IMG/VR virus record: IMGVR_UViG_3300018917_000004
Location: 1-52,415 of that record
Strand: one strand, 5' to 3'
DNA length: 52,415 nucleotides
Source of the DNA: a virus
Part shown: piece by piece, positions 1 to 52,415 of the stretch
How the letters are laid out: each line of letters starts with the position of its first letter
Position numbering within the stretch: position 1 is the stretch's first letter
Made by a program: the position numbers and the translations under genes
The notes under the pieces: model-generated
What the model was told of the DNA's origin: nothing
The model's database searches: none
What the model saw: the letters and a program-made list of their open reading frames with translations, nothing else

Positions 1-1056
1 GTTAGCCGATAGCAACGCATCAGTTGAGATATCGTTAGTCACGAAGAACATGGTGGTTGACGCTTTCACCTCTACTGCCGGTTGCCCTTTTTCCTCAACG
101 ACTAGTTTGTCATTACTAGCCAGTGTCAGAAAGCGCACCGCGTTACCACCTTTACTACCTCCCATAATGCTCTGAAGTGCCATCTTGTCCATATCAGACA
201 GGTATGACATATTACTCGACGCCACGGCCCCCCAACCAAACTTGGTGTTAAGGTCAGGGTTAATACTTCTCACCGCGTAGCCTAGCATTGACATCGCGTT
301 ATCTACCATGGCCAGTAAGAACGACTTACCGTTACGCCGGTCACCGAATAGCACAGCAAAATGTCGTGACTCAGGAGACCACCGGGGGCACTCGACGACA
401 CCACCCCATCTTGACGCCAACGCGGCCCTACCTAGCACCAGCATGAACGCTTCACGCTCAGCACTATCATGAAATGTGGGCAACAGGTCATCAACGGTGA
501 GCTTCCTAACGGCCTCAGGGAAAGTATGAGCCTCAGGTACAAAGCGATAATTACCGCTCTGCGATTTAACAGTAGTCTTGGTGTTATCTTCGATACCTGT
601 TGCCCTAGATAGCATGATGCTGCTAATGCGTGACTTACCGTTAGTCTTAGCCTCACCATTACTCAACTCGCCATACAGTGCGTATACTTTACTACAATAG
701 CTCTTGTTAGCTTTATTGGCTTGTAGTAAGGCCTCAGCGGCCTCTTGGCACTCAGTCATAAAGTACTTACCTGTAGGCGTCCCTGGGTCAATACGGCCCC
801 AATACCAGAACGTAGGGTCAAATTTCAACCCTAGTATATCTGGTTGCACCTTGTAGAACACTTCAAAGTTACCCCAAGCGCCACCGGGCCTTGGTACAAC
901 CTTATACTTCTGACCGCACGCCGCTATGAATATTTGGTCGAGTATGTCACTTTCAGACACCAATGTTAACATTGGCTCATCTTCGGTCAACTCATGCAAA
1001 TCAGGGGCCTCACGTTGCCCTCTATCATCAAATGCCTCTGTTTTATGACGGCCCAT
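1..1056 (-). CDS. SF3/D5-like replicative helicase, N-terminal 352 residues (gene continues at the right end of the window)
   Basis: Reading leftwards from an ATG at 1056 (AAGG 8 nt upstream), an open frame runs off the left edge and continues in frame at 52334, giving a 642-aa protein once the circle is closed. Walker A GDRRNGKS is at residues 238-245, a Walker-B-like YLSDMD follows, and a sensor-like TTMFFVTND lies near residue 340, the order seen in superfamily 3 helicases of poxvirus D5 and phage P4 type. No primase motif is obvious in the first 230 residues. The role inferred is unwinding DNA at the fork beside the Pol-gamma-like polymerase (48677-51346), FEN nuclease (2151-3203) and dNMP kinase. 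Helicase class is well supported; primase activity is not. Confidence 0.8.
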   Translation of the reverse strand, partial: MGRHKTEAFDDRGQREAPDLHELTEDEPMLTLVSESDILDQIFIAACGQKYKVVPRPGGAWGNFEVFYKVQPDILGLKFDPTFWYWGRIDPGTPTGKYFMTECQEAAEALLQANKANKSYCSKVYALYGELSNGEAKTNGKSRISSIMLSRATGIEDNTKTTVKSQSGNYRFVPEAHTFPEAVRKLTVDDLLPTFHDSAEREAFMLVLGRAALASRWGGVVECPRWSPESRHFAVLFGDRRNGKSFLLAMVDNAMSMLGYAVRSINPDLNTKFGWGAVASSNMSYLSDMDKMALQSIMGGSKGGNAVRFLTLASNDKLVVEEKGQPAVEVKASTTMFFVTNDISTDALLSAN

Positions 1057-1102
1057 AAGTTTCACCTTGAGCCTCTCGGCTCCTAATAGCTTTAGTTTCT
1101 CT

Positions 1103-1168
1103 AGTATAGCACAGTACGTCTCTGATGCATCCCACTCTCACCAATTGTGACAGTTATAAAGTGTCACA
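1103..1168 (-). promoter_or_regulatory. Promoter and inverted-repeat operator of the helicase gene
   Basis: On the minus strand an extended -10 (TGC-TATACT, TATACT at 1103-1108) lies 47 nt upstream of the helicase ATG. At 1146-1168 sits a perfect inverted repeat with 7-bp arms TGTGACA/TGTCACA around the 9-bp spacer GTTATAAAG. The same site recurs at 22584-22606, 37497-37519 and 51416-51438, each upstream of an extended -10 promoter. This is the expected look of a dimeric regulator's operator; the protein is unknown. Confidence 0.65.
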
Positions 1169-1192
1169 CTGTTTACAACGTGGCAATAAATA

Positions 1193-1220
1193 ACCCCTGT
1201 GACATTGTTATCACAAGGGT
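1193..1220. terminator. Hairpin terminator carrying the TGTTATCAC motif (copy 1)
   Basis: Arms ACCCCTGTGA and TCACAAGGGT form a stem with one mismatch, with the AT-rich run CAATAAATAA on the left. It lies after the stop of the minus-strand gene 1264-2052, so on that strand the hairpin is followed by TTATTTATTG. The 3' half contains TGTTATCAC. An almost identical sequence is at 48323-48350. Confidence 0.7.
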
Positions 1221-1263
1221 ATAGGTAAACTTATGGTTAATTAGGTGAAATGCACCGAAGGTG

Positions 1264-2052
1264 CTAGTAGCCCATAAGCATATCGGCAGTAACGTTGATA
1301 TCGGGGGCATTGGCAGGCAGTACGGCTACCGAGACACCTTGCTTTTTATTCTTGCAAGTGTAGTGACCGAGGCACTTCAAATACATGCCGCTGAACTCTT
1401 CAGGCTCTAGGCCAAGGTCGCTAATAGCTTTGTTAGCTAGTACGTTACCGTGCCCTTTGACGACTAGGCATAACTTTTCATCACCCATGATGTCCTCAAT
1501 GAAAGCGCTAACAATCGGTAGTTTCTCATTGAGTGGCAGGTCAACTAGTTTAACCTTACCAAATGACATTTTGAAGTAATCGTGTAGTTCAGGAGACTTA
1601 GCTACCAACAGTTGATTTAATTTGCCGGTAGGGTCTCCTTTGTAATCTTTAAGCTTCACTGGTAGCGACACGGTATCGCCATACTGCTCACCGATATCCA
1701 AGGTGACTCGCTTGTCATTCATAACAAAGCGCATCTCTGAGGTAATATTGAGAATTGGTTGATGTTGTTTACCCCAGTTTACACAGGCTTCACCGGCGAA
1801 GTTACTGACATCAGGGCCATACGCTGTAAACTCAGTGACACCTTGGGCATTAGGCTTGAACGATAGGTCATAGGTGTAGCCTGTTTCGTTAAAGTTGATA
1901 CCCATGAGGTCAGCAGCGTTTACCAGCATTTCACGTAAGTCATCGGTAATCAGCGGTGATTCATTATCTAGCTTCAGGTTACGCTTTACTGTAACGGTAG
2001 CTGCCAGGGTAGCCAGTGAATCCTTAAGGCCCATTGTAACTAGTGAACGCAT
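1264..2052 (-). CDS. Unknown 262-aa protein in the replication block
   Basis: I do not recognise this family. The ATG at 2052 has AGGA about 10 nt upstream. The protein is soluble-looking, mixed alpha/beta, with no signal peptide or membrane segment. The N-terminus (MRSLVTMGLKDSLATLAAT) is followed by acidic and beta-rich stretches. It lies between the helicase and the FEN nuclease on the same strand, with its own promoter (2106-2132) and a hairpin terminator (1193-1220), so an accessory replication role such as single-strand binding is possible but is only a guess from position. Confidence 0.7.
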   Translation of the reverse strand: MRSLVTMGLKDSLATLAATVTVKRNLKLDNESPLITDDLREMLVNAADLMGINFNETGYTYDLSFKPNAQGVTEFTAYGPDVSNFAGEACVNWGKQHQPILNITSEMRFVMNDKRVTLDIGEQYGDTVSLPVKLKDYKGDPTGKLNQLLVAKSPELHDYFKMSFGKVKLVDLPLNEKLPIVSAFIEDIMGDEKLCLVVKGHGNVLANKAISDLGLEPEEFSGMYLKCLGHYTCKNKKQGVSVAVLPANAPDINVTADMLMGY

Positions 2053-2105
2053 GTCTTTAATTTCCTTTGAATTAACTCGTGTAACTCTGTTCCTTTCACT
2101 TCTTT

Positions 2106-2132
2106 AATATAACACTGCTTGCACCCTGTTAA
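2106..2132 (-). promoter_or_regulatory. Promoter for the 1264-2052 gene
   Basis: Minus-strand TTAACA (2127-2132), 15-bp spacer, extended -10 TGT-TATATT (2106-2111). The downstream leader AAAGAAGTGAAAGG resembles the leaders at 13160 and 22851. Confidence 0.6.
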
Positions 2133-2150
2133 CCACAATGTTACAAAACT

Positions 2151-3203
2151 TTACACAATGAATTCGTGGGCCTTGAATTCCTTAATGAACGGTAGCGCAC
2201 CAATTGACTTAAGGAAACTTTCAGCAGCACGGCCCTCAGGCAGCTCGATAACGCCTTTAGTACCTTGACAAATAGCGTCAAGTGTGCTAGTAACAGTGAC
2301 GTGATTGTCAGGATTGAACTCAGGGAAAGGTGTGTACAGGTCAATAACGCCTCTAATTAGCTCACCGCACCCTGCTGGTAATTTATCGCTAACGTCGCCA
2401 TACTTCACCTTATGTTCAAAAATAGCCCTGCCATCATCACAGGTATGACCTAAACGCCGGTGTGACCATTCTTGCACCGCTATTGTATTATCGCGTAACC
2501 GGGGCTTATAGCCAAACATGCAAAACCAAGCGCGTAAGTTATTATCAGTTAACCCTAGCCAATCGGTATCAGTCGTAACCATGAGTATTTGAGCCGGGTT
2601 ACCCATGCGCTCATTGGCACGCACTAAGGCCCCTGCGAGGTCGTCAGCTTCGTAGCCCGGTATATCAAGCGTTACTACATCAGTCGCTAGGTGCCCCGTA
2701 TAGTCCTTAATGATATTGAAATTATTAGTGGCATGACTACGACCTGCTTTATAATGTACGACCTTAGCCTTCCGGGCCCTCTTAGCACCTAGTTGACGAC
2801 AGCGGTCAATTTCAGCAGCGATGTCCTTACGTAACAGGTACTCATGACGCCAGTAGCCTAGCAGTTGCCCACTATGCTTTTCCCAACCTCCCTCAGGCTC
2901 TTGGTGCGTGTCAGGGTTAATAGGCCACAGTATCTTATGGTCACATAGCATTACTATGGTGGCATTGGTAGGCTTAATTACCCCTAACCAATCAAGGCTC
3001 ACTAGCCAATCCCAATTAACCTTGGTGAACTGTTTAATTAGTTGAATTTCATACTTACGGTAACCGGCGTCCAGATGGCCATTAGGAAACCTAGCGTCAA
3101 GAATAGACTGAATAGGACTGTTGGACAAGGCCTCTTCAATCATATGCATGGCAACACTTTTATCAATGGCCACCACAGTACGCTTATTCGGGTCAAAAGT
3201 CAT
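2151..3203 (-). CDS. FEN-type 5'-3' exonuclease (phage 5' nuclease)
   Basis: The 350-aa product carries the metal-binding signatures of the PIN/FEN 5'-nuclease superfamily: GYEADDL at residues 183-189, TTDTDWLGL at 211-219 with two aspartates, and the helix-hairpin-helix-type GDVSDKLPAG at 269-278. Candidate N-terminal acidic residues are D14 (VAIDKS) and D88. T5 and T7 members remove RNA primers and flaps at the replication fork, and the position here between the helicase and polymerase genes agrees. The start at 3203 has only a weak ribosome-binding site but follows a good extended -10 at 3233-3238. Function is well supported; exact substrate preference is not. Confidence 0.85.
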   Translation of the reverse strand: MTFDPNKRTVVAIDKSVAMHMIEEALSNSPIQSILDARFPNGHLDAGYRKYEIQLIKQFTKVNWDWLVSLDWLGVIKPTNATIVMLCDHKILWPINPDTHQEPEGGWEKHSGQLLGYWRHEYLLRKDIAAEIDRCRQLGAKRARKAKVVHYKAGRSHATNNFNIIKDYTGHLATDVVTLDIPGYEADDLAGALVRANERMGNPAQILMVTTDTDWLGLTDNNLRAWFCMFGYKPRLRDNTIAVQEWSHRRLGHTCDDGRAIFEHKVKYGDVSDKLPAGCGELIRGVIDLYTPFPEFNPDNHVTVTSTLDAICQGTKGVIELPEGRAAESFLKSIGALPFIKEFKAHEFIV

Positions 3204-3232
3204 AACAGTTATCTCAATTACATCTATTCAAT

Positions 3233-3258
3233 AGTATAGCACAATGCTTCGCATTACT
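3233..3258 (-). promoter_or_regulatory. Extended -10 promoter of the FEN nuclease gene
   Basis: Minus-strand TGC-TATACT (TATACT at 3233-3238). The upstream block AATGCTTCGCATTAC (3243-3257) is repeated almost exactly at 37473-37487, in front of the membrane-protein operon promoter, so these two promoters are related copies. Confidence 0.55.
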
Positions 3259-3331
3259 GCCACTAATATAACCGATATGATATTGTGATAACAATGTAAA
3301 TTTAGGTAATTAGAGCCGTGAGGCTCACAAG

Positions 3332-3610
3332 CTACCTTATGATACGTTTGCCTGTCAGTTCTTCCCATGCGTCGCAGAAACCATAGTTAACCAGGTTGAT
3401 TAAAGGGTCAGTGCCGACCTCGGTTAGATAGGTGTCAGGTGAAGTGGTAAGCGATTTAATAGCTGACTCCATAGCCTCTAATGGCTCTAAGTGCTTTGGT
3501 GCGCCGTATTTCTTATAGAAGTCATAGGCGAGATAGAAACCGTCATTATAAGCGGCAGCTTCAATACTACCTTTTTTATCTAACAGTACTGCTTTATACT
3601 CTGAAGCCAT
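3332..3610 (-). CDS. Small protein of unknown function, 92 aa
   Basis: A compact ORF with a clear GGAG 5 nt before the ATG at 3610. The protein is soluble, with an aromatic-rich central part (GFYLAYDFYKKYG) and no recognisable motif. The stop codon is followed on the minus strand by a GAGCC-UCAC-GGCTC hairpin and then the TGTTATCAC motif (3285-3293). It is the last gene of the left replication block. Confidence 0.65.
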   Translation of the reverse strand: MASEYKAVLLDKKGSIEAAAYNDGFYLAYDFYKKYGAPKHLEPLEAMESAIKSLTTSPDTYLTEVGTDPLINLVNYGFCDAWEELTGKRIIR

Positions 3611-3675
3611 GTGTACTCCGTACCCTTATGATTTAATGAATGTGACAATGTGATAACAAGTTAACTGAAGTTCAT

Positions 3676-3704
3676 AGTGGCGCGATAGCGACACGTGCTA
3701 TAAT
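3676..3704 (+). promoter_or_regulatory. Promoter for the 3732-3935 gene
   Basis: Extended -10 TGC-TATAAT (TATAAT at 3699-3704) on the plus strand, 27 nt before the start codon; the -35 is weak. Confidence 0.55.
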
Positions 3705-3731
3705 ATAGATAGTTAACCTTGAGGTAACTTT

Positions 3732-3935
3732 ATGCACTGGTATTTCCGGCCGTATCGTGGGAAAGAGTTAGACTATCACCACCTAGAGCAAATCATCTTT
3801 TCAGTGACCGTGGGCACCTTTGAACTCTACTTGACGCCGCGTTGTGTCGGTATAGAATGGGGGCCTATCGATTTTGACGATGATGACGAGGTGAACGATG
3901 TGTATGACTTCCCTGTGTGGACTGAGGATAGCTAG
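3732..3935 (+). CDS. Small acidic protein, 67 aa, unknown function
   Basis: GAGG lies 8 nt before the ATG, and a strong extended -10 promoter lies just upstream, so this isolated plus-strand gene looks genuine. The C-terminal half is highly acidic (FDDDDEVNDVYDF) and the N-terminus basic and aromatic (MHWYFRPYRGKE). The acidic character could suit a DNA mimic or inhibitor, but nothing specific supports this. A hairpin terminator follows at 3966-3991. Confidence 0.65.
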   Translation: MHWYFRPYRGKELDYHHLEQIIFSVTVGTFELYLTPRCVGIEWGPIDFDDDDEVNDVYDFPVWTEDS

Positions 3936-3965
3936 CGCTATCGATAACCTAATTTAACCTAAAGC

Positions 3966-3991
3966 ACCCTGTGTCCTTGTGATAACAGGGT
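3966..3991. terminator. Hairpin terminator carrying GTGATAACA (copy 2)
   Basis: Arms ACCCTGT/ACAGGGT with the loop containing TTGTGATAA, followed on the plus strand by TTATTTATTG. It lies between the convergent genes 3732-3935 and 4018-4662 and can serve both strands. Confidence 0.75.
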
Positions 3992-4017
3992 TATTTATTG
4001 TAATGGTAAGCGCTAGC

Positions 4018-4662
4018 TTACCCTAGTGTACCCGTGCCGTCATATTTAAACACAGGCTCACCTAGGGTACTGTAACCCAGTAGGAAACCTTGATACACTA
4101 CTTTACCTGATACTACCGCCGCACTGTAATTCCTGATTGACCTCTGGGCCTCTAGCCACTTAGGGGAGAACCGGGCAACACTCAGAGGCACGCGGACGTA
4201 ATAGCGTAGCTTAGGTGTCCCAAATTTACCCGGTAGCGTAAAGGGTAACCTGAGGTCGGCATCTTGCCATAGTTGATATGGTATGGCCTGTATGTCTAAG
4301 ACGCGCCTAAGGGCCGCTAGGGTGCCTATGTGGTTGAATAGCCAGTAGGACGCCGCTATCATGCCCCGTTTAACATCAGGGTGCCACTGGGTATCCCAAT
4401 ACTCATCAGCTAACCCTACTAACCACGCTAGGAAATCTAGGCTACTATCGGCCGCAGTTTCAACTTGTAGTTCTTTGTAGTACTGTTGCAACAAGGTGCT
4501 AGTGGCGGTTAAGTTTTCATCAGCCCAAATGGTTAGCCAATCGGTAACCTCATTATTCTGATAGCCTTCCGCTGGTAACCGGGCATAAACAGGCCTACCA
4601 ATGGCCCATGCTTCCTTAGCCCCTGTTACCCCTTGGTCAATTAGCATAACCTTATTTACCAC
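4018..4662 (-). CDS. Baseplate wedge protein, phage P2 gpI-like (tail protein I)
   Basis: The 214-aa product matches the P2 tail protein I pattern: an N-terminal extension, then LAWLVGLADEYWDTQWHPD and a helix ending VKRGMIAASYWLFNHIGTLAALRRVL around residues 80-143. In P2-like phages gpI works with baseplate J and gp25/gpW to build the baseplate wedge; here those partners lie 15 kb away at 19497-21107. The start is a GTG at 4662, five codons before an ATG; neither has a strong ribosome-binding site. The C-terminal 60 residues are Gly/Tyr-rich beta sequence. Confidence 0.75.
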   Translation of the reverse strand: MVNKVMLIDQGVTGAKEAWAIGRPVYARLPAEGYQNNEVTDWLTIWADENLTATSTLLQQYYKELQVETAADSSLDFLAWLVGLADEYWDTQWHPDVKRGMIAASYWLFNHIGTLAALRRVLDIQAIPYQLWQDADLRLPFTLPGKFGTPKLRYYVRVPLSVARFSPKWLEAQRSIRNYSAAVVSGKVVYQGFLLGYSTLGEPVFKYDGTGTLG

Positions 4663-4750
4663 TTTGTTTACTATATAGCTATATAGTTAATAATTTGCCT
4701 TACGGTGCCTAAGAAAACTAAATGCACTTTAAGGTACACTCTGCTACCTT

Positions 4751-4845
4751 CGCACACACAGTGGTACCACTTTTTATGATTGAACTACAACCCGCACTGG
4801 CACTAGGTCTTACCGTTTACTACGTATGGTACCATATGGTACCAC
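4751..4845. promoter_or_regulatory. Cluster of GGTACC-centred palindromes (locus 1)
   Basis: AGTGGTACCACT at 4760-4771, preceded by CGCACACAC, then ATGGTACCAT (4826-4835) and ATGGTACCAC (4836-4845). The extended word CACACACAGTGGTACCACTTTT recurs in part at 19333-19356 and 38480-38498. The palindromes look like dimeric-protein sites; their spacing of 76-94 bp is similar at all three loci. Confidence 0.5.
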
Positions 4846-4904
4846 GTATCAAAGTATACCCGGTATACGTAAGGGTAAATGAGGGCATTAAGAGACCGCG
4901 ATAA
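4776..4904 (+). CDS. Possible 42-aa membrane peptide
   Basis: A short frame opens at an ATG right after the AGTGGTACCACTTTTT palindrome. The peptide has one hydrophobic stretch (LALGLTVYYVWY) then a basic, Val/Tyr-rich tail (RIKVYPVYVRV). There is no ribosome-binding site, and the frame extends upstream to 4722. Similar palindromes precede short frames at 19360 and the membrane protein near 38535, the only reason to take it seriously. Confidence 0.25.
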   Translation: MIELQPALALGLTVYYVWYHMVPRIKVYPVYVRVNEGIKRPR

Positions 4905-4952
4905 CACCTGTACTACTTCATAACTATCAAGTAATATAAGGTATAAAAGTGA

Positions 4953-4980
4953 ACCCCTGTATCATTGTGATAACAGGGGT
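4953..4980. terminator. Hairpin terminator carrying GTGATAACA (copy 3)
   Basis: Arms ACCCCTGT/ACAGGGGT, loop ATCATTGTGATA. It lies in the gap left of the minus-strand gene 5059-5232 and downstream of the possible 42-aa frame. Confidence 0.7.
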
Positions 4981-5058
4981 CATTGTGGGTTAGAGGTTAA
5001 TCACGGCCACTGCCGCGACTGTCGTCTTCAGGGTCAATGAATATCATTGTGATAACAA

Positions 5059-5232
5059 CTAACTAAAGTGTGAATAGTACTTGACGTAACAACTGTCACA
5101 ATCACCGTTACCAGGGCAATCTAGACCTAAAGGGCAACTAGAACATACTAGCGTCCTGACAACACCCAACTGACTAACGGTACCCTTAGGGGCCGCGTGT
5201 CGTACTGTTTTCATTGAGGACTTGCGAGACAT
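5059..5232 (-). CDS. Cys-rich small protein, 57 aa (probable zinc-binding knuckle)
   Basis: A short frame between the long RNA unit and the hairpin at 4953. The N-terminus is basic (MSRKSSMKTVRHAAPKG), and residues 30-48 hold CSSC...CPGNGDCDSC, i.e. CxxC-x5-C-x5-C-x2-C, five cysteines of which four could bind Zn or Fe. Size and layout suit a zinc-ribbon-like DNA- or RNA-binding or anti-host protein. It has its own TATAAT (minus strand, near 5265) just past the RNA terminator at 5275-5292, and a weak AGG ribosome-binding site. Confidence 0.6.
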   Translation of the reverse strand: MSRKSSMKTVRHAAPKGTVSQLGVVRTLVCSSCPLGLDCPGNGDCDSCYVKYYSHFS

Positions 5233-5274
5233 AATAGTGACCTAAGAAACAATACTTTTATTATATACTAAAAT

Positions 5275-5292
5275 ACCCCGGTTTCCCAGGGT
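5275..5292 (-). terminator. GNRA-capped terminator at the 3' end of the long RNA unit
   Basis: On the minus strand ACCCTGG-GAAA-CCGGGGT forms a 7-bp stem (one G-U) with a GAAA tetraloop, followed by ATTTTAGTATA. It ends the ~970-nt gene-free stretch that starts at the promoter at 6249-6277. Confidence 0.65.
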
Positions 5293-6188
5293 TCATTAGG
5301 ATATTTAGTTCACTGCGAGGTTATTTGATGCCCTCTAGCCTTCCCTATTGCTTACTAGGCGTGTCAGTGACTCATCGTTGAGTCTAACAGAGACCGTTGG
5401 CTCATGATAGTCGAATATGGGTTCTCAGTTGCCCTACCTGCTCGGTTGTATAGTTTTCACTATTCGCTAGAAGTGGCGTTATTGACCTACGCTCACATTG
5501 AGCCGTTATTATTCACCCTAGCGCATCGTGGCTTTATGGGCCATTACTTCACCTTTTAGACCGTTAGTATCACCATCGCCCTACGTTGCACTACGGGCCT
5601 AAGTTCAAGATATTACTTCGAGTACTTAGAGCCGTTAGGCTCATTGGGGTCATAGCGTTGGCCGGTACTTCTTAAGAGCCGCGTGTTTCCTACGTTCTAT
5701 GATGCATCGCTGCATTGCACGGCTTGCCAAGGACATTTAAGTTATGCAAGTATTCTTATCTGGCATGGTAACCAAATATCAAACCGATTGCTACCAGTAC
5801 CTTAGAGGCCGTGACCACTCTGAGGTATTGATTGCTTCGGTGTGCCTTGTGCCCTTATTGGCATCAGTGCGACTGTTTCACTCTTGGGTAACTGTACTCA
5901 CTAAGGAGTCACGGTCACATGGTAGGTATAATTACTTACGAGTTAGTTAGGTCTCATCAGTGCGCCGGTTGGCTTACGTGTCAACACAACAGAGCCGGTT
6001 ATCACTGAATCTACTGAAAGCCTTAGGGTAATTAAGGCGGTTGGTGTTACTTCGTGTCTATAAGGGGTTATCGGTGAGCCTATTAGCGACCTATGCGAAC
6101 AGCTATCCTATCGTCAAAGCGTGGACTCTAGCAACTCGGTCAAGCTCGTGATGTTCCCTAGGCGACTCTAGGTAACGAGTGGTACTTG

Positions 6189-6227
6189 GTGCGACTGTGG
6201 CCTTCTGAGCTTCGAGTCTTGGTTAAC
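6189..6227 (-). repeat. 39-nt RNA element shared with 16506-16544
   Basis: Plus-strand GTGCGACTGTG, 11 variable bases, then TTCGAGTCTTGGTTAAC. Both copies start 22-28 nt downstream of a strong minus-strand -10. The outer GACT/AGTC can pair, and the variable centre pairs differently in each copy (GCU/GGC here, ACCU/AGGU at 16517), as compensatory change would predict. A degraded third copy is at 5867-5893. Confidence 0.6.
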
Positions 6228-6248
6228 CTTGTTTCCTCTCATGTCACT

Positions 6249-6277
6249 AATATAACGCTATTCGCCCTAGTGTGCAA
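6249..6277 (-). promoter_or_regulatory. Strong sigma70-like promoter of the long RNA unit
   Basis: Minus-strand TTGCAC (6272-6277), 17-bp spacer, TATATT (6249-6254). It points into the gene-free region 5275-6242, not toward a coding sequence. Confidence 0.7.
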
Positions 6278-6464
6278 CCTTTTAACCATCATTGTTAATT
6301 ATGTGTACGCAGGTTAGCTATAAAGCACTTTAATATAATTGTGATAACAAAGCTGCGCTTTAAGACCTAATTTAATTCATGTGATAATGTGATAACAAAA
6401 GTTAACTATATATAAATGAGGATAAAAGAGCCGTAAGGCTCATTGATAGAAACAGAGGTAAGCG

Positions 6465-7853
6465 ATGACCGTTATACAGTGCAAATTATATAGCAGTGGC
6501 AATGTGCCCTTAGTTGGCTATGTCGCCGTGACGCTTTCGGGCCGTGTGGTCAATACAGATACTAACAGCATCTTGGTGCCTCGTACCGATAAGTACCCCT
6601 TGGTAGCCGGTGCCGTCAATATCACCTTAGAGCCAACTGAAGATGACAGAACTACTTATAAATTCGAGATATACCATACGGAACAGGTGACCCCTGAGGC
6701 GACTGAGGACAACCCTACGCCATCGCCTATTACCGTTGAAAGCTTGGTTGACGCATTCTACGCAATGGTGCCTGATTACCTTACGCCTATCAAGTTAACT
6801 CAGCTAGCAAGGCAGACAGGTATCACTAGGGACTCAATGGATACTAGTTTAGTCACCGTGATTAAAAGGTTGATTGCTGACCCTGAGTTCTGGCAGGCCG
6901 CTAATACTAACCTGTTTCGCGTTAAAGGTGTGTATAATACAGCGTTCAGTTATATAAACGGGGACGTGGTTAACTTTGATGGCTCAGCGTGGATATGTGT
7001 GACACCTAACGCCATAACGGGCCAGAGTCCCCTACAATACCCAGGTGGTTGGCGGTTACTAGTAAGTAAAGGGGATACAGGGGCAGGGGTGACCGGCAAT
7101 ACAACTGCGTATGACAAGGATATTTGGGTAGATAATGTGGCACCGGGCCGCGTGGCCGTGAAGAATATTATTGAACAATTAGCCCGGAAGACTGACGTGG
7201 CACTGTTAGCCCCGATAGCCTCAGCTAACCTGGTGACGCCTAATCGCACAACTGACCCTTTGCTAACTGATAGGTCATCACAGATACCTACTACCAACTG
7301 GACACAAGCGCTGCTAGATGTCATGAGGAAGGCCTTGATACCAGTGGGGATGATAGGTGAATTCTTTAGTACAGCGGTGCCTACAGGATGGCTACAGTGT
7401 GATGGTAGGGTACTGGTTAGAGCAAGTTACCCGGCGCTATTCGCAGTACTCAGTACATCAGCTAATACTGGTGGCGAGTTAGCCACAGAGTTTAGGTTGC
7501 CTGATATGCGAGGTAGGGTATTGGTGGGCCTAGATGACATGACAACAGCACGAGGGGCCGCTAGTCGCATTGTACCGACTAATACCCTGGGGGCCTCTGG
7601 GGGCACACAGAAGCATCAATTAACTACCGCTGAGTTACCTAGCCACTCGCATAACCTATTCGGCTCAACTTACTATAACGGTGATTATTATGCCAGTGGC
7701 TCAGTGATAGCCGGTTACAACGCTAACAGAGGCCTTGTCAATAATAACCCTGGTGATACCTCAGCAGCTACAGTAACAACTGGTAGTAACACGGCTCATA
7801 ACATCATGCAACCATACATCAGTATTGTGTTTGCCATTTACACCGGTTTGTAA
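6465..7853 (+). CDS. Tail fibre / receptor-binding protein with tail-collar domain
   Basis: A 462-aa protein with GAGG 7 nt before the ATG. The N-terminal ~110 residues form a beta domain likely to attach to the baseplate. Residues ~150-200 (VYNTAFSYINGDVVNFDGSAW onward) resemble small carbohydrate-binding modules. The C-terminus is a phage tail-collar domain: GMIGEFFSTAVPTGWLQCDGR near 290, FRLPDMRGRVLVG, AELPSHSHN and the closing QPYISIVFAIY. Such proteins sit at fibre tips and contact host surface sugars. It leads the plus-strand fibre cluster 6465-10233 and is preceded by a GAGCC-GUAA-GGCTC hairpin and two GTGATAACA sites. Confidence 0.85.
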   Translation: MTVIQCKLYSSGNVPLVGYVAVTLSGRVVNTDTNSILVPRTDKYPLVAGAVNITLEPTEDDRTTYKFEIYHTEQVTPEATEDNPTPSPITVESLVDAFYAMVPDYLTPIKLTQLARQTGITRDSMDTSLVTVIKRLIADPEFWQAANTNLFRVKGVYNTAFSYINGDVVNFDGSAWICVTPNAITGQSPLQYPGGWRLLVSKGDTGAGVTGNTTAYDKDIWVDNVAPGRVAVKNIIEQLARKTDVALLAPIASANLVTPNRTTDPLLTDRSSQIPTTNWTQALLDVMRKALIPVGMIGEFFSTAVPTGWLQCDGRVLVRASYPALFAVLSTSANTGGELATEFRLPDMRGRVLVGLDDMTTARGAASRIVPTNTLGASGGTQKHQLTTAELPSHSHNLFGSTYYNGDYYASGSVIAGYNANRGLVNNNPGDTSAATVTTGSNTAHNIMQPYISIVFAIYTGL

Positions 7854-7917
7854 TTTGTTATCACATTATCACACGAGTTAACTAAGTATAAATAGTAGCA
7901 TTTAAGGATGAAATAGC

Positions 7918-9384
7918 GTGCCAGAGTATCCTAATATACCATTCAGCGACGGCCAGGAGTACACAGCAGAACTGGCTTACAAGGCCTTCTACTGCCCAGT
8001 GTTTGACGGTGCCACCAATTTATTAGGGCATCGTGAGGCAATTAGAGACGATGAGTTAAGCAATACGGGCATTAAGGCTGATGTTATCACATTGCGTGAT
8101 GGTTTCAAGTGTACTGCCGGTGCTGGCCTTGTAATCAACTATTCTTCTGGTATCATGAGAGATAGTAGTGATAATGTTATCACAAAGGCAGCGGGGCAAG
8201 TGTTAGCACCGGATAACGCTACATCTTACGTTTACATTGATGGCACTGATAACACAATTAAATGTAGTGTAACACGAAGTGTACTAAGGGCCACCTTAGC
8301 CAAAGTAGTGACGCTGGCAGGCAATATAACGTCAATAGCTGACCAGAGACACCCTGCCACGGTGAACGTTAGGCCACCAGCGTTTATCATTAAATCTTTC
8401 GGAGGTCAGAGTACAACAATTAAAATATGTACCCAAGGGGAGACACTGAAAGGCGTTATTGAATGTGGGTACTTTGAGATACCTGCGGGTGTAACGGTGA
8501 CTGTTGACCGTTTTGCCAAGGTGATATGCTCAGGGGCCGCGAATATATACGGTACAGCTAACGTCACACCACAGACACAAGGGCACCCTCGGACGAGCTT
8601 TGGTCTATTTACCTCAGGGGGATACTTAGGCTACCAACCGGGTGAGGGCCTGGGGAAGAACGGTGTACCTTATCACTACACTCAACAGCCCTATGGCTCA
8701 TCAGGCGGTATAGGGTACGTTAGTAATCGACCGGGTAACACGGTGACATCTTGGTGCTATCAGGAAACCGCAGGGCACGGCGGCGGCGCGTTTAGTATTG
8801 AAGCTGCCGGTGCCATCAGGATGTATGCCAGTGCGGTCATTACGGCTAAAGGTACCAACGGGGCTAAGGCAGGTAGTACTGATGCAGGCGTAACGCTACA
8901 ATGTATCGCTAGCGGTAGCGGTGGGGGCAGTGGAGGCCTAGTGTCATTCGTGTCGGCTACTAGTGTTGTTGTTGAAGTAGGGGCCACGGTGGACGTTAGA
9001 GGTGGCAATGGTGGTGATGGCTATATTCATACACCGGGGTACGGTGCGCCACTAGTAGCAGCACCGGGTACACCTGGGGGTGGTGGGTACTTTGTGACAA
9101 TAGCGCCAACCGTTAACACCACAGGCTTTACTTTTCTTAACGCTGGCGGCACTCATGGCCTCTGGGGCAGTCATTTAAATGGCGTGACCATAGTAAACTC
9201 AACTACCATTAGCTTCCTAGATACCACCTACGGCCTAGTGGGAGGCGGTTTAGGCGGTGCGTTTGGTGGTGCGGCGGGTGGCTTTAGTACCTATTTCAAC
9301 GGTACGCCACAGGTCGATTATGTAATTATGTTACCCGGTGGTGCCGGGGTGCATCATATTTCAAATAGCCTACCAACGGCTTAG
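7918..9384 (+). CDS. Glycine-rich tail fibre/adhesin protein
   Basis: Starts at a GTG with AGGA 9 nt upstream; 488 aa. The first ~160 residues look like a fibre-attachment domain, the middle is beta-rich, and residues ~290-480 contain long Gly-rich runs (GGGGYF, GGGLGGAFGGAAGG) like those of glycine-rich receptor-binding tips. The gene follows the collar-domain fibre with a 64-nt gap holding TTGTTATCAC-ATTATCAC. Two further motif copies lie inside its 5' third. The adhesin role is inferred from composition and position. Confidence 0.7.
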   Translation: MPEYPNIPFSDGQEYTAELAYKAFYCPVFDGATNLLGHREAIRDDELSNTGIKADVITLRDGFKCTAGAGLVINYSSGIMRDSSDNVITKAAGQVLAPDNATSYVYIDGTDNTIKCSVTRSVLRATLAKVVTLAGNITSIADQRHPATVNVRPPAFIIKSFGGQSTTIKICTQGETLKGVIECGYFEIPAGVTVTVDRFAKVICSGAANIYGTANVTPQTQGHPRTSFGLFTSGGYLGYQPGEGLGKNGVPYHYTQQPYGSSGGIGYVSNRPGNTVTSWCYQETAGHGGGAFSIEAAGAIRMYASAVITAKGTNGAKAGSTDAGVTLQCIASGSGGGSGGLVSFVSATSVVVEVGATVDVRGGNGGDGYIHTPGYGAPLVAAPGTPGGGGYFVTIAPTVNTTGFTFLNAGGTHGLWGSHLNGVTIVNSTTISFLDTTYGLVGGGLGGAFGGAAGGFSTYFNGTPQVDYVIMLPGGAGVHHISNSLPTA

Positions 9385-9417
9385 TTATCACAGTTAACCT
9401 AATACTACATAAAGAAC

Positions 9418-9810
9418 ATGGCATACTACATTGGTCAACAAACTGGCGCAACATTACCCGATGGCTCTTGGGAGTTCACAGGCTACGATTTACTGTATAA
9501 AATAGGTACCCCTGAGTGCCCTTGGGATGATAAAGACCTAGTGCCCCGGTGGTTCACAGTGTTTGAGAGTGCCGCCGATGAACCGTTATCAGCGATGGCC
9601 TGGAATAAGACTCAGGGCCTATATGTCAAACCAATGAGCGAAAGAGGCTACACATTAACACAATGTCCCTTTTACCCTATGTTACTAAGTTACTTCAGTA
9701 ACCGTGACGCAGTATTGGGTGTAATGTTCAAAGCGTTAGTTGAGGCCGCTAGTATCTCACCTAGCCCCGAATTGTATAAGGAATTTGAGAGGGTACTAAG
9801 TCAACCGTGA
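9418..9810 (+). CDS. Probable tail-fibre accessory/assembly protein, 130 aa
   Basis: A soluble 130-aa product with no family I recognise. It sits directly behind two tail-fibre genes, the usual place of fibre chaperones, which is the only basis for the name. The start has a weak AAAGAA leader. The stop TGA is part of TGAGCCTTACGGCTCTAA, a GAGCC-UUAC-GGCTC hairpin of the kind that also ends 17181-19124 and 42874-45327. Confidence 0.55.
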   Translation: MAYYIGQQTGATLPDGSWEFTGYDLLYKIGTPECPWDDKDLVPRWFTVFESAADEPLSAMAWNKTQGLYVKPMSERGYTLTQCPFYPMLLSYFSNRDAVLGVMFKALVEAASISPSPELYKEFERVLSQP

Positions 9811-9861
9811 GCCTTACGGCTCTAATCGTCTTATGTTATTTGTTATCACAACACTACACCG

Positions 9862-10233
9862 ATGGATACTAATGAAACAAAGCCCGTAGGGCCTGAGGTA
9901 ACTAAAGTGACAACTGAGGTGCCTGTTAACTCACGTCATGACTTATATCACGAGGTCGCGACAGTGTTAAATAATGGGGCCTTCGCTGTTCTCGTGGCCT
10001 TCTGCGTTATCCTATGGGTAGCCAGGGGCTTTATTACCAAAGTGACAAATAGTCAAGCAGAGCTACTTGACACCCTACAGAAATCAGTGCGAAACAATAC
10101 GGCCGCGCTAGATAGTATGCAAAGAAATAACCAGCGAGTCGTTGACTTACTGGTCGAATTTAGGCATAGTGCCTATGTTACTAAGTTAATCGAAGAACTA
10201 AAGCGGCGAGTCGATGACCCTGATGAGCCTTGA
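9862..10233 (+). CDS. Single-pass membrane protein with coiled coil (holin- or spanin-like)
   Basis: The 123-aa protein has a soluble N-terminus, one strong membrane segment at about residues 39-57 (GAFAVLVAFCVILWVARGF) and a long heptad-like C-terminal helix (QAELLDTLQKSVRNNTAALDS). This layout resembles inner-membrane spanins or a single-span holin. No lipoprotein partner is seen, and the likely peptidase (37582-38172) is far away, so lysis is a guess. Translation starts without a Shine-Dalgarno sequence 12 nt after a TTGTTATCACAA site. Confidence 0.6.
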   Translation: MDTNETKPVGPEVTKVTTEVPVNSRHDLYHEVATVLNNGAFAVLVAFCVILWVARGFITKVTNSQAELLDTLQKSVRNNTAALDSMQRNNQRVVDLLVEFRHSAYVTKLIEELKRRVDDPDEP

Positions 10234-10315
10234 GGCACTGCGTGCGCTATATAACTCATGTAGTCTTGTGATAACAGAGTATACTAGGGATAACGTGCCG
10301 AAGGCACTAGGCTCA

Positions 10316-10741
10316 CTAGGGTCTCAAGGCCCATAAGGCTCTCATGCCACCTCGCAACAACTCGACTAACTCAGGTACTGTATAAGTGACGTAATTTACA
10401 CCATACCAGTATATAAACATTAGGTCATCTTGTAGCGTCGTAGTTTCCCCTATGTGCCACGGGCACGTTAGAAGGCTATAGTTCAATATGTCATTAGCGC
10501 ACGCAGTGCCAGGGGTGATAAGTGACCAAGCGGCCGCAATGAAGTCAGAGTACATGAGGGCAATAAGGGGCACGATGCAAGCTAGTATCTCTTGGCTATA
10601 TTGTGCCATTACGTCAAAGTAGTTACCTAAGGTGTGCCAAGTGGACTGGTAGCGCCGGTGAGCCTGGTTACTATTCAGGTTAACCAAGAGCTGATAGGTG
10701 TCATTGATAAGGCTTGTAGACAGTGTGGTGATAGCGTTCAT
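10316..10741 (-). CDS. Unknown 141-aa protein next to the repeat-domain operon
   Basis: AGG lies 8 nt before the ATG at 10741, itself preceded by a double motif (GTTATCACATTATCAC). The protein is helical and rich in Leu, Tyr and Trp, with a hydrophobic centre (EILACIVPLIALMYSDFIAAAW, about residues 51-72) that could be a membrane segment or buried helix, and a C-terminal VPELVELLRGGMRALWAL helix. No family recognised. Confidence 0.6.
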   Translation of the reverse strand: MNAITTLSTSLINDTYQLLVNLNSNQAHRRYQSTWHTLGNYFDVMAQYSQEILACIVPLIALMYSDFIAAAWSLITPGTACANDILNYSLLTCPWHIGETTTLQDDLMFIYWYGVNYVTYTVPELVELLRGGMRALWALRP

Positions 10742-10813
10742 TTCAGTACCTTTGTGTGATAATGTGATAACAGTGTAATGAGGTATAGAAGGGGGCCGGG
10801 TGGCCCCTAGTTG

Positions 10814-11473
10814 TTATGTACGTGGCAAGGTACAAGCAGAGGTTACCATTTTAACCTCAGTACCGTCATAGGCGTTATGGTGTTCAGAATCGGTATAAGT
10901 AGCGTAGTAGAGGAAGTCGAGGCCATTAAGTAACCAATACTGTGAGTGCATTATGTTACCGAGTTCTGTAAAGTAACCTAGTGTCCCATCAGGAAAGGCG
11001 TGTACCGGGTAAAACTCATTCGCCTCTTGCACCGCTGTATCATTGTTATCACAAAAGTACTGAGGGTTAATAGAGCAGGCGGGGGCAATGTAGGTAACTG
11101 TAACTTGTGAGCGTTCCTGATGCCCTTGTGCTTCCTCTAGGGTACGGTAGTAAACATAACTTAGAACCGAGTCATCCCAAGAGCCAAAGTAGATTACTGA
11201 GTTATCAGGACAAACGTGTACAGGGTAGAACTGATTAGCCCCGTCTAAATCAGGGGTTACCGTGACATCACAAGCCTCTGTGATATAGGCATCATTAGCC
11301 GTAATAGACTCGATATCATAAGTGACCTCTTGGGTCATGCGTGCCGCTTCAGTCAGTACTTGCTCGATGTCAGCTTTGAGCCAATGCATTCTAGGTTGTC
11401 TTACGCGACCTTGGTCAACTAGGTTACTGTAATGAAAGTTAAACTCTGTAATCATTTGCGCTTTGGTAACCAT
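10814..11473 (-). CDS. Protein with two YPV-PAC repeat domains, 219 aa
   Basis: The ATG at 11473 has AGAGG 8 nt upstream; an upstream in-frame start would lie in the promoter. After an ~75-residue helical N-terminus come two copies of a domain: residues 80-134 (opening QFYPVHVCPD, VIYF; closing IAPACSI) and 152-216 (opening EFYPVHAFPD, LGYF; closing VTSACTL). The same domain recurs in three neighbouring genes. I know no family with this pattern. Cysteines are few and regularly placed, and no signal peptide is visible. Confidence 0.7.
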   Translation of the reverse strand: MVTKAQMITEFNFHYSNLVDQGRVRQPRMHWLKADIEQVLTEAARMTQEVTYDIESITANDAYITEACDVTVTPDLDGANQFYPVHVCPDNSVIYFGSWDDSVLSYVYYRTLEEAQGHQERSQVTVTYIAPACSINPQYFCDNNDTAVQEANEFYPVHAFPDGTLGYFTELGNIMHSQYWLLNGLDFLYYATYTDSEHHNAYDGTEVKMVTSACTLPRT

Positions 11474-11503
11474 CAGGTGAACCTCTTTCTCTCTTACTTC
11501 TAT

Positions 11504-11567
11504 AAGATAACACTCTAGGGCCCTGATTACCACCTATTTACCATCAATATAACTGATGAGTTTACAG
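11504..11567 (-). promoter_or_regulatory. Promoter with upstream TAACTGATGAG site (10814-11473 gene)
   Basis: Extended -10 TGT-TATCTT (11504-11509) on the minus strand. At 11549-11567 lies ATAACTGATGAGTTTACAG, starting 40 bp upstream of the -10. The same site occurs at 39 bp upstream of the -10s at 13160 and 22851. Confidence 0.6.
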
Positions 11568-11604
11568 GTCAATGATAAGCTAAATGATATAGGTATAAAT
11601 GATG

Positions 11605-11634
11605 AACCCTTGTGACATTGTTATCACAAGGGTT
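11605..11634. terminator. Hairpin terminator carrying TGTTATCAC (copy 4)
   Basis: The most perfect of the family: 11-bp arms AACCCTTGTGA/TCACAAGGGTT. It separates the downstream end of the 11661-13124 operon from the promoter at 11504. Confidence 0.75.
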
Positions 11635-11660
11635 ATAAGGTGTAAGTTGTAGGTTATAGG

Positions 11661-11873
11661 TTATAGGTGGCAAGCAGGGAAAGAAGCGTTAGCCCTAAGG
11701 GTAAAAGGGCTAGCTTGGTATCGAGAAGCTTTGAAGGAACTAGGGCAATGAATGAGATTGTGTTGCCCTGATGGGTTAAGGCGGGTCTCTAGTGGTTGTA
11801 ATGAACCTACGGTGAAGTAGTACACCGTATCGCGCCAAATGTAAACAGGGTAATGAATGATTTTAGGTTTCAT
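11661..11873 (-). CDS. Single YPV-PAC repeat protein, 70 aa
   Basis: Begins at the ATG at 11873, 18 nt inside a longer frame whose TTG start lies in the motif TTGTTATCACAA. The whole protein is one repeat unit: IIHYPVYIW, VYYF, NLIHC and a terminal ASFPACHL. It follows 11895-12122 by 21 nt that contain the motif, and the tandem word TTATAGG lies just past its stop. Function unknown. Confidence 0.65.
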   Translation of the reverse strand: MKPKIIHYPVYIWRDTVYYFTVGSLQPLETRLNPSGQHNLIHCPSSFKASRYQASPFTLRANASFPACHL

Positions 11874-11894
11874 GTGACTTTGTGATAACAAAAG

Positions 11895-12122
11895 TTAGTT
11901 AAGGGCACAAGCGGGTAAAATGGCATGAGGCATAATAGCGCCGTGGTAGCCGAAATTATGTTCTAGAGCATCAGAGGCCTCTGAGTAATATAGAGGGTGT
12001 ACCAGGTGCCAAGTGGTGCTACGGGATGACTTAGAAAAGCCTAGTTTATCATGGAAGTAACAGACACCACCTAGATGACCGAATTGTACAGGATAATAAC
12101 GATAGTCAACTTTACGCTTCAT
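11895..12122 (-). CDS. Single YPV-PAC repeat protein, 75 aa
   Basis: Its ATG overlaps the stop of the preceding gene as ATGA (12119-12122), so the two are translationally coupled. The protein is one repeat domain: YRYYPVQFG, VCYF, WHLVHPL and a closing AILPACALN. It matches the layout of the unit at 11661-11873 and the repeats in 10814-11473 and 12405-13124 at about the same length. Confidence 0.7.
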   Translation of the reverse strand: MKRKVDYRYYPVQFGHLGGVCYFHDKLGFSKSSRSTTWHLVHPLYYSEASDALEHNFGYHGAIMPHAILPACALN

Positions 12123-12424
12123 GTTACATCTGGCCCACAATGGCCCAATAGTTTCTTTTGGAGGTAATCGGTAAGCTCTAAGGTAGAGCGGTAGTCAGTA
12201 CGGGTAGCCAGTTTAGCTAGCAGGGCATCAATGAGATTATACTCTACGGTATATTGTGGTAGTCTCAGGGCTAACTGCCAGAACTTAGCGCGATGAAGGG
12301 CCCGAAAGGCCTCATCATGAAGCCCTAGTTTTTCAAGGTGAGCTGCGAGGTCAACATAGGTTTTATAGCGTTGTTGGCAGTTGACCTGATAGCGTCGCGA
12401 GGTCTCAATGGGCTGTAAAGTCAT
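12119..12424 (-). CDS. Helical 101-aa protein within the repeat-domain operon
   Basis: The only gene in the operon without the repeat. It is strongly helical (LAAHLEKLGLHDEAFRALHRAKFWQLALRLP, residues ~26-57), reminiscent of a single TPR-like hairpin, though too short to call. It overlaps the 3' end of 12405-13124 by 20 nt and ends in an ATGA overlap with 11895-12122. Tight coupling suggests it acts with the repeat proteins. Confidence 0.65.
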   Translation of the reverse strand: MTLQPIETSRRYQVNCQQRYKTYVDLAAHLEKLGLHDEAFRALHRAKFWQLALRLPQYTVEYNLIDALLAKLATRTDYRSTLELTDYLQKKLLGHCGPDVT

Positions 12425-13124
12425 GGCTGTTATCCTGTTCTAAATGGCAAGATATGAGACAAGCAGGGTAAGCTATGTTAGCCGGTACTGTCCAAGGCCC
12501 CTGTGAGCGATAGTCGAGTGCTTGGTCACGAGTGAAACAATGCACTAAGTCGTAACTGAGCCTAGCAGCAGTACGTGACTCAATAGGTACATGAGAATAA
12601 CTGGTGAAATAGTAGACACTATCATCCATAGTGTACGCAGGTAGCCATGTGGTGTATTGCGGGTCAGGTAGTTGACAATGTGGTGGTAACGGTAGGCTAC
12701 AAGCTGGCGCTGCTGTCGTCGGTGTCAGGTAGGAGACCTCAGGGCCATAAAGTAGTTCAACGTGGTTATTGAGGCTCATAGCTTCATTGTAGGTACTAAA
12801 GTTCACGTAATCATTGTTATGAAAGTGTATCACAGGGTACCCATACTGATGAAAGTACATATGGTAACGCCTAGGATACCACTGGTCACAGTTGTCAAGA
12901 TACTCACGAGGGATATTATGAGGCTCATGGTTGTCTTGAATGATGTCTATGGCTAACCGGCACGCATCAATGATAAATGATTTAGTCCAATAGGCCTTAG
13001 GGGTATGAAGTGCAATAGGCCAATCAATATCCTGAAGTCTCGGTAAAAGCTGGTTACGATAGATATCACACAATTCTTTCTTAGTAAACTGAGTTAACAT
13101 AGCGTCGAGTGATTGTATTCTCAT
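12405..13124 (-). CDS. Protein with two YPV-PAC repeat domains, 239 aa
   Basis: The ATG at 13124 has GAGG 7 nt upstream; the frame runs back into the promoter, so the upstream start is rejected. A helical N-terminus (residues 1-75, FTKKELCDIYRNQLLPRLQD) precedes repeat 1 at ~80-134 (DQWYPRRY, VIHF, closing AAPACSL) and repeat 2 at ~148-222 (TTWLPAYTMDD, VYYF, DLVHC, closing IAYPACLI). The arrangement of helical head plus two repeats mirrors 10814-11473, so the two are probably old duplicates. Function unknown. Confidence 0.7.
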   Translation of the reverse strand: MRIQSLDAMLTQFTKKELCDIYRNQLLPRLQDIDWPIALHTPKAYWTKSFIIDACRLAIDIIQDNHEPHNIPREYLDNCDQWYPRRYHMYFHQYGYPVIHFHNNDYVNFSTYNEAMSLNNHVELLYGPEVSYLTPTTAAPACSLPLPPHCQLPDPQYTTWLPAYTMDDSVYYFTSYSHVPIESRTAARLSYDLVHCFTRDQALDYRSQGPWTVPANIAYPACLISCHLEQDNSHDFTAH

Positions 13125-13159
13125 GTGGCCCTCTTTAGCGTCTGTTTCCTTACTTCTTA

Positions 13160-13222
13160 AATATAGCACCTAGTTATCCCTGTGAACTAAATAAGAGTTT
13201 AAGATAACTAATGAGTTTACAG
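13160..13222 (-). promoter_or_regulatory. Promoter with upstream TAACTAATGAG site (repeat-domain operon)
   Basis: Extended -10 TGC-TATATT (13160-13165), TTCACA 15 bp upstream, and ATAACTAATGAGTTTACAG at 13204-13222 starting 39 bp upstream of the -10. The site lies 27 bp left of the plus-strand start at 13249, so it could also affect that gene. Confidence 0.6.
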
Positions 13223-13248
13223 CTAACCAATAAGAACAGGTAATCACG

Positions 13249-13857
13249 ATGAAGTTAAGTAAATGGCGGCCAGCGTTTATAACATGGTTGGCGAAGTATG
13301 TCAAGATAGACAAGTGGTTACTAGATGCCCCTAGCGCTGAGGTAACCTGGGACACCTCGAAGCCCTGGCAGTTCTCAGGTAACACTGTAGGATACTTGCC
13401 GCCACTCAGAAGCGTCGATTATACAACGGTAGACCCTAAGACCATTAAGGGCCGCGGGATACAAGAGTTATTTGTGCTGGCTAGGTTTGACAGAAACTAT
13501 AAGTTTGACCAATTGCCAGTAGAGAAAATAGAGGGCCTACACTGTACCTTGTGCCTAGCAGCAACACTAGTATGGCAGTCGATATTACCTGATGAGCCAC
13601 GGGGGTTAACTGATGTAACGACGGCTGCAACAGAATACCCAGTTACCTTTAGGCCCGCTGGTGACCGTAATAGTGACTGGGTATGTGAGATACACTGGCA
13701 GTTCATTATCGAATGGCTAGCCGATGCGGAAGAGGGTCTTGTGACTCAACCGTTTGAAATAACGGCAGTAGGCGGCCGCGTGCTACGTAGTAAGCTATAT
13801 GACTTCCAGGATAACGTAGTTGACTTTACGGGCCTTTTTGCGCCTAGGGGTGAATAG
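13249..13857 (+). CDS. Probable tail/neck protein of unknown family, 202 aa
   Basis: ATG at 13249 with AGG about 9 nt upstream. The soluble 202-aa product has a Trp-rich N-terminus (KWRPAFITWLAKYVKIDKW) and mixed alpha/beta body with CTLCL near residue 97. It is the first plus-strand gene before the sheath-tube-tape-measure block, so a tail completion or neck role is plausible, but no signature is seen. Its 3' end overlaps the convergent gene 13844-14209 by 14 nt. Confidence 0.6.
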   Translation: MKLSKWRPAFITWLAKYVKIDKWLLDAPSAEVTWDTSKPWQFSGNTVGYLPPLRSVDYTTVDPKTIKGRGIQELFVLARFDRNYKFDQLPVEKIEGLHCTLCLAATLVWQSILPDEPRGLTDVTTAATEYPVTFRPAGDRNSDWVCEIHWQFIIEWLADAEEGLVTQPFEITAVGGRVLRSKLYDFQDNVVDFTGLFAPRGE

Positions 13858-14209
13858 TGGTGACTAGCTCATACAGTCGCTCTAAGACATCAGCGGTATG
13901 GTGACCATCGTATCGAAAGTTATAAACTAACTCAGGGTAGAGACAGTTACCCCAGTAGGTCATATGGAGATGTTGTGAGATTTGACGGCCATCAGGGAAT
14001 TCAAGCACGACTAAGAACCAATCAGGGTCAATAGTGGCATTCTGGCTATCGCGGCGAGTTTTGATTACCCTGTAGCCTGACTGACCTTGTGATAACAAGT
14101 TACATAAGAGGATAAATTGAAGACTACGGAAGCTGTAAAGCTCATCAATAGTATGATAGGTATCGCCATCACCTGATACAGCGTAATGACACCGGGGGCA
14201 CTTGGTCAT
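13844..14209 (-). CDS. WDGH-domain-like protein with N-terminal CxxC
   Basis: Starts at the ATG at 14209 (MTKCPRCHYAV); an upstream TTG is possible. After the CPRC knuckle the protein has DELYSFRSLQFILLCNLL and a C-terminal YDGHHTADVLERLYELV. This pairing of an 'ELY.hR' helix with a W/Y-DGH motif is known in small phage proteins of the WDGH type, whose biochemical role is unsettled. It is a lone minus-strand gene inside the plus-strand tail block, overlapping its convergent neighbour by 14 nt, as an inserted accessory gene would. Confidence 0.6.
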   Translation of the reverse strand: MTKCPRCHYAVSGDGDTYHTIDELYSFRSLQFILLCNLLSQGQSGYRVIKTRRDSQNATIDPDWFLVVLEFPDGRQISQHLHMTYWGNCLYPELVYNFRYDGHHTADVLERLYELVTTIHP

Positions 14210-14319
14210 AATAGTTACCACGAGAATTAACAATATCTAAGTATAGCGTACTACGTACGTTAAGTCAATTAGTTAAATGAGTAGAATGATAACCATTATT
14301 ACAAGTGGAGGCTCACGCA

Positions 14320-15855
14320 GTGACGGTTAACCCTTGGGGAATGTTTAGCGTACCGGGCACCTACGTTACCGAAGATACATATGGTAAGGTACCGGCGGCC
14401 CTAGCAGACCATAGTTTAATGTATATGCTGATGTTCAGCAATAAAGCCGGGGCCCCTGTGGATGAGTTAACCTTCATCAGTAGCCTAGCTGACTTCGATA
14501 ACACTTTCGGCCCTGGGTACTCGCGGCCCTCGGTACAACTATTCTTTGCACAGTTTCCTGAAAGTGGCTTTTATTGCGTCAATGTGCCGTCAAGGGCCTC
14601 TAGGTCAGTTAGTGTAACATTGGGTGCGGTAGGCTCAGTATACTCTTTAACAATTGATGGTTATGTAGTATCCTATACTTCAGTTGTAGGCGATACGGCC
14701 CCAATGGTGCTGAGTGCGCTAGCGGACAAAGTGAACAGCACGGCGACGCATTTAGCATCAATGGTCTCTGGTAATCTACGGTTAGTTGATAGTGATACCG
14801 TAGTATCAAGTAGCGGTAATGTGACACTAGGGGCAGTGGTGCCAGCGGCAACCTACCCTGTAGCACAAGATGTAGTAGATAGCGCTACAAAGGTATTGGT
14901 GAGCGATTTGAGACAAGGTTTCATCGTGGCACCTGAGTTCTACCTGGAAATTACCGATATGGCACAAAGGGCCCTGTTAGCTAATAGCCTAGATGCCTTG
15001 TGCGCTCGTGATGGTCATAAGTGGGTTAATGTGGTTGATTGTGGTGAAGAGGTGGCCACGGCGACAACAGGGGCAGGTGCGTTGAACCTAGCACTAAAAG
15101 AGCGTGCCATGTTACAGAGTCCGGCCGGTCACTCGTGGTACTTCTTTCCCCACTGGGTAAATGGGGATAACGTAAATGTACCTATGTCTACCAGTGTGGT
15201 GGCAGTAGCTATTAAACGGTATCGCGTGAACTTTGCTGACCCCCCGGCTGGTACTAGTTTCCCAGTGTACGGCGTGACCTCTCAGACATTTAGAGTACGT
15301 AACGAGCATCAGGGCATACTTAACCCCGTTGGTGTTAACTGTGGCCGTATTTTCGATGAGGCGACCATATCACCCCGGAAAGGCGCGTGTATATACGGTT
15401 GTCGCACATTGTCAACGAGTGGCTTTTGGAAGTTTGGCACGACACGAGTTATAGCTAACGTACTTGAGGGTACATTACGCTACGCTTTCGATACCTTTAT
15501 CTTTCAGAGTGTTGATGGGGAAGGTGAGGCCTTTAATCGAATCATGCAGACAGCAGTGAGTATTTGTGAGCGCATGAGGCTATCGAGAGCATTCTACGGT
15601 AAAACGCCGGATGAAGCGTACTTTGTAGTTTGTGATGAGCGCAATAACCCTCTAATCGACTTAGAGGCCGGCCGTGTCAATGTGGATGTCTACTTTAAAC
15701 CAGCGCCAATGCTTGAGATATTGATTATCAGAGTACACCGCACTTCACTTGACACTGTGATAACAGAGGCCTTTAGTCAAGCCAACAGTGGCACCAGTAC
15801 AGAAGGGAAGGCAGCAACGGCCCCTACTGAAGCGGCGTCCTCTAGTGGTAGCTAA
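14320..15855 (+). CDS. Tail sheath protein
   Basis: The start chosen is a GTG at 14320 with GGAGG 8 nt upstream; a second GTG at 14305 lies before that site. The 511-aa product opens with the sheath-like FSVPGTYVTEDT and ends with DVYFKPAPMLEILIIRVHRTS, the C-terminal domain that links sheath subunits, and it sits directly before a tube gene. It marks the phage as contractile-tailed. One GTGATAACA copy lies inside the 3' end (TVITEA), and the last 25 residues are Ser/Ala/Gly-rich. Confidence 0.85.
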   Translation: MTVNPWGMFSVPGTYVTEDTYGKVPAALADHSLMYMLMFSNKAGAPVDELTFISSLADFDNTFGPGYSRPSVQLFFAQFPESGFYCVNVPSRASRSVSVTLGAVGSVYSLTIDGYVVSYTSVVGDTAPMVLSALADKVNSTATHLASMVSGNLRLVDSDTVVSSSGNVTLGAVVPAATYPVAQDVVDSATKVLVSDLRQGFIVAPEFYLEITDMAQRALLANSLDALCARDGHKWVNVVDCGEEVATATTGAGALNLALKERAMLQSPAGHSWYFFPHWVNGDNVNVPMSTSVVAVAIKRYRVNFADPPAGTSFPVYGVTSQTFRVRNEHQGILNPVGVNCGRIFDEATISPRKGACIYGCRTLSTSGFWKFGTTRVIANVLEGTLRYAFDTFIFQSVDGEGEAFNRIMQTAVSICERMRLSRAFYGKTPDEAYFVVCDERNNPLIDLEAGRVNVDVYFKPAPMLEILIIRVHRTSLDTVITEAFSQANSGTSTEGKAATAPTEAASSSGS

Positions 15856-15892
15856 TTAACTCAATTACTATATAACTATAAGGTGATACATT

Positions 15893-16342
15893 ATGGCAAG
15901 TGAACTTAAGCCACTCTCAGAAAAACAGTGGCTAGTGACGGTAGAAGGGGTAGAAGGTACGTGGCGCAAGGCTACGGCCCCCAAGGTGACAAGGGAGAAA
16001 ATTAGATACACTGACCCTACCTTAGGCCGCACGCGCAAGCATTTAGGCTTCGCTGAGAACGATGAGATTACGTTAACCAAGGATTACGACGCTGAGACCG
16101 ATGGCGCTACGGTAGATTGGATACTAAAGAAGCGCGTTGGTAAAGAAACGGTAACACCATTTACCATTACTTTCACCCCGGTATATGCTGACGTAGCCGG
16201 TTCCAAGTACGAAGGCAGTGCCTCCTATACGCTCACAGGGTGCCTGTTGTCCGATTGGCAACTTATGGGCCCTGATAGAGGTGGTAGCGGCCTTAGCACC
16301 TTGGAAATTGTTGTAACCTGGGATGATGTACAGAAGTCATAA
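15893..16342 (+). CDS. Tail tube protein
   Basis: 149 aa, AAGG 9 nt before the ATG, 37 nt after the sheath stop. It begins KQWLVTVEGVEGTWRKATAPKVTREKIRYTDPTLG and ends in a beta strand (GLSTLEIVVTWDDVQ), matching the size and sheath-adjacent position of P2/T4-type tube subunits. The protein forms the inner tube driven through the host envelope. Confidence 0.8.
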   Translation: MASELKPLSEKQWLVTVEGVEGTWRKATAPKVTREKIRYTDPTLGRTRKHLGFAENDEITLTKDYDAETDGATVDWILKKRVGKETVTPFTITFTPVYADVAGSKYEGSASYTLTGCLLSDWQLMGPDRGGSGLSTLEIVVTWDDVQKS

Positions 16343-16424
16343 GTTACCGCCACTTAACTGACTGACCCTATATATCATTATGTGTTAAAGTACGTCACCG
16401 ATGGTAAATGATGAGCCTAACGGC

Positions 16425-16565
16425 TATAAATACCTGAAGGAAACTCAGGTAACTAACGCACGTAGTGCTAACAATAATTCTTTAAGGCCTTAGGGGGGCT
16501 ACCGAGTGCGACTGTGACCTAGTAGGTTTCGAGTCTTGGTTAACTGGGTACCCTTGAGGCTTAAC
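16425..16565 (-). ncRNA. Candidate small RNA (~140 nt) between tube and chaperone genes
   Basis: The 263-bp gap between 16342 and 16606 has no ORF but carries a minus-strand promoter (16572-16601). Next comes the 39-nt element shared with the long RNA unit (16506-16544), a GCAC-UAC-GUGC hairpin (near 16455-16468), and the stem ACCTGA/TCAGGT (16432-16450) followed by ATTTATA as terminator. It would run against the surrounding tail genes. Function unknown. Confidence 0.5.
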
Positions 16566-16571
16566 TATTTA

Positions 16572-16601
16572 AATATAGCACACAGTAAGCCCTGAGGGTA
16601 A
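16572..16601 (-). promoter_or_regulatory. Promoter of the 16.4-kb small RNA unit
   Basis: Minus-strand TTACCC (16596-16601), 18-bp spacer, extended -10 TGC-TATATT (16572-16577). The only sequence downstream on this strand before the tube gene is non-coding. Confidence 0.55.
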
Positions 16602-16605
16602 CGTA

Positions 16606-16932
16606 ATGACCAGTAATAAGCAATACTTATTTAATGAAGCCGGTGATTTAGTGGTGCCTATGCTTTACACGTTAGGCTATGAGGCAGTGACGCTAAGGGA
16701 ACCTAAGGCGCGTGATATTAAAACGATGCGGCGTCATGCAATCGCGTATACAAAGCAGAATGCAGGGGCACCAATTGATGATATTACTACTTTGGAGATA
16801 GCGATAACCGTACTGTGTACTAGTCATGAGTTAACGGTAAAACAAATAGACGAGTGGGACGCAGAGGACATGATGGAGGTAGGCAGCGCCCTGAGTACCT
16901 TTCGTGTCTTTAAGAACTACATCAACGCATGA
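16606..16932 (+). CDS. Tail assembly chaperone (P2 gpE / Mu gp41-like), upstream frame
   Basis: 108 aa, GAGG 8 nt before the ATG. REPKARDIKTMRRHAIAY, then a hydrophobic helix and ELTVKQIDEWDAEDMMEVGSAL match the gpE/gp41 family that coats the tape measure before tube assembly. It lies between tube and tape measure, where such chaperones are found, and its 3' end overlaps the frame 16904-17158, with which it probably makes a frameshifted longer product. Confidence 0.75.
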   Translation: MTSNKQYLFNEAGDLVVPMLYTLGYEAVTLREPKARDIKTMRRHAIAYTKQNAGAPIDDITTLEIAITVLCTSHELTVKQIDEWDAEDMMEVGSALSTFRVFKNYINA

Positions 16933-17158
16933 TGACATAGTTTTCGTTGTACAAGGCCGTAGTTTTACCTTGTACCAACTGAAGCAATGTGTGATAGCAG
17001 CGTGCGGCGGTGTGCTGAATGGCTTCTATACTTCCTATGACGATATGGCGATATGGGAGGTCATAGAGGCAATTGAGGCCACCCAAGAGCTAAACAGTGA
17101 CTCTGATGTCTCGCAGGATGAAACAGGCGACTGGTTGGAATCGATGGCCTCAGATTAA
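16894..17158 (+). CDS. Tail assembly chaperone, frameshifted extension
   Basis: This frame is open from a stop at 16893 to 17158 and lies in the +1 frame (equivalently -2) relative to 16606-16932. It has no ATG before residue ~48 and no ribosome-binding site, while a frameshift within 16894-16930 (for instance at CTTTCG or TCTTTAAG) would join it to the upstream frame. Tail-chaperone pairs made by frameshifting are a rule in long-tailed phages (-1 in P2 and lambda, -2 in Mu). A GTG at 16904 is the alternative start. The product is acidic at its end. Confidence 0.6.
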
Positions 17159-17180
17159 CCCTATGTAACAATGTGATAAC

Positions 17181-19124
17181 ATGAACCCCCGTATACAACT
17201 AGAGCTAACCGCTAGTGATAAGATGACCCCGGCCTTGATATTGGCACAAAGGGGCATAGACCAACTAGGCAACCGTGCGGCAGCATTAAACCAATATATG
17301 CAGCGGTTGAACCAAAGTACTTCAGGGTATCAGAGGGTAGTACAGGGGTTATCAGGGGCCGCTAATGGCGTTAGTCAGGCCCTAGGCGCAATGGTGCCAA
17401 ATACGGCGATAGCGGGGATGCTAGCGGCAGCAGGGGCAGCATATAAACTAGTAGGTGCATTGAATGAAGGTGGCCGCGTGCAAACTCAGTCACTAGCAAC
17501 AACGAGTGATATCGCAACTAACCTAGGGGTAGAATTTGGCATTGCTCGGAAAGAAGTCGAGCTAATGAACACTAAAATATCCCAGATGGCCGCGAGTCTA
17601 CCAGGTGAAACCAAACAATACAATGAGATGTTTGGGGCCATAGGAGGCTCATTAGCCAAAATGTACAAAGGGAATATAGCAGGGTTCCAAGAGGCCTCAC
17701 AGGATATCACAAAGCGTGCTGGTGTGTTGGCGTCAGTAAGGGGTATTGGAGGCGCTCAGGCCGGTAGTGTGATTGAAAGGTTGATTAGTGGCAACGGGGG
17801 CTTTGGTGAACTAGCGTTGAACGATGTCATCCAGAAGAACGCAATATTTAAACAAGCGTTAATAGATGGCATGAGGGCTATGGGTAAAGACCAGAAAGAC
17901 TGGCAAAACCTGAGTTCTGAGATGCGCCTAAGTATCGTAAGGAAGGCATTAAAGACCGCGACACCTGATAGCCTCATTGACCAATTTAATGGCACGTTTG
18001 AATCAGTTACCCAGGGCATTAAGTCGTACTGGTTTGACCTGCAAGGCGGTGTATTCGGTGTACTGAGGCAGGTAGAAGGCTCAAAGGGGTCACGGTCGGT
18101 ACTCGATGCGGTAGCGGGGGCACTAGAGCAAATGACGAGGGCCGGTAATGCCCTTATGAATCTAGGTAGTGCTAAGGGCCTAAACTTCGACCCAATGTTA
18201 GCGCTAATTACCTTCTTTGACTCAGTGACCCAGGTACTAAACGGTGTCGAGTACTTTATCCGAAGTGGCGGCAAGTTACCTAAATTCAACTTTGACTTTG
18301 ATATCACTAAATACCTAAAGAACTTAAGTAACATAGTACCCCAGTATTTAAACGATGCCATACACGCCATACAGAGTGCAACTAAGGGCACAGGTGTCTC
18401 TAACATACTAGGTGGCTTAAGTCAAGTAACTAATGGCCTAATGGGTATATTTAGCTCAGTGTTTGCCAAGGTAGATTGGTCGGCAGTGGGTGAAATAGTG
18501 GGACGCATAGCGACTCAGGCCTTAATAGGTGCTGGTAGGTATGTATTGACATTGAACTACGCCGGTATGCTAGGGGTCATATTTAACATATTGGTGGCCC
18601 TCGGTAAGCTAATAGGTGGCGCATTGCAAGGCGTGATACTAGCTGGTATTGATGCGGTAGTAGGTGGCCTTAAGGCGGCCCTAGGCTTTGCAGGTGCATT
18701 GTGGCAAGGTTTGGTCGATGGCGTAAAAAGCTTTATCGATAAGGTAACAAGTTGGTTAAGTAATATAGTACTAAATAACCCTGTGAGTCAAGGGGTGCAA
18801 GCGGTGTCAAGTTTCGTTGCTGACCCTATAGGCACTACGGGCAACTTTATAAAAGAAAAGATATTAGGGCAACCGGCCGCGCCAACGCCATCAGTGGGAG
18901 CAGGGGCAACAGCAGCACCGGGGCAACCGATAGCGCCAATGACACCGGGGGCACCAACGCCACTCAAGCCAGCTAACGTAAATAGTCGTAAAGTAGCATA
19001 CACTACGAATACTTATAGCCCTAGTATTAGTGTGGCCCAGAATGAATCATCAGGGTCATTAGTGGCCAGCTTAGGTTCAATACTTGAATCACAGTACAAT
19101 GAGTTCATAAGTGGTTTAGTGTAA
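17181..19124 (+). CDS. Tape measure protein
   Basis: 647 aa, located just after the chaperone frames. The first 90 residues are helical; the middle and C-terminal parts contain long hydrophobic Gly/Ala-rich stretches (LIGGALQGVILAGIDAVVGGLKAAL) typical of tape measures, and residues ~575-605 form a Pro/Ala linker. It sets tail length and is ejected into the host. The ATG overlaps the GTGATAACA motif (TGTGATAACATG) with no Shine-Dalgarno. The stop is followed by GAGCC-UAAC-GGCCC. Confidence 0.85.
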   Translation: MNPRIQLELTASDKMTPALILAQRGIDQLGNRAAALNQYMQRLNQSTSGYQRVVQGLSGAANGVSQALGAMVPNTAIAGMLAAAGAAYKLVGALNEGGRVQTQSLATTSDIATNLGVEFGIARKEVELMNTKISQMAASLPGETKQYNEMFGAIGGSLAKMYKGNIAGFQEASQDITKRAGVLASVRGIGGAQAGSVIERLISGNGGFGELALNDVIQKNAIFKQALIDGMRAMGKDQKDWQNLSSEMRLSIVRKALKTATPDSLIDQFNGTFESVTQGIKSYWFDLQGGVFGVLRQVEGSKGSRSVLDAVAGALEQMTRAGNALMNLGSAKGLNFDPMLALITFFDSVTQVLNGVEYFIRSGGKLPKFNFDFDITKYLKNLSNIVPQYLNDAIHAIQSATKGTGVSNILGGLSQVTNGLMGIFSSVFAKVDWSAVGEIVGRIATQALIGAGRYVLTLNYAGMLGVIFNILVALGKLIGGALQGVILAGIDAVVGGLKAALGFAGALWQGLVDGVKSFIDKVTSWLSNIVLNNPVSQGVQAVSSFVADPIGTTGNFIKEKILGQPAAPTPSVGAGATAAPGQPIAPMTPGAPTPLKPANVNSRKVAYTTNTYSPSISVAQNESSGSLVASLGSILESQYNEFISGLV

Positions 19125-19332
19125 TGTGAGCCTAACGGCCCTAAGTCACTTGTTATAATTGTTATCACAACGTATACTTAGATAACTTAAGTAGCATAGG
19201 GCACGCGTCGCAGACAGTGGTACCCGGATATAATTAGGGTAACGCATTGTTACTAAGTTACCTAAGTTAGAAGCGGTGGCAGTGGGTAGTTTCAGAAAGA
19301 AAATAGTACTTCAAGGTGTTAGCCATATTCCT

Positions 19333-19436
19333 CACACACACAGTGGTACCACTTTTCAAATGACCATTCATGCGCCCCAAAGCCCTTGGTGTATATGGTG
19401 GCGACTGAGGCCCCTATTTCAGATAGTGGTACCACT
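19333..19436. promoter_or_regulatory. Cluster of GGTACC-centred palindromes (locus 2)
   Basis: Perfect AGTGGTACCACT at 19342-19353 and 19425-19436, 83 bp apart, with a half-matching AGTGGTACCC at 19216-19225. The gap 19125-19496 between the convergent tape measure and baseplate J genes otherwise holds only a TTGTTATCACAA site (19159) and the possible 30-aa frame at 19360. Confidence 0.5.
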
Positions 19437-19452
19437 ATGCTGCATAACGTGA
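19360..19452 (+). CDS. Doubtful 30-aa peptide frame
   Basis: A short frame starting 7 nt after the first palindrome: a Trp-rich start (MTIHAPQSPWCIWW) and hydrophobic end (LFQIVVPLCCIT). The second palindrome lies inside it. It is listed only because a short frame follows the same palindrome at 4776; coding is unproven. Confidence 0.12.
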   Translation: MTIHAPQSPWCIWWRLRPLFQIVVPLCCIT

Positions 19453-19496
19453 AATGACGTACACTGTGTTGTTACGGTGATTCCCGGAACATAAGG

Positions 19497-20663
19497 CTAG
19501 TCAGGGTCATTTAGGAGTAATGGTGTAAAGGTGCTACTTACACCTCTTGGGTCAACTAGGGTAATTGAGAGTTCAATAAGGTTAGGTGAGGTGTACCGTT
19601 GAGGCATAGGGTAATTTACGGTATCGAGGTTCACAGTGACGTATTGAATACCAGTGATACCCGGCACGGCCCTAATGATATACTCAAGCTCCTTAATGCG
19701 AAGCGTGGCCCCCGTAGTGTAATTAGATGGCTTAAGGTAGGCCACAATGGTACTAAATACGTCATCAGATAATTCAGGTGAGATTTGGGAGGTCTCAAGG
19801 ACACAAGAGACACTAACGTCAATGAGTTCAACCGGCGAGACCCACAAGGCGCTACCAGTGAAAACCAGTGGCAATAGTTCAGCCCTAATGACACTACAGA
19901 CATCAGGGCTAGCAGGGTTACCGAGGGCATCAACGACAAATAGATGCACATGGCCTAATGAGCCGTCCTGTTTAGCTTGGTTCATCGTAGGGATAGCTAA
20001 GGCCTTACTACCGTACCCTAGGATATCTTGGGCCGCGCTTTCATAGTCGGCTAGGGTCACCAGGGTATCGCGTCGCCTAAGTGCCTCTTGGCCCCTACGC
20101 ACTGTTTCGAGCAGTGGCTCAATGTCAGTGCCGCCAGCGATGTCCTCAGTATTATATATCATACTGACGTAATTTAAGTTAGTACTAGTTTGCACGAGGC
20201 CGAGCTTGGGCACGTTGCCAATAACGCCAACCTTAGAGGCCTGTACAGCCACGGTACCCTCATAGGCCCTGGGTGGTATAACTAACTCCTGTGTGGTCAC
20301 AAAGTACACGTTATCACGAAAGGGTATCAAGTGGCCCGCAGGTAGAATAAAGTTATCCTGTAGTGCTTGTGATAACAGTACAGTTACTTTCCCTGAGGCC
20401 TTGGTGCCAAGTGACCGTTGTACCCCAAAGAGCCTAAGTAGCTCAATAGCTAATGCAGTAGGTAGTTTATTCAGGTACCAAAATAACTCAGCAATAGCGA
20501 ACACTTCACCCGTTAGCACCCCGTTAGCAACAGTGGCCTTCTTAAAATCACGTAACCTATTACCACTGGCGGCGATAGTGCGGTTAACGGCCTGCTCGAA
20601 CAACTCTTGGTCATTACGGGGGTCAAGTACTACCCTAGGTAAATTAGATATCTTATATTCCAT
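19497..20663 (-). CDS. Baseplate J-like protein
   Basis: 388 aa. The conserved baseplate J core is clear: RAYEGTVAVQASKVGVIGNVPKLG, DIAGGTDIEPLLETVRRGQEALRR and DYESAAQDILG around residues 130-215, followed by a C-terminal beta domain. It forms the wedge ring with gp25 (20754-21107) and tail protein I. The start lacks a Shine-Dalgarno, and the leader has three tandem motif copies (20705-20735). One more copy inside encodes LLSQ. Confidence 0.85.
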   Translation of the reverse strand: MEYKISNLPRVVLDPRNDQELFEQAVNRTIAASGNRLRDFKKATVANGVLTGEVFAIAELFWYLNKLPTALAIELLRLFGVQRSLGTKASGKVTVLLSQALQDNFILPAGHLIPFRDNVYFVTTQELVIPPRAYEGTVAVQASKVGVIGNVPKLGLVQTSTNLNYVSMIYNTEDIAGGTDIEPLLETVRRGQEALRRRDTLVTLADYESAAQDILGYGSKALAIPTMNQAKQDGSLGHVHLFVVDALGNPASPDVCSVIRAELLPLVFTGSALWVSPVELIDVSVSCVLETSQISPELSDDVFSTIVAYLKPSNYTTGATLRIKELEYIIRAVPGITGIQYVTVNLDTVNYPMPQRYTSPNLIELSITLVDPRGVSSTFTPLLLNDPD

Positions 20664-20753
20664 GGTGGTATTGTGTACTGCGTACTGCCTAAATGTTTAA
20701 CTGTGTGATAATGTGATAACGTGATAACAAATGAAAACTAGGTGCAAGGTGCC

Positions 20754-21107
20754 CTAGGGCACAAATGATGTCTTAAAGGTGCGTGATGGCCCCCGGTTAA
20801 CCTGATAGTTTACTTGTACCATGAGGCTACCGTCGTCGATAAAGGCCCCTAGGATGTTGAAAGAGACACCAGGGTACTCAGCGATACCATATTCAATCGT
20901 CGCCCTGATAGCTGCCAGGATAGCAGGTATATCGGTGGTACTTTGGAAGACTAGACGGTCACGGCCTAGCCTAGGGTACCATACGCGCTCACCTTTGAGA
21001 CTGTGTAAAGTACTGAGTATAGCTTGTGACACTTTGGTCTCATAATCCTCCACTGTCACAAGGTCACCTGATGGCCCTATTTCTAAAGGGTACTTGAGTG
21101 TAGTCAT
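20754..21107 (-). CDS. Baseplate wedge protein, gp25/gpW-like
   Basis: 117 aa with GAGG 6 nt before the ATG at 21107. It contains the gp25 hallmark around residues 27-48 (ILSTLHSLKGERVWYPRLGRD) and AAIRATIEYGIAEYPG. In contractile tails gp25 starts sheath polymerisation at the baseplate. The GTTATCAC motif lies between it and the spike gene, with which it forms a unit running toward baseplate J. Confidence 0.85.
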   Translation of the reverse strand: MTTLKYPLEIGPSGDLVTVEDYETKVSQAILSTLHSLKGERVWYPRLGRDRLVFQSTTDIPAILAAIRATIEYGIAEYPGVSFNILGAFIDDGSLMVQVNYQVNRGPSRTFKTSFVP

Positions 21108-21132
21108 ATATCCTCATGGTATTGTGATAACA

Positions 21133-21831
21133 TTAGCGGCCGTCGGTAACTAAGTGGTCACCATCAGAGTCAACAGCGCCAATTACTGTAACTGGTATCT
21201 CATCAATGGTCACGTTGGTAGCTGTAAAGTTAACAGTGTCAGGTGTGACCTCGATACCGCCTACTTCGCTCAGGGTGCCATCGGGGTTAAGTTGCCCGAA
21301 TGTAATCTTGGGTGACGTGATATCAATATGGTCTTTATAAAACGTAATGGCTGACGTAAGGTAACCTACTTTAACATACTCTTCCTTAAAGCTAATCGAT
21401 GCGTCATTATACGTCAAAGTAACCTCAGGCTCCTCAAGGCCCTCACTGCCCACTGGTGCAATTAGGAAGCTAAAGGTACCCCACTCATACCGCCATACAT
21501 CCTTAGGGCCAGCAGGGTTAACTAAGTTCTGAGCAAAGCCTAGGTAGAACCCTACTTCATTTTGGTTAGCATCATTGAAGCCTACTAGCACGATATCGCC
21601 CGGTGACGGCATAGGTACGCTAAGGTGAAACCAGGGCATTATTCTAATTAGCCAATTCGACTTATTATGGCCCCCCTGATGCCCTAGGAAGACCTTAATG
21701 CGCCCTGTACCCTCAGGGTCGATATCAGGTGCCACGATACCCCACTTCAGACCTAGGGCCCTTCCTGCTAGCTCTTGGGCCACTTGTGCCGCCTTAAAGC
21801 CCTGATATATATGGTTGAATATTTCAGACAT
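21133..21831 (-). CDS. Baseplate spike protein (gpV/gp5 OB-fold type)
   Basis: 232 aa. The N-terminal part shows the OB-fold pattern GRIKVFLGHQGGH...WLIRIMPWF...SVPMPSPGDIVLVGFND...VGFYLGF (residues ~42-105), as in P2 gpV. The rest is repetitive beta sequence likely to form the trimeric spike stem (ITFGQLNPDGTLSEVGGIEV). A separate metal-binding tip motif is not obvious. The start has no Shine-Dalgarno and is preceded by a GCGCACGCAGTGCC hairpin. Confidence 0.8.
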   Translation of the reverse strand: MSEIFNHIYQGFKAAQVAQELAGRALGLKWGIVAPDIDPEGTGRIKVFLGHQGGHNKSNWLIRIMPWFHLSVPMPSPGDIVLVGFNDANQNEVGFYLGFAQNLVNPAGPKDVWRYEWGTFSFLIAPVGSEGLEEPEVTLTYNDASISFKEEYVKVGYLTSAITFYKDHIDITSPKITFGQLNPDGTLSEVGGIEVTPDTVNFTATNVTIDEIPVTVIGAVDSDGDHLVTDGR

Positions 21832-21881
21832 AGTGGCACTGCGTGCGCTAAACTACACTATGATACAGTAAACATTAAAAT

Positions 21882-21909
21882 ACCCCTGTGACATTGTTAT
21901 CACAAGGGT
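21882..21909. terminator. Hairpin terminator carrying TGTTATCAC (copy 5)
   Basis: Arms ACCCCTGTGA/TCACAAGGGT with one mismatch, flanked by ATTAAAAT. It lies between 21945-22148 and the spike gene on the minus strand. Confidence 0.7.
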
Positions 21910-21944
21910 TAATTAGTGGCTTATGGCGTAGCCAGTGGTAGTAA

Positions 21945-22148
21945 TTAAAACTCGTAGCCGTAGGTATTAGTTTCTGCTTGGTGGGACTCAGAGCGGCTAA
22001 GGAAGACGGTAGAAAAGAATGGGTTACAATTGAACTTGTACTCTCTAGAATGCTTCCATGCTGCTAGTATAATTTGATTGCCTAGGGGCCGCGTTTCACC
22101 TATTTTAACTTGGTACATTTCAGAATCCTGTGTAGTGTTGGTTGTCAT
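21945..22148 (-). CDS. Small protein of unknown function, 67 aa
   Basis: ATG at 22148 with AGGG 5 nt upstream. A soluble, Asn/Thr/Glu-rich peptide beginning MTTNTTQDSEMYQVKIGET, with no motif. It stands between the hairpin terminator at 21882 and the KTSC-like gene. Coding is likely from the ribosome-binding site and spacing; function unknown. Confidence 0.5.
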   Translation of the reverse strand: MTTNTTQDSEMYQVKIGETRPLGNQIILAAWKHSREYKFNCNPFFSTVFLSRSESHQAETNTYGYEF

Positions 22149-22210
22149 AGATGCCCTAATGTACTTGTGATAACGAGGGTAGTAGGGGCCGTGATGGCCC
22201 CTGTGGTTAA

Positions 22211-22522
22211 TTAGATGGCCTGATGCAGTCTAGCGTAACACTGAAAGGGCCGTAGCACCCGGTTGAACACTTGGCCTATCGATACTTCCTCATGACCGTA
22301 GGTGATATGCAGGTCAATTGCGGCCTCTAGTTCCTGTCGTGCTTCATTGGTGACGCCTAGGTATACGTACTCAACACCGTTGAGCATTTCGACCAATACA
22401 GCGTTCAGAGTAACACCGGACAGTTCTAGGGTACCAAATTCAATTCGTGCAATCCAGGTTGAAGAAACGACGTGGCCAGAGGTGGCGGTGAATGCGTTGG
22501 TGTTGATGTTAGCTTGTGTCAT
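22211..22522 (-). CDS. Small KTSC-like domain protein, 103 aa
   Basis: The ATG at 22522 is chosen because GAGG lies 8 nt upstream and the promoter -10 is at 22552-22557; the frame continues uselessly into the promoter. The central part (VEMLNGVEYVYLGVTNEARQELEAA...VFNRVLRPFQCYARL) resembles the small KTSC domain found in phage and plasmid proteins, though the KTSC signature itself is missing. Role unknown. Its promoter carries the TGTGACA-type operator, so it is probably co-regulated with helicase and polymerase. Confidence 0.55.
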   Translation of the reverse strand: MTQANINTNAFTATSGHVVSSTWIARIEFGTLELSGVTLNAVLVEMLNGVEYVYLGVTNEARQELEAAIDLHITYGHEEVSIGQVFNRVLRPFQCYARLHQAI

Positions 22523-22551
22523 TTTGGGCCTCTGTTTCCTTAACTTTCTTA

Positions 22552-22606
22552 AGTATACTCGATTCTGTCTTTGTTGTAAAGTGTGTGACACTTTATTTCT
22601 GGCACA
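22552..22606 (-). promoter_or_regulatory. Promoter and inverted-repeat operator of the 22211-22522 gene
   Basis: TTTACA (22575-22580), 17-bp spacer, TATACT (22552-22557) on the minus strand. Immediately upstream lies TGTGACA-CTTTATTTC-TGGCACA (22584-22606), arms matching at 6 of 7 positions. Confidence 0.7.
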
Positions 22607-22643
22607 TACCGGGTGGCCCTTAGTTACCTCAGGCCTTTGTTAC

Positions 22644-22820
22644 CTACTCGTCTGAATCGTCGTAATCACGGTCAGACTGGGGGCCGCGTGTGCTATCGAG
22701 GTCGTTGTCAACATCGCCGCCACGACCGCCTTCATAAGCAAAGAAGGTACCCTCTTCATCACGAGCGTCGCGGTCTGCATTACCGGCCCCGTTACCATCG
22801 TCACTTCCTGAGTAAGTCAT
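22644..22820 (-). CDS. Asp-rich, low-complexity acidic protein, 58 aa
   Basis: GAGG lies 8 nt before the ATG at 22820. The protein is almost entirely Asp, Gly, Glu, Arg and Ser (opening MTYSGSDDGNGAGNADRDARD, closing DRDYDDSDE) and is probably disordered. Such short acidic proteins can be DNA mimics or anti-restriction factors, but this is only suggested by composition. Its promoter has the TAACTGATGAG site. Confidence 0.6.
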   Translation of the reverse strand: MTYSGSDDGNGAGNADRDARDEEGTFFAYEGGRGGDVDNDLDSTRGPQSDRDYDDSDE

Positions 22821-22850
22821 GTGTGTAACCTCGTCTCTCTTTACTCTTCT

Positions 22851-22913
22851 AATATAACACCGTTTGCCCTGCTGTGCCATAATATTACATCAGCATAACT
22901 GATGAGTTTACAG
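22851..22913 (-). promoter_or_regulatory. Promoter with upstream TAACTGATGAG site (acidic protein gene)
   Basis: Extended -10 TGT-TATATT (22851-22856) and ATAACTGATGAGTTTACAG at 22895-22913, starting 39 bp upstream of the -10, the same geometry as at 11504 and 13160. Confidence 0.65.
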
Positions 22914-22971
22914 GGCACTAATAAGAATAGTGGATACCAGGGGCACAGTGGTTAATGTTATAAACTATGCC

Positions 22972-23001
22972 TTGCAGGCCGCGTTAGTAAAGTACTATAC
23001 T
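22972..23001 (+). promoter_or_regulatory. Promoter for the PD-(D/E)XK nuclease gene
   Basis: TTGCAG (22972-22977), 18-bp spacer, TATACT (22996-23001) on the plus strand, 45 nt before the ATG at 23046. Confidence 0.55.
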
Positions 23002-23045
23002 AAATAGATATAACTTAATGCTACGTTATAGCGTACGCAGTACAC

Positions 23046-23540
23046 ATGAGCGTTAATAGGAGGTTACGTGTAGTTGATGCGATAGGGGCCGTGATGAGCC
23101 AGCAAGAGGCTATGGTTTTAGGTAAGACAAAGCTACACGGTAGCGTAGGGTACCCTGAGTTAAAAGTGAGTCAAGACCTGCTCGAACTGCTGATTACATT
23201 GAACCCTAAATTTAACCAGAATAATACGGTACGTGAGGCCGCGACGCCAGCAGGTAAAGCTGATATCCTAACGCCACACGAGGTAATCGAGGTTAAAAAG
23301 GGTAGCGATTATAAACACGCAGTAGGCCAGGTGTTATTCTATCACGCACATTTAAAACAGGTGTACCCTAAGGCACAGATGGCCGTTGCTTTGTATGATG
23401 TATCTATAAATAACCTTGGGGTAATCGTGACCGGCTTTCAATCGCTGAACATCAACCTATACATTCTATACGATAAAACATGGTACTACTTGCCACATAA
23501 GGTAAAACGTGTTACTAAACGTAAACCAGTCACACCATAA
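23046..23540 (+). CDS. Putative PD-(D/E)XK nuclease, 164 aa
   Basis: Residues ~63-95 read REAATPAGKADILTPHEVIEVKK followed by DYKHAVGQVLFYH: an acidic residue in ADI, then E-x-K (EVK), then a helix with a conserved-type Q. This is the catalytic pattern of the PD-(D/E)XK fold, used by Holliday-junction resolvases, restriction enzymes and phage repair nucleases. The N-terminal 40 residues may be a separate helical part. A start at the inner ATG at 23094 is possible. It stands alone on the plus strand, ended by the hairpin at 23551. Confidence 0.65.
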   Translation: MSVNRRLRVVDAIGAVMSQQEAMVLGKTKLHGSVGYPELKVSQDLLELLITLNPKFNQNNTVREAATPAGKADILTPHEVIEVKKGSDYKHAVGQVLFYHAHLKQVYPKAQMAVALYDVSINNLGVIVTGFQSLNINLYILYDKTWYYLPHKVKRVTKRKPVTP

Positions 23541-23550
23541 CACCTTAATA

Positions 23551-23578
23551 ACCCCTGTGTCATTGTGATAACAGGGGT
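23551..23578. terminator. Hairpin terminator carrying GTGATAACA (copy 6)
   Basis: 8-bp perfect arms ACCCCTGT/ACAGGGGT between convergent genes 23046-23540 and 23607-23852. Confidence 0.75.
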
Positions 23579-23606
23579 TACTTGTGGGACTATAGAGCCT
23601 AATGGC

Positions 23607-23852
23607 TCACTCGGCAGTTAGGGCGGCTACGGCCTGATTGAGACAATAGTGCCACTGTGACACATCAGCACCTGAAGCCTTTAGGGCCACAAAAGCGCCA
23701 TCGTATAAACCATACCACATCAGGTCGCACTGTTCAGAATATAGCGCCATACGTACACAGAGAGTCATTGTCTCTCTAGCATACAACTTAGGTAGCCGTA
23801 TCCCAGCGTTATAACCTGTGACATAGTTCACGTCAGAACGATTCGGTATCAT
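23607..23852 (-). CDS. Small protein of unknown function, 81 aa
   Basis: Helical, Ala/Leu/Tyr-rich protein (LYARETMTLCVRMALYSEQCDLMWYG) with no motif recognised. The TGA stop belongs to a TGAGCC-AUUA-GGCTC hairpin like those at several other gene ends, and a GTGATAACA hairpin follows. There is no strong ribosome-binding site. Confidence 0.5.
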   Translation of the reverse strand: MIPNRSDVNYVTGYNAGIRLPKLYARETMTLCVRMALYSEQCDLMWYGLYDGAFVALKASGADVSQWHYCLNQAVAALTAE

Positions 23853-23917
23853 ATGGAAAACCTGTGTTACATTACTTGAATTATAACACAGGTCGCATTA
23901 ACGTTTACGATTAGACC

Positions 23918-24217
23918 TTAATTACTACCGTAACGCCTAAAGTGATAACGATGAACCGCTGCGATATAATCAGGAAACGTGAGGAACTTAGGGATATCAC
24001 CAGCCGCAATTAGTACATCAAGGCAAGCCATATACTCACCATGAAACCTGTGATACTGAGAGCCTTGAGTTTCCTCAAAGGTATCTAGTGTCTCTGGGTC
24101 TCGTAGTAACTCACCGGCCATACTGCGATGACGTAATTTACATTGCTCTACCGGGGCCTTAAAATAACTCTCATAACCTATTTCATACCATTTTTCATCG
24201 GTAAGTTGGGAGGTCAT
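23918..24217 (-). CDS. Small protein of unknown function, 99 aa
   Basis: ATG at 24217, no clear Shine-Dalgarno. The soluble protein is rich in Tyr, His and Glu; WYEIGYESYFKAP and FHGEYMACLDVLIAAG are predicted helical. It follows the regulator-like gene 24254-24889 by 36 nt and may share its transcript. Confidence 0.5.
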   Translation of the reverse strand: MTSQLTDEKWYEIGYESYFKAPVEQCKLRHRSMAGELLRDPETLDTFEETQGSQYHRFHGEYMACLDVLIAAGDIPKFLTFPDYIAAVHRYHFRRYGSN

Positions 24218-24253
24218 AATTCAACTAAATTGAAACTATGACTTCATTATAGC

Positions 24254-24889
24254 TTAAATGGGTACTATGTTGCAATGGTCACTCGTGATTAACTCATACG
24301 CCACGCTTGTGTTTAGGTTCAATTTATCACCTGTATGTTGCTCGTACTTTTTAACGAGTGCGCCCCAACCCTTATCAGTCCACAGTGTCATTAATTCCCT
24401 GAAGCTTCTATCATCCTTATATCGAACGAAGTCTACTAGGCTATTTACTTTACCCTTGGTTTCTACGACCTTACGATTTAAAAAGCGTATGAAGGCTTCC
24501 TTCTGTGATTTGAGCGTCCTTGTCCATACGCTATCCTCAGGCACCCCATCAGAGCCAGGTTCAAAAGTGTACTCCACAACGTAGTATAATGTATTACGCT
24601 TTGACTTATATTCTTTAAGGGCCACGCCTTCATTGTCGCACAAATGGTACACGGTGCCACCGGGCATTCTGATAACCCTTGTACGCTTCAGTTTCATTTC
24701 ATCATAGCCATAGCCCTGATAAAATCGTTGTCCTTGAGTGTAACCAGGTGTGACCTCTGCCTCACTAGTTACGCCTTGGTCGGCCGCGTCTTCCCTGATG
24801 CGTTGCAGGATATAAGCATTTACACTCAGGCCGCGCTTGGCTGCTAATTTCTCTACTAAGTCCTTTTCAACCTCAGGGAATCTAATCAT
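24254..24889 (-). CDS. Protein with N-terminal ribbon-helix-helix-like domain, 211 aa
   Basis: AGGAG lies 9 nt before the ATG. Residues 1-35 (MIRFPEVEKDLVEKLAAKRG, then LSVNAYILQRIRE) fit the beta-helix-helix pattern of Arc/MetJ-type DNA-binding domains; the remaining ~170 residues are a separate, unrecognised domain with basic stretches (KLKRTRVIRMPGG). RHH dimers bind palindromic operators, so this is a candidate for one of the operator families here. It has its own extended -10 (TATACT, 24920-24925). Confidence 0.55.
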   Translation of the reverse strand: MIRFPEVEKDLVEKLAAKRGLSVNAYILQRIREDAADQGVTSEAEVTPGYTQGQRFYQGYGYDEMKLKRTRVIRMPGGTVYHLCDNEGVALKEYKSKRNTLYYVVEYTFEPGSDGVPEDSVWTRTLKSQKEAFIRFLNRKVVETKGKVNSLVDFVRYKDDRSFRELMTLWTDKGWGALVKKYEQHTGDKLNLNTSVAYELITSDHCNIVPI

Positions 24890-24919
24890 TATCGTTACTC
24901 CTATTTGACTTACTTTTAC

Positions 24920-24925
24920 AGTATA
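24920..24925 (-). promoter_or_regulatory. Extended -10 promoter of the RHH-like gene
   Basis: Minus-strand TGC-TATACT, 31 nt upstream of the ATG at 24889. The -35 region is GC-rich (GGGGCAAGGC) and not consensus. Confidence 0.5.
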
Positions 24926-25076
24926 GCATAGCCTTGCCCCTTTCTCCCCCTATGATACCAATTTAATCATAACTCATTATGACGTACTTAGGTACCAAGG
25001 GGGGTGGGAGGAACCGGGGCCACCTGTTTACTTGATTTAGTTAGATACCTCTCAGTCTCACTAGTATCACAAAGTA

Positions 25077-25859
25077 ATGTATAATGACACAGTTTATAAT
25101 TCGTTGCCCGATGTAGAGCCAGGTCAAGCTACGGCCATTCTAGAGCGACTCGACGGCCTAGGTGCCTATACTTTCATCGTTAATCCTGAAGAGGAACAAT
25201 GGAACTACTCGGCTGAATATGCCAAGTTACCCGTGGCTAACACTGCTCAACCAATCGTTAAGTATAAATACTCAGATAGCACTTTGAGCCTACCTAAGGT
25301 TCACTTATGGGCCCCAGGTAACACCAAAGCACTAAAGGCCCTTGTAGATAACTTAGCTTCATTCACTCGCCCTATTGAACCGGGGGGCATACCACCGGCC
25401 CTTAAGTTTTCCTATGGCGAAGTAATTATTCCTAGGTGTTACCTTAAGTCATTTCAACTTACTAGTAAGATGAGGCTATCAGGGGCCTTGTGTATGGCTG
25501 ATGCGACCATGGAAATATTAATGGCCCCTGAGTTGCCAGCGGTTGAACTAGCGCCAAAAGAAGTCCCCACTACCCTTACAGAGCGTGAGTGCGCCGATGC
25601 TGCCGCTAAGGTTAAACAGGCCTTCACTCAAGACCCTAAGTTAGCCGCTAAGTTCAAAACTGACCCTAAGGTCGATGTATACACTGTTGCCCCCGATAAA
25701 ACCGTGTCAGCTACGGGCGCTGCCGGCCCTAAGGCACCAGGTGCCACTACAACGCCTAATAGGGTATTAGGTAAACTAGATGATATCCTAGGCCCTGCGA
25801 TGCCTGATAGCCAAAAAGATATCCCCAAAGCCACTAATGACCCTGGGGATATGATGTGA
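25077..25859 (+). CDS. Baseplate protein, gp53/LysM-associated type
   Basis: 260 aa. Residues ~25-160 (LGAYTFIVNPEEEQWNYSAEYAKLP...PKVHLWAP...IPPALKFSYGEVIIPRCYLKSFQLT) match the baseplate 'gp53-like' domain of contractile tails, which contacts the hub. The C-terminal 90 residues are a Lys/Pro/Thr-rich linker. The start lacks a ribosome-binding site. It is a single plus-strand gene between two minus-strand blocks and ends convergently at 25859-25877, with a TTGTGATAACAA site in the 17-nt gap. Confidence 0.65.
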   Translation: MYNDTVYNSLPDVEPGQATAILERLDGLGAYTFIVNPEEEQWNYSAEYAKLPVANTAQPIVKYKYSDSTLSLPKVHLWAPGNTKALKALVDNLASFTRPIEPGGIPPALKFSYGEVIIPRCYLKSFQLTSKMRLSGALCMADATMEILMAPELPAVELAPKEVPTTLTERECADAAAKVKQAFTQDPKLAAKFKTDPKVDVYTVAPDKTVSATGAAGPKAPGATTTPNRVLGKLDDILGPAMPDSQKDIPKATNDPGDMM

Positions 25860-25876
25860 TATTGTGATAACAAATG

Positions 25877-26071
25877 TTAGTAGCGGTAACAGGTACTAGA
25901 GGGCCAGTCATCATCCTCATGTTCTTCTGTGACTACTAAGCGGTTACCATACTGGTCATAGAAAACCTCGGTATCTCGCCACCTACCCCAGTGGCACTCA
26001 TCACCTTTTAACGCCCAAATGCTATCAGATTGACCTATACCTCGCTGTATCCCAGTTTTCTGTATTCTCAT
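25877..26071 (-). CDS. Small protein of unknown function, 64 aa
   Basis: AAAGG lies 7 nt before the ATG. The peptide is Trp/Asp-rich (WALKGDECHWGRWRDTEVFYD) and acidic at the C-terminus. It is the last gene of the head-to-tail joining block; function unknown. Confidence 0.55.
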   Translation of the reverse strand: MRIQKTGIQRGIGQSDSIWALKGDECHWGRWRDTEVFYDQYGNRLVVTEEHEDDDWPSSTCYRY

Positions 26072-26075
26072 TAGT

Positions 26076-26471
26076 TTACCTTTGTTGAATCATTCTCACA
26101 ATTGCCTCATAATGCGTTAGGGGCCGCTGGTCAAGCCATATAACTTCTGCTCGGTCACCTTGCCAACCTGACACCGTTAACACCGCGTTAACCAAACATA
26201 CCCCATATCTCACATGGTCTACATCATACCACCTTGGTATATCGTGAATCACCATGTCTTCCTCACGTACCTCGATAGACGTATCTTGGTACCTTTTAAC
26301 CGTCGTGGCCCCTGCCTGAATCACTTTAACCCTAATAGGCACCGTATAGTCACCGTCTAAGTCCCAGACTACATCAGTGACCTGAGGTACACCTAGGCGA
26401 CCTTCGAGACTAATTACCCCCTGGCGCACTCGTGATAACCTACCTACCGTACTGTTTTCTATGAATGACAT
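26076..26471 (-). CDS. Probable head-tail joining / tail terminator protein, 131 aa
   Basis: A soluble 131-aa protein directly behind the HK97 gp10-like gene, where tail terminator or joining proteins are usually encoded. Predicted mixed alpha/beta, closing in LTHYEAIVRMIQQR. The ATG at 26471 follows a TTGTTATAACAA variant with no Shine-Dalgarno. The assignment rests on gene order only. Confidence 0.55.
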   Translation of the reverse strand: MSFIENSTVGRLSRVRQGVISLEGRLGVPQVTDVVWDLDGDYTVPIRVKVIQAGATTVKRYQDTSIEVREEDMVIHDIPRWYDVDHVRYGVCLVNAVLTVSGWQGDRAEVIWLDQRPLTHYEAIVRMIQQR

Positions 26472-26491
26472 GTGATTTTGTTATAACAAGG

Positions 26492-26881
26492 TTAGTTAAA
26501 TGAACGTGAGTTATCGTAGCTAATCGGCTGGGCCTCAAGTACTCTCTTAGCTGCCAATGTTCCTATTTCTCTCATTAGTTGACTTTTGAAGTGATTTGTG
26601 ATACTTGGTAGGGCCTTTTCTAACATATGGCGACCAGCCATCCTCTTGGTACCTAGTTCAACATACTGGGCATAGGGCCGACTATTGCGCCACAATATAC
26701 CATTACCTGATACTCTAGCCTCCCATGCAGCACTGAGGGCCCCTGATTTAATAGGGGTAGTTGCTTTCAATAAGGTGACACCATATTTCCTAGTTGACTC
26801 TGCTGCCTTCCGTGCTGCCTTGTCAATATTACCTGGTTTCCATAGTGCCCCATAGTAGCTTAGTTTAGCGTTATATGCCAT
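26492..26881 (-). CDS. HK97 gp10-like head-tail connector protein
   Basis: 129 aa with AAGGA before the ATG. TPIKSGALSAAWEAR, RNSRPYAQYVELGTKRM and MLEKALPSI are the conserved blocks of the HK97 gp10 / minor tail-completion family (the 'P.dTG.L..s' and 'YA..vE.GT' motifs). Such proteins act where the finished head meets the tail. Neighbours 26895-27293 and 26076-26471 are probably the other joining proteins. Confidence 0.75.
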   Translation of the reverse strand: MAYNAKLSYYGALWKPGNIDKAARKAAESTRKYGVTLLKATTPIKSGALSAAWEARVSGNGILWRNSRPYAQYVELGTKRMAGRHMLEKALPSITNHFKSQLMREIGTLAAKRVLEAQPISYDNSRSFN

Positions 26882-26894
26882 AGTTTCCTTAGTG

Positions 26895-27293
26895 TCAATA
26901 GAGCGACTTTATTGAATATGGTGTTGACCGGGTATCGTATAGCCTACCTGTGAAAATATCGACCAGTAATGGTAACTGTGTGTATTGTGATAACAATGCC
27001 ACTGCTGAGCTACCGGCGGCCTTGAGTTGACCTATGTAGGCTGTATAGTCAATTTGCAAGTCGCCAACCTTCACGGCCATCGCGTCTGGCATAGCCTCAC
27101 TAATTAAACTCTTGTACCTTACGATATCTTGCATTACCCCGTGTATATATGGGAGATTACTAGGCGATAATAGTTTCTCTGGCAGGTCACTAGGGGTCAC
27201 CGGGTAACCTAATACTTGCCCAACTGACCACATTGACACTATACCATTTGTGGTAACAGTATACTTAAAGTCCTTAAATTCTTCAGGTTTCAT
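26895..27293 (-). CDS. Probable head completion protein, 132 aa
   Basis: AGAGG lies 5 nt before the ATG at 27293, which overlaps the stop of the 44-aa gene before it (ATGA). The protein is mostly helical with PEKLLSPSNLPYIHGVMQDI and a LLSQY segment encoded by TTGTTATCACAATAC. It lies just downstream of the capsid gene, as head-completion proteins do; no specific family recognised. Confidence 0.55.
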   Translation of the reverse strand: MKPEEFKDFKYTVTTNGIVSMWSVGQVLGYPVTPSDLPEKLLSPSNLPYIHGVMQDIVRYKSLISEAMPDAMAVKVGDLQIDYTAYIGQLKAAGSSAVALLSQYTQLPLLVDIFTGRLYDTRSTPYSIKSLY

Positions 27294-27424
27294 TTTGACC
27301 TCTTGATTTGTACGATACTGTACAGTTTTAACTCGTCTTTACAACTGACATGTAGGTAACCGTTCTCATAGGCTATAAGGTAGTAATTGTTACCTAGTTT
27401 CTTTAGTACTACTGCTTCAATCAT
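27290..27424 (-). CDS. Small protein, 44 aa, translationally coupled to head completion gene
   Basis: A short frame between the capsid and head-completion genes: MIEAVVLKKLGNNYYLIAY, then ENGYLHVSCKDELKLYSIV, ending IKRSK. It reads as a tiny beta domain and ends in an ATGA overlap with 26895-27293, strong evidence that it is translated. Function unknown. Confidence 0.6.
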   Translation of the reverse strand: MIEAVVLKKLGNNYYLIAYENGYLHVSCKDELKLYSIVQIKRSK

Positions 27425-27490
27425 GGCACTTCGGCCCTCAGGTTATTTAATACCCTAAGTATAACATATATCATTATATAGTAATAAAAT

Positions 27491-27516
27491 ACCCTGTTAT
27501 CACAAGGACACAGGGT
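27491..27516. terminator. Hairpin terminator carrying TGTTATCAC (copy 7)
   Basis: Arms ACCCTGT/ACAGGGT downstream of the major capsid gene on the minus strand, followed on that strand by ATTTTATTAC. Confidence 0.8.
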
Positions 27517-27562
27517 ATATTAGGGGAGAGTAGGGTTTCTAGGCCCTAAATGTTAAGTTATG

Positions 27563-28615
27563 TTAAGCAGGGTCAGCCGGGGTCAATGAGATGTTCTTGA
27601 TGGCCGCAATAGAGCGTCGGTTACGCACTTGGAGCTGTGGTGACACTGCGTATAACTCGAAAGTACGAACAGTATTAGGCTCACTGTGGTACTCGACGAT
27701 GTGAATTGGTAGGCCGGTGGTGGTATTGATGACTTCATTGAGGCTAGCTGGCATACCTTCACGTTGACCGGCGAGAGCGAAAAACCACAGGGTCATATCA
27801 GTGAACTTTAAGAACCGTATCTGGCCGTCTGGCATATCTGGTTCTAAAATGATAGGCCGGTTACCATAGCGCGACTCACCTAGCCCTAGGTCAACTAGTT
27901 TCAATGGGCCGTCAGTGGTGTCTTGAGGCAACGAGGCGGCACCAGCTAGATTACGGAACAGCTTACGATACTTGTACTCCATCATGGGATGCATTTGCAC
28001 CATATCGTATGTGGCCTTCATCGTGCGCGTCTGGACATCAAATAAGTCCATCAGGTCACGCGAGAATGCTCTTTCTGTTCCTGACTTCGAGATAACTGGT
28101 TTCCACAGTGGCTCAACAGCAGGGTCAATACCAGCATAGGCCGCTGTGTCATCAGCGATAATATCGATACTGACTAACTCAGTGTTATCGGTGCGAACGT
28201 TGATATCTTTGTTCAAGTCACCCAAGATAACCTCAAGGCCATCACGGATATGCTCGGCAAATAAGTCCTTTAGGGGCCCTACACCTCTTGTGGCCGCTTG
28301 TGCCATCTTGACACGAGACACCTGGAATCTATGAGAGTATCGCTGGTCACCGAAGCTAAGATGGGCCGGTAGTGCCTTCGAGTTATCGTTGTTTGTGTTA
28401 GGTGTATAGATGTTCACCAGGGAACTGTTAGCCCCTGGGAACTTAACATCCCAATCAATGTTAGGGTCAGTACGGCTTTGCACTCGCCCTCTGGCTACCA
28501 AGTTACCGATAGTGACCGCGTTGGTGATAGTTAAGTCCGGTACGATAGCGTCAAATATTTTATTCAGTGCTGCTACCGGGGCAAGTGGGGGATTAGCGTA
28601 ATTAGGCGTCGCCAT
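27563..28615 (-). CDS. Major capsid protein
   Basis: 350 aa, placed after the scaffold gene in a normal head cluster and followed by a strong terminator. The N-terminal ~70 residues (LNKIFDAIVPDLTITNAVTIG) look like an N-arm, and the remainder is an alpha/beta protein with YRKLFRNLAGAA and a C-terminal RTFELYAVSPQLQVRNRRSI strand, consistent with an HK97-fold subunit. The identification uses size, order and composition rather than a motif. Confidence 0.75.
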   Translation of the reverse strand: MATPNYANPPLAPVAALNKIFDAIVPDLTITNAVTIGNLVARGRVQSRTDPNIDWDVKFPGANSSLVNIYTPNTNNDNSKALPAHLSFGDQRYSHRFQVSRVKMAQAATRGVGPLKDLFAEHIRDGLEVILGDLNKDINVRTDNTELVSIDIIADDTAAYAGIDPAVEPLWKPVISKSGTERAFSRDLMDLFDVQTRTMKATYDMVQMHPMMEYKYRKLFRNLAGAASLPQDTTDGPLKLVDLGLGESRYGNRPIILEPDMPDGQIRFLKFTDMTLWFFALAGQREGMPASLNEVINTTTGLPIHIVEYHSEPNTVRTFELYAVSPQLQVRNRRSIAAIKNISLTPADPA

Positions 28616-28654
28616 TTGTTTCTATTTTCCTTTGTGATACTGTTATAACAAGCG

Positions 28655-29257
28655 TTACATTAAGAAGGCCGCTGCGACCTGAGAGTCAAGGTTACCATCA
28701 TCTACCTTGATATTGTTAGCTGAGCTACCCGTGCCTACATTAGCACCAGGGGCCGGTAGTAAGTGCTGACCAACAGGGCTATTAAAGAATTCAGTTACCA
28801 CTTGGCTGACTTCTTTACCGTTAACGATAAATTTACCACCGATTTCCTTAGCGCCGTTAACTTCACTCATTAGCACTTTTGCCACGAAGTCACGATACTT
28901 ACTATCAGGGCCCGCAGTGCCAATAGCGTCATTCAAAGTACGCTCTAGTTTCCCTAGGCGCTCGGTTTCAAATTTAGCCTGTTCAGCTTGTTCGCGCTTT
29001 GTTTTCTCTTCGGTCAATTGGGCCTCTAGTTGAGCCAGTCGTTGCTCTAGTGGTGATTGCTTGCCACCGTTACTAGCTGGTGCCTCAGGGGCCTTAGGTG
29101 CCAATTTGGTCTCTAGTTCTTGAAGGCTACCATCTACATGACCTTGTAGTGTCGTTAGCACACCTGAGATAGCGGGGGTCAACGCGGCCTCAACTGCCTC
29201 TGTTAACTTATCGGCCATTAAGCTCTCGAACAACGCTCTGATTTCTGCTTCTGTCAT
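28655..29257 (-). CDS. Capsid scaffolding protein
   Basis: 200 aa, strongly charged and helical: LMADKLTEAVEAALTPAISG, then a coiled coil with LEQRLAQLEAQLTEEKTKREQAEQ (residues ~68-92). The tail end is small and flexible. This composition, and the position immediately before the capsid gene, are those of phage scaffolding proteins, which guide procapsid assembly. No protease motif is seen. Confidence 0.75.
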   Translation of the reverse strand: MTEAEIRALFESLMADKLTEAVEAALTPAISGVLTTLQGHVDGSLQELETKLAPKAPEAPASNGGKQSPLEQRLAQLEAQLTEEKTKREQAEQAKFETERLGKLERTLNDAIGTAGPDSKYRDFVAKVLMSEVNGAKEIGGKFIVNGKEVSQVVTEFFNSPVGQHLLPAPGANVGTGSSANNIKVDDGNLDSQVAAAFLM

Positions 29258-29293
29258 GACTAACTTGGTTCCTGTATGTTAATAAAGTGTAAA

Positions 29294-29563
29294 CTATTCT
29301 AACGTATTATACACTGATTCAGCGTAGTTGGTTAGTGCGTTCCGTGTGTTCTCTGGCATCCCGTCAGCTACCCAGAGGGTATAGGGCATATCGTCACCCT
29401 GAATTTCAATCATGAAGTACGGTGATGCACTAGGGTGCCCTCCTATCTCCATATCGTCCCATTCGATACTGATAACCTCAGCACCGATAAATGAGATGTT
29501 GGCATCTAGGTCTCTATCGTATGCACTATACAAACTATTATCTACGGGGGAATACGTTGCCAT
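29294..29563 (-). CDS. Small acidic protein in the head cluster, 89 aa
   Basis: The ATG at 29563 has AAAGG 8 nt upstream; a GTG three codons earlier falls inside that site. An acidic protein (SIEWDDMEIGGHPSASPYFMIEI) with a short C-terminal helix (RNALTNYAESVYNTLE). It lies between the HNH-like head protein and the scaffold. Function unknown; a decoration or head-assembly factor is possible from position. Confidence 0.6.
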   Translation of the reverse strand: MATYSPVDNSLYSAYDRDLDANISFIGAEVISIEWDDMEIGGHPSASPYFMIEIQGDDMPYTLWVADGMPENTRNALTNYAESVYNTLE

Positions 29564-29600
29564 CAGGTTCACCTTTCTCTCTGATATCTCTAATTATACA

Positions 29601-31160
29601 CTAACTTAACTGACTTGACACGGTTTTACTTTGTTTATCTTTCGCTACTTGCTGCCGCTGTGCTGCTTGTGCAAATTCGGTTTCTATTTCCTCAGGCTTC
29701 GCTAGACCCCTCTGTATACGTCGATTCAACTCACCTTGTAGTACATATACTTCACGGCGGCGATACTCAGCCCAAAAGCCATCCCTGATACCATTATGAT
29801 ACTCACGGCCCTCAGTTTCACCAAACTCACTACCTTTCAGTTTGCTCGGTATGCCAAAAGTACTCACTTTACCCGTGTCAGGATGAATGCCATCAGGGTG
29901 ATTAGCTACATACAACGGTTGTGATTTAATATTATGAGTGCCACCGGCTAGCACTACATACTCCCTTTGTCCCTTAGGCGCACAAGCTATCTCGTACCCT
30001 GATTGTATGTTGGGGTTTGGTCGTAACTGACCTCTCATGATTTCCTTAGCCTCATCGAGTGTCATTTTACCACTATCTACGTCACGCCTTATTTCATCAA
30101 AGGGCCTCGGTACCCACTGGTTTATATGATGCAGTTCCATGCCGCCATAGCCATCCTTAGCTAGCAACTTGGGGTCAACACGGCCCCCCATATTCACAAC
30201 GTCCCACCGTGGCGCTGGTACCGCTACCTTCTTAGTGTCCCATGCTTCAACATACTTCATATTGGTTGCTAAGTCGGATACGAGCTGCTTTGTTTCTAAC
30301 TCACGTAGCCTAGCGTTCATACTGGGCACACCTTTCACCGTTTCCCCTTCATAAACTAATACACGCTTTTGGCTATTTAGGTTAATCGATTGACCCTCGT
30401 GTATCACATTATACTCAAAGTTTCTATCTATGCGCTCTTTAAATCCCCCTCGGTAACCATCATGCACCGTGTCTCTCCATACCTTCACCTTACCACCTTC
30501 TATCTTTAGGTGATTAGGATTAACCGGGGCCCTCAGGTCAGCTCGGTCTGTTGCTGCATTCTTAGGCCCCTTACCTAATATTTGTTGCATTTGGGGCACT
30601 GTGAACCCCGTGAAAGGCATGGGTAACCCTTTCTCATGCAGTTTCAGCGCTCGTCTACAGGCCGCCTTAGTTTCCTTTGAGTCCTTAGCTGCCTTTATTT
30701 TCTCTTTAGTTATCTTAGGTAACGATTTACTGTAACTTTTAGTTAACTTGTCAACCTTCTCGGCCAATAGTTCCTCAGGGGTCTTGGTAGGCTTTTTAGC
30801 CTTAGCTTTTTTGGTACCTTTAGCTACGTTCGTATCCTTGCTGTCAACTGAGGCATCGACTGCTTTAGCCGTCACAGAAGCTTTACGTGCATTGAGTACC
30901 TTGGTTAGCCTAGCTCTCGTGGTATCATCTAGCTCGTCTAATATCTGCTTTCGGGCCCTTGATACCTCAATCGCGCTCTTGACTGACTTTACGGCCCCCT
31001 TAGCTAATTGGGAGTTTTGACGACTACTGTTACCCTTACCGGCCCTCTTAGCTTTAGTAGGCTTTTCTCGGTCAGCAGTTTCGATAAATTGACCCTTAGA
31101 GCCACGAGGGTGTAATGATGCTGAAAACTTCAACCTTCTACCACTTTTTGACTTAGGCAT
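29601..31160 (-). CDS. Head-cluster protein with basic N-terminus and HNH-like C-terminal domain
   Basis: 519 aa, starting in overlap with the portal stop (GAGG upstream). Residues 1-175 are very Lys-rich and probably disordered. Near the C-terminus, MELHHINQW (342-350) and GGTHNIKSQPLYVANHPDGIHP region (407-428) give the His/Asn pattern of HNH/Endo VII-type nucleases seen as 'ELHHI' toxins. The position, immediately after the portal, is where SPP1 gp7-like minor head proteins are encoded. A packaged, ejectable nuclease is possible; catalysis is unproven. Confidence 0.6.
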   Translation of the reverse strand: MPKSKSGRRLKFSASLHPRGSKGQFIETADREKPTKAKRAGKGNSSRQNSQLAKGAVKSVKSAIEVSRARKQILDELDDTTRARLTKVLNARKASVTAKAVDASVDSKDTNVAKGTKKAKAKKPTKTPEELLAEKVDKLTKSYSKSLPKITKEKIKAAKDSKETKAACRRALKLHEKGLPMPFTGFTVPQMQQILGKGPKNAATDRADLRAPVNPNHLKIEGGKVKVWRDTVHDGYRGGFKERIDRNFEYNVIHEGQSINLNSQKRVLVYEGETVKGVPSMNARLRELETKQLVSDLATNMKYVEAWDTKKVAVPAPRWDVVNMGGRVDPKLLAKDGYGGMELHHINQWVPRPFDEIRRDVDSGKMTLDEAKEIMRGQLRPNPNIQSGYEIACAPKGQREYVVLAGGTHNIKSQPLYVANHPDGIHPDTGKVSTFGIPSKLKGSEFGETEGREYHNGIRDGFWAEYRRREVYVLQGELNRRIQRGLAKPEEIETEFAQAAQRQQVAKDKQSKTVSSQLS

Positions 31161-32790
31161 CACCTAGCACCTCATTTAACTCATCTTCCGTGAGACCAAA
31201 GGCCTCTGCTATTCTTGCTGGCATATCACTATCCTCAGGTTCCTCTGTTTCTTCTGTTTCTTCCGGGGCAAATAGGGCCTCTAACTCTTCATCAATGGCC
31301 TCTTGCAATTCAGCGCTAATGTGGCCTAACATCACACCGATTAACTTATTATACCATACTTTCATTGCGCTAGGTGGCAGCGGTACTACTAAGTCGCCTA
31401 GGCCTAACGTTTGAGTAATCATGGCCTCTAAGGACGATACATCAAACCTATCGAGACCGGTGGCCGTTGGTGGCTCAGTGCCCCTCAGGGTAGCCATCAT
31501 ATCTAAGAGCTGTTGTGATAACTTTTTCACACTGTAACCATGAGTCTTCATAGTGTTTTCTATGAGGTCTCTGTCTACTTTTTTCGACTCGCCGCTCTGT
31601 TCAACCGTGCCTTTATTCGGGCTACTGCTTGCAAACGATAGGCACGCTATGGCCCTGATTTGCTGTTCAATCTTGTCTAGCATGGCCTCCTGATTCGTTA
31701 TCGCGGCCCCGGTTGACTCGACGAATTCAAACTTCTGGCCTATGAGGACGTGTGCGTTATCAGTTTTCAAGTTGTCAGCACTAGGCTGTTCATAGCTAAC
31801 ACGGTAGTCATTGGCTGGCGGTGGTGGTGCCGGTGTAAATACTCGTTGCACAATACCACTCAGGGCCCCTGATTCTGTCCATGCCGACTCGATGATAAAG
31901 TGTTGCTTCTGTTTCAGTACAACGGCCTTACCTGTCCACATTTCTTTTTTGAGTATCAAGTGCGTCATCAGTGGCTTTTTATGCCCATGATAGAACGGCT
32001 GGCCTTTCATTGGTATCTTGAGGTCAGGGTAACCCAAACTGACCCACTCTAAACCATCAAACACCTCACTGATACAAGAGTAACTTGTTTGACCCATTAC
32101 TTCCTCTTGGTACGCTACCGTACCGAGTAGTACTGATGGGTATTGGTTCAACCGTACCTCAGCTTCATATACCACAGTAGCCTCAGGTTCCCATATGGTA
32201 TACCGGAGGTAATGGCGGCGGCCAGTTAACGCACTGCCCCTAGAAATAATCTGTCTCGCCTTATACCACTGGTACGGCTCATAGTCAATAATTAAATCAG
32301 GGGTATATGTGATAGCATAAGGGTCATTACCTAACGCTAGCTTCTCGGCTCTCGAACGAATCACGGCCCCTGTGTCAGGTAGGTCAACCGCTACAAATAC
32401 GCGACCGTAATGTAACAGGGTACTGAATACTTCACTCTGCCATAGTCTTTCTGAGGTGTCCTTGCCATCCCAATTAGCCCTTATGCGTTGCCAGAAATCC
32501 TCATCTGAATCGGTACCCTCTAACTCATACGGGGCATCCTGTAAGAACGTCGTGAAGTTCTTGATAGCCTCAGTCATCACCGGGGTAAACGATAGCTTCT
32601 CAAGACGCGCTAAGTATACATCGTTTTCCTCACCGGGCCGTTGTTTCAAATACTTCTGAGGGTACCTGAGTAGCGCCGGTGCGCCCTCTTCAAAGTCGGC
32701 TATCATATCCCAGATACCACTATAATACTTATAGTCTTCATGAAAACTATTAAGTTTAGTTATATCAATTCTATCGGGGTAATTGGTCAT
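31153..32790 (-). CDS. Portal protein (DUF4055-like)
   Basis: 545 aa, just after the large terminase (3-nt gap). The N-terminal ADFEEGAPALLRYPQKYLKQRPGEE, then KNFTTFLQDAPYEL and the wing GRVFVAVDLPD, followed by EVFDGLEWVSLGYPDLKIPMKG, match the DUF4055 type of phage portal. The last 60 residues are Glu-rich. Twelve copies would form the DNA gate at the capsid vertex. Confidence 0.8.
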   Translation of the reverse strand: MTNYPDRIDITKLNSFHEDYKYYSGIWDMIADFEEGAPALLRYPQKYLKQRPGEENDVYLARLEKLSFTPVMTEAIKNFTTFLQDAPYELEGTDSDEDFWQRIRANWDGKDTSERLWQSEVFSTLLHYGRVFVAVDLPDTGAVIRSRAEKLALGNDPYAITYTPDLIIDYEPYQWYKARQIISRGSALTGRRHYLRYTIWEPEATVVYEAEVRLNQYPSVLLGTVAYQEEVMGQTSYSCISEVFDGLEWVSLGYPDLKIPMKGQPFYHGHKKPLMTHLILKKEMWTGKAVVLKQKQHFIIESAWTESGALSGIVQRVFTPAPPPPANDYRVSYEQPSADNLKTDNAHVLIGQKFEFVESTGAAITNQEAMLDKIEQQIRAIACLSFASSSPNKGTVEQSGESKKVDRDLIENTMKTHGYSVKKLSQQLLDMMATLRGTEPPTATGLDRFDVSSLEAMITQTLGLGDLVVPLPPSAMKVWYNKLIGVMLGHISAELQEAIDEELEALFAPEETEETEEPEDSDMPARIAEAFGLTEDELNEVLGDA

Positions 32791-32792
32791 AA

Positions 32793-34154
32793 TTAGGCAT
32801 ACTCACTAAAGTAATTTTGAATGATGGGCATCAGGGCGTAACGTGTAGCGTCGATAATATGGTCATTTTGACCATCAGCAACATCTTCTGTTATTATACC
32901 ATCTTTATTCTTTTTCCTATGGTATGCAGCAAATAGCTGTACGGCTTCATCAGGCGTAACGTGCCACTGTGATAACTTACGGTTATAAGGTGATATCGCA
33001 TCTACCGCAGGGAATAATAGACGCTTTTGGTATATAAGGCTATGAACGTAATCTATACCGTCTTGTATCGCATTGTTACCACCTATCGCCCTCTTAAGCC
33101 CCGGTTGATTATGGTCGGCACCAAGGGCCCTAACTTCCAGTATTGACGCTGGTCTACTTGGGTCACAGAATGTATTGACAATATTGTACTTTTGTGCTAA
33201 GCGTACTATTTCCCTATGTAGCATTGGTGTCGTCACAGGGCTACCACCTTGACTTTCGAGACTAAAGTTACCTTGCCATCCTTCCAGGTATGACCACAGG
33301 CCACTAGGGTCACGATTCAACACGACTAACGCAGGGTTAACATCACCCCAGTCAATACCTAGTACATTTATACCATCCGGCATACCTGTTCGTGATAACA
33401 ATGTCACACGGTTATCCTCGTCTAACTCAGAGAATATTTTACCCTCGAAGTCTTCAAAGGAGGCCTCATATTCCTGCCTGAATAACCTGGGTGGCAGCGT
33501 GCGCCTTGCTTCCTCTAGTTCTTCCTCAAGGTTAGGTATCGTCACGTTGCTTGAGGTCGGCTTGTTCCAACTAGCATAAATTTGTGGGAATTGTTCAGCC
33601 CTAAGGTACATTTTATACAGGTGATTCAATTTACCCTTAGGGGTACCTGTGAAGATACCACGGCTACCAAGTGTATCGGCCATCGCCGGTCGGCATACGG
33701 TCGAAAATATGTCCGGTTTCCAATCTTGGTACTCGTCAGCCGCTAAGAACCATATTCTATTACCACGCATTCGGTCACCATTTTGGTCATTAGCACCCCT
33801 AATTACAATCGGTGGCTTACCGTCTCTCAGGTAGATAGTGTGGTCACTGTGGTTAATTTTGTAAGCGTACTTTGACAACGCTGTACCCTCGAACAACGCG
33901 GCCAGCGGTCGCCATAAGATACCCTTAGCTTGTTGCAGTGTAGGCAGGGCCCCTAAGACTACTTGGGGGCTTTGACGGTCAATAGTGCCAGGGAAGGACA
34001 GTGCGGCCCTTACAATTTCCCACTGTATCAACCGTGTCTTCCCAAAGCGCCTACCGTTCACCGTTGTCCTAAAGCGTGCCGGGTGCATGAATATTTCACG
34101 CTGAGCCTCATGTAAACTAATCGGTATCATTTTCTTTAGTGCCTCCAGTTTCAC
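32793..34154 (-). CDS. Terminase large subunit (packaging ATPase-nuclease)
   Basis: 453 aa. Walker A GRRFGKT is at residues 34-40, Walker B IWFLAADE at 134-141, and the coupling TGTPKG at 169-174. The RNase H-like nuclease shows its acidic residues at D268 (LGIDWGDVNP), D331 (TFCDPSRP) and D431/D435 (NDHIIDATRYA). It pumps DNA through the portal and cuts it. The start overlaps the preceding 111-aa gene by 38 nt. Confidence 0.92.
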   Translation of the reverse strand: MKLEALKKMIPISLHEAQREIFMHPARFRTTVNGRRFGKTRLIQWEIVRAALSFPGTIDRQSPQVVLGALPTLQQAKGILWRPLAALFEGTALSKYAYKINHSDHTIYLRDGKPPIVIRGANDQNGDRMRGNRIWFLAADEYQDWKPDIFSTVCRPAMADTLGSRGIFTGTPKGKLNHLYKMYLRAEQFPQIYASWNKPTSSNVTIPNLEEELEEARRTLPPRLFRQEYEASFEDFEGKIFSELDEDNRVTLLSRTGMPDGINVLGIDWGDVNPALVVLNRDPSGLWSYLEGWQGNFSLESQGGSPVTTPMLHREIVRLAQKYNIVNTFCDPSRPASILEVRALGADHNQPGLKRAIGGNNAIQDGIDYVHSLIYQKRLLFPAVDAISPYNRKLSQWHVTPDEAVQLFAAYHRKKNKDGIITEDVADGQNDHIIDATRYALMPIIQNYFSEYA

Positions 34155-34452
34155 CTTGTGGCCCTGTTATCACATGAAGCTCGAATTGATAATCACGGTC
34201 TTCCGGTGCGCCCTCTGACGCTATATCATACAGGTCTTTCACGATACCCCAGGTCACCCTAATGGCTTGTACGGCCGTTCGCATATCAATTTCAGTAACG
34301 ACCACTACGTCACCTTTGGCTGATGCTTTCTCCTGTTGGTACCCTTCTACACTTTTAGACCTGATTACCTCCAATTCAGCCAACAATTGCATAGGGTCAG
34401 CTTGGAATTCACCTATGCTCTTCAAGTATCGTTTCGCTTGCTCAGGTGTCAT
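34117..34452 (-). CDS. Probable terminase small subunit or its partner, 111 aa
   Basis: Overlaps the terL start by 38 nt, the usual place of a small terminase. Helical N-terminus (TPEQAKRYLKSIGEFQADPMQLLAELEVIRS), then DMRTAVQAIRVTWGIVKDLYD, no clear HTH. The 171-aa gene upstream does have an HTH, so which of the two is TerS is open. A GTGATAACA copy encodes HVITG here. Confidence 0.5.
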   Translation of the reverse strand: MTPEQAKRYLKSIGEFQADPMQLLAELEVIRSKSVEGYQQEKASAKGDVVVVTEIDMRTAVQAIRVTWGIVKDLYDIASEGAPEDRDYQFELHVITGPQGETGGTKENDTD

Positions 34453-34459
34453 AATGTTA

Positions 34460-34975
34460 TCACAGTGCTACAGGTGTACTCAGGGCCTTCTTTGCTGTCA
34501 TCAATACATCTAAGGTTACTTGTGTCGCAATACATTTATAGTATGCATCACAAAGCACCTTTGTTATCACACTTGATATAGTAAGGTAAATGTAGAATCT
34601 AGGTGGCACCATGACCTCTTCAGAGTCACACGTTGCCCCTATTACCTCCCATAACCTATTGTCGTTCACCGTTACCCACTTGGTACGTTCATTCAACACT
34701 TTGTTACTAAGGTATTTTGTCTCTTTAGTGCCCTCTTTCAGAATAGTGAGAGCATAGTTATAAGCGGCCTCAACACCCTGGTAGTCACTAATTATCGACC
34801 GGGCCAACGAGGTGACATTAGGGTCAGTGATGTGGTCACCATATTTATTACGTAACAACTGGGACATATAGACATGACTGACACCATACCGGCGTCCTAG
34901 TTTCCTCAACGATACATTCTGAAGTAGCAATGTCAGCGCTTCATCTAGGTCTACTTGGTCTCTCTTGTTAGTCAT
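34460..34975 (-). CDS. HTH protein, terminase small subunit candidate, 171 aa
   Basis: Residues ~20-46 (NVSLRKLGRRYGVSHVYMSQLLRNKYG) form a helix-turn-helix of the kind used by small terminases to recognise pac/cos sites. The rest is helical (AYNYALTILKEGTKETKYLSN). It lies two genes upstream of terL with an 8-nt gap to 34117-34452 that contains the TTATCACA motif. A transcription regulator is the alternative. Promoter: minus-strand TGT-TATACT at 35011-35016. Confidence 0.6.
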   Translation of the reverse strand: MTNKRDQVDLDEALTLLLQNVSLRKLGRRYGVSHVYMSQLLRNKYGDHITDPNVTSLARSIISDYQGVEAAYNYALTILKEGTKETKYLSNKVLNERTKWVTVNDNRLWEVIGATCDSEEVMVPPRFYIYLTISSVITKVLCDAYYKCIATQVTLDVLMTAKKALSTPVAL

Positions 34976-35010
34976 AACTCAATTAATACCGTTTAGTTCT
35001 GTTAGGTAAC

Positions 35011-35016
35011 AGTATA
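35011..35016 (-). promoter_or_regulatory. Extended -10 promoter before the packaging genes
   Basis: Minus-strand TGT-TATACT, 36 nt upstream of the ATG at 34975 and just past the GCAA-capped terminator at 35027-35044. Confidence 0.5.
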
Positions 35017-35026
35017 ACACAAATAA

Positions 35027-35044
35027 CCCCTAGTTGCCTAGGGG
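35027..35044 (-). terminator. GCAA-capped terminator
   Basis: On the minus strand CCCCTAG-GCAA-CTAGGGG (perfect 7-bp stem, GNRA tetraloop) followed by TTATTTGTG. A near-identical copy is at 41673-41692. Confidence 0.75.
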
Positions 35045-35069
35045 TCTCATGTGTGACTTTGTTATCACA

Positions 35070-35207
35070 TTAGTTTTGTTGGTTATCAGGGGCACCATCG
35101 CCCCCAGTATCCTCTACGGCACTTAGGTCAACTTCGACGTTACCGTCAGCATCAACGGTAATGAATTCATCATACTCCCCATCGGCCCTGGTTTCTTCGA
35201 CTGACAT
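35070..35207 (-). CDS. Very acidic small protein, 45 aa
   Basis: GGAGG lies 6 nt before the ATG at 35207. The peptide is strongly acidic (VEETRADGEYDEFITVDADG, ending TGGDGAPDNQQN). Its 5' end overlaps 35170-35358 and it is the last gene before the GCAA-capped terminator. Possibly a DNA mimic, but this is composition-based only. Confidence 0.55.
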   Translation of the reverse strand: MSVEETRADGEYDEFITVDADGNVEVDLSAVEDTGGDGAPDNQQN

Positions 35208-35358
35208 TGGCATCCTCCACACCGTACTTATAAGCCTGATGTTCACTGTTTGTTCTGAAGAAATGAAAGGGCCTCATAGGGTCAGTATTTAGCCCGAATG
35301 CATATGCTTTCCTCAGTCTACCTGTGTTAATCAAGCACCTAGGGTAGAATTGAGTCAC
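35170..35358 (-). CDS. Small protein, 62 aa, overlapping the ATPase gene
   Basis: Starts at a GTG at 35358, 20 nt inside the 3' end of 35339-36802 in another frame, with GAGGTG just upstream. The middle (LRKAYAFGLNTDPMRPFHFFRTNSEHQAYKYGVED) looks like a real protein rather than a chance frame. It overlaps the acidic gene downstream by 38 nt. Function unknown. Confidence 0.5.
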   Translation of the reverse strand: MTQFYPRCLINTGRLRKAYAFGLNTDPMRPFHFFRTNSEHQAYKYGVEDANVSRRNQGRWGV

Positions 35359-36802
35359 TTGTCACCTCGATATCATTAGTCTCATTATAGCCTTCTGGTG
35401 CGTCGCCGGTCAACCTATCCTGGCCACCAATTAGCTTTATAGGGCCGTATTCATTCTCTACTTTGCGCCAGTGCTTCAAACCTACCTTAAACGCCTTATC
35501 GCCCTTACCTACACCCCAGGCCTCACGTATAATACGGCCCTTCGACCAACCAAGGTTAGCTTTCTCAACAGCCACCTTATATAACACTTGTGATAACATT
35601 ATATCTGATGTACTTGTTATCACAATTTCATTAGTGTCTACAGGTACCGTGAGGGTGTTGGTTACAGTTGGCGCTACCGGGGACACCGTTACCCACTGGT
35701 TAGGCTTAGGCAACTCAGCATAATATTTATCTACAATGCACTTATGCTCTTGTGATAACATGGTACTCAGTGTAGCCTGCCAATAGGCCCGGTGTGCGTC
35801 ATTGCTCAATAGGCCCATTATTTCAATAGCGCGTTCTTCAGCCCCTGTACCTACATAGATGTGACACAGTGACTGCCTAACAGCACCCTGGCCCTCAATA
35901 CCTAATGATTTAACGTCATTCTGCTGTACAATCAGAATCAGCCTAATGTTCACCTTTCGCGCTTCTCGCACTAGGTCTAGCCAGATGTCACGAAGGCCAG
36001 GGTAGTCGCTAAGTGAGTTGAATTCGTCACAGATAAAATTGATAGGCTCACCTGACACAAAGCGGCCGTCATCGCCTAATTTTAACCGGCGTTTCATTTC
36101 AAACCACAGGGCCCTGAATGCTTGACAAATCGTTGGCGATATGGTACCCTCTTCAATTTCAGACCACGTTACTATACCATCATGACCCTGTGGCACTGTT
36201 ATCACACGTAACATGTTATCCCACTGGTCTAACGGTGTCTTAACGTTGAATTGGTGCTTATTGAAGGCCGCGCCGTTACCTACGTTATTTTCGGCCCCTA
36301 TGATTCTCTTACAAGACGAGAACTCACCTACCTGCCAGTGCGGTATAGCGCCGTAGGTTGTACCTTTCAACAAGCCTGCCAAGTTCTCAGCTAGAGTACT
36401 CTTACCACCGCCGCTAGCGCCGATAATGAGACAATGAGGATACAGGTTAGGCTTAGTAACCAATTCTTGCCAATCGAATGTCTTAGGTACCTCAGGGGCC
36501 TCTAGCACAGGCCTGGTAGCCTCATAATATCTAGCGGTGCGGCTCATGTCACTCACATTTCTCAGGTCTCTAGAGGCCTCTAGTGACTCTCTGCCGTTCC
36601 TAGATGACACCATAGCCACTGTGCTTGTCATGGCCCCCGTTAGCAATAGCATCGTTTTACTGACACCGATTGTACACAGGGCACCATACAGCGACGCGGT
36701 GATACCCGTTACAGCCACTGTGTTAATAATAGCTGTACGCAGATAATGTGATTGAAGGAAGGCCGCTTCTGACCTAATGCTGCCGGGGTCATAATTCATC
36801 AC
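35339..36802 (-). CDS. Membrane-anchored FtsK/HerA/TraD-like ATPase
   Basis: 487 aa. Two membrane segments near the N-terminus (about residues 22-44 and 47-66), then an AAA-type motor: Walker A GASGGGKST at 128-136, Walker B INFICDEF at 254-261, and LILIVQQNDVKSL (288-300) as a Gln sensor. This is the plan of DNA-pumping FtsK/HerA and conjugative coupling ATPases, distinct from terminase. It starts by overlapping the stop of a membrane-protein gene. A role in DNA entry, segregation or exclusion at the host membrane is possible; no evidence fixes it. Confidence 0.7.
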   Translation of the reverse strand: MMNYDPGSIRSEAAFLQSHYLRTAIINTVAVTGITASLYGALCTIGVSKTMLLLTGAMTSTVAMVSSRNGRESLEASRDLRNVSDMSRTARYYEATRPVLEAPEVPKTFDWQELVTKPNLYPHCLIIGASGGGKSTLAENLAGLLKGTTYGAIPHWQVGEFSSCKRIIGAENNVGNGAAFNKHQFNVKTPLDQWDNMLRVITVPQGHDGIVTWSEIEEGTISPTICQAFRALWFEMKRRLKLGDDGRFVSGEPINFICDEFNSLSDYPGLRDIWLDLVREARKVNIRLILIVQQNDVKSLGIEGQGAVRQSLCHIYVGTGAEERAIEIMGLLSNDAHRAYWQATLSTMLSQEHKCIVDKYYAELPKPNQWVTVSPVAPTVTNTLTVPVDTNEIVITSTSDIMLSQVLYKVAVEKANLGWSKGRIIREAWGVGKGDKAFKVGLKHWRKVENEYGPIKLIGGQDRLTGDAPEGYNETNDIEVTSDSILP

Positions 36803-37263
36803 TATTCTCCTATAGTTCCAACTGGTGTTACAATGTTATAACAAGACTCACCAGGGCCTATTTGACCCTGTTCACATCGGGCACTCGGTACGATACTAAC
36901 GCACCCTAGGCTAATACCTGCCATAATGCACACCAATCGCATCATGGCCATCGGTGCCAACTTAGCATTACTATAGGTAGTTATACCTAGTAGTAAAATG
37001 ATAGTACCTGAGGGTATGAGGAGTAACGGGAAGGTAGGAATACCTACTGTAATTAGGCCCCAAGTGGACACCCATAGCCCTAGGTTCCCGGCGGCCTCAA
37101 CTCTACTGTTAGGTAAAGAGAAGAACTTTGACCACTCATGAACCCAGCCGTCACTACTATCATTAGTGTTGCCTTGGATACTCAAGGGCGTCACTGTCTG
37201 TTGCCCTAGTATCCCCTGCCTCTCTATTGCTGCTATGTCTTTCTGAGGTTCCCTGTTGTCCAT
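36802..37263 (-). CDS. Multi-pass membrane protein, 153 aa
   Basis: The ATG at 37263 has GGAG 5 nt upstream; a longer frame begins inside the TTGTTATCACAA motif and is less likely. A soluble N-terminal ~55 residues precede about three hydrophobic segments (LWVSTWGLITVGIPTF, LLIPSGTIILLLGIT, LVCIMAGISLGCVSIV). The stop overlaps the ATPase start, so the two are coupled and probably form a membrane complex. Confidence 0.65.
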   Translation of the reverse strand: MDNREPQKDIAAIERQGILGQQTVTPLSIQGNTNDSSDGWVHEWSKFFSLPNSRVEAAGNLGLWVSTWGLITVGIPTFPLLLIPSGTIILLLGITTYSNAKLAPMAMMRLVCIMAGISLGCVSIVPSARCEQGQIGPGESCYNIVTPVGTIGE

Positions 37264-37435
37264 AACTCTCCATGATGGTACTTGTGATAACAATAGCACT
37301 GCCTTGAACTACTAAGGCCGTTATAACAGCGATGTAGGTTAGTTTATCCTGATGGCACCTGGCAGCATTCTGAATTCTAGCAATACCGGGGCCCCACTGG
37401 TTACCTCCTATTCTACCTGATGTTTTAGGGGCCAT
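37163..37435 (-). CDS. Small single-pass membrane protein, 90 aa
   Basis: A basic N-terminus (MAPKTSGRIGGNQWGPGIARI) leads to one membrane segment at ~32-54 (KLTYIAVITALVVQGSAIVI) and a polar tail, the last third of which is encoded in overlap (101 nt) with the next gene. GGAT lies 6 nt before the ATG. First gene of the three-gene membrane/ATPase operon. Function unknown. Confidence 0.55.
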   Translation of the reverse strand: MAPKTSGRIGGNQWGPGIARIQNAARCHQDKLTYIAVITALVVQGSAIVITSTIMESYGQQGTSERHSSNREAGDTRATDSDALEYPRQH

Positions 37436-37463
37436 AAGTCATCCAACTGTTTACTATATCTCT

Positions 37464-37519
37464 AATATAGCACAATGCTTCGCATTACAACCGTATTGTG
37501 CCAGTTATAAAGTGGCACA
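37464..37519 (-). promoter_or_regulatory. Promoter and inverted-repeat operator of the membrane/ATPase operon
   Basis: Extended -10 TGC-TATATT (37464-37469) on the minus strand. Operator TGTGCCA-GTTATAAAG-TGGCACA (37497-37519) has perfect arms and lies between this promoter and the divergent gene starting at 37582. Confidence 0.7.
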
Positions 37520-37581
37520 CGGTTAACAGCGATTAGTATCTGTGTGATATTGTGATAACAAGTAATATAAGGAGGCACGAA

Positions 37582-38172
37582 GTGCTTGACGGTAAAAAGG
37601 TAATTAGTTACATGAGGGCTAAGGGCTATGAAGTGCGTGCGGTTAACCTAGTAGGTATTGAGGGCATGAATGCTGATGGTAGCCTCAATAGTGACCAGTT
37701 AGACCTATGGAATGATGTTGTCTTGGTCATCAGGGACACTGGTGAGATATTGGTCTCAGCGGTAGCCACAACGGAACCAGGCCGCTATTACACTAAGAAC
37801 CGTATGAACCCACGAGGGGCCGCTAGGTTAGCCATAGGGCAACATAAGGATGCTTGGGCCTTCGGTTACCACAACTATGATAAGTCGCATCCTGCCTTAG
37901 TTCAAGTAGGGCCGGTTACTGTCCACCGTGACAATAATGCTGATGGTTTCCGTACTGCTGACGTTACCGACGTGGGCCTCTTCGGTGTCAATATACACGG
38001 TACTCTTGACAGGCATAGTGCCAACAGTGTAGGCCGTTGGTCTGCCGGTTGTGTTGTTAGCCGTGATTGGCCTAAGCACCTCACTATCCTAAAATTCATG
38101 CGTGACTCAGGACGGCCCCTGATTACCTTCACGCTACTCGACGGCACCGATTTCTATAAGTTAACTCGGTAA
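37582..38172 (+). CDS. Probable peptidoglycan enzyme, L,D-transpeptidase (YkuD)-like, 196 aa
   Basis: The start is a GTG at 37582 with a perfect AGGAGG 6 nt upstream. The motif FGVNIHGT...SVGRWSAGCVVSRDW (residues ~137-166) has the His and Cys of the YkuD-type catalytic signature (HGT...SxGC), common in phage enzymes that cut or modify peptidoglycan cross-links. The N-terminal half contains GRYYTKNRMNPRGAARL. A holin-like membrane protein follows at 38535, so this may be the main lysis cassette. The exact bond cleaved is unknown. Confidence 0.65.
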   Translation: MLDGKKVISYMRAKGYEVRAVNLVGIEGMNADGSLNSDQLDLWNDVVLVIRDTGEILVSAVATTEPGRYYTKNRMNPRGAARLAIGQHKDAWAFGYHNYDKSHPALVQVGPVTVHRDNNADGFRTADVTDVGLFGVNIHGTLDRHSANSVGRWSAGCVVSRDWPKHLTILKFMRDSGRPLITFTLLDGTDFYKLTR

Positions 38173-38178
38173 CACATT

Positions 38179-38355
38179 ATGACGTACTATTGCATACCGG
38201 AAGGCATCTTTGTCTTGACGGTCTTAAATGACCAAGGGCCTATCGATGAAGTTTATGCGACTGAGGATGAACTAGAGGCCCGTATTGACTCCCTTATGTA
38301 CACCGATACTCTCGTATGGCTCAACACTATGCCCGGTGGCCCTTATATGCTTTGA
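38179..38355 (+). CDS. Small acidic protein, 58 aa
   Basis: A short frame 6 nt after the lysin-like gene: MTYYCIPEGIFVLTVLNDQG, then PIDEVYATEDELEARIDSL, ending TMPGGPYML. The coding pattern (acidic amphipathic helix, short spacing) supports translation; no ribosome-binding site is obvious. Function unknown. Confidence 0.55.
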   Translation: MTYYCIPEGIFVLTVLNDQGPIDEVYATEDELEARIDSLMYTDTLVWLNTMPGGPYML

Positions 38356-38390
38356 TAGGTATTTATACTTACCGATAGCTCTAAAGGAAA

Positions 38391-38496
38391 AGTGGTACCA
38401 CAGGGGGTGTGAGGCAACCAGTAACACCTATAAGCCTTATGTGGTAAAGGTTTCAGCCAATTAACATAATGGTACCATTCGCACAGTGGTACCACT
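38391..38496. promoter_or_regulatory. Cluster of GGTACC-centred palindromes (locus 3)
   Basis: AGTGGTACCACA at 38391-38402, AATGGTACCATT at 38468-38479 and AGTGGTACCACT at 38485-38496. The last abuts a possible -35 (TTTGAA, 38496-38501) 17 bp before an extended -10 TGC-TAAAAT (38519-38524), so it could regulate the membrane-protein gene. Confidence 0.5.
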
Positions 38497-38534
38497 TTGA
38501 ACCTAAGTTACATTGTGCTAAAATGACTCACCCT

Positions 38535-38852
38535 ATGATAACTTGGTATAACCAAGATGACCCTATGAATACTAGTGATAATGTTACAACAAGTACATCA
38601 CATGACCCTTCAGTAAACATTGAGAATATTGAGGGTAACTTGAACTCTAATGCGCCTAAAGCAACAGTGCCCCCAGTTACCTACGGGTATCTAGAGACAC
38701 TTAAGACAGCGTTGGTTGCTATTTCAATTATCGGCACAATTGGACTCGCTTGGAAATATGAGGCCGCGTTAACCCCGGCGTTAGTCGTGCTAGGTAGTGC
38801 GGTCGGCGGCTACTTTGGCGCTCAATCTCCTAATAACTCCAAGTCTACTTAG
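38535..38852 (+). CDS. Holin-like membrane protein
   Basis: The frame is open from 38469 but the palindromes and a likely promoter lie in its first part, so the ATG at 38535 (or 38565) is preferred. After an Asn/Thr-rich soluble head come two membrane segments, LKTALVAISIIGTIGLAW and TPALVVLGSAVGGYFGA, with a short polar tail. Size, two spans and position after the peptidoglycan enzyme fit a class II holin. The start is uncertain. Confidence 0.55.
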   Translation: MITWYNQDDPMNTSDNVTTSTSHDPSVNIENIEGNLNSNAPKATVPPVTYGYLETLKTALVAISIIGTIGLAWKYEAALTPALVVLGSAVGGYFGAQSPNNSKST

Positions 38853-38854
38853 GG

Positions 38855-39097
38855 CTAACTTTCGCCCTTGGTTATTCGTGGCTCTAAGAGAAACAGTAGG
38901 CGAGTATAGTGAGCTGTGAGGATACCTAATAACCTCTCGGTCTCCTTAGGCTTTTCGAGGTACACTGCGGCCAGAAACATATCAGCGGCCCTATCATCAT
39001 AACCATATACCTTAAGGAGTAGATAGGCAGTATGTAACTTGTGGCCACAGCGTATCTGTGATAACAATTCAGAAGCGTATTCAATAGGAGCTTTCAT
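38855..39097 (-). CDS. Small helical protein, 80 aa
   Basis: Its ATG shares the tetranucleotide CATG with the ATG of the divergent gene at 39096, so the two genes start back-to-back with two bases in common. The protein is helical (HTAYLLLKVYGYDDRAADMFLAAVYLEKPKETERLLG) and contains LLSQ encoded by TTGTTATCACAG. No ribosome-binding site is visible. It converges on the holin-like gene with a 2-nt gap. Confidence 0.5.
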   Translation of the reverse strand: MKAPIEYASELLSQIRCGHKLHTAYLLLKVYGYDDRAADMFLAAVYLEKPKETERLLGILTAHYTRLLFLLEPRITKGES

Positions 39098-39446
39098 GTC
39101 AATTAATGTGTCCAGTTTACAAAAGTCGATATCAGGGGCAGCAGAGGATATAAGTGGTAATGTAAGTAACTTTCGAGAAATACTGAGTACATCGCCTCAA
39201 CTATCACCCTTCGAGTACCCCCCGGCCGTACAGAGTGGCATTGATGCCCTGGAAACCGTAGGGGTCACGCTGCCATCAGAGGATGAACTAGTAGCCATCG
39301 CTAACGACCAAATTAGCGCCGTATTTGACGAGTTAGCCCCTGAGCTAAACAGTGCCCTTGATGTCGTTGAGGATGCCTTAGGCTTCATCACTGGCGCTAG
39401 TGACGACGCGGCCACCATGCTGAATAAGATAACCTGGTTACTTTAA
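39096..39446 (+). CDS. Acidic helical protein, 116 aa, unknown function
   Basis: AGGAG lies 5 nt before the ATG at 39096. The protein is acidic and helical (DELVAIANDQISAVFDELAPELNSALDVVEDALGFI) with a Pro/Ser-rich middle. No family recognised. The stop is followed by a GGCAC-UGC-GUGCGC hairpin and then the terminator at 39484-39509. Confidence 0.6.
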   Translation: MSINVSSLQKSISGAAEDISGNVSNFREILSTSPQLSPFEYPPAVQSGIDALETVGVTLPSEDELVAIANDQISAVFDELAPELNSALDVVEDALGFITGASDDAATMLNKITWLL

Positions 39447-39483
39447 GGCACTGCGTGCGCTAAGTACACTATGAAAACTAAAT

Positions 39484-39509
39484 ACCCTGTTATCACAAGG
39501 ACACAGGGT
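39484..39509. terminator. Hairpin terminator carrying TGTTATCAC (copy 8)
   Basis: Arms ACCCTGT/ACAGGGT between 39096-39446 (plus) and the minus-strand gene 39562-39708; identical in its core to copies 7 and 10. Confidence 0.75.
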
Positions 39510-39561
39510 GCTTAGTGTTATTTAGTTGTTAGTTAATTAAAGGCCGCTCACCTCCCTAGTG

Positions 39562-39708
39562 TTACTTAGTTTCCTTAGTGGGTTTTGGTTGGCCCTCAGG
39601 CACTACCGGGGTATTGGTTGGCTTTGAGATACGAACGTCCTCCTGTTGAATCTGGTCTAGCACGCTTTGTACTCGGTCAGCTTGTGAATCAGTGGCCACT
39701 ATTGTCAT
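39562..39708 (-). CDS. Small charged protein, 48 aa
   Basis: AGGAG lies 5 nt before the ATG at 39708. The peptide has an amphipathic helix (DSQADRVQSVLDQIQQEDV) and a Pro/Lys-rich tail (TNTPVVPEGQPKPTKETK). It is the only convincing gene downstream of the promoter at 40518-40546, about 800 nt away. Function unknown. Confidence 0.55.
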   Translation of the reverse strand: MTIVATDSQADRVQSVLDQIQQEDVRISKPTNTPVVPEGQPKPTKETK

Positions 39709-39719
39709 TAGCTCCTTCT

Positions 39720-40511
39720 TGTTGACTAGGGTGTACAGGGTGACCTAATGGTCAACGGTAGTTATATTACTACCTGCTTTCTCATAATGTGACTTTGTTA
39801 TAACAGAGGCATTGTGAGCCTCAGGGCCCCAAGTTGACTTGCACAACCTCTAATTACTCCTTCTGGCATCTTGACTACAATGTAGGTTTATTAGCTGAAC
39901 TGAGTTCTTAGGAAACTATCGGGGCCGTGAGTGAGACCTTAGGGTACTAAATGGCTTAGTAGGCGCATAGAGTACCCTCGTATCTCTATAATGTTAACTA
40001 GCTTTCACCGCCTCTACTCGGTTAGTTCTAGTTGACATATGGTAACTTAATTACTTAGTAGCTTTGCTTGCCTCTGTGTATCTCAGGTGGTCTCTGTTTA
40101 TCATCAGCGGTAGAGGTTGACACCAATAACTCACTTTGACTTACTTTGACACTCGTTGACTCACTTGGCTATTTTAGCTTTCAGTTACGTTTGTTTGAAT
40201 CAGGTGAAATAAGGGAACCTGGCAACCCTAATATACTTATTAGGCTATATTAGACCCTTAGGCGTTTTGAGTAGCCGCCTTTCCTACCTAGTCCTTTAGG
40301 TGAACTAGAACCTTTATGACCCTAAGGTCAGTTGGTTTTGCCACGTCCCTTGATTCAAGTGGCACTTCCTAGTCTTAATGCTGGGTACCAGTTATCAGGT
40401 GTGGCGTGAGGTTTCCAGGGTTTCTACGGCTTCCACATTTTACTGCGGCTTCCAGACTATCTCGTTTAAACGGCGTCTGAGCTTTTCGCTTTCACCCTCT
40501 CTGTCCCTCAC
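39720..40511 (-). ncRNA. Second candidate long structured RNA (~0.8 kb)
   Basis: The stretch between 39708 and 40555 has no gene on either strand but begins with a consensus minus-strand promoter (40518-40546). The transcript folds well by eye: CAGAC...GTCTG around CGTTTAAACG (near 40450-40480), GCCAC...GTGGC enclosing CTTG-AAT-CAAG (near 40340-40365), CTAGT...ACTAG (near 40285-40310), GGCG...CGCC (near 40260-40280), AATATA...TATATT (near 40230-40252) and GGTAGT...ACTACC (39757-39774). The 3' end is uncertain, and the RNA may also be a long leader for 39562-39708. Confidence 0.5.
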
Positions 40512-40517
40512 TTCTCT

Positions 40518-40546
40518 AATATATCGCGCTTAGCCCTGAGTGTCAA
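40518..40546 (-). promoter_or_regulatory. Consensus sigma70-type promoter of the second long RNA unit
   Basis: TTGACA (40541-40546), exactly 17 bp, TATATT (40518-40523) on the minus strand: the best-matching promoter in the window. Confidence 0.8.
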
Positions 40547-40554
40547 CCATTTAA

Positions 40555-40785
40555 TCATCGAGTTTTATCTATGGTCACCTGTTCAGCCATAGACTTAGCA
40601 TCGAAACCAAAGCGCGCTAGAGCCTCACGCTTTAACAGACGCTTAATGTAAGCTCCGAGTTCATTACCGTCACTATCAGCAGCCAAAGCCCTGTATAACA
40701 TTAGCTCATTAGGTGTAAACAGCACCTCAACAACTTCCTTCTTAGCACGGTATTTCTGATTAGATTCAGGGTTAGCGCGTCCCAT
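40555..40785 (-). CDS. Small basic protein, ribbon-helix-helix-like, 76 aa
   Basis: The ATG at 40785 has AGGAG 5 nt upstream. After a short basic head (MGRANPESNQKYRAKK), EVVEVLFTPNELMLYRALAADSDGNELGAYIKRLLKREALARFG reads as strand-helix-helix, the RHH arrangement of small phage repressors. It lies next to the strongest promoter in the window (40518-40546), which it might control. DNA binding is inferred. Confidence 0.5.
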   Translation of the reverse strand: MGRANPESNQKYRAKKEVVEVLFTPNELMLYRALAADSDGNELGAYIKRLLKREALARFGFDAKSMAEQVTIDKTR

Positions 40786-40819
40786 GGTGTCTCCTAAGGG
40801 TGATAATGTGATAACAATG

Positions 40820-41626
40820 CTACTCGGTTTGACCTTTGGCAATGTATTGCTCTATTTCAGTATAGCACGCATCAATACAGCCAGGTTGTTCAGCGATATC
40901 GGCTACACATTGGTCAATAGCGTCCAAGTGGAAATTCATAGCAAAAATGGCTGATTTAGTGTAATCAGTGTCGTAACCATTTTTCACTTGTGACTTATAA
41001 ACGTCCTCTACTTCTGCCAGGGCCTCAGCATCTAACCGAGTCTTAACAATTTTATCAATGTGCCCGTATTCTGTACGGGTGAACGCGGACTGAAAGTGGT
41101 CATAACGGGCCTGATGGTACGGCAGCCGCTCATGGCCTCTATCGATTTTAGCTTGACGCTCGGCTATCTCTGCTTTCAGTCTGGCAATGTTGCTCAACTT
41201 AGGCTTAGGTGCATCAATCATATAGTAATTCTCAAGGGCCGCACGTCGCTTTGTTAAATTACAGAAGCGCTTACTAGTCTTCACAGTTTCCAAGAGTTCA
41301 TCGAAGTTCTTAGGTAGCGTCATTTCAAGCCAATCGGTGCCCTGCTTTGCCTGATAGCACTTGTATCCTACTTGCTCAATGTACTCAGGGTAGAAAAAGG
41401 TCAGGCCTTTACGTAACCGATTAACACAACGGATATAGAATTGACGCATTGAACCCCGGAATTGATAGAGTTCATAAATATCCTTACCTACCTTACGGGC
41501 CACGTCAGCAGCACAAACAATATTAGCCTCACGTACACGCCACTCTTTATTATAATTTGTAATAATCGTTGACCAGCGCCGGTCTTGTACGTCATCTGGG
41601 TACCAATTCGGGTTCCGAGTTTCCAT
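40820..41626 (-). CDS. Unknown 268-aa charged helical protein
   Basis: The ATG at 41626 has AAAGG 8 nt upstream and is preferred to one 11 codons earlier. The protein is basic and helical, with Cys residues scattered (FYIRCVNRLRKG, CNLTKRRAALENYY) and a coiled-coil region ARLKAEIAERQAKIDRGHERL (~residues 150-170). No enzyme motif seen. It ends just before a GTGATAACA site and the RHH-like gene. Probably an early or host-takeover protein by location. Confidence 0.6.
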   Translation of the reverse strand: METRNPNWYPDDVQDRRWSTIITNYNKEWRVREANIVCAADVARKVGKDIYELYQFRGSMRQFYIRCVNRLRKGLTFFYPEYIEQVGYKCYQAKQGTDWLEMTLPKNFDELLETVKTSKRFCNLTKRRAALENYYMIDAPKPKLSNIARLKAEIAERQAKIDRGHERLPYHQARYDHFQSAFTRTEYGHIDKIVKTRLDAEALAEVEDVYKSQVKNGYDTDYTKSAIFAMNFHLDAIDQCVADIAEQPGCIDACYTEIEQYIAKGQTE

Positions 41627-41672
41627 GAGTTCTACCTTTACAATAACTTTATACCTCATGTTAACACAAATA

Positions 41673-41692
41673 ACCCCCAGTTGCCTAGGGGT
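41673..41692 (-). terminator. GCAA-capped terminator (second copy)
   Basis: Minus-strand ACCCCTAG-GCAA-CTGGGGGT (one G-U pair) followed by TATTTGTG; near-copy of the one at 35027-35044. It separates 41715-41870 from 40820-41626. Confidence 0.7.
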
Positions 41693-41714
41693 TACGAGTG
41701 AGTATTTGTACTTA

Positions 41715-41870
41715 TTAGCGTTGAACGAGTCGCATGGTGTTTCTAGAATTCCTGGTAGAACCTGAACAAATAGAGTTTACAAACTGACGCATGGTTAACT
41801 TATTGTAATCCTGAACACACATACCGCCTTTAGCTTCCTTAAAGTTACTCATTCTAGTATGTTGCTTCAT
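41715..41870 (-). CDS. Small basic protein, 51 aa
   Basis: AGGAG lies 5 nt before the ATG at 41870. The peptide is basic (MKQHTRMSNFKEAKGGMCVQ, ending RNSRNTMRLVQR), with two Cys. It sits between a double GTGATAACA site and the GCAA-capped terminator. Function unknown. Confidence 0.55.
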   Translation of the reverse strand: MKQHTRMSNFKEAKGGMCVQDYNKLTMRQFVNSICSGSTRNSRNTMRLVQR

Positions 41871-41907
41871 GTTGTCTCCTGTGTGTGTGATAATGTGATA
41901 ACAAATG

Positions 41908-42144
41908 TTACAGAGGTGGTAAAGGGCCCTCAGGGTTACTGAGTCTATTGTCAATCAAGCTGTCAATATAACGCACCATAGCGTTAATGGTATCAATACG
42001 GGCCTCAAGGCGTCCCAAGTCTTCAAGGGTCATACATACAACGGTGGTACCGTCAGAAGTCGTGAAAGTCGTGTAATTGATAGGGCCATCATCGATATGA
42101 TTTTGTGCTTGTGCCGTTAGTTGCTCTGAGAGATTTGGTTCCAT
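41908..42144 (-). CDS. Small protein, 78 aa, unknown function
   Basis: An acidic protein with a C-terminal helix LEARIDTINAMVRYIDSLIDNRL that could dimerise. No Shine-Dalgarno; the start lies 10 nt after the TTATCACAA motif. Part of the run of small minus-strand genes 41715-42776. Confidence 0.55.
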   Translation of the reverse strand: MEPNLSEQLTAQAQNHIDDGPINYTTFTTSDGTTVVCMTLEDLGRLEARIDTINAMVRYIDSLIDNRLSNPEGPLPPL

Positions 42145-42168
42145 GTGTGTAGTATTGTGATAACAAGG

Positions 42169-42333
42169 CTAATGGTAACTTAAGGGGTGATATTGGCGGT
42201 AGTGCCAACCGGGTAATTGAAGTATCTCGGTAACTCTGGTAGCTCTAGCCTCCCATGTGGTAAATGTTTCTAACTGGGCATTCTCAGGGGCCGCTAGTTC
42301 ATAAACGTACATTGAGAATTTATTCTGAGACAT
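42169..42333 (-). CDS. Small protein, 54 aa
   Basis: ATG at 42333 overlaps the end of the preceding small gene (stop at 42320). The peptide (MSQNKFSMYVYELAAPENAQ, ending HYRQYHPLSYH) is soluble with a Thr/Trp-containing helix. Coupled translation supports it; function unknown. Confidence 0.5.
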   Translation of the reverse strand: MSQNKFSMYVYELAAPENAQLETFTTWEARATRVTEILQLPGWHYRQYHPLSYH

Positions 42334-42487
42334 GAGTGTGAGCGTGTATTTCAAGTACTCTCAAGCGTAACAAGATATCTTCTAAGACCGATTGAGGTAA
42401 ATAAACGCACCTGACGCCGTTAACCTCAAGATGGTCAGCTTGGAAAATAATCTCGTAAGGTATACCAGGGCGTTTAGGTGGCATCAT
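42320..42487 (-). CDS. Small protein, 55 aa
   Basis: Two ATGs (42487, 42484) follow AGGGGG; the second has better spacing. The peptide MMPPKRPGIPYEIIFQADHL, then EVNGVRCVYLPQSVLEDILL, looks like a beta-beta-helix unit. It overlaps both neighbours (42474-42776 upstream, 42169-42333 downstream), typical of coupled phage genes. Function unknown. Confidence 0.55.
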   Translation of the reverse strand: MMPPKRPGIPYEIIFQADHLEVNGVRCVYLPQSVLEDILLRLRVLEIHAHTHVSE

Positions 42488-42776
42488 TACCCCCTAGAAC
42501 TCTAAATGAATCCGAGGTGAAGCGTAGATTCCCTTGTCGCATCAGGTTCAATACTTGCACAGCACGACCGTTAAGGCCCATAGCGGCTTGTGAGTTACCG
42601 TAATGCGTAATCAAGTCAACAACGGTGTCTAGTCGCATAGCAAACACCTCAGGTCTATGGTTAACCAGTCGGGCGAGTGAGGGCGCATTAGGGTATACAC
42701 GCTGACTTAAAGTACGCACCGGGATATTTAGGAAGTTACTAACGGTCTTGAAGGAATGAGTAAACATAGGTGTCAT
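42474..42776 (-). CDS. Small helical, possibly DNA-binding protein, 100 aa
   Basis: A helical protein with VSNFLNIPVRTLSQRVYPNAPSLARLV (residues 12-38), whose spacing resembles a helix-turn-helix but is not conclusive. The C-terminal part (MGLNGRAVQVLNLMRQGNLRF) is also helical. No Shine-Dalgarno. First gene of the 42776-41715 run; a TACTAT -10-like element lies near 42815 on the minus strand. Confidence 0.5.
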   Translation of the reverse strand: MTPMFTHSFKTVSNFLNIPVRTLSQRVYPNAPSLARLVNHRPEVFAMRLDTVVDLITHYGNSQAAMGLNGRAVQVLNLMRQGNLRFTSDSFRVLGGNDAT

Positions 42777-42873
42777 AGCGGTTATTACGGTCTCTTATGT
42801 GAACTGTATCTATATAGTAGCGCTATCGGCCCTGATGCGTCAATGTAATGTATGTTAAGTTTTGTTAAGCACT

Positions 42874-45327
42874 ATGGCAACTGAAAAACCAACACCACCG
42901 GAGGCCCCTAAGGACGCCATTACTACAGTGACCTTAGAGGGCTTTGATGAGCAATGGTCTACAGGGCAACGATTGATTGATGTCTATGTAGTGCTAGGTA
43001 TGAACGATAAGGCCTCTAATTGCCAAGTGGTAATAGCTGACCCTGATTACGCTACGGCCGCTAAGTTAATCAATCATACCTTGACTTCCGGGGGCATACA
43101 GGCCCTTGAGGGTTCAAGTGTGCCTAACGGCACTTCACAGCCTAGTACACCTAGTGGGCCGAGCGCTAGCTCTGGGTTTAACTTAACGACCAATACCGCA
43201 CCGCCGCCTAAGGGTAATATGCAGCCCGGTTGGAATAGTGAGCAAGAGTTCATCGATGAAATGATAAGAAAAGCTCATGCATTTGGCTTAACCGATAAGG
43301 CCCAGTTAGCTTACATGTTGGCGACGTGTAAAATCGAAAACTCAATGGGTGCTGATTTGGTCGAGAATACAAACGGTGCGTACTTAGAGGGCCGTGCTGA
43401 CCTGGGGAACACTCAACCCGGCGATGGCTACAAGTATCGAGGTAGGGGCCTTGTACAGCTCACAGGGCGTGCTGTGTATCGTGATGTAGGCAGAGTTCTC
43501 AGTTTACCATTAGAGGCCACGCCGGACGTTGCAGCCTACCCTGATGTAGCGTTCTTGATTATGTTCACCCATGCCAAGCAGGGCCTACCAATTGCCAACA
43601 GGAAACCACTTAGCACATATTTAGACGAAAGTAAAGGTAAATTCGATTGGTTTAATGCGAGACGCACTATAAACGGCACGGCCAACGCTGCTAAAATAGG
43701 GGCCGATGCTGAGCAGTGGTACAAACGGATGCCTGAGTTGATAGCTAGGGCCATGGGTGGCGCACCGGCCGCAACTAAGGTACCACCGGCTACTAGTGCC
43801 GCTATAGCAGAAGGTGTCCCTGTTGGCTCTACGGTGCCGCCTGTGAAAGGTAGTAAGCTAATCGTGAAGCATCAGGAGTATGAGTATATATACTACCATC
43901 AGGGCACGACGATAAAAGATGATGGTAACTTGGTGCTAAAGGGAACAGGGGTGAGATATGAGCTATCACGGCGCAAGAGAAACAAGACAGAATCGTCGCT
44001 ATCACTGAAAGCGTTGGCGACTAAGGTTGCTACGGCCCACGGGTGCAAATTAGAGTGGCTAGCTGACTTTGATGTGCCCTATACCTTTCTAGACCAAACA
44101 GGAATCAGTGACTATGAGTTACTTAAGCGTGAGTGTGCTGCCGCTGGTCTCTTTATCACTGACAGTTCATCAAAGCCTCATGAGCGTCCACCGGCCTCTA
44201 GTCAGCCCTCATCGAAACCAAGCACCGGCGATATTGCTAGTTTAACAGGTGAACTCATAACGACTTCGAGTAATGCCGGGGCCACTGCGACTAACACAAT
44301 TGTAATAAAATCATTAAGAAATATTAAGGATACCGATTTAGTCATAGAGAAAGGTGTAAACCTGATTAGCTTCGAGATTAGCGATGAGCCACTAGATGGT
44401 AATAAGACCGTACCTGACGCTGGTTCATCACTGCAACAGAGTGAAGTTAAGACCCAAATAGACCCTATGGCCGCTAAGTTAGTACAGACTAAACCTGATG
44501 TTGATAAGGCGGCTGATAAGGCGACAACAGGGAACCAAGCTAAGACCACAACGGCCCAAGTGGCCCCTGGTGCTGAAATGATACAAAGCACGAACGCCGC
44601 TAGAACCAAGAGGGTAAAAGGGCTACCGAGTAAGTTCACTATTGTTACCACAAAGGAAGTGTTGGCACTAGAGCCACTTAGCGGTATCAGGACACGAGGG
44701 CTGCCGGGGGTATTGAGTAGAGTGTGGTTGCTCGATACAATCAAACATTACCTCATGGACGGTAAGACAGAGTTAGGCTGTTGTAGCCCTGTTGAAGTAC
44801 TTGATAACGCACCGCCGGCCGCAGTTACCCCCGGTACCACGACACCTACCGGGCCGCTACCACCGCCTGTTAGTGGCTTTGTAATGCCCCTAGGTGGCAT
44901 TTGTACCTCACCTTTCGGCCAGAGAAACGGTAGACTTCATGCAGGTTGGGACATACAAAGCCCTAAAGGGTACCAAACTAAAATACAAGGTGAAGCGGTG
45001 TGTGCCAGTGCCGCAGGTAAAGTCATATTCGCCGCTAATAATAATGATGGCTACGGGGCCCGTGTTGACATAGCGCACGATGGTGGTAAAGTAACTCGCT
45101 ATGCACACCTTTACAGCATAAGTGTGAAAGTAGGCGACATGGTGCAACAGTTACAGCCTATTGGTATTGAGGGCGGCAGTGGTAACAAAGGCCTAAAGAG
45201 TTACGCTGTACACTTACACTTCGAGATACGAGACGGGGCAGGCTTTGGCGGTAATGGCGTTCATGACCCTAAGAAATTCTTACCTTCTCTGAGTCGCGGT
45301 GCTACCGTTAAACTCGGTTCTAAATGA
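42874..45327 (+). CDS. Baseplate hub (gpD-like) with inserted GH19 and C-terminal M23 lytic domains
   Basis: 817 aa, the most elaborate tail gene. Residues ~12-80 ([15 protein letters not shown]...) and ~327-530 ([55 protein letters not shown]) form a split gpD/late-control-type hub. Between them, ~120-295 is a GH19 chitinase-like muramidase ([22 protein letters not shown]). A Pro/Thr linker leads to an M23 peptidase (~675-805; [15 protein letters not shown]). The hub would breach glycan and peptide bonds during entry. No Shine-Dalgarno; the stop starts a TGAGCC-UCAC-GGCTC hairpin. Confidence 0.8.
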
Positions 45328-45362
45328 GCCTCACGGCTCTAATTACCTAGTGACAATAAATA

Positions 45363-45388
45363 ACCCTGTATCATTGTGATAACAGGGT
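45363..45388. terminator. Hairpin terminator carrying GTGATAACA (copy 9)
   Basis: Arms ACCCTGT/ACAGGGT with CAATAAATA on its left, between the convergent hub gene and the coiled-coil gene 45441-45917. Confidence 0.75.
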
Positions 45389-45440
45389 CATGATAGCCGT
45401 AAGGCTACAAGGGTATTAAGGGTTATAAGGCTACAAAGTG

Positions 45441-45917
45441 TTAACAGTCGTTACGCAACTCATAAAGAGCGCTAGAGACCTTATCGGCAAAAGTGCGAAA
45501 AGCGTCAACACGCTGGTTAACATTACTATAGTTCCTACTGGTCTGCTCTAGTTCAGCTTGTGTCTTCTCAAGTTGCTTCAGTGTATTACTAAATGCATCA
45601 CGAGTGGCCGCCAATTCCTCTCGGACATCATTGAGCATACGTACCGCATTACAATAACGGTCATTCATGTACTCTAAATCGTCGTTTAGCTTAGCTGTCA
45701 GCTCAATGAGTTCTTTAGAATCCTCCTGTGCGTTAAGTTTCTCTGATAGCCTCATAATCTCATCAGCGGCTTTGATAGCCTCAACGCGCCATTTAGCGGC
45801 CTCATTGCGAATAAGACGGCAGATGGTATCGTGTTCTTCCTTGGTCACATACTGACCCTTGGGGCAACCATTAACCGCAGGTACATAACTTACACCATTA
45901 ATTACTACGTTATCCAT
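45441..45917 (-). CDS. Coiled-coil protein, 158 aa
   Basis: The ATG at 45917 has GAGG 6 nt upstream and overlaps the end of the methyltransferase gene. After a short N-terminal domain with GCPKGQYVTKEEHD, residues ~45-145 form a long coiled coil (LTAKLNDDLEYMNDRYCNAV; LKQLEKTQAELEQTSRNY). Probably a structural or assembly helper; no function can be named. Confidence 0.6.
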   Translation of the reverse strand: MDNVVINGVSYVPAVNGCPKGQYVTKEEHDTICRLIRNEAAKWRVEAIKAADEIMRLSEKLNAQEDSKELIELTAKLNDDLEYMNDRYCNAVRMLNDVREELAATRDAFSNTLKQLEKTQAELEQTSRNYSNVNQRVDAFRTFADKVSSALYELRNDC

Positions 45918-46914
45918 GATTAACCTCATTTAGGTAGTTGACAATTGAGTGACCTAATGCCTTAGCGAGATTCACAGGAACAGCGTTGCCAATTTGCTTA
46001 TACTGGCTACTGTCGCTACCAGTGAACACGTAATCATCAGGGAATGTTTGTATTCTAGCATATTCTCGAACACTTAGTGGCCTAGTTTCTAATGGGTGAC
46101 ACCGTTCCGTCTTCTTACCATAGGGGGATGTCAGTAACGTCAAGGAAGGCTTAAAGCGACTAAGGCGTCTTAGTATACCAGTTGACCCGGTGCCTGTTGC
46201 ATTCCATAAGGGGCCTAGGTATTGTTGCTGCGTCTCAGGGTCTAACGATGTCCAATGCTTACCCTCAGGTACTTGTGATAACAAATCAGCCTTGGTGTTA
46301 CTGTAAGTAAAGCCGGTTGACCAAGGTACATCCTGTAGGGCATAGTTCAATAAATGGCATACCGGGGCAGGCTTTGGCCACTGAAAGACAGCGTTATCGT
46401 GACAGGTGCCCATTATGAATAACCGTTTGCGTGATTGTGGCACCTCGTAGTCAACGGCGTTCAAGAGGCGATAATCGACCTGATAGCCTAATTGTCTAAA
46501 TGCGCTAACAATTGCCATCATTGTATTGCCACCATCTTGACTAAGTAGCCCTGGCACGTTCTCAGCTAGAAACAAGGCGGGCCGTGTCTCATCAATGCAC
46601 CTTAGCATCTCGAAGAATAATAGGCCCCTAGGGTCTCTCTCGCCGTTACGTTGACCAATTAAGCTAAACGGTTGGCACGGGAAACCGCCAGTTACCACAT
46701 GAGGCCTATAGCCTTTATAATCGACCTTGGTTACATCCTGTTGCCTTACACGCCATTCTGGTCTATTATGACGTAAAGTATTACAAGCGTCCTTATTGTT
46801 CTCTACTAGTAAGGCAGGATGAATACCGGCGGCCTCAAGACCTAAAGCGAGACCTCCGGCCCCTGCGAATAACTCAATGCTGCTGTAGTCTTGTGATAAC
46901 ATGATACTACTCAT
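45910..46914 (-). CDS. C5-cytosine DNA methyltransferase
   Basis: 334 aa with the ordered motifs of the family: I ELFAGAGGLALGLEAAG (~13-29), IV GGFPCQPFS (catalytic Cys, ~77-85), VI AENVPG, VIII QSRKRLFIMG (~160) and X QIGNAVPVNLAKAL (~310). It would protect phage DNA against a host restriction enzyme; the recognition domain (~185-265) gives no target by eye. No cognate endonuclease lies beside it. A TTATCACAA motif encodes MLSQ at its N-terminus. Confidence 0.88.
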   Translation of the reverse strand: MSSIMLSQDYSSIELFAGAGGLALGLEAAGIHPALLVENNKDACNTLRHNRPEWRVRQQDVTKVDYKGYRPHVVTGGFPCQPFSLIGQRNGERDPRGLLFFEMLRCIDETRPALFLAENVPGLLSQDGGNTMMAIVSAFRQLGYQVDYRLLNAVDYEVPQSRKRLFIMGTCHDNAVFQWPKPAPVCHLLNYALQDVPWSTGFTYSNTKADLLSQVPEGKHWTSLDPETQQQYLGPLWNATGTGSTGILRRLSRFKPSLTLLTSPYGKKTERCHPLETRPLSVREYARIQTFPDDYVFTGSDSSQYKQIGNAVPVNLAKALGHSIVNYLNEVNHG

Positions 46915-47044
46915 TAATTAAGGTGTAACCGGGGCGGCCCATATACCAAAGTTTAGCTAGTTGCAATTGTTGGTTATCAGGGTAACAGCGGCTCTCGATT
47001 ACGCCACAGTGGTCAAGTGTCAAGCAATACGTTTTGGTTTTCAT
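46907..47044 (-). CDS. Small protein, 45 aa, coupled to the methyltransferase
   Basis: A short frame MKTKTYCLTLDHCGVIESRC, then YPDNQQLQLAKLWYMGRPGY, ending TLINE, whose stop overlaps the methyltransferase start (ATGAGTAG). A TACTAT -10-like element is near 47072. Cys residues at 7, 13 and 20. Function unknown. Confidence 0.55.
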   Translation of the reverse strand: MKTKTYCLTLDHCGVIESRCYPDNQQLQLAKLWYMGRPGYTLINE

Positions 47045-47116
47045 TAGGACTAACCTGTATCTCTATACCTCTATAGTAGCAACCAATTAGCCCTCAGTGT
47101 TAACTGTTTACAAAAC

Positions 47117-47491
47117 TTAACCTAGGAAAGATACGAAAGAGTAAAGGCTCATGTCTTCACTATCGGCATCAGGTTGCCCCGGTTGCCCTATATACCACCA
47201 TGCCACGTATTCAATTATGTTCCCATCATTCCACACTTTAGCACTAAGGTTATTTAGGTCATGCATTAATTTAGAGTACATTGGCGACATATCAGAGATA
47301 CCTTTAACACAAAGTGCTTTAGAAGTCAAGTAAGTCGTATAGCGTTCTAGCTGGTCACTGTTATATCTAGTGACACCGGCGTGTAATAGTTGAATACCGC
47401 TAGCCTCAAGGGAATCTAAGTGCTTTACGAGGTGCCCTGGTATATCACAGTACTCACGTTTAAACAATCGGGAATAAGAGGTATCTTTCAT
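47117..47491 (-). CDS. Unknown 124-aa protein coupled to the kinase gene
   Basis: Starts in an ATGA overlap with the stop of the dNMP kinase gene. Soluble, helical N-terminal half (LVKHLDSLEASGIQLLHAGV) and Trp/Tyr-rich end (IIEYVAWWYIGQPGQPDADSED). No motif recognised; translational coupling suggests a related function in nucleotide supply. Confidence 0.6.
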   Translation of the reverse strand: MKDTSYSRLFKREYCDIPGHLVKHLDSLEASGIQLLHAGVTRYNSDQLERYTTYLTSKALCVKGISDMSPMYSKLMHDLNNLSAKVWNDGNIIEYVAWWYIGQPGQPDADSEDMSLYSFVSFLG

Positions 47492-48057
47492 TGCATTAGG
47501 CCTGCTGTGATTAGTTGGTTGGCGATAGTGGTGAGTAGGCCGCCATAGGTGCCATAGTTCATTATGATGCCATGATGGGCCGCAACTCGACTCAATGTTT
47601 TAATGTTAACCCCTAGGTATTTATCGGTTTCTAGTGCTGTCGCAATGCTACGTTGCACCTGGAAGAGATATAAGGCCTCAGTGGTAGCTAGGCTCTTAAG
47701 GTATTCTGCCTCCACAGGGTTCCTCATGTCAGTAAATACCGGCACTTGCCCCCGTTCTAAATATGAAGCCACTTGTCGCTTAGTGTAGTGTAGGCCTAAC
47801 CTGGGATGTAACTGTGGCATTACTTCAAACCCTTTAACCATTAGGTCTAGCGGTGATACACCGAGGTCATCAATAACCGTAGTACGCCACTCTCGGTCTT
47901 CCAGTTGCTCTAATGTTACACCAAGGTATTGTGATAACATCAGTTTAAATGGTTCAACGAATTTAACATTGACTAAGGCATGTGATAACAAATCACGCAT
48001 TAGGCGAAACGTTGTGTCCTTACCGGCCCCCGATAACCCTGCTAGCACGATGAGCAT
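47488..48057 (-). CDS. Deoxynucleoside monophosphate kinase-like P-loop enzyme
   Basis: 189 aa with GAGG 7 nt before the ATG. P-loop GLSGAGKDT is at residues 7-15; VEPFKLMLSQYLGV, TVIDDLGVSPLDLMVKGFEV and VFTDMRNPVEAEYL follow the order seen in T4 gp1-like dNMP kinases. It would convert dNMPs from degraded host DNA to dNDPs for replication. Two motif copies in the gene encode LSQ and LSH. Identification is by P-loop and general layout. Confidence 0.7.
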   Translation of the reverse strand: MLIVLAGLSGAGKDTTFRLMRDLLSHALVNVKFVEPFKLMLSQYLGVTLEQLEDREWRTTVIDDLGVSPLDLMVKGFEVMPQLHPRLGLHYTKRQVASYLERGQVPVFTDMRNPVEAEYLKSLATTEALYLFQVQRSIATALETDKYLGVNIKTLSRVAAHHGIIMNYGTYGGLLTTIANQLITAGLMQ

Positions 48058-48121
48058 AAATTAACCTCTCGGTTGAAACTATGTCCTCATTATAGCACAA
48101 TGTACCTTTAGATAATAAAAT

Positions 48122-48147
48122 ACCCTGTTATCACAAGGACACAGGGT
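48122..48147. terminator. Hairpin terminator carrying TGTTATCAC (copy 10)
   Basis: Arms ACCCTGT/ACAGGGT, between the kinase promoter region and the gap 48148-48322. Confidence 0.7.
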
Positions 48148-48322
48148 ATATCAGGTTAATGATGAGAACTTATCAATCCGGGCGTCCTTTAGTTTGTTCC
48201 GTATTATTCCGGTGAGAACCGGAAAAGTCCACACCTTCTACCATGTAGCGTTTTAGAGCCTCAGGATGTAAGTGGTACTAACCGTACCTTGGTTATACGG
48301 TTAACCGTCATGCCAATAAATA
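48148..48322. other. Non-coding gap between two hairpins
   Basis: Part of a 319-bp gap (48058-48376). Besides terminator copies 10 and 11 it holds a CCGG-TTCTCA-CCGG hairpin (minus strand) and a 23-codon frame (48175-48246, minus) that has no ribosome-binding site. I see no other feature. Confidence 0.4.
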
Positions 48323-48350
48323 ACCCCTGTGACATTGTTATCACAAGGGT
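48323..48350. terminator. Hairpin terminator carrying TGTTATCAC (copy 11)
   Basis: Same as the copy at 1193-1220 over more than 35 bp including the flank CAATAAATAA; downstream of 48377-48613 on the minus strand. Confidence 0.75.
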
Positions 48351-48376
48351 AATAAGGTAACCAAGGGTTGAAAGTT

Positions 48377-48613
48377 TTACCTGAACATACTGTCAAGCAC
48401 AACGCTAACTAGTTTTAAACCGAGGAGAATTAAAGGTAACAGACTCAACCAGAGTACTAGGTTCAAGAAGGCTGCCGGTATCAGCATGACTAGCCAGGTC
48501 AGAACGGTGGCCACAATGGGCATAAAGCCTAAGGTGAGCCAGAACAACATAACACTGCCGCTAAACATCTGGTAACATAATGCAGCCAATATCGCCCAAG
48601 TGATTAAATGCAT
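48377..48613 (-). CDS. Small integral membrane protein, 78 aa
   Basis: Almost wholly hydrophobic, with about three spans (ITWAILAALCYQMFSG, LTLGFMPIVATVLTWLVMLIP, LVLWLSLLPLILLGLKLV). AAGG lies ~10 nt before the ATG. It follows the polymerase gene by 63 nt. A holin-like, antiholin or superinfection-exclusion role is possible; nothing chooses between them. Confidence 0.6.
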   Translation of the reverse strand: MHLITWAILAALCYQMFSGSVMLFWLTLGFMPIVATVLTWLVMLIPAAFLNLVLWLSLLPLILLGLKLVSVVLDSMFR

Positions 48614-48676
48614 ATCGTTGAACCTTTTACGTTATATTGACCATTATAGGGCCTAAGGCGGCCCTATGTCCACTAT

Positions 48677-51346
48677 TTAAACTGTGACTTCACCGGATTC
48701 TATCGCGGCCATGAGGTCAGTTGCTGTTATCACAATGCCCTCTGGTAGACCCTGTGGGAACTCAGGGCACTGGCAGAATGGCTTGCCATCGTCTGACTTA
48801 GCAGTTTTCGAGAGGTGTTGGGTAACATCGATTTCCTCAAACCACGCTTTACTACTCGGTATTAAATCAAGGTTTAAGCGGTCAATGAAGGCGCAAGTGG
48901 TCATGACGTGCGCTAGGTTCAATGCATACGCCGCTTGCAATACATGCTCCTTATTGACAACAGCACGTATCTCGTCATGAATGGTGAGCATCAGGCGGCC
49001 ATCAATACCATAGTACTTAAAGAAGTATGAGGTTAATACTACCAAGATGTCACGCCAGTCAGCACCAGAGGCCTGAACTATCCTGTTAACCATCGTGGTC
49101 TTAAAGTTTCTACCGACATCTTCAAGGGCCTTGGTTACCTTGCAGCGTAACACGGGTGTAGGTTGACCTGATTCCTTCGTTATCTTCTCGATAGCTGTGA
49201 ACGCTTCGGAAGCTAGGCCCCCCGTGAAGCCCCCACGGCCATCCTGTTTGCCTACAAAGTTATCAGTGAACTTAATGGCCATCTCATTACAGTACTCTTC
49301 AGACCACGTGGGCATAACTTTCATTAGGTACTCACGGCACCCTTTAACCCTCTGCCCATAAAGACCACCATAAACCTCAGGCTTCACGTCACTACGCTTC
49401 ATACCTTGCTTAGCGGCCATGATTGAATGAACGTCGGTCTTAGTGCTACTGGTGCCACACATGACCGATACTGACAACGGTGAGGCACCTATGAATGGCA
49501 GTGTCTGTCGGTAGTCGAGTTTCACTTGGTCAGCAAGCCATGCGGCCACCGTTAACTCTTGTGAGCTAATGTCACCACCGATTATCACATAACCCTCAGG
49601 GGCCTCGACTAACGTTTTAACACCTGTACCCCATCGTTTAGCCTTAGGGTTAGGCATAACCTGACTGAAGTTATCGGCACAGCGGCCCGTGATGGTACCT
49701 GTAACCGTAATTTGGAACAGGGTGACCGGGTAGCCCTCAGGACACTCGACGTGAAGCGCTTTCACACGTTTCCTAATTGATGTCCAGTTAACTAACGAGT
49801 TCATTGCTTTAATCGCTGTCTTCAGGTCACCCGGTGCGCTCAACATACCCTCTTCCACAGGTACACTAAAGCCCTTGATAAACAACTGTGTGACTCGCTG
49901 GCCCCGGTCTTCAGGGTGCGGTAGTGCCTCACGTTGCCCTTGGTCATCTAAGGTATAATAGCCTAACTCATCACACCACAGCACCGCACGGTCACGCCAT
50001 GTTACATTAAGTAGTAGCGGTGTAACACGAGTGGCCATATGGTACGGTTTAGCACGGTGGTTCCTATACCACACAGGTTGGCCCTTGGTCTTACCAGTTA
50101 GCGCCGGTGTCCAGTCGAGCTGTGCTAATTGCGGTGATTCTCGTGCCAGTAGTTCACACCAACCTTTCACGATAGCCTCAACATTACCCTTATTCAACTG
50201 CTTACCAAACTGACTCAAATAATCTTGAAATGACTCGTTATACATTACGTACACTTCATGCACCCTATTGTCAACAACGGCATCTAGTTGCTCACGTATA
50301 GCTTGAGTGGCTGTCTCAACGTCACGGTAATAACTAGGGTAACGAGTGGTAGAAAGTGGGCACCAATAGGAACCCATGAGAAGCTGTGCGGTCTGTGTGG
50401 TCGGTGAGGGCCGGTGTATCTTATTCTCCTCATACACCTTCTGAAACACTTGGTATGTCGCTATGACATCTTTGTAGCAATACTGAAGCACGCTGCTGAA
50501 TTCTTGACGACAATAATCATAGCCGTACTTTATTAACTCATCACGTACCCCTTTGTCAAGCTTTTGGTCGAAGTAGAATGAGTAGATAGCGTCAAGGCCG
50601 TTGGTAGCAGTTTCATCAGACCACATCGGTGCGAAGGGGTCACTTTCAGACATCTTGAATACTATACGTTGCTGGTTACCCATGCCGCGTACTGGTATCC
50701 ACATTGCCATAGTGTCAGCAAAATAGTTACCTGATGGCGTCCTAAGGTACTCAGGGGCCAGAAACTGCCTATCGTAAGGTACGTTATGCCCTACTACAAC
50801 ACAGTTACGACCAAATGGCACCGTGCTAACTAGGTTATCTGGGTTCCACTGCCACACATAGATATCAGTCGCCGTAATGCCCACACAGCACACCGGGAAC
50901 CATTGTGAACTATCGCCGTCCTCCCAGGGCACTAGTCGTTCAATAGGTATATTTACTGTCTCGAAGTCTAATGTGATAACAATGCCATCAGGGGGTTGTG
51001 GTATTGACTGCCACTTTCCAGGTACATTAGCCGACCTCTGAAACCAACCGGGTCGGGCCGGTGGTAACGTGAAGCCACAAGGTAAATAATCACCGCTAGC
51101 GTACTCATTCAACCGAGAAATAAGGGGGGCCCCCAGGTCGGCTGTTGCCTTCCTAATGACCTCTTTATACGTACCGAGTTCTGGCACCGGCAAGTTAACG
51201 GTAGTACTGTTATCAATCGAGGCCTCTAGACCAAAGGGCCTTAGTTTATCCTGTTGCAACTTACGCTCATAGGGGTGAACGTCACGCGGTAGGCGTCCTA
51301 TTAGCTGCAAGTGTAGCTTGTTGCTTAACTTGTTTATGCTGACCAT
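48677..51346 (-). CDS. Family A DNA polymerase, mitochondrial Pol-gamma-like
   Basis: 889 aa. Proofreading exonuclease: ExoI LDFET (126-130), ExoII GHNVPYDR (186-193), ExoIII YCYKDVIAT (289-297), plus MWIPVRGMGNQQR as in Pol gamma. Polymerase: motif A GGDISSQEL (590-598), motif B KRSDVKPEVYGGLYG (650-664) and motif C TIHDEIR (788-794). The HDEIR and SQEL forms, and a long ~200-residue spacer between the two halves, are the Pol-gamma rather than Pol I/T7 pattern. It replicates the phage genome with the SF3 helicase; no accessory subunit is recognised. The ribosome-binding site is distant. Confidence 0.9.
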   Translation of the reverse strand: MVSINKLSNKLHLQLIGRLPRDVHPYERKLQQDKLRPFGLEASIDNSTTVNLPVPELGTYKEVIRKATADLGAPLISRLNEYASGDYLPCGFTLPPARPGWFQRSANVPGKWQSIPQPPDGIVITLDFETVNIPIERLVPWEDGDSSQWFPVCCVGITATDIYVWQWNPDNLVSTVPFGRNCVVVGHNVPYDRQFLAPEYLRTPSGNYFADTMAMWIPVRGMGNQQRIVFKMSESDPFAPMWSDETATNGLDAIYSFYFDQKLDKGVRDELIKYGYDYCRQEFSSVLQYCYKDVIATYQVFQKVYEENKIHRPSPTTQTAQLLMGSYWCPLSTTRYPSYYRDVETATQAIREQLDAVVDNRVHEVYVMYNESFQDYLSQFGKQLNKGNVEAIVKGWCELLARESPQLAQLDWTPALTGKTKGQPVWYRNHRAKPYHMATRVTPLLLNVTWRDRAVLWCDELGYYTLDDQGQREALPHPEDRGQRVTQLFIKGFSVPVEEGMLSAPGDLKTAIKAMNSLVNWTSIRKRVKALHVECPEGYPVTLFQITVTGTITGRCADNFSQVMPNPKAKRWGTGVKTLVEAPEGYVIIGGDISSQELTVAAWLADQVKLDYRQTLPFIGASPLSVSVMCGTSSTKTDVHSIMAAKQGMKRSDVKPEVYGGLYGQRVKGCREYLMKVMPTWSEEYCNEMAIKFTDNFVGKQDGRGGFTGGLASEAFTAIEKITKESGQPTPVLRCKVTKALEDVGRNFKTTMVNRIVQASGADWRDILVVLTSYFFKYYGIDGRLMLTIHDEIRAVVNKEHVLQAAYALNLAHVMTTCAFIDRLNLDLIPSSKAWFEEIDVTQHLSKTAKSDDGKPFCQCPEFPQGLPEGIVITATDLMAAIESGEVTV

Positions 51347-51379
51347 AATGTTTTATTGGCCTTCCTTTGTTACCTTTCA

Positions 51380-51438
51380 ATACTAGCACCCTAGGCGGCA
51401 AGTGTAGCCCCGGTATGTGACAGTTATTTAGTGGCACA
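51380..51438 (-). promoter_or_regulatory. Promoter and inverted-repeat operator of the polymerase gene
   Basis: Extended -10 TGC-TAGTAT (51380-51385) on the minus strand; operator TGTGACA-GTTATTTAG-TGGCACA at 51416-51438, arms matching 6 of 7. It is the fourth site of the family, placing polymerase and helicase under one control. Confidence 0.65.
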
Positions 51439-51461
51439 CTGTTAACACCGGGGCTACTTGA

Positions 51462-52367
51462 TTAGAACTGAGGGCTATAGGACTCAGTTAGGGCTGAGCT
51501 AAGGTCACCGGGCCGGTTAGAGGCATTGCTGATAATGAAGGTAATGATTGAATCAAGGGCCGGTGGGAGACCCTCAGGGTACAATGATTCAATCTGGGGT
51601 GCATAGCGGTTAACCATGTACTCTAGTTTCATGAGTTCTTCATTATAGGCCCCTGAGTAGTGTGAGGGTGCCTTAGGGTATTGCCAATGTCGATTGGTGG
51701 TTAAAGTGCCTACCAGTTTTTCAAATTTATTCACCAGTGGGCTAGTGTTATCCATTTTGCACTTTTTGAATGTTTCAATGAATGACTCACGTAGTCTGTG
51801 GTCAACACCTTCTATCGCTGTAATCTTGAGGCCCGGTATGCTCTCTAGTTCCCGGCAGAAATGGGAGGCGACTGCATTACCTAGTATATGCCACGTCCAC
51901 GGTGTCTTTCGGGCTACGTTCATATACTCTTGTCTTACTTTACCTTCCTTAGGTGCCTTACACGCTATAGCGGCTGCTAGGGCCCTCATAGAGACCTCTG
52001 CTAGCTCACGAGGGTATGCAATATCACTTGGTTGATACAAACGGCCCTTGATATCATCCATGACATTATGGTACTTGTTATCACGTCGGTTATAATCATA
52101 ATAGCCGTCATCGTCAGACCAAGTGAACCCTGATACCTCTAAGTATCTGTCAACGGCCATACGTATCAACCAACACGTCAACAGGTGATATTGTTCATCA
52201 AAGTGGATGTCTTCTAGAACGTTTTCCCACATGGTTTTCAGGTTAGCGTTAGAGACATCAGGTAAGTTATACTGCTCTGAGATTTCCTCTTTACTCTTGG
52301 TACGCAGGAAGCACGCACGGTCACGCATACCCTGGTTAGCCGATAGCAACGCATCAGTTGAGATATC
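51462..52367 (-). CDS. SF3/D5-like replicative helicase, C-terminal part
   Basis: Continuation of the gene at 1-1056. The frame from 52334 leftwards encodes QGMRDRACFLRTKSKEE onward to the stop at 51462 (290 residues), and 52335-52367 repeats the sequence of 1-33, encoding ISTDALLSAN. The apparent start further right (52412) lies in the fold-back copy and is an artefact: residues upstream of that point are reverse-complement coding. The C-terminal region is helical with DDDGYYDYNRRDNKYHN in the middle. Stop codon 78 nt from the operator at 51416. Confidence 0.8.
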   Translation of the reverse strand, partial: DISTDALLSANQGMRDRACFLRTKSKEEISEQYNLPDVSNANLKTMWENVLEDIHFDEQYHLLTCWLIRMAVDRYLEVSGFTWSDDDGYYDYNRRDNKYHNVMDDIKGRLYQPSDIAYPRELAEVSMRALAAAIACKAPKEGKVRQEYMNVARKTPWTWHILGNAVASHFCRELESIPGLKITAIEGVDHRLRESFIETFKKCKMDNTSPLVNKFEKLVGTLTTNRHWQYPKAPSHYSGAYNEELMKLEYMVNRYAPQIESLYPEGLPPALDSIITFIISNASNRPGDLSSALTESYSPQF

Positions 52368-52415
52368 GGCTAACCAGGGTATGCGTGACCGTGCGTGCTT
52401 CCTGCGTACCAAGAG
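52294..52415. repeat. Terminal fold-back: 52-bp perfect inverted repeat with 18-bp spacer
   Basis: 52294-52345 and 52364-52415 are exact reverse complements. The spacer and inner arm carry the 34 bases also found at 1-34. Since the helicase frame continues perfectly from position 1 to 52334, the last 47 bases are best read as an assembly or library fold-back, the true circle being about 52,334 bp. Confidence 0.85.

Follow-up and report, generated by a model that had tools for sequence, protein, structure and literature searches.

We describe a predicted transcription unit of almost 1 kb, u1, that runs on the minus strand from a promoter to a terminator-like hairpin and has no usable open reading frame (ORF). 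It lies in a virus record of 52,415 bases, analyzed here in full as "the window". Our best explanation, for which the evidence is evenly balanced, is that u1 is a phage gene whose product, a long untranslated RNA, would function as RNA in infection, with a relative from a second unit, u2. By kind, we rate it as a phage-encoded long non-coding RNA, and we infer that this RNA is transcribed, stable and functional.

In the proposed scheme, transcription would run leftwards from ~6242, driven by a sigma-70-type promoter that is the phage's own and of a class that several protein genes also use. The resulting RNA of ~975 nt would carry an mRNA-type leader with no start codon behind it and no usable ORF, would stop at a GAAA-capped terminator near 5266, and would act as RNA during infection alongside its u2 relative. 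As for mechanism, our guess, of low weight, is that the RNA acts in trans, binding host or phage machinery through its ribosome-binding-type leader and its folded body while staying untranslated. The two largely non-coding units occupy ~2 kb of a 52-kb phage under one promoter class, and would offer a small, testable system outside known families, in which the shared promoter tells which genes are co-expressed with them.

A promoter-to-terminator unit without a gene

The features of u1 and its immediate downstream region are as follows.

6249..6277, minus strand: u1 promoter, read in the sequence as TTGCAC (6277-6272), 17 nt, TATATT (6254-6249)
6213..6248, minus strand: purine-rich mRNA-type leader AGTGACATGAGAGGAAACAAGGTTAACC, which aligns without gaps to those at 2125, 11523, 22570, 22870 and 29611
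5266..6242, minus strand: predicted untranslated transcript of u1, ~975 nt, A-rich, with no ORF above 28 aa and none preceded by a ribosome site
5266..5292, minus strand: GAAA-capped terminator-like hairpin of 7 bp, ACCCTGG-GAAA-CCGGGGT, then the U-rich tail ATTTTAGTAT
5059..5232, minus strand: Cys-rich ORF of 57 aa just downstream of the terminator, which read-through alone would make part of the unit

The original prediction held that neither strand carries a convincing ORF, and examination of 5275-6246 bears this out. The longest minus-strand ORF has 28 aa, as compared to a mean of 57 aa in dinucleotide shuffles, 0.9% of which are as short, and the longest plus-strand ORF has 68 aa, as in shuffles (mean 71). 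The minus strand contains 85 stop triplets versus 60 +/- 5 in shuffles, with the caveat that TGA is over-represented across the genome. No Shine-Dalgarno-like site was found at any minus-strand ORF of at least 12 aa in u1, and codon scores were near zero in all frames.

The GNRA-capped terminator that had been predicted was located at 5292-5266; with its flanks, the hairpin folds at -15.0 kcal/mol (z -2.9), and it is followed by the letters ATTTTAG, a U tract that is only moderate. The 57-aa Cys-rich ORF beyond it could be assigned to no confident family and had no tblastn match in phages. Judged from the sequence, u1 has what would be expected of an autonomous RNA gene, namely its own promoter, its own terminator and no ORF. 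The central claim of a promoter-to-terminator unit without a gene is supported, and it is strengthened by the promoter class and by u2.

The u1 promoter belongs to a class that serves protein genes

The minus-strand promoter TTGCAC-17-TATATT is present as originally described, at 6277-6249. A matrix covering promoter plus leader identified seven strong sites, each of them on the minus strand, with scores of 34-49 bits versus a chance maximum of 14.5; five of these precede protein genes (2125, 11523, 22570, 22870 and 29611), and the other two are those of u1 (6268) and u2 (40537). When the matrix was built from the five gene-associated promoters only, u1 (32.4 bits) and u2 (29.4 bits) ranked next, above chance and ahead of a following site at 15.7 bits, in a test that is not wholly independent, since those five had first been found through a matrix seeded by u1 and u2. 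Weaker sites of the class, likewise on the minus strand and ahead of protein genes, were seen at 13179, 24939 and 1113.

The phage's own mRNA units at the five gene-associated sites thus resemble u1 in promoter, purine-rich leader and strand, but differ in that each has a protein gene and an ATG ~30-50 nt after the -10 hexamer. As read from the sequence, this ATG lies 29-30 nt past the hexamer at four of the five sites and ~51 nt past it at the other; the u1 leader has none at the corresponding place.

A second ORF-poor unit has a promoter like that of u1

In a self-comparison of the window, the u1 promoter region was matched at the head of the one other large gap that is poor in ORFs, 39447-40554, which had been absent from the original prediction. 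The features identified in this gap are listed below.

40518..40546, minus strand: u2 promoter, TTGACA, 17 nt, TATATT; 80% identity with the u1 promoter region over 54 columns
39480..40511 (about), minus strand: u2, second ORF-poor unit, ~1,030 nt, folding z -3.5
39562..39708, minus strand: ORF of 48 aa near the u2 3' end, preceded by a good ribosome site, AAGGAG
39480..39515, minus strand: u2 terminator-like hairpin, -14.8 kcal/mol, z -3.5

The two units are the largest ORF-poor gaps of the genome. The earlier statement that genes elsewhere in it overlap or abut does not hold, given this second gap of ~1.1 kb and the fact that intergenic gaps of 50-300 nt are common in the window.

Both u1 and u2 begin with a promoter from a class having only seven strong members, and both end in terminator-like hairpins. 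Their 5' ends align with a score of 68.5, versus a shuffle maximum of 47. Outside the 5' end, the best alignment is that of the two 3' ends, terminator included, at 43.5; shuffle maxima were 41 in one run and 44.5 in another, in which 1/200 shuffles scored as well, and since the value lies so close to these maxima, the 3' similarity is marginal. The interiors are unrelated, and hexamers common to both units were not above shuffles (15/300 as good).

The mRNA-type leader, together with the plausible 48-aa ORF, suggests that u2, at least, may be an mRNA. One could also imagine that each unit is a long 5' leader controlling a small downstream ORF, that of 48 aa (39562-39708) in u2 and, via read-through of the hairpin, that of 57 aa (5059-5232) in u1. 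A small same-strand ORF is indeed found at or just past the 3' end of both units. We nevertheless regard this arrangement as quite improbable: the u1 hairpin is terminator-like and precedes the 57-aa ORF, the two small proteins do not resemble each other on inspection and belong to no confident family, and the leaders of other genes in the promoter class measure just ~30-50 nt.

A 5' element of u1 recurs at a third site

Part of the u1 5' region is found once more in the window.

6189..6227, minus strand: u1 5' element GTTAACCAAGACTCGAA..CACAGTCGCAC, with a possible two-helix fold, repeated at 16506-16544 with 85% identity over 39 nt
16506..16544, minus strand: u3, where the u1 5' element recurs, within the gap 16343-16605 and downstream of a degenerate promoter copy

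The 39-nt element can be folded as GACU/AGUC around a small hairpin, and all seven pairs form in both copies. The copies differ at one A-U/G-C and one C-G/U-G pair, the latter pairing only if the RNA is read from the minus strand. These are, however, two sequences, too few for a test, and shuffles equal the value half the time for a structure that was picked after viewing; the folding of the element was not better than that of shuffles.

The gap that holds u3 also matches the interior of u1, in that 5588-5644 (minus) and 16411-16468 (plus) agree at 78% over 58 nt. This match includes a GAGCC-TAAC-GGCTC hairpin, variants of which recur near other gene ends.

Folding and comparison with known large RNAs

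The original prediction saw in u1 a candidate giant structured RNA, recalling GOLLD and ROOL, and could match it to neither. That lack of a match was confirmed: an Rfam scan of u1, at the gathering score and at E<=10, returned only chance matches, with none to GOLLD, ROOL, HEARO or OLE. The Rfam ROOL model (RF03087) did find its positive controls, two true ROOL RNAs from a plasmid and a phage, and a ROOL control search in 13 genomes found none. No homologue of u1 was found in phage, plasmid or IMG/VR searches. By sequence comparison, u1 is therefore an orphan, a member of no family tested. We also considered a diversity-generating retroelement or group II intron, and rejected it: the genome has no RVT_1 reverse transcriptase, and no intron RNA model matches u1.

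Minimum-energy folding gave z values of -0.8 (-1.2 in another run) for the u1 minus strand and -2.9 for its plus strand, and of -3.5 and -2.5 for the minus and plus strands of u2. The two true ROOL RNAs scored -2.6 and -1.3 on the sense strand and ~0 on the other. Since true ROOL RNAs reach just these values, the test has little power; judged against them, u1 is neither supported nor excluded as a structured RNA, and u2 is in range. Unlike the ROOL controls, u1 folds better on the opposite strand, and its local folding windows were no better than coding sequence. The A content of the minus strand is 0.314 in u1 and 0.342 in u2, higher than in nearly all coding sense strands of the window, the value for the true ROOL RNAs being 0.325.

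As a special case of the untranslated RNA gene, the 975 nt could form one compact, intricately folded structure, perhaps a multimer, working like GOLLD or ROOL. The size, the phage location, the own promoter and terminator, the ROOL-like A-richness and the folding of u2 all point this way, while the lack of an Rfam match, the absence of tRNA genes from the window, the failure of the u1 minus strand to fold below shuffles and the resemblance of its local windows to coding sequence point the other, so that we entertain such a giant RNA tentatively. Of the original proposal, the geneless promoter-to-terminator unit stands, and the structure itself draws no support from Rfam or from the folding of u1. 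To our knowledge, no function has been established for GOLLD, ROOL and other giant phage RNAs.

ROOL resembles u1 in being phage-encoded, long, ORF-less and A-rich, but measures ~550-570 nt versus ~975 nt; u1 has no covariance-model match and no tRNA island. GOLLD is comparable in size class, many GOLLD RNAs exceeding 800 nt, and in phage location (PMC12286853), but its model fails to match u1 and no tRNA lies near the unit. tRNA islands often adjoin GOLLD and ROOL, a frequent and not obligatory association (PMC12286853). HEARO and OLE are comparable as large bacterial non-coding RNAs, but neither of their Rfam models matches it.

A bolder proposal, which we think unlikely, is that u1 and u2 are two related ~1-kb phage RNA genes of an undescribed family, whose large ordered RNAs would grow from mRNA-type leaders devoid of start codons and, while remaining untranslated, might retain host machinery such as ribosomal subunits.

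Genomic setting and relatives

The virus encodes TerL, portal, tail sheath, baseplate and tail collar proteins, a C5 methylase and a DNA polymerase gamma-like polymerase. Its best TerL match is that of Leptolyngbya phage Lbo402-yong5 (39%), followed by Microcystis and Nostoc/Anabaena phages, and its polymerase matches mostly cyanophages. On these comparisons, the window is a cyanophage-like myovirus with distant relatives only, and without close kin, in the collections searched; its host group appears to be the cyanobacteria. The polymerase gene (48677-51346) encodes a relative of the mitochondrial-type (gamma) enzyme, as in several cyanophages.

Queries of IMG/VR with single proteins returned no relative, and the collar protein gave distant tail-domain matches only. 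Two DNA patterns were also searched in IMG/VR, one yielding a single chance match within a coding repeat and the other none. There was no match to u1 in blastn of phages and plasmids and none in genome contigs for the TerL alignment; for the methylase, no cyanobacterium was among the 80 loci listed from these contigs. The nearest relatives found in IMG/VR, by means of the TerL alignment, are a 21-kb fragment, G001 (TerL 53%), and a 36-kb fragment, G002 (41%). Neither u1 nor u2 was found in these two fragments, identified from TerL and sheath alignments, and tblastx of the u1 interval against the relatives gave no match.

In the window, u1 lies within the 1.8 kb that separate the tail I gene, on the minus strand at 4018-4662, from the collar gene, on the plus strand at 6465-7853. 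In G001, the genes for tail I and collar directly adjoin and point the same way, with no gene between them, and no homologue with an intact protein was seen in this place. Compared with G001, the collar/fibre block shows the reverse orientation with respect to tail I (4018-9384 versus 16512-20560 of G001), with u1 at the break; u1 therefore came or went with the rearrangement. The GGA/TGA trinucleotide bias of the phage is also present in u1, which is therefore not a recent insert or a contaminant. This long residence argues that u1 is of use, as does the fact that a genome of 52 kb contains a second unit.

Given mRNA-type signals at the 5' end and differing interiors in u1 and u2, the main rival to an untranslated RNA gene is a unit that has lost its protein gene, keeping promoter, leader and terminator while the ORF was eroded or replaced by filler. 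It would account for a promoter and leader that are those of protein genes, for two units with common ends and unshared interiors, and for the position of u1 at an inversion break relative to G001. We find it rather unlikely in that no frame on either strand is depleted of stops or scores as coding, the u1 interval has no tblastx match to relatives, and it would be unusual for a 52-kb phage to keep two 1-kb remnants.

That u1 is an element acting at the DNA level, for instance an origin of replication or a region for packaging, seems very improbable. The cumulative GC-skew minimum does fall at ~4.5-6.5 kb, but the skew tracks gene direction, which switches at u1; an element of this sort would not be expected to have a promoter and a terminator, and the motif TGTGATAACA, repeated genome-wide, is absent from u1. 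This 10-mer occurs in 52 copies on both strands together, versus 0.1 expected, 28 of them intergenic (sites include 4966, 5048, 6340, 6388, 17172 and 37551). Some copies lie within terminator-like hairpins or just before genes.

The window contains no GATC in its 52,415 bases, ~120 being expected from trinucleotide counts. GGA/TCC is depleted ~2.3-fold across it, as compared to little or no GGA depletion in G001 and G002. Together, these observations suggest that host restriction or another defence is strongly avoided. Finally, bases 1-34 of the window recur at 52335-52368, 81 bases before its end, where their start follows once more in inverted form; this may be a terminal feature or an effect of assembly.

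What the first reader, a model, noticed from the sequence alone, without database searches (positions are those of the whole stretch)
39720..40546. Second long gene-poor unit behind a consensus promoter
TTGACA-17-TATATT at 40518-40546 is the best promoter in the window, yet it points into ~800 nt without a gene, dense in nested inverted repeats. Only a 48-aa gene follows. This is either a second large RNA or an exceptionally long leader.
Basis: partly seen in the sequence, partly recalled or inferred. Interest (0 to 1): 0.75.

Follow-up and report, generated by a model that had tools for sequence, protein, structure and literature searches.

The report
Phage's promoter-driven, gene-free RNA unit
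In a probably complete 52-kb phage genome, a strong promoter reads through about 790 bases that encode no protein but fold better than chance before reaching one 48-residue gene, so this is a candidate large structured phage RNA, although no relatives were found with which to prove it.

Summary
On the minus strand, TTGACA-17-TATATT (40546-40518) starts a unit of about 1.03 kb: ~790 nt with no coding signal in any frame, then a 48-aa gene with a Shine-Dalgarno sequence (39708-39562), then a terminator (39500-39485). The promoter is one of three of a family with a conserved spacer (also 6268-6247 and 22870-22849; 0.09 expected). It is tied for best at 11/12, not uniquely best. The gap folds better than dinucleotide shuffles (-235 vs -203 kcal/mol, z -4.1, 0/100), and the excess ends where the 48-aa gene begins. 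But it is only 2.6 sd beyond other windows of this genome, local windows are weak, and the other strand also scores z -3.4. No Rfam family, no phage or plasmid DNA match and no close relative were found, so covariation could not be tested. The 5.3-6.2 kb unit shares this promoter (54 nt, 80%) and the layout, but its body is not detectably homologous and its minus strand folds no better than chance. Best reading: a transcription unit dominated by a long structured noncoding RNA, free-standing or 5' leader. Filing it as GOLLD or ROOL is not supported.

The parts
40518..40546 (-). sigma-70-type promoter TTGACA-17-TATATT, inferred start of transcription near 40511
   Evidence: spacer/-10 context shared with two other sites in the genome
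40406..40511 (-). predicted 5' domain closed by GTGAGG/CCTCAC, with three internal helices
   Evidence: pair probabilities 0.78-0.99; single-sequence prediction only
39724..40374 (-). predicted main folded domain, closed by long-range helix GACTAGG/CCTAGTC (p 0.95), with inner 9-bp helix ACAGAGGCA/TGCCTCTGT (40077-40069 : 39811-39803, p 0.96) and several arms
   Evidence: whole-region folding z -4.1
39796..39805 (.). TGTTATAACA, palindromic variant of the genome-wide word TGTGATAACA, overlapping the 3' strand of the 9-bp helix
39562..39708 (-). 48-aa gene (MTIVATDSQADRVQSVLDQIQQEDVRISKPTNTPVVPEGQPKPTKETK), SD AAGGAG; no known family
39485..39500 (-). intrinsic-terminator-like hairpin CCTTGTGATAACAGGG followed by TATTTAGTTTT, a module repeated at 3962-3997, 27487-27516 and 48118-48147
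5275..6277 (-). companion unit: promoter of the same family (TTGCAC-17-TATATT), ~970 nt without gene, terminator 5292-5275
   Evidence: body not detectably homologous
22849..22870 (-). third promoter of the family; here it drives an acidic ~57-aa ORF after a ~25-nt leader

Best explanation
This is one phage transcription unit on the minus strand. A strong promoter of a phage-specific family of three starts near 40511, and the transcript runs ~1.03 kb to the terminator at 39500-39485. Its first ~790 nt are noncoding and fold into a multi-branched RNA that ends just before the ribosome-binding site of a 48-aa gene. I think it most likely that the RNA itself is the product: a large structured RNA made in infection, with the small gene carried on its 3' tail, working in the general manner of large ornate phage RNAs. 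Shown: promoter sequence, absence of coding, the small gene's SD and codon usage, terminator sequence, excess folding. Inferred: that it is transcribed, that the fold is real, that the RNA rather than the 48-aa protein is the point, and any function.
For: Promoter with spacer conserved in three places. No coding in any frame. MFE -235.4 vs -203.1 +/- 8.0, 0 of 100 shuffles. In 150-nt windows z averages about -1 over the gap and turns positive in the 48-aa gene and beyond, so the folded part ends at the gene. Long-range helices with p 0.95-0.96 close the domain right before the SD. RNA strand is A-rich and T-poor (A 0.34, T 0.22), like the companion unit. A second ~1-kb gene-free unit in the same genome has the same promoter family and its own terminator.
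Against: Only one sequence: no homologue in 50,697 phage records, 72,556 plasmid records or Rfam, and no close relative of the phage in IMG/VR or bacterial genomes, so no covariation test. The excess is 2.6 sd against other windows of this genome, local windows are weak (one of z -3.3), the complementary strand also scores z -3.4, and the fraction of well-defined pairs is ordinary. The companion unit shows no folding excess on its minus strand.
Confidence: 0.45

Rival explanations
1. Exceptionally long regulatory 5' leader: the 48-aa protein is the product and the ~790 nt fold controls its translation or RNA stability.
For: The 48-aa gene has a good SD and codon usage; the closing helix of the folded domain ends directly upstream of the SD; the third promoter of the family drives a small acidic protein.
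Against: 790 nt is very long for a 147-nt gene; the SD is largely unpaired in the predicted fold, so no obvious switch; the companion unit has no such gene before its terminator.
Confidence: 0.25
2. No function as RNA: spacer or remains of deleted or decayed genes left between a promoter and the small gene it serves; the hairpins are by-products.
For: No relatives and no covariation; moderate folding excess; body of the companion unit not homologous and not structured on its minus strand.
Against: The rest of the genome is about 84% coding and such stretches are usually lost; no residual coding signal in any frame; 0/100 shuffles fold as well.
Confidence: 0.2
3. A DNA-level element (replication origin or protein-binding region) whose palindromes act in duplex or single-stranded DNA.
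For: Both strands fold better than chance; contains one palindromic site TGTTATAACA.
Against: No convincing iteron array within the region, no clear GC-skew switch, and it is neatly flanked by promoter, SD and terminator of one strand.
Confidence: 0.1

Closest known systems
GOLLD RNA (PMC12286853)
   Same: Phage or prophage-borne, ~800 nt, extensive multi-branched predicted fold, made from its own promoter (inferred here)
   Different: No match to any Rfam model even at E 10; no tRNA in the genome, whereas GOLLD often lies near tRNA islands; no covariation support
ROOL RNA (PMC12286853)
   Same: Large phage RNA of unknown function
   Different: No Rfam match; longer than ROOL (659 nt for the solved one); no tRNA island
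Long structured 5' leaders of phage or bacterial mRNAs
   Same: Promoter, structured untranslated region, SD, small gene, terminator in one unit
   Different: Far longer than the gene it would control; no known riboswitch or leader family found

Membership tests
GOLLD / ROOL | Sequence-structure match to the Rfam covariance model | tested here: not met
   cmscan: none at gathering threshold for the whole window; none up to E 10 for 39400-40700
GOLLD / ROOL | Often encoded near tRNA genes (association, not strictly required) | tested here: not met
   ARAGORN: 0 tRNA genes in the window
GOLLD / ROOL | Homo-oligomeric RNA particle | not testable with these tools
   needs native gel or cryo-EM
Large structured phage noncoding RNA (general kind) | No protein coding over several hundred nt | tested here: met
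Large structured phage noncoding RNA (general kind) | Own promoter and terminator | tested here: met
   sequence matches only; no transcript data
Large structured phage noncoding RNA (general kind) | Fold better than composition-matched sequence | tested here: met
   z -4.1, 0/100; but 2.6 sd against the genome's own windows
Large structured phage noncoding RNA (general kind) | Compensatory base changes among homologues | not testable with these tools
   no homologue found
Long mRNA leader | Translated gene downstream in the same unit | tested here: met
   48-aa ORF with SD and native codon usage, before the terminator; translation itself not shown
Long mRNA leader | SD masked or switchable in the predicted fold | tested here: inconclusive
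   unpaired probability over the SD is 0.26-0.96, largely open; the bases just before ATG are more paired

The most novel reading that the evidence does not exclude
A new class of large (~800-1000 nt) structured RNA of a phage most closely related to cyanophages, present twice in one genome (39.7-40.5 and 5.3-6.2 kb) under a dedicated promoter family, unrelated to GOLLD, ROOL or any Rfam family.
Probability: 0.22. Interest if true: 0.75.

Novelty: new member of a known kind. Interest (0 to 1): 0.42.

Why it matters
Very few large phage RNAs are known, and those that are (GOLLD, ROOL) have no established function. If this one is transcribed and folded, it adds an independent case in a different phage lineage, and a second unit under the same promoter in the same genome gives a built-in comparison.

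Tried and rejected
Hidden or recoded protein: every frame is stop-rich and without codon signal. Known RNA: no Rfam match. tRNA or tmRNA: none. Copy of a sequence elsewhere in the genome (DGR template, repeat array): only the promoter, the terminator and short words recur. Homology of body with the 5.3-6.2 kb unit: lenient alignment gave z 3.3-3.7, but unrelated pairs scored up to 3.9 with the same setting, strict alignment gave 0.8, and folding profiles do not align better than shuffles. Relatives: TerL, portal, MCP and neighbour searches in IMG/VR and bacterial genomes gave only distant hits (about 40% TerL identity at best) without the region; 7 promoter-pattern hits and 4 repeat-word hits in IMG/VR show no kinship to this phage beyond a single terminase match (L099) and one weak match (L003). 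The closest annotated phage, Leptolyngbya phage Lbo402-yong5, shares 13 detected proteins and has no comparable annotated gap. A first whole-contig folding scan timed out and was replaced. A paper search for large cyanophage noncoding RNAs found nothing on point.

Full report
What the window is. The window is the whole of one IMG/VR virus record of 52,415 bases. It encodes TerL, portal, capsid, sheath, tape-measure and baseplate proteins, a family-A DNA polymerase and a cytosine methyltransferase. Its nearest annotated relative is Leptolyngbya phage Lbo402-yong5 (TerL 39%, 13 proteins detected), so a cyanobacterial host is likely but not shown. The last 52 bases repeat 52294-52345 in reverse, and bases 52335-52345 equal the first 11 bases of the contig (sequence). 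The record therefore looks like a nearly complete circular map with a fold-back artefact at its end.

The observation. The promoter is TTGACA-17-TATATT at 40546-40518. Five sites of the window score 11 of 12, where shuffles give 1.0 +/- 1.2, so it is joint best. Its credibility rests on the shared context: AGGGCNAANNGCGNTATATTAG occurs at 40537-40516, 6268-6247 and, with one mismatch, 22870-22849, where 0.09 matches are expected. The match between the first two extends over 54 nt at 80%. At 22.8 kb the promoter has only a ~25-nt leader before a small acidic ORF, so this promoter family is not a mark of noncoding RNA as such.

No gene. With ORFs chosen by the codon usage of the phage's own genes, 39709-40554 is an 846-nt gap. 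It is exceeded only by 4663-6464, which holds the companion unit, and by the cut gene at the contig start. The best 40-codon stretch in the gap scores 0.07 bits per codon, against a mean of 0.24 for real genes. The 48-aa ORF at 39708-39562 does look real: 0.35 bits per codon (99th percentile of wrong-frame stretches 0.27) and AAGGAG before ATG. It has no match in phages, PHROGs or Pfam. A hairpin with a T-rich tail at 39500-39485 closes the unit; this terminator module occurs in near-identical form three more times in the genome.

Folding. The 802 nt on the transcribed strand fold at -235 kcal/mol against -203 +/- 8 for 100 dinucleotide shuffles (z -4.1; 0 as low). The opposite strand gives z -3.4, the companion unit -0.1 (minus) and -2.9 (plus). 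An earlier run with only 20 shuffles gave z -5.8; the larger run is the one to use. Compared with 52 windows of equal length from the same strand of the same genome, the excess (-32) is 2.6 sd out and would rank second. In 150-nt steps z is about -1 through the gap, with one window at -3.3, and becomes positive once the 48-aa gene begins. Well-supported helices form a 5' domain (40511-40406) and a main domain (40374-39724) closed by a 7-bp long-range helix just before the SD, with a 9-bp helix spanning 257 nt inside. These are single-sequence predictions, and the share of confident pairs is ordinary for this genome.

Relatives. None was found that would allow a covariation test. DNA searches of phages and plasmids and Rfam down to E 10 were empty. 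Scans with TerL, portal, capsid and a neighbouring protein, with the promoter motif and with the repeated terminator words in IMG/VR, and with TerL in bacterial genomes, gave only distant terminase-level kin without this region.

The companion unit at 5.3-6.2 kb has the same promoter family, a similar length (~970 nt to its terminator at 5292-5275) and no gene. Its body cannot be aligned to this one beyond chance by sequence (strict z 0.8) or by folding profile. The two share control elements and layout; common descent of the RNAs is not shown.

Interpretation. The evidence supports a single ~1.03-kb transcription unit in which ~790 noncoding, moderately but significantly structured nucleotides precede a 48-aa gene. 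I favour the RNA as the functional product (0.45), over a regulatory leader (0.25), a nonfunctional remnant (0.2) and a DNA element (0.1). GOLLD and ROOL are the nearest known things in size, setting and style (PMC12286853), but membership was tested and not met. What it does is unknown, and the proposed manner of working is analogy only.

Noticed in passing
whole window, e.g. 1206, 3978, 6388, 11619, 27495, 39488, 48126: The word TGTGATAACA occurs 52 times exactly (0.15 expected), on both strands, 28 of them in the ~16% of the genome that is noncoding, often inside terminator-like hairpins; the palindromic variant TGTTATAACA occurs 4 times. It could be a dispersed protein-binding site (stoperator-like) or an iterated uptake-type word.
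   Followed up: partly
52294-52415 and 1-11: Perfect 52-nt inverted repeat at the contig end, and the first 11 bases of the contig equal 52335-52345: probable circular map of ~52.3 kb plus a fold-back assembly artefact.
   Followed up: partly
22644-22880 (-): Third promoter of the family precedes a small acidic ORF (MTYSGSDDGNG...) of unknown function.
   Followed up: partly
3245-3270 (-) and 37462-37490 (-): A second promoter-like box with the palindrome ATGCGAAGCAT followed by TGTGCTATA is repeated.
   Followed up: no
4663-6464: 1.8-kb gene-poor stretch; its minus-strand unit 6242-5270 has promoter and terminator but no folding excess on that strand, while the plus strand scores z -2.9.
   Followed up: partly
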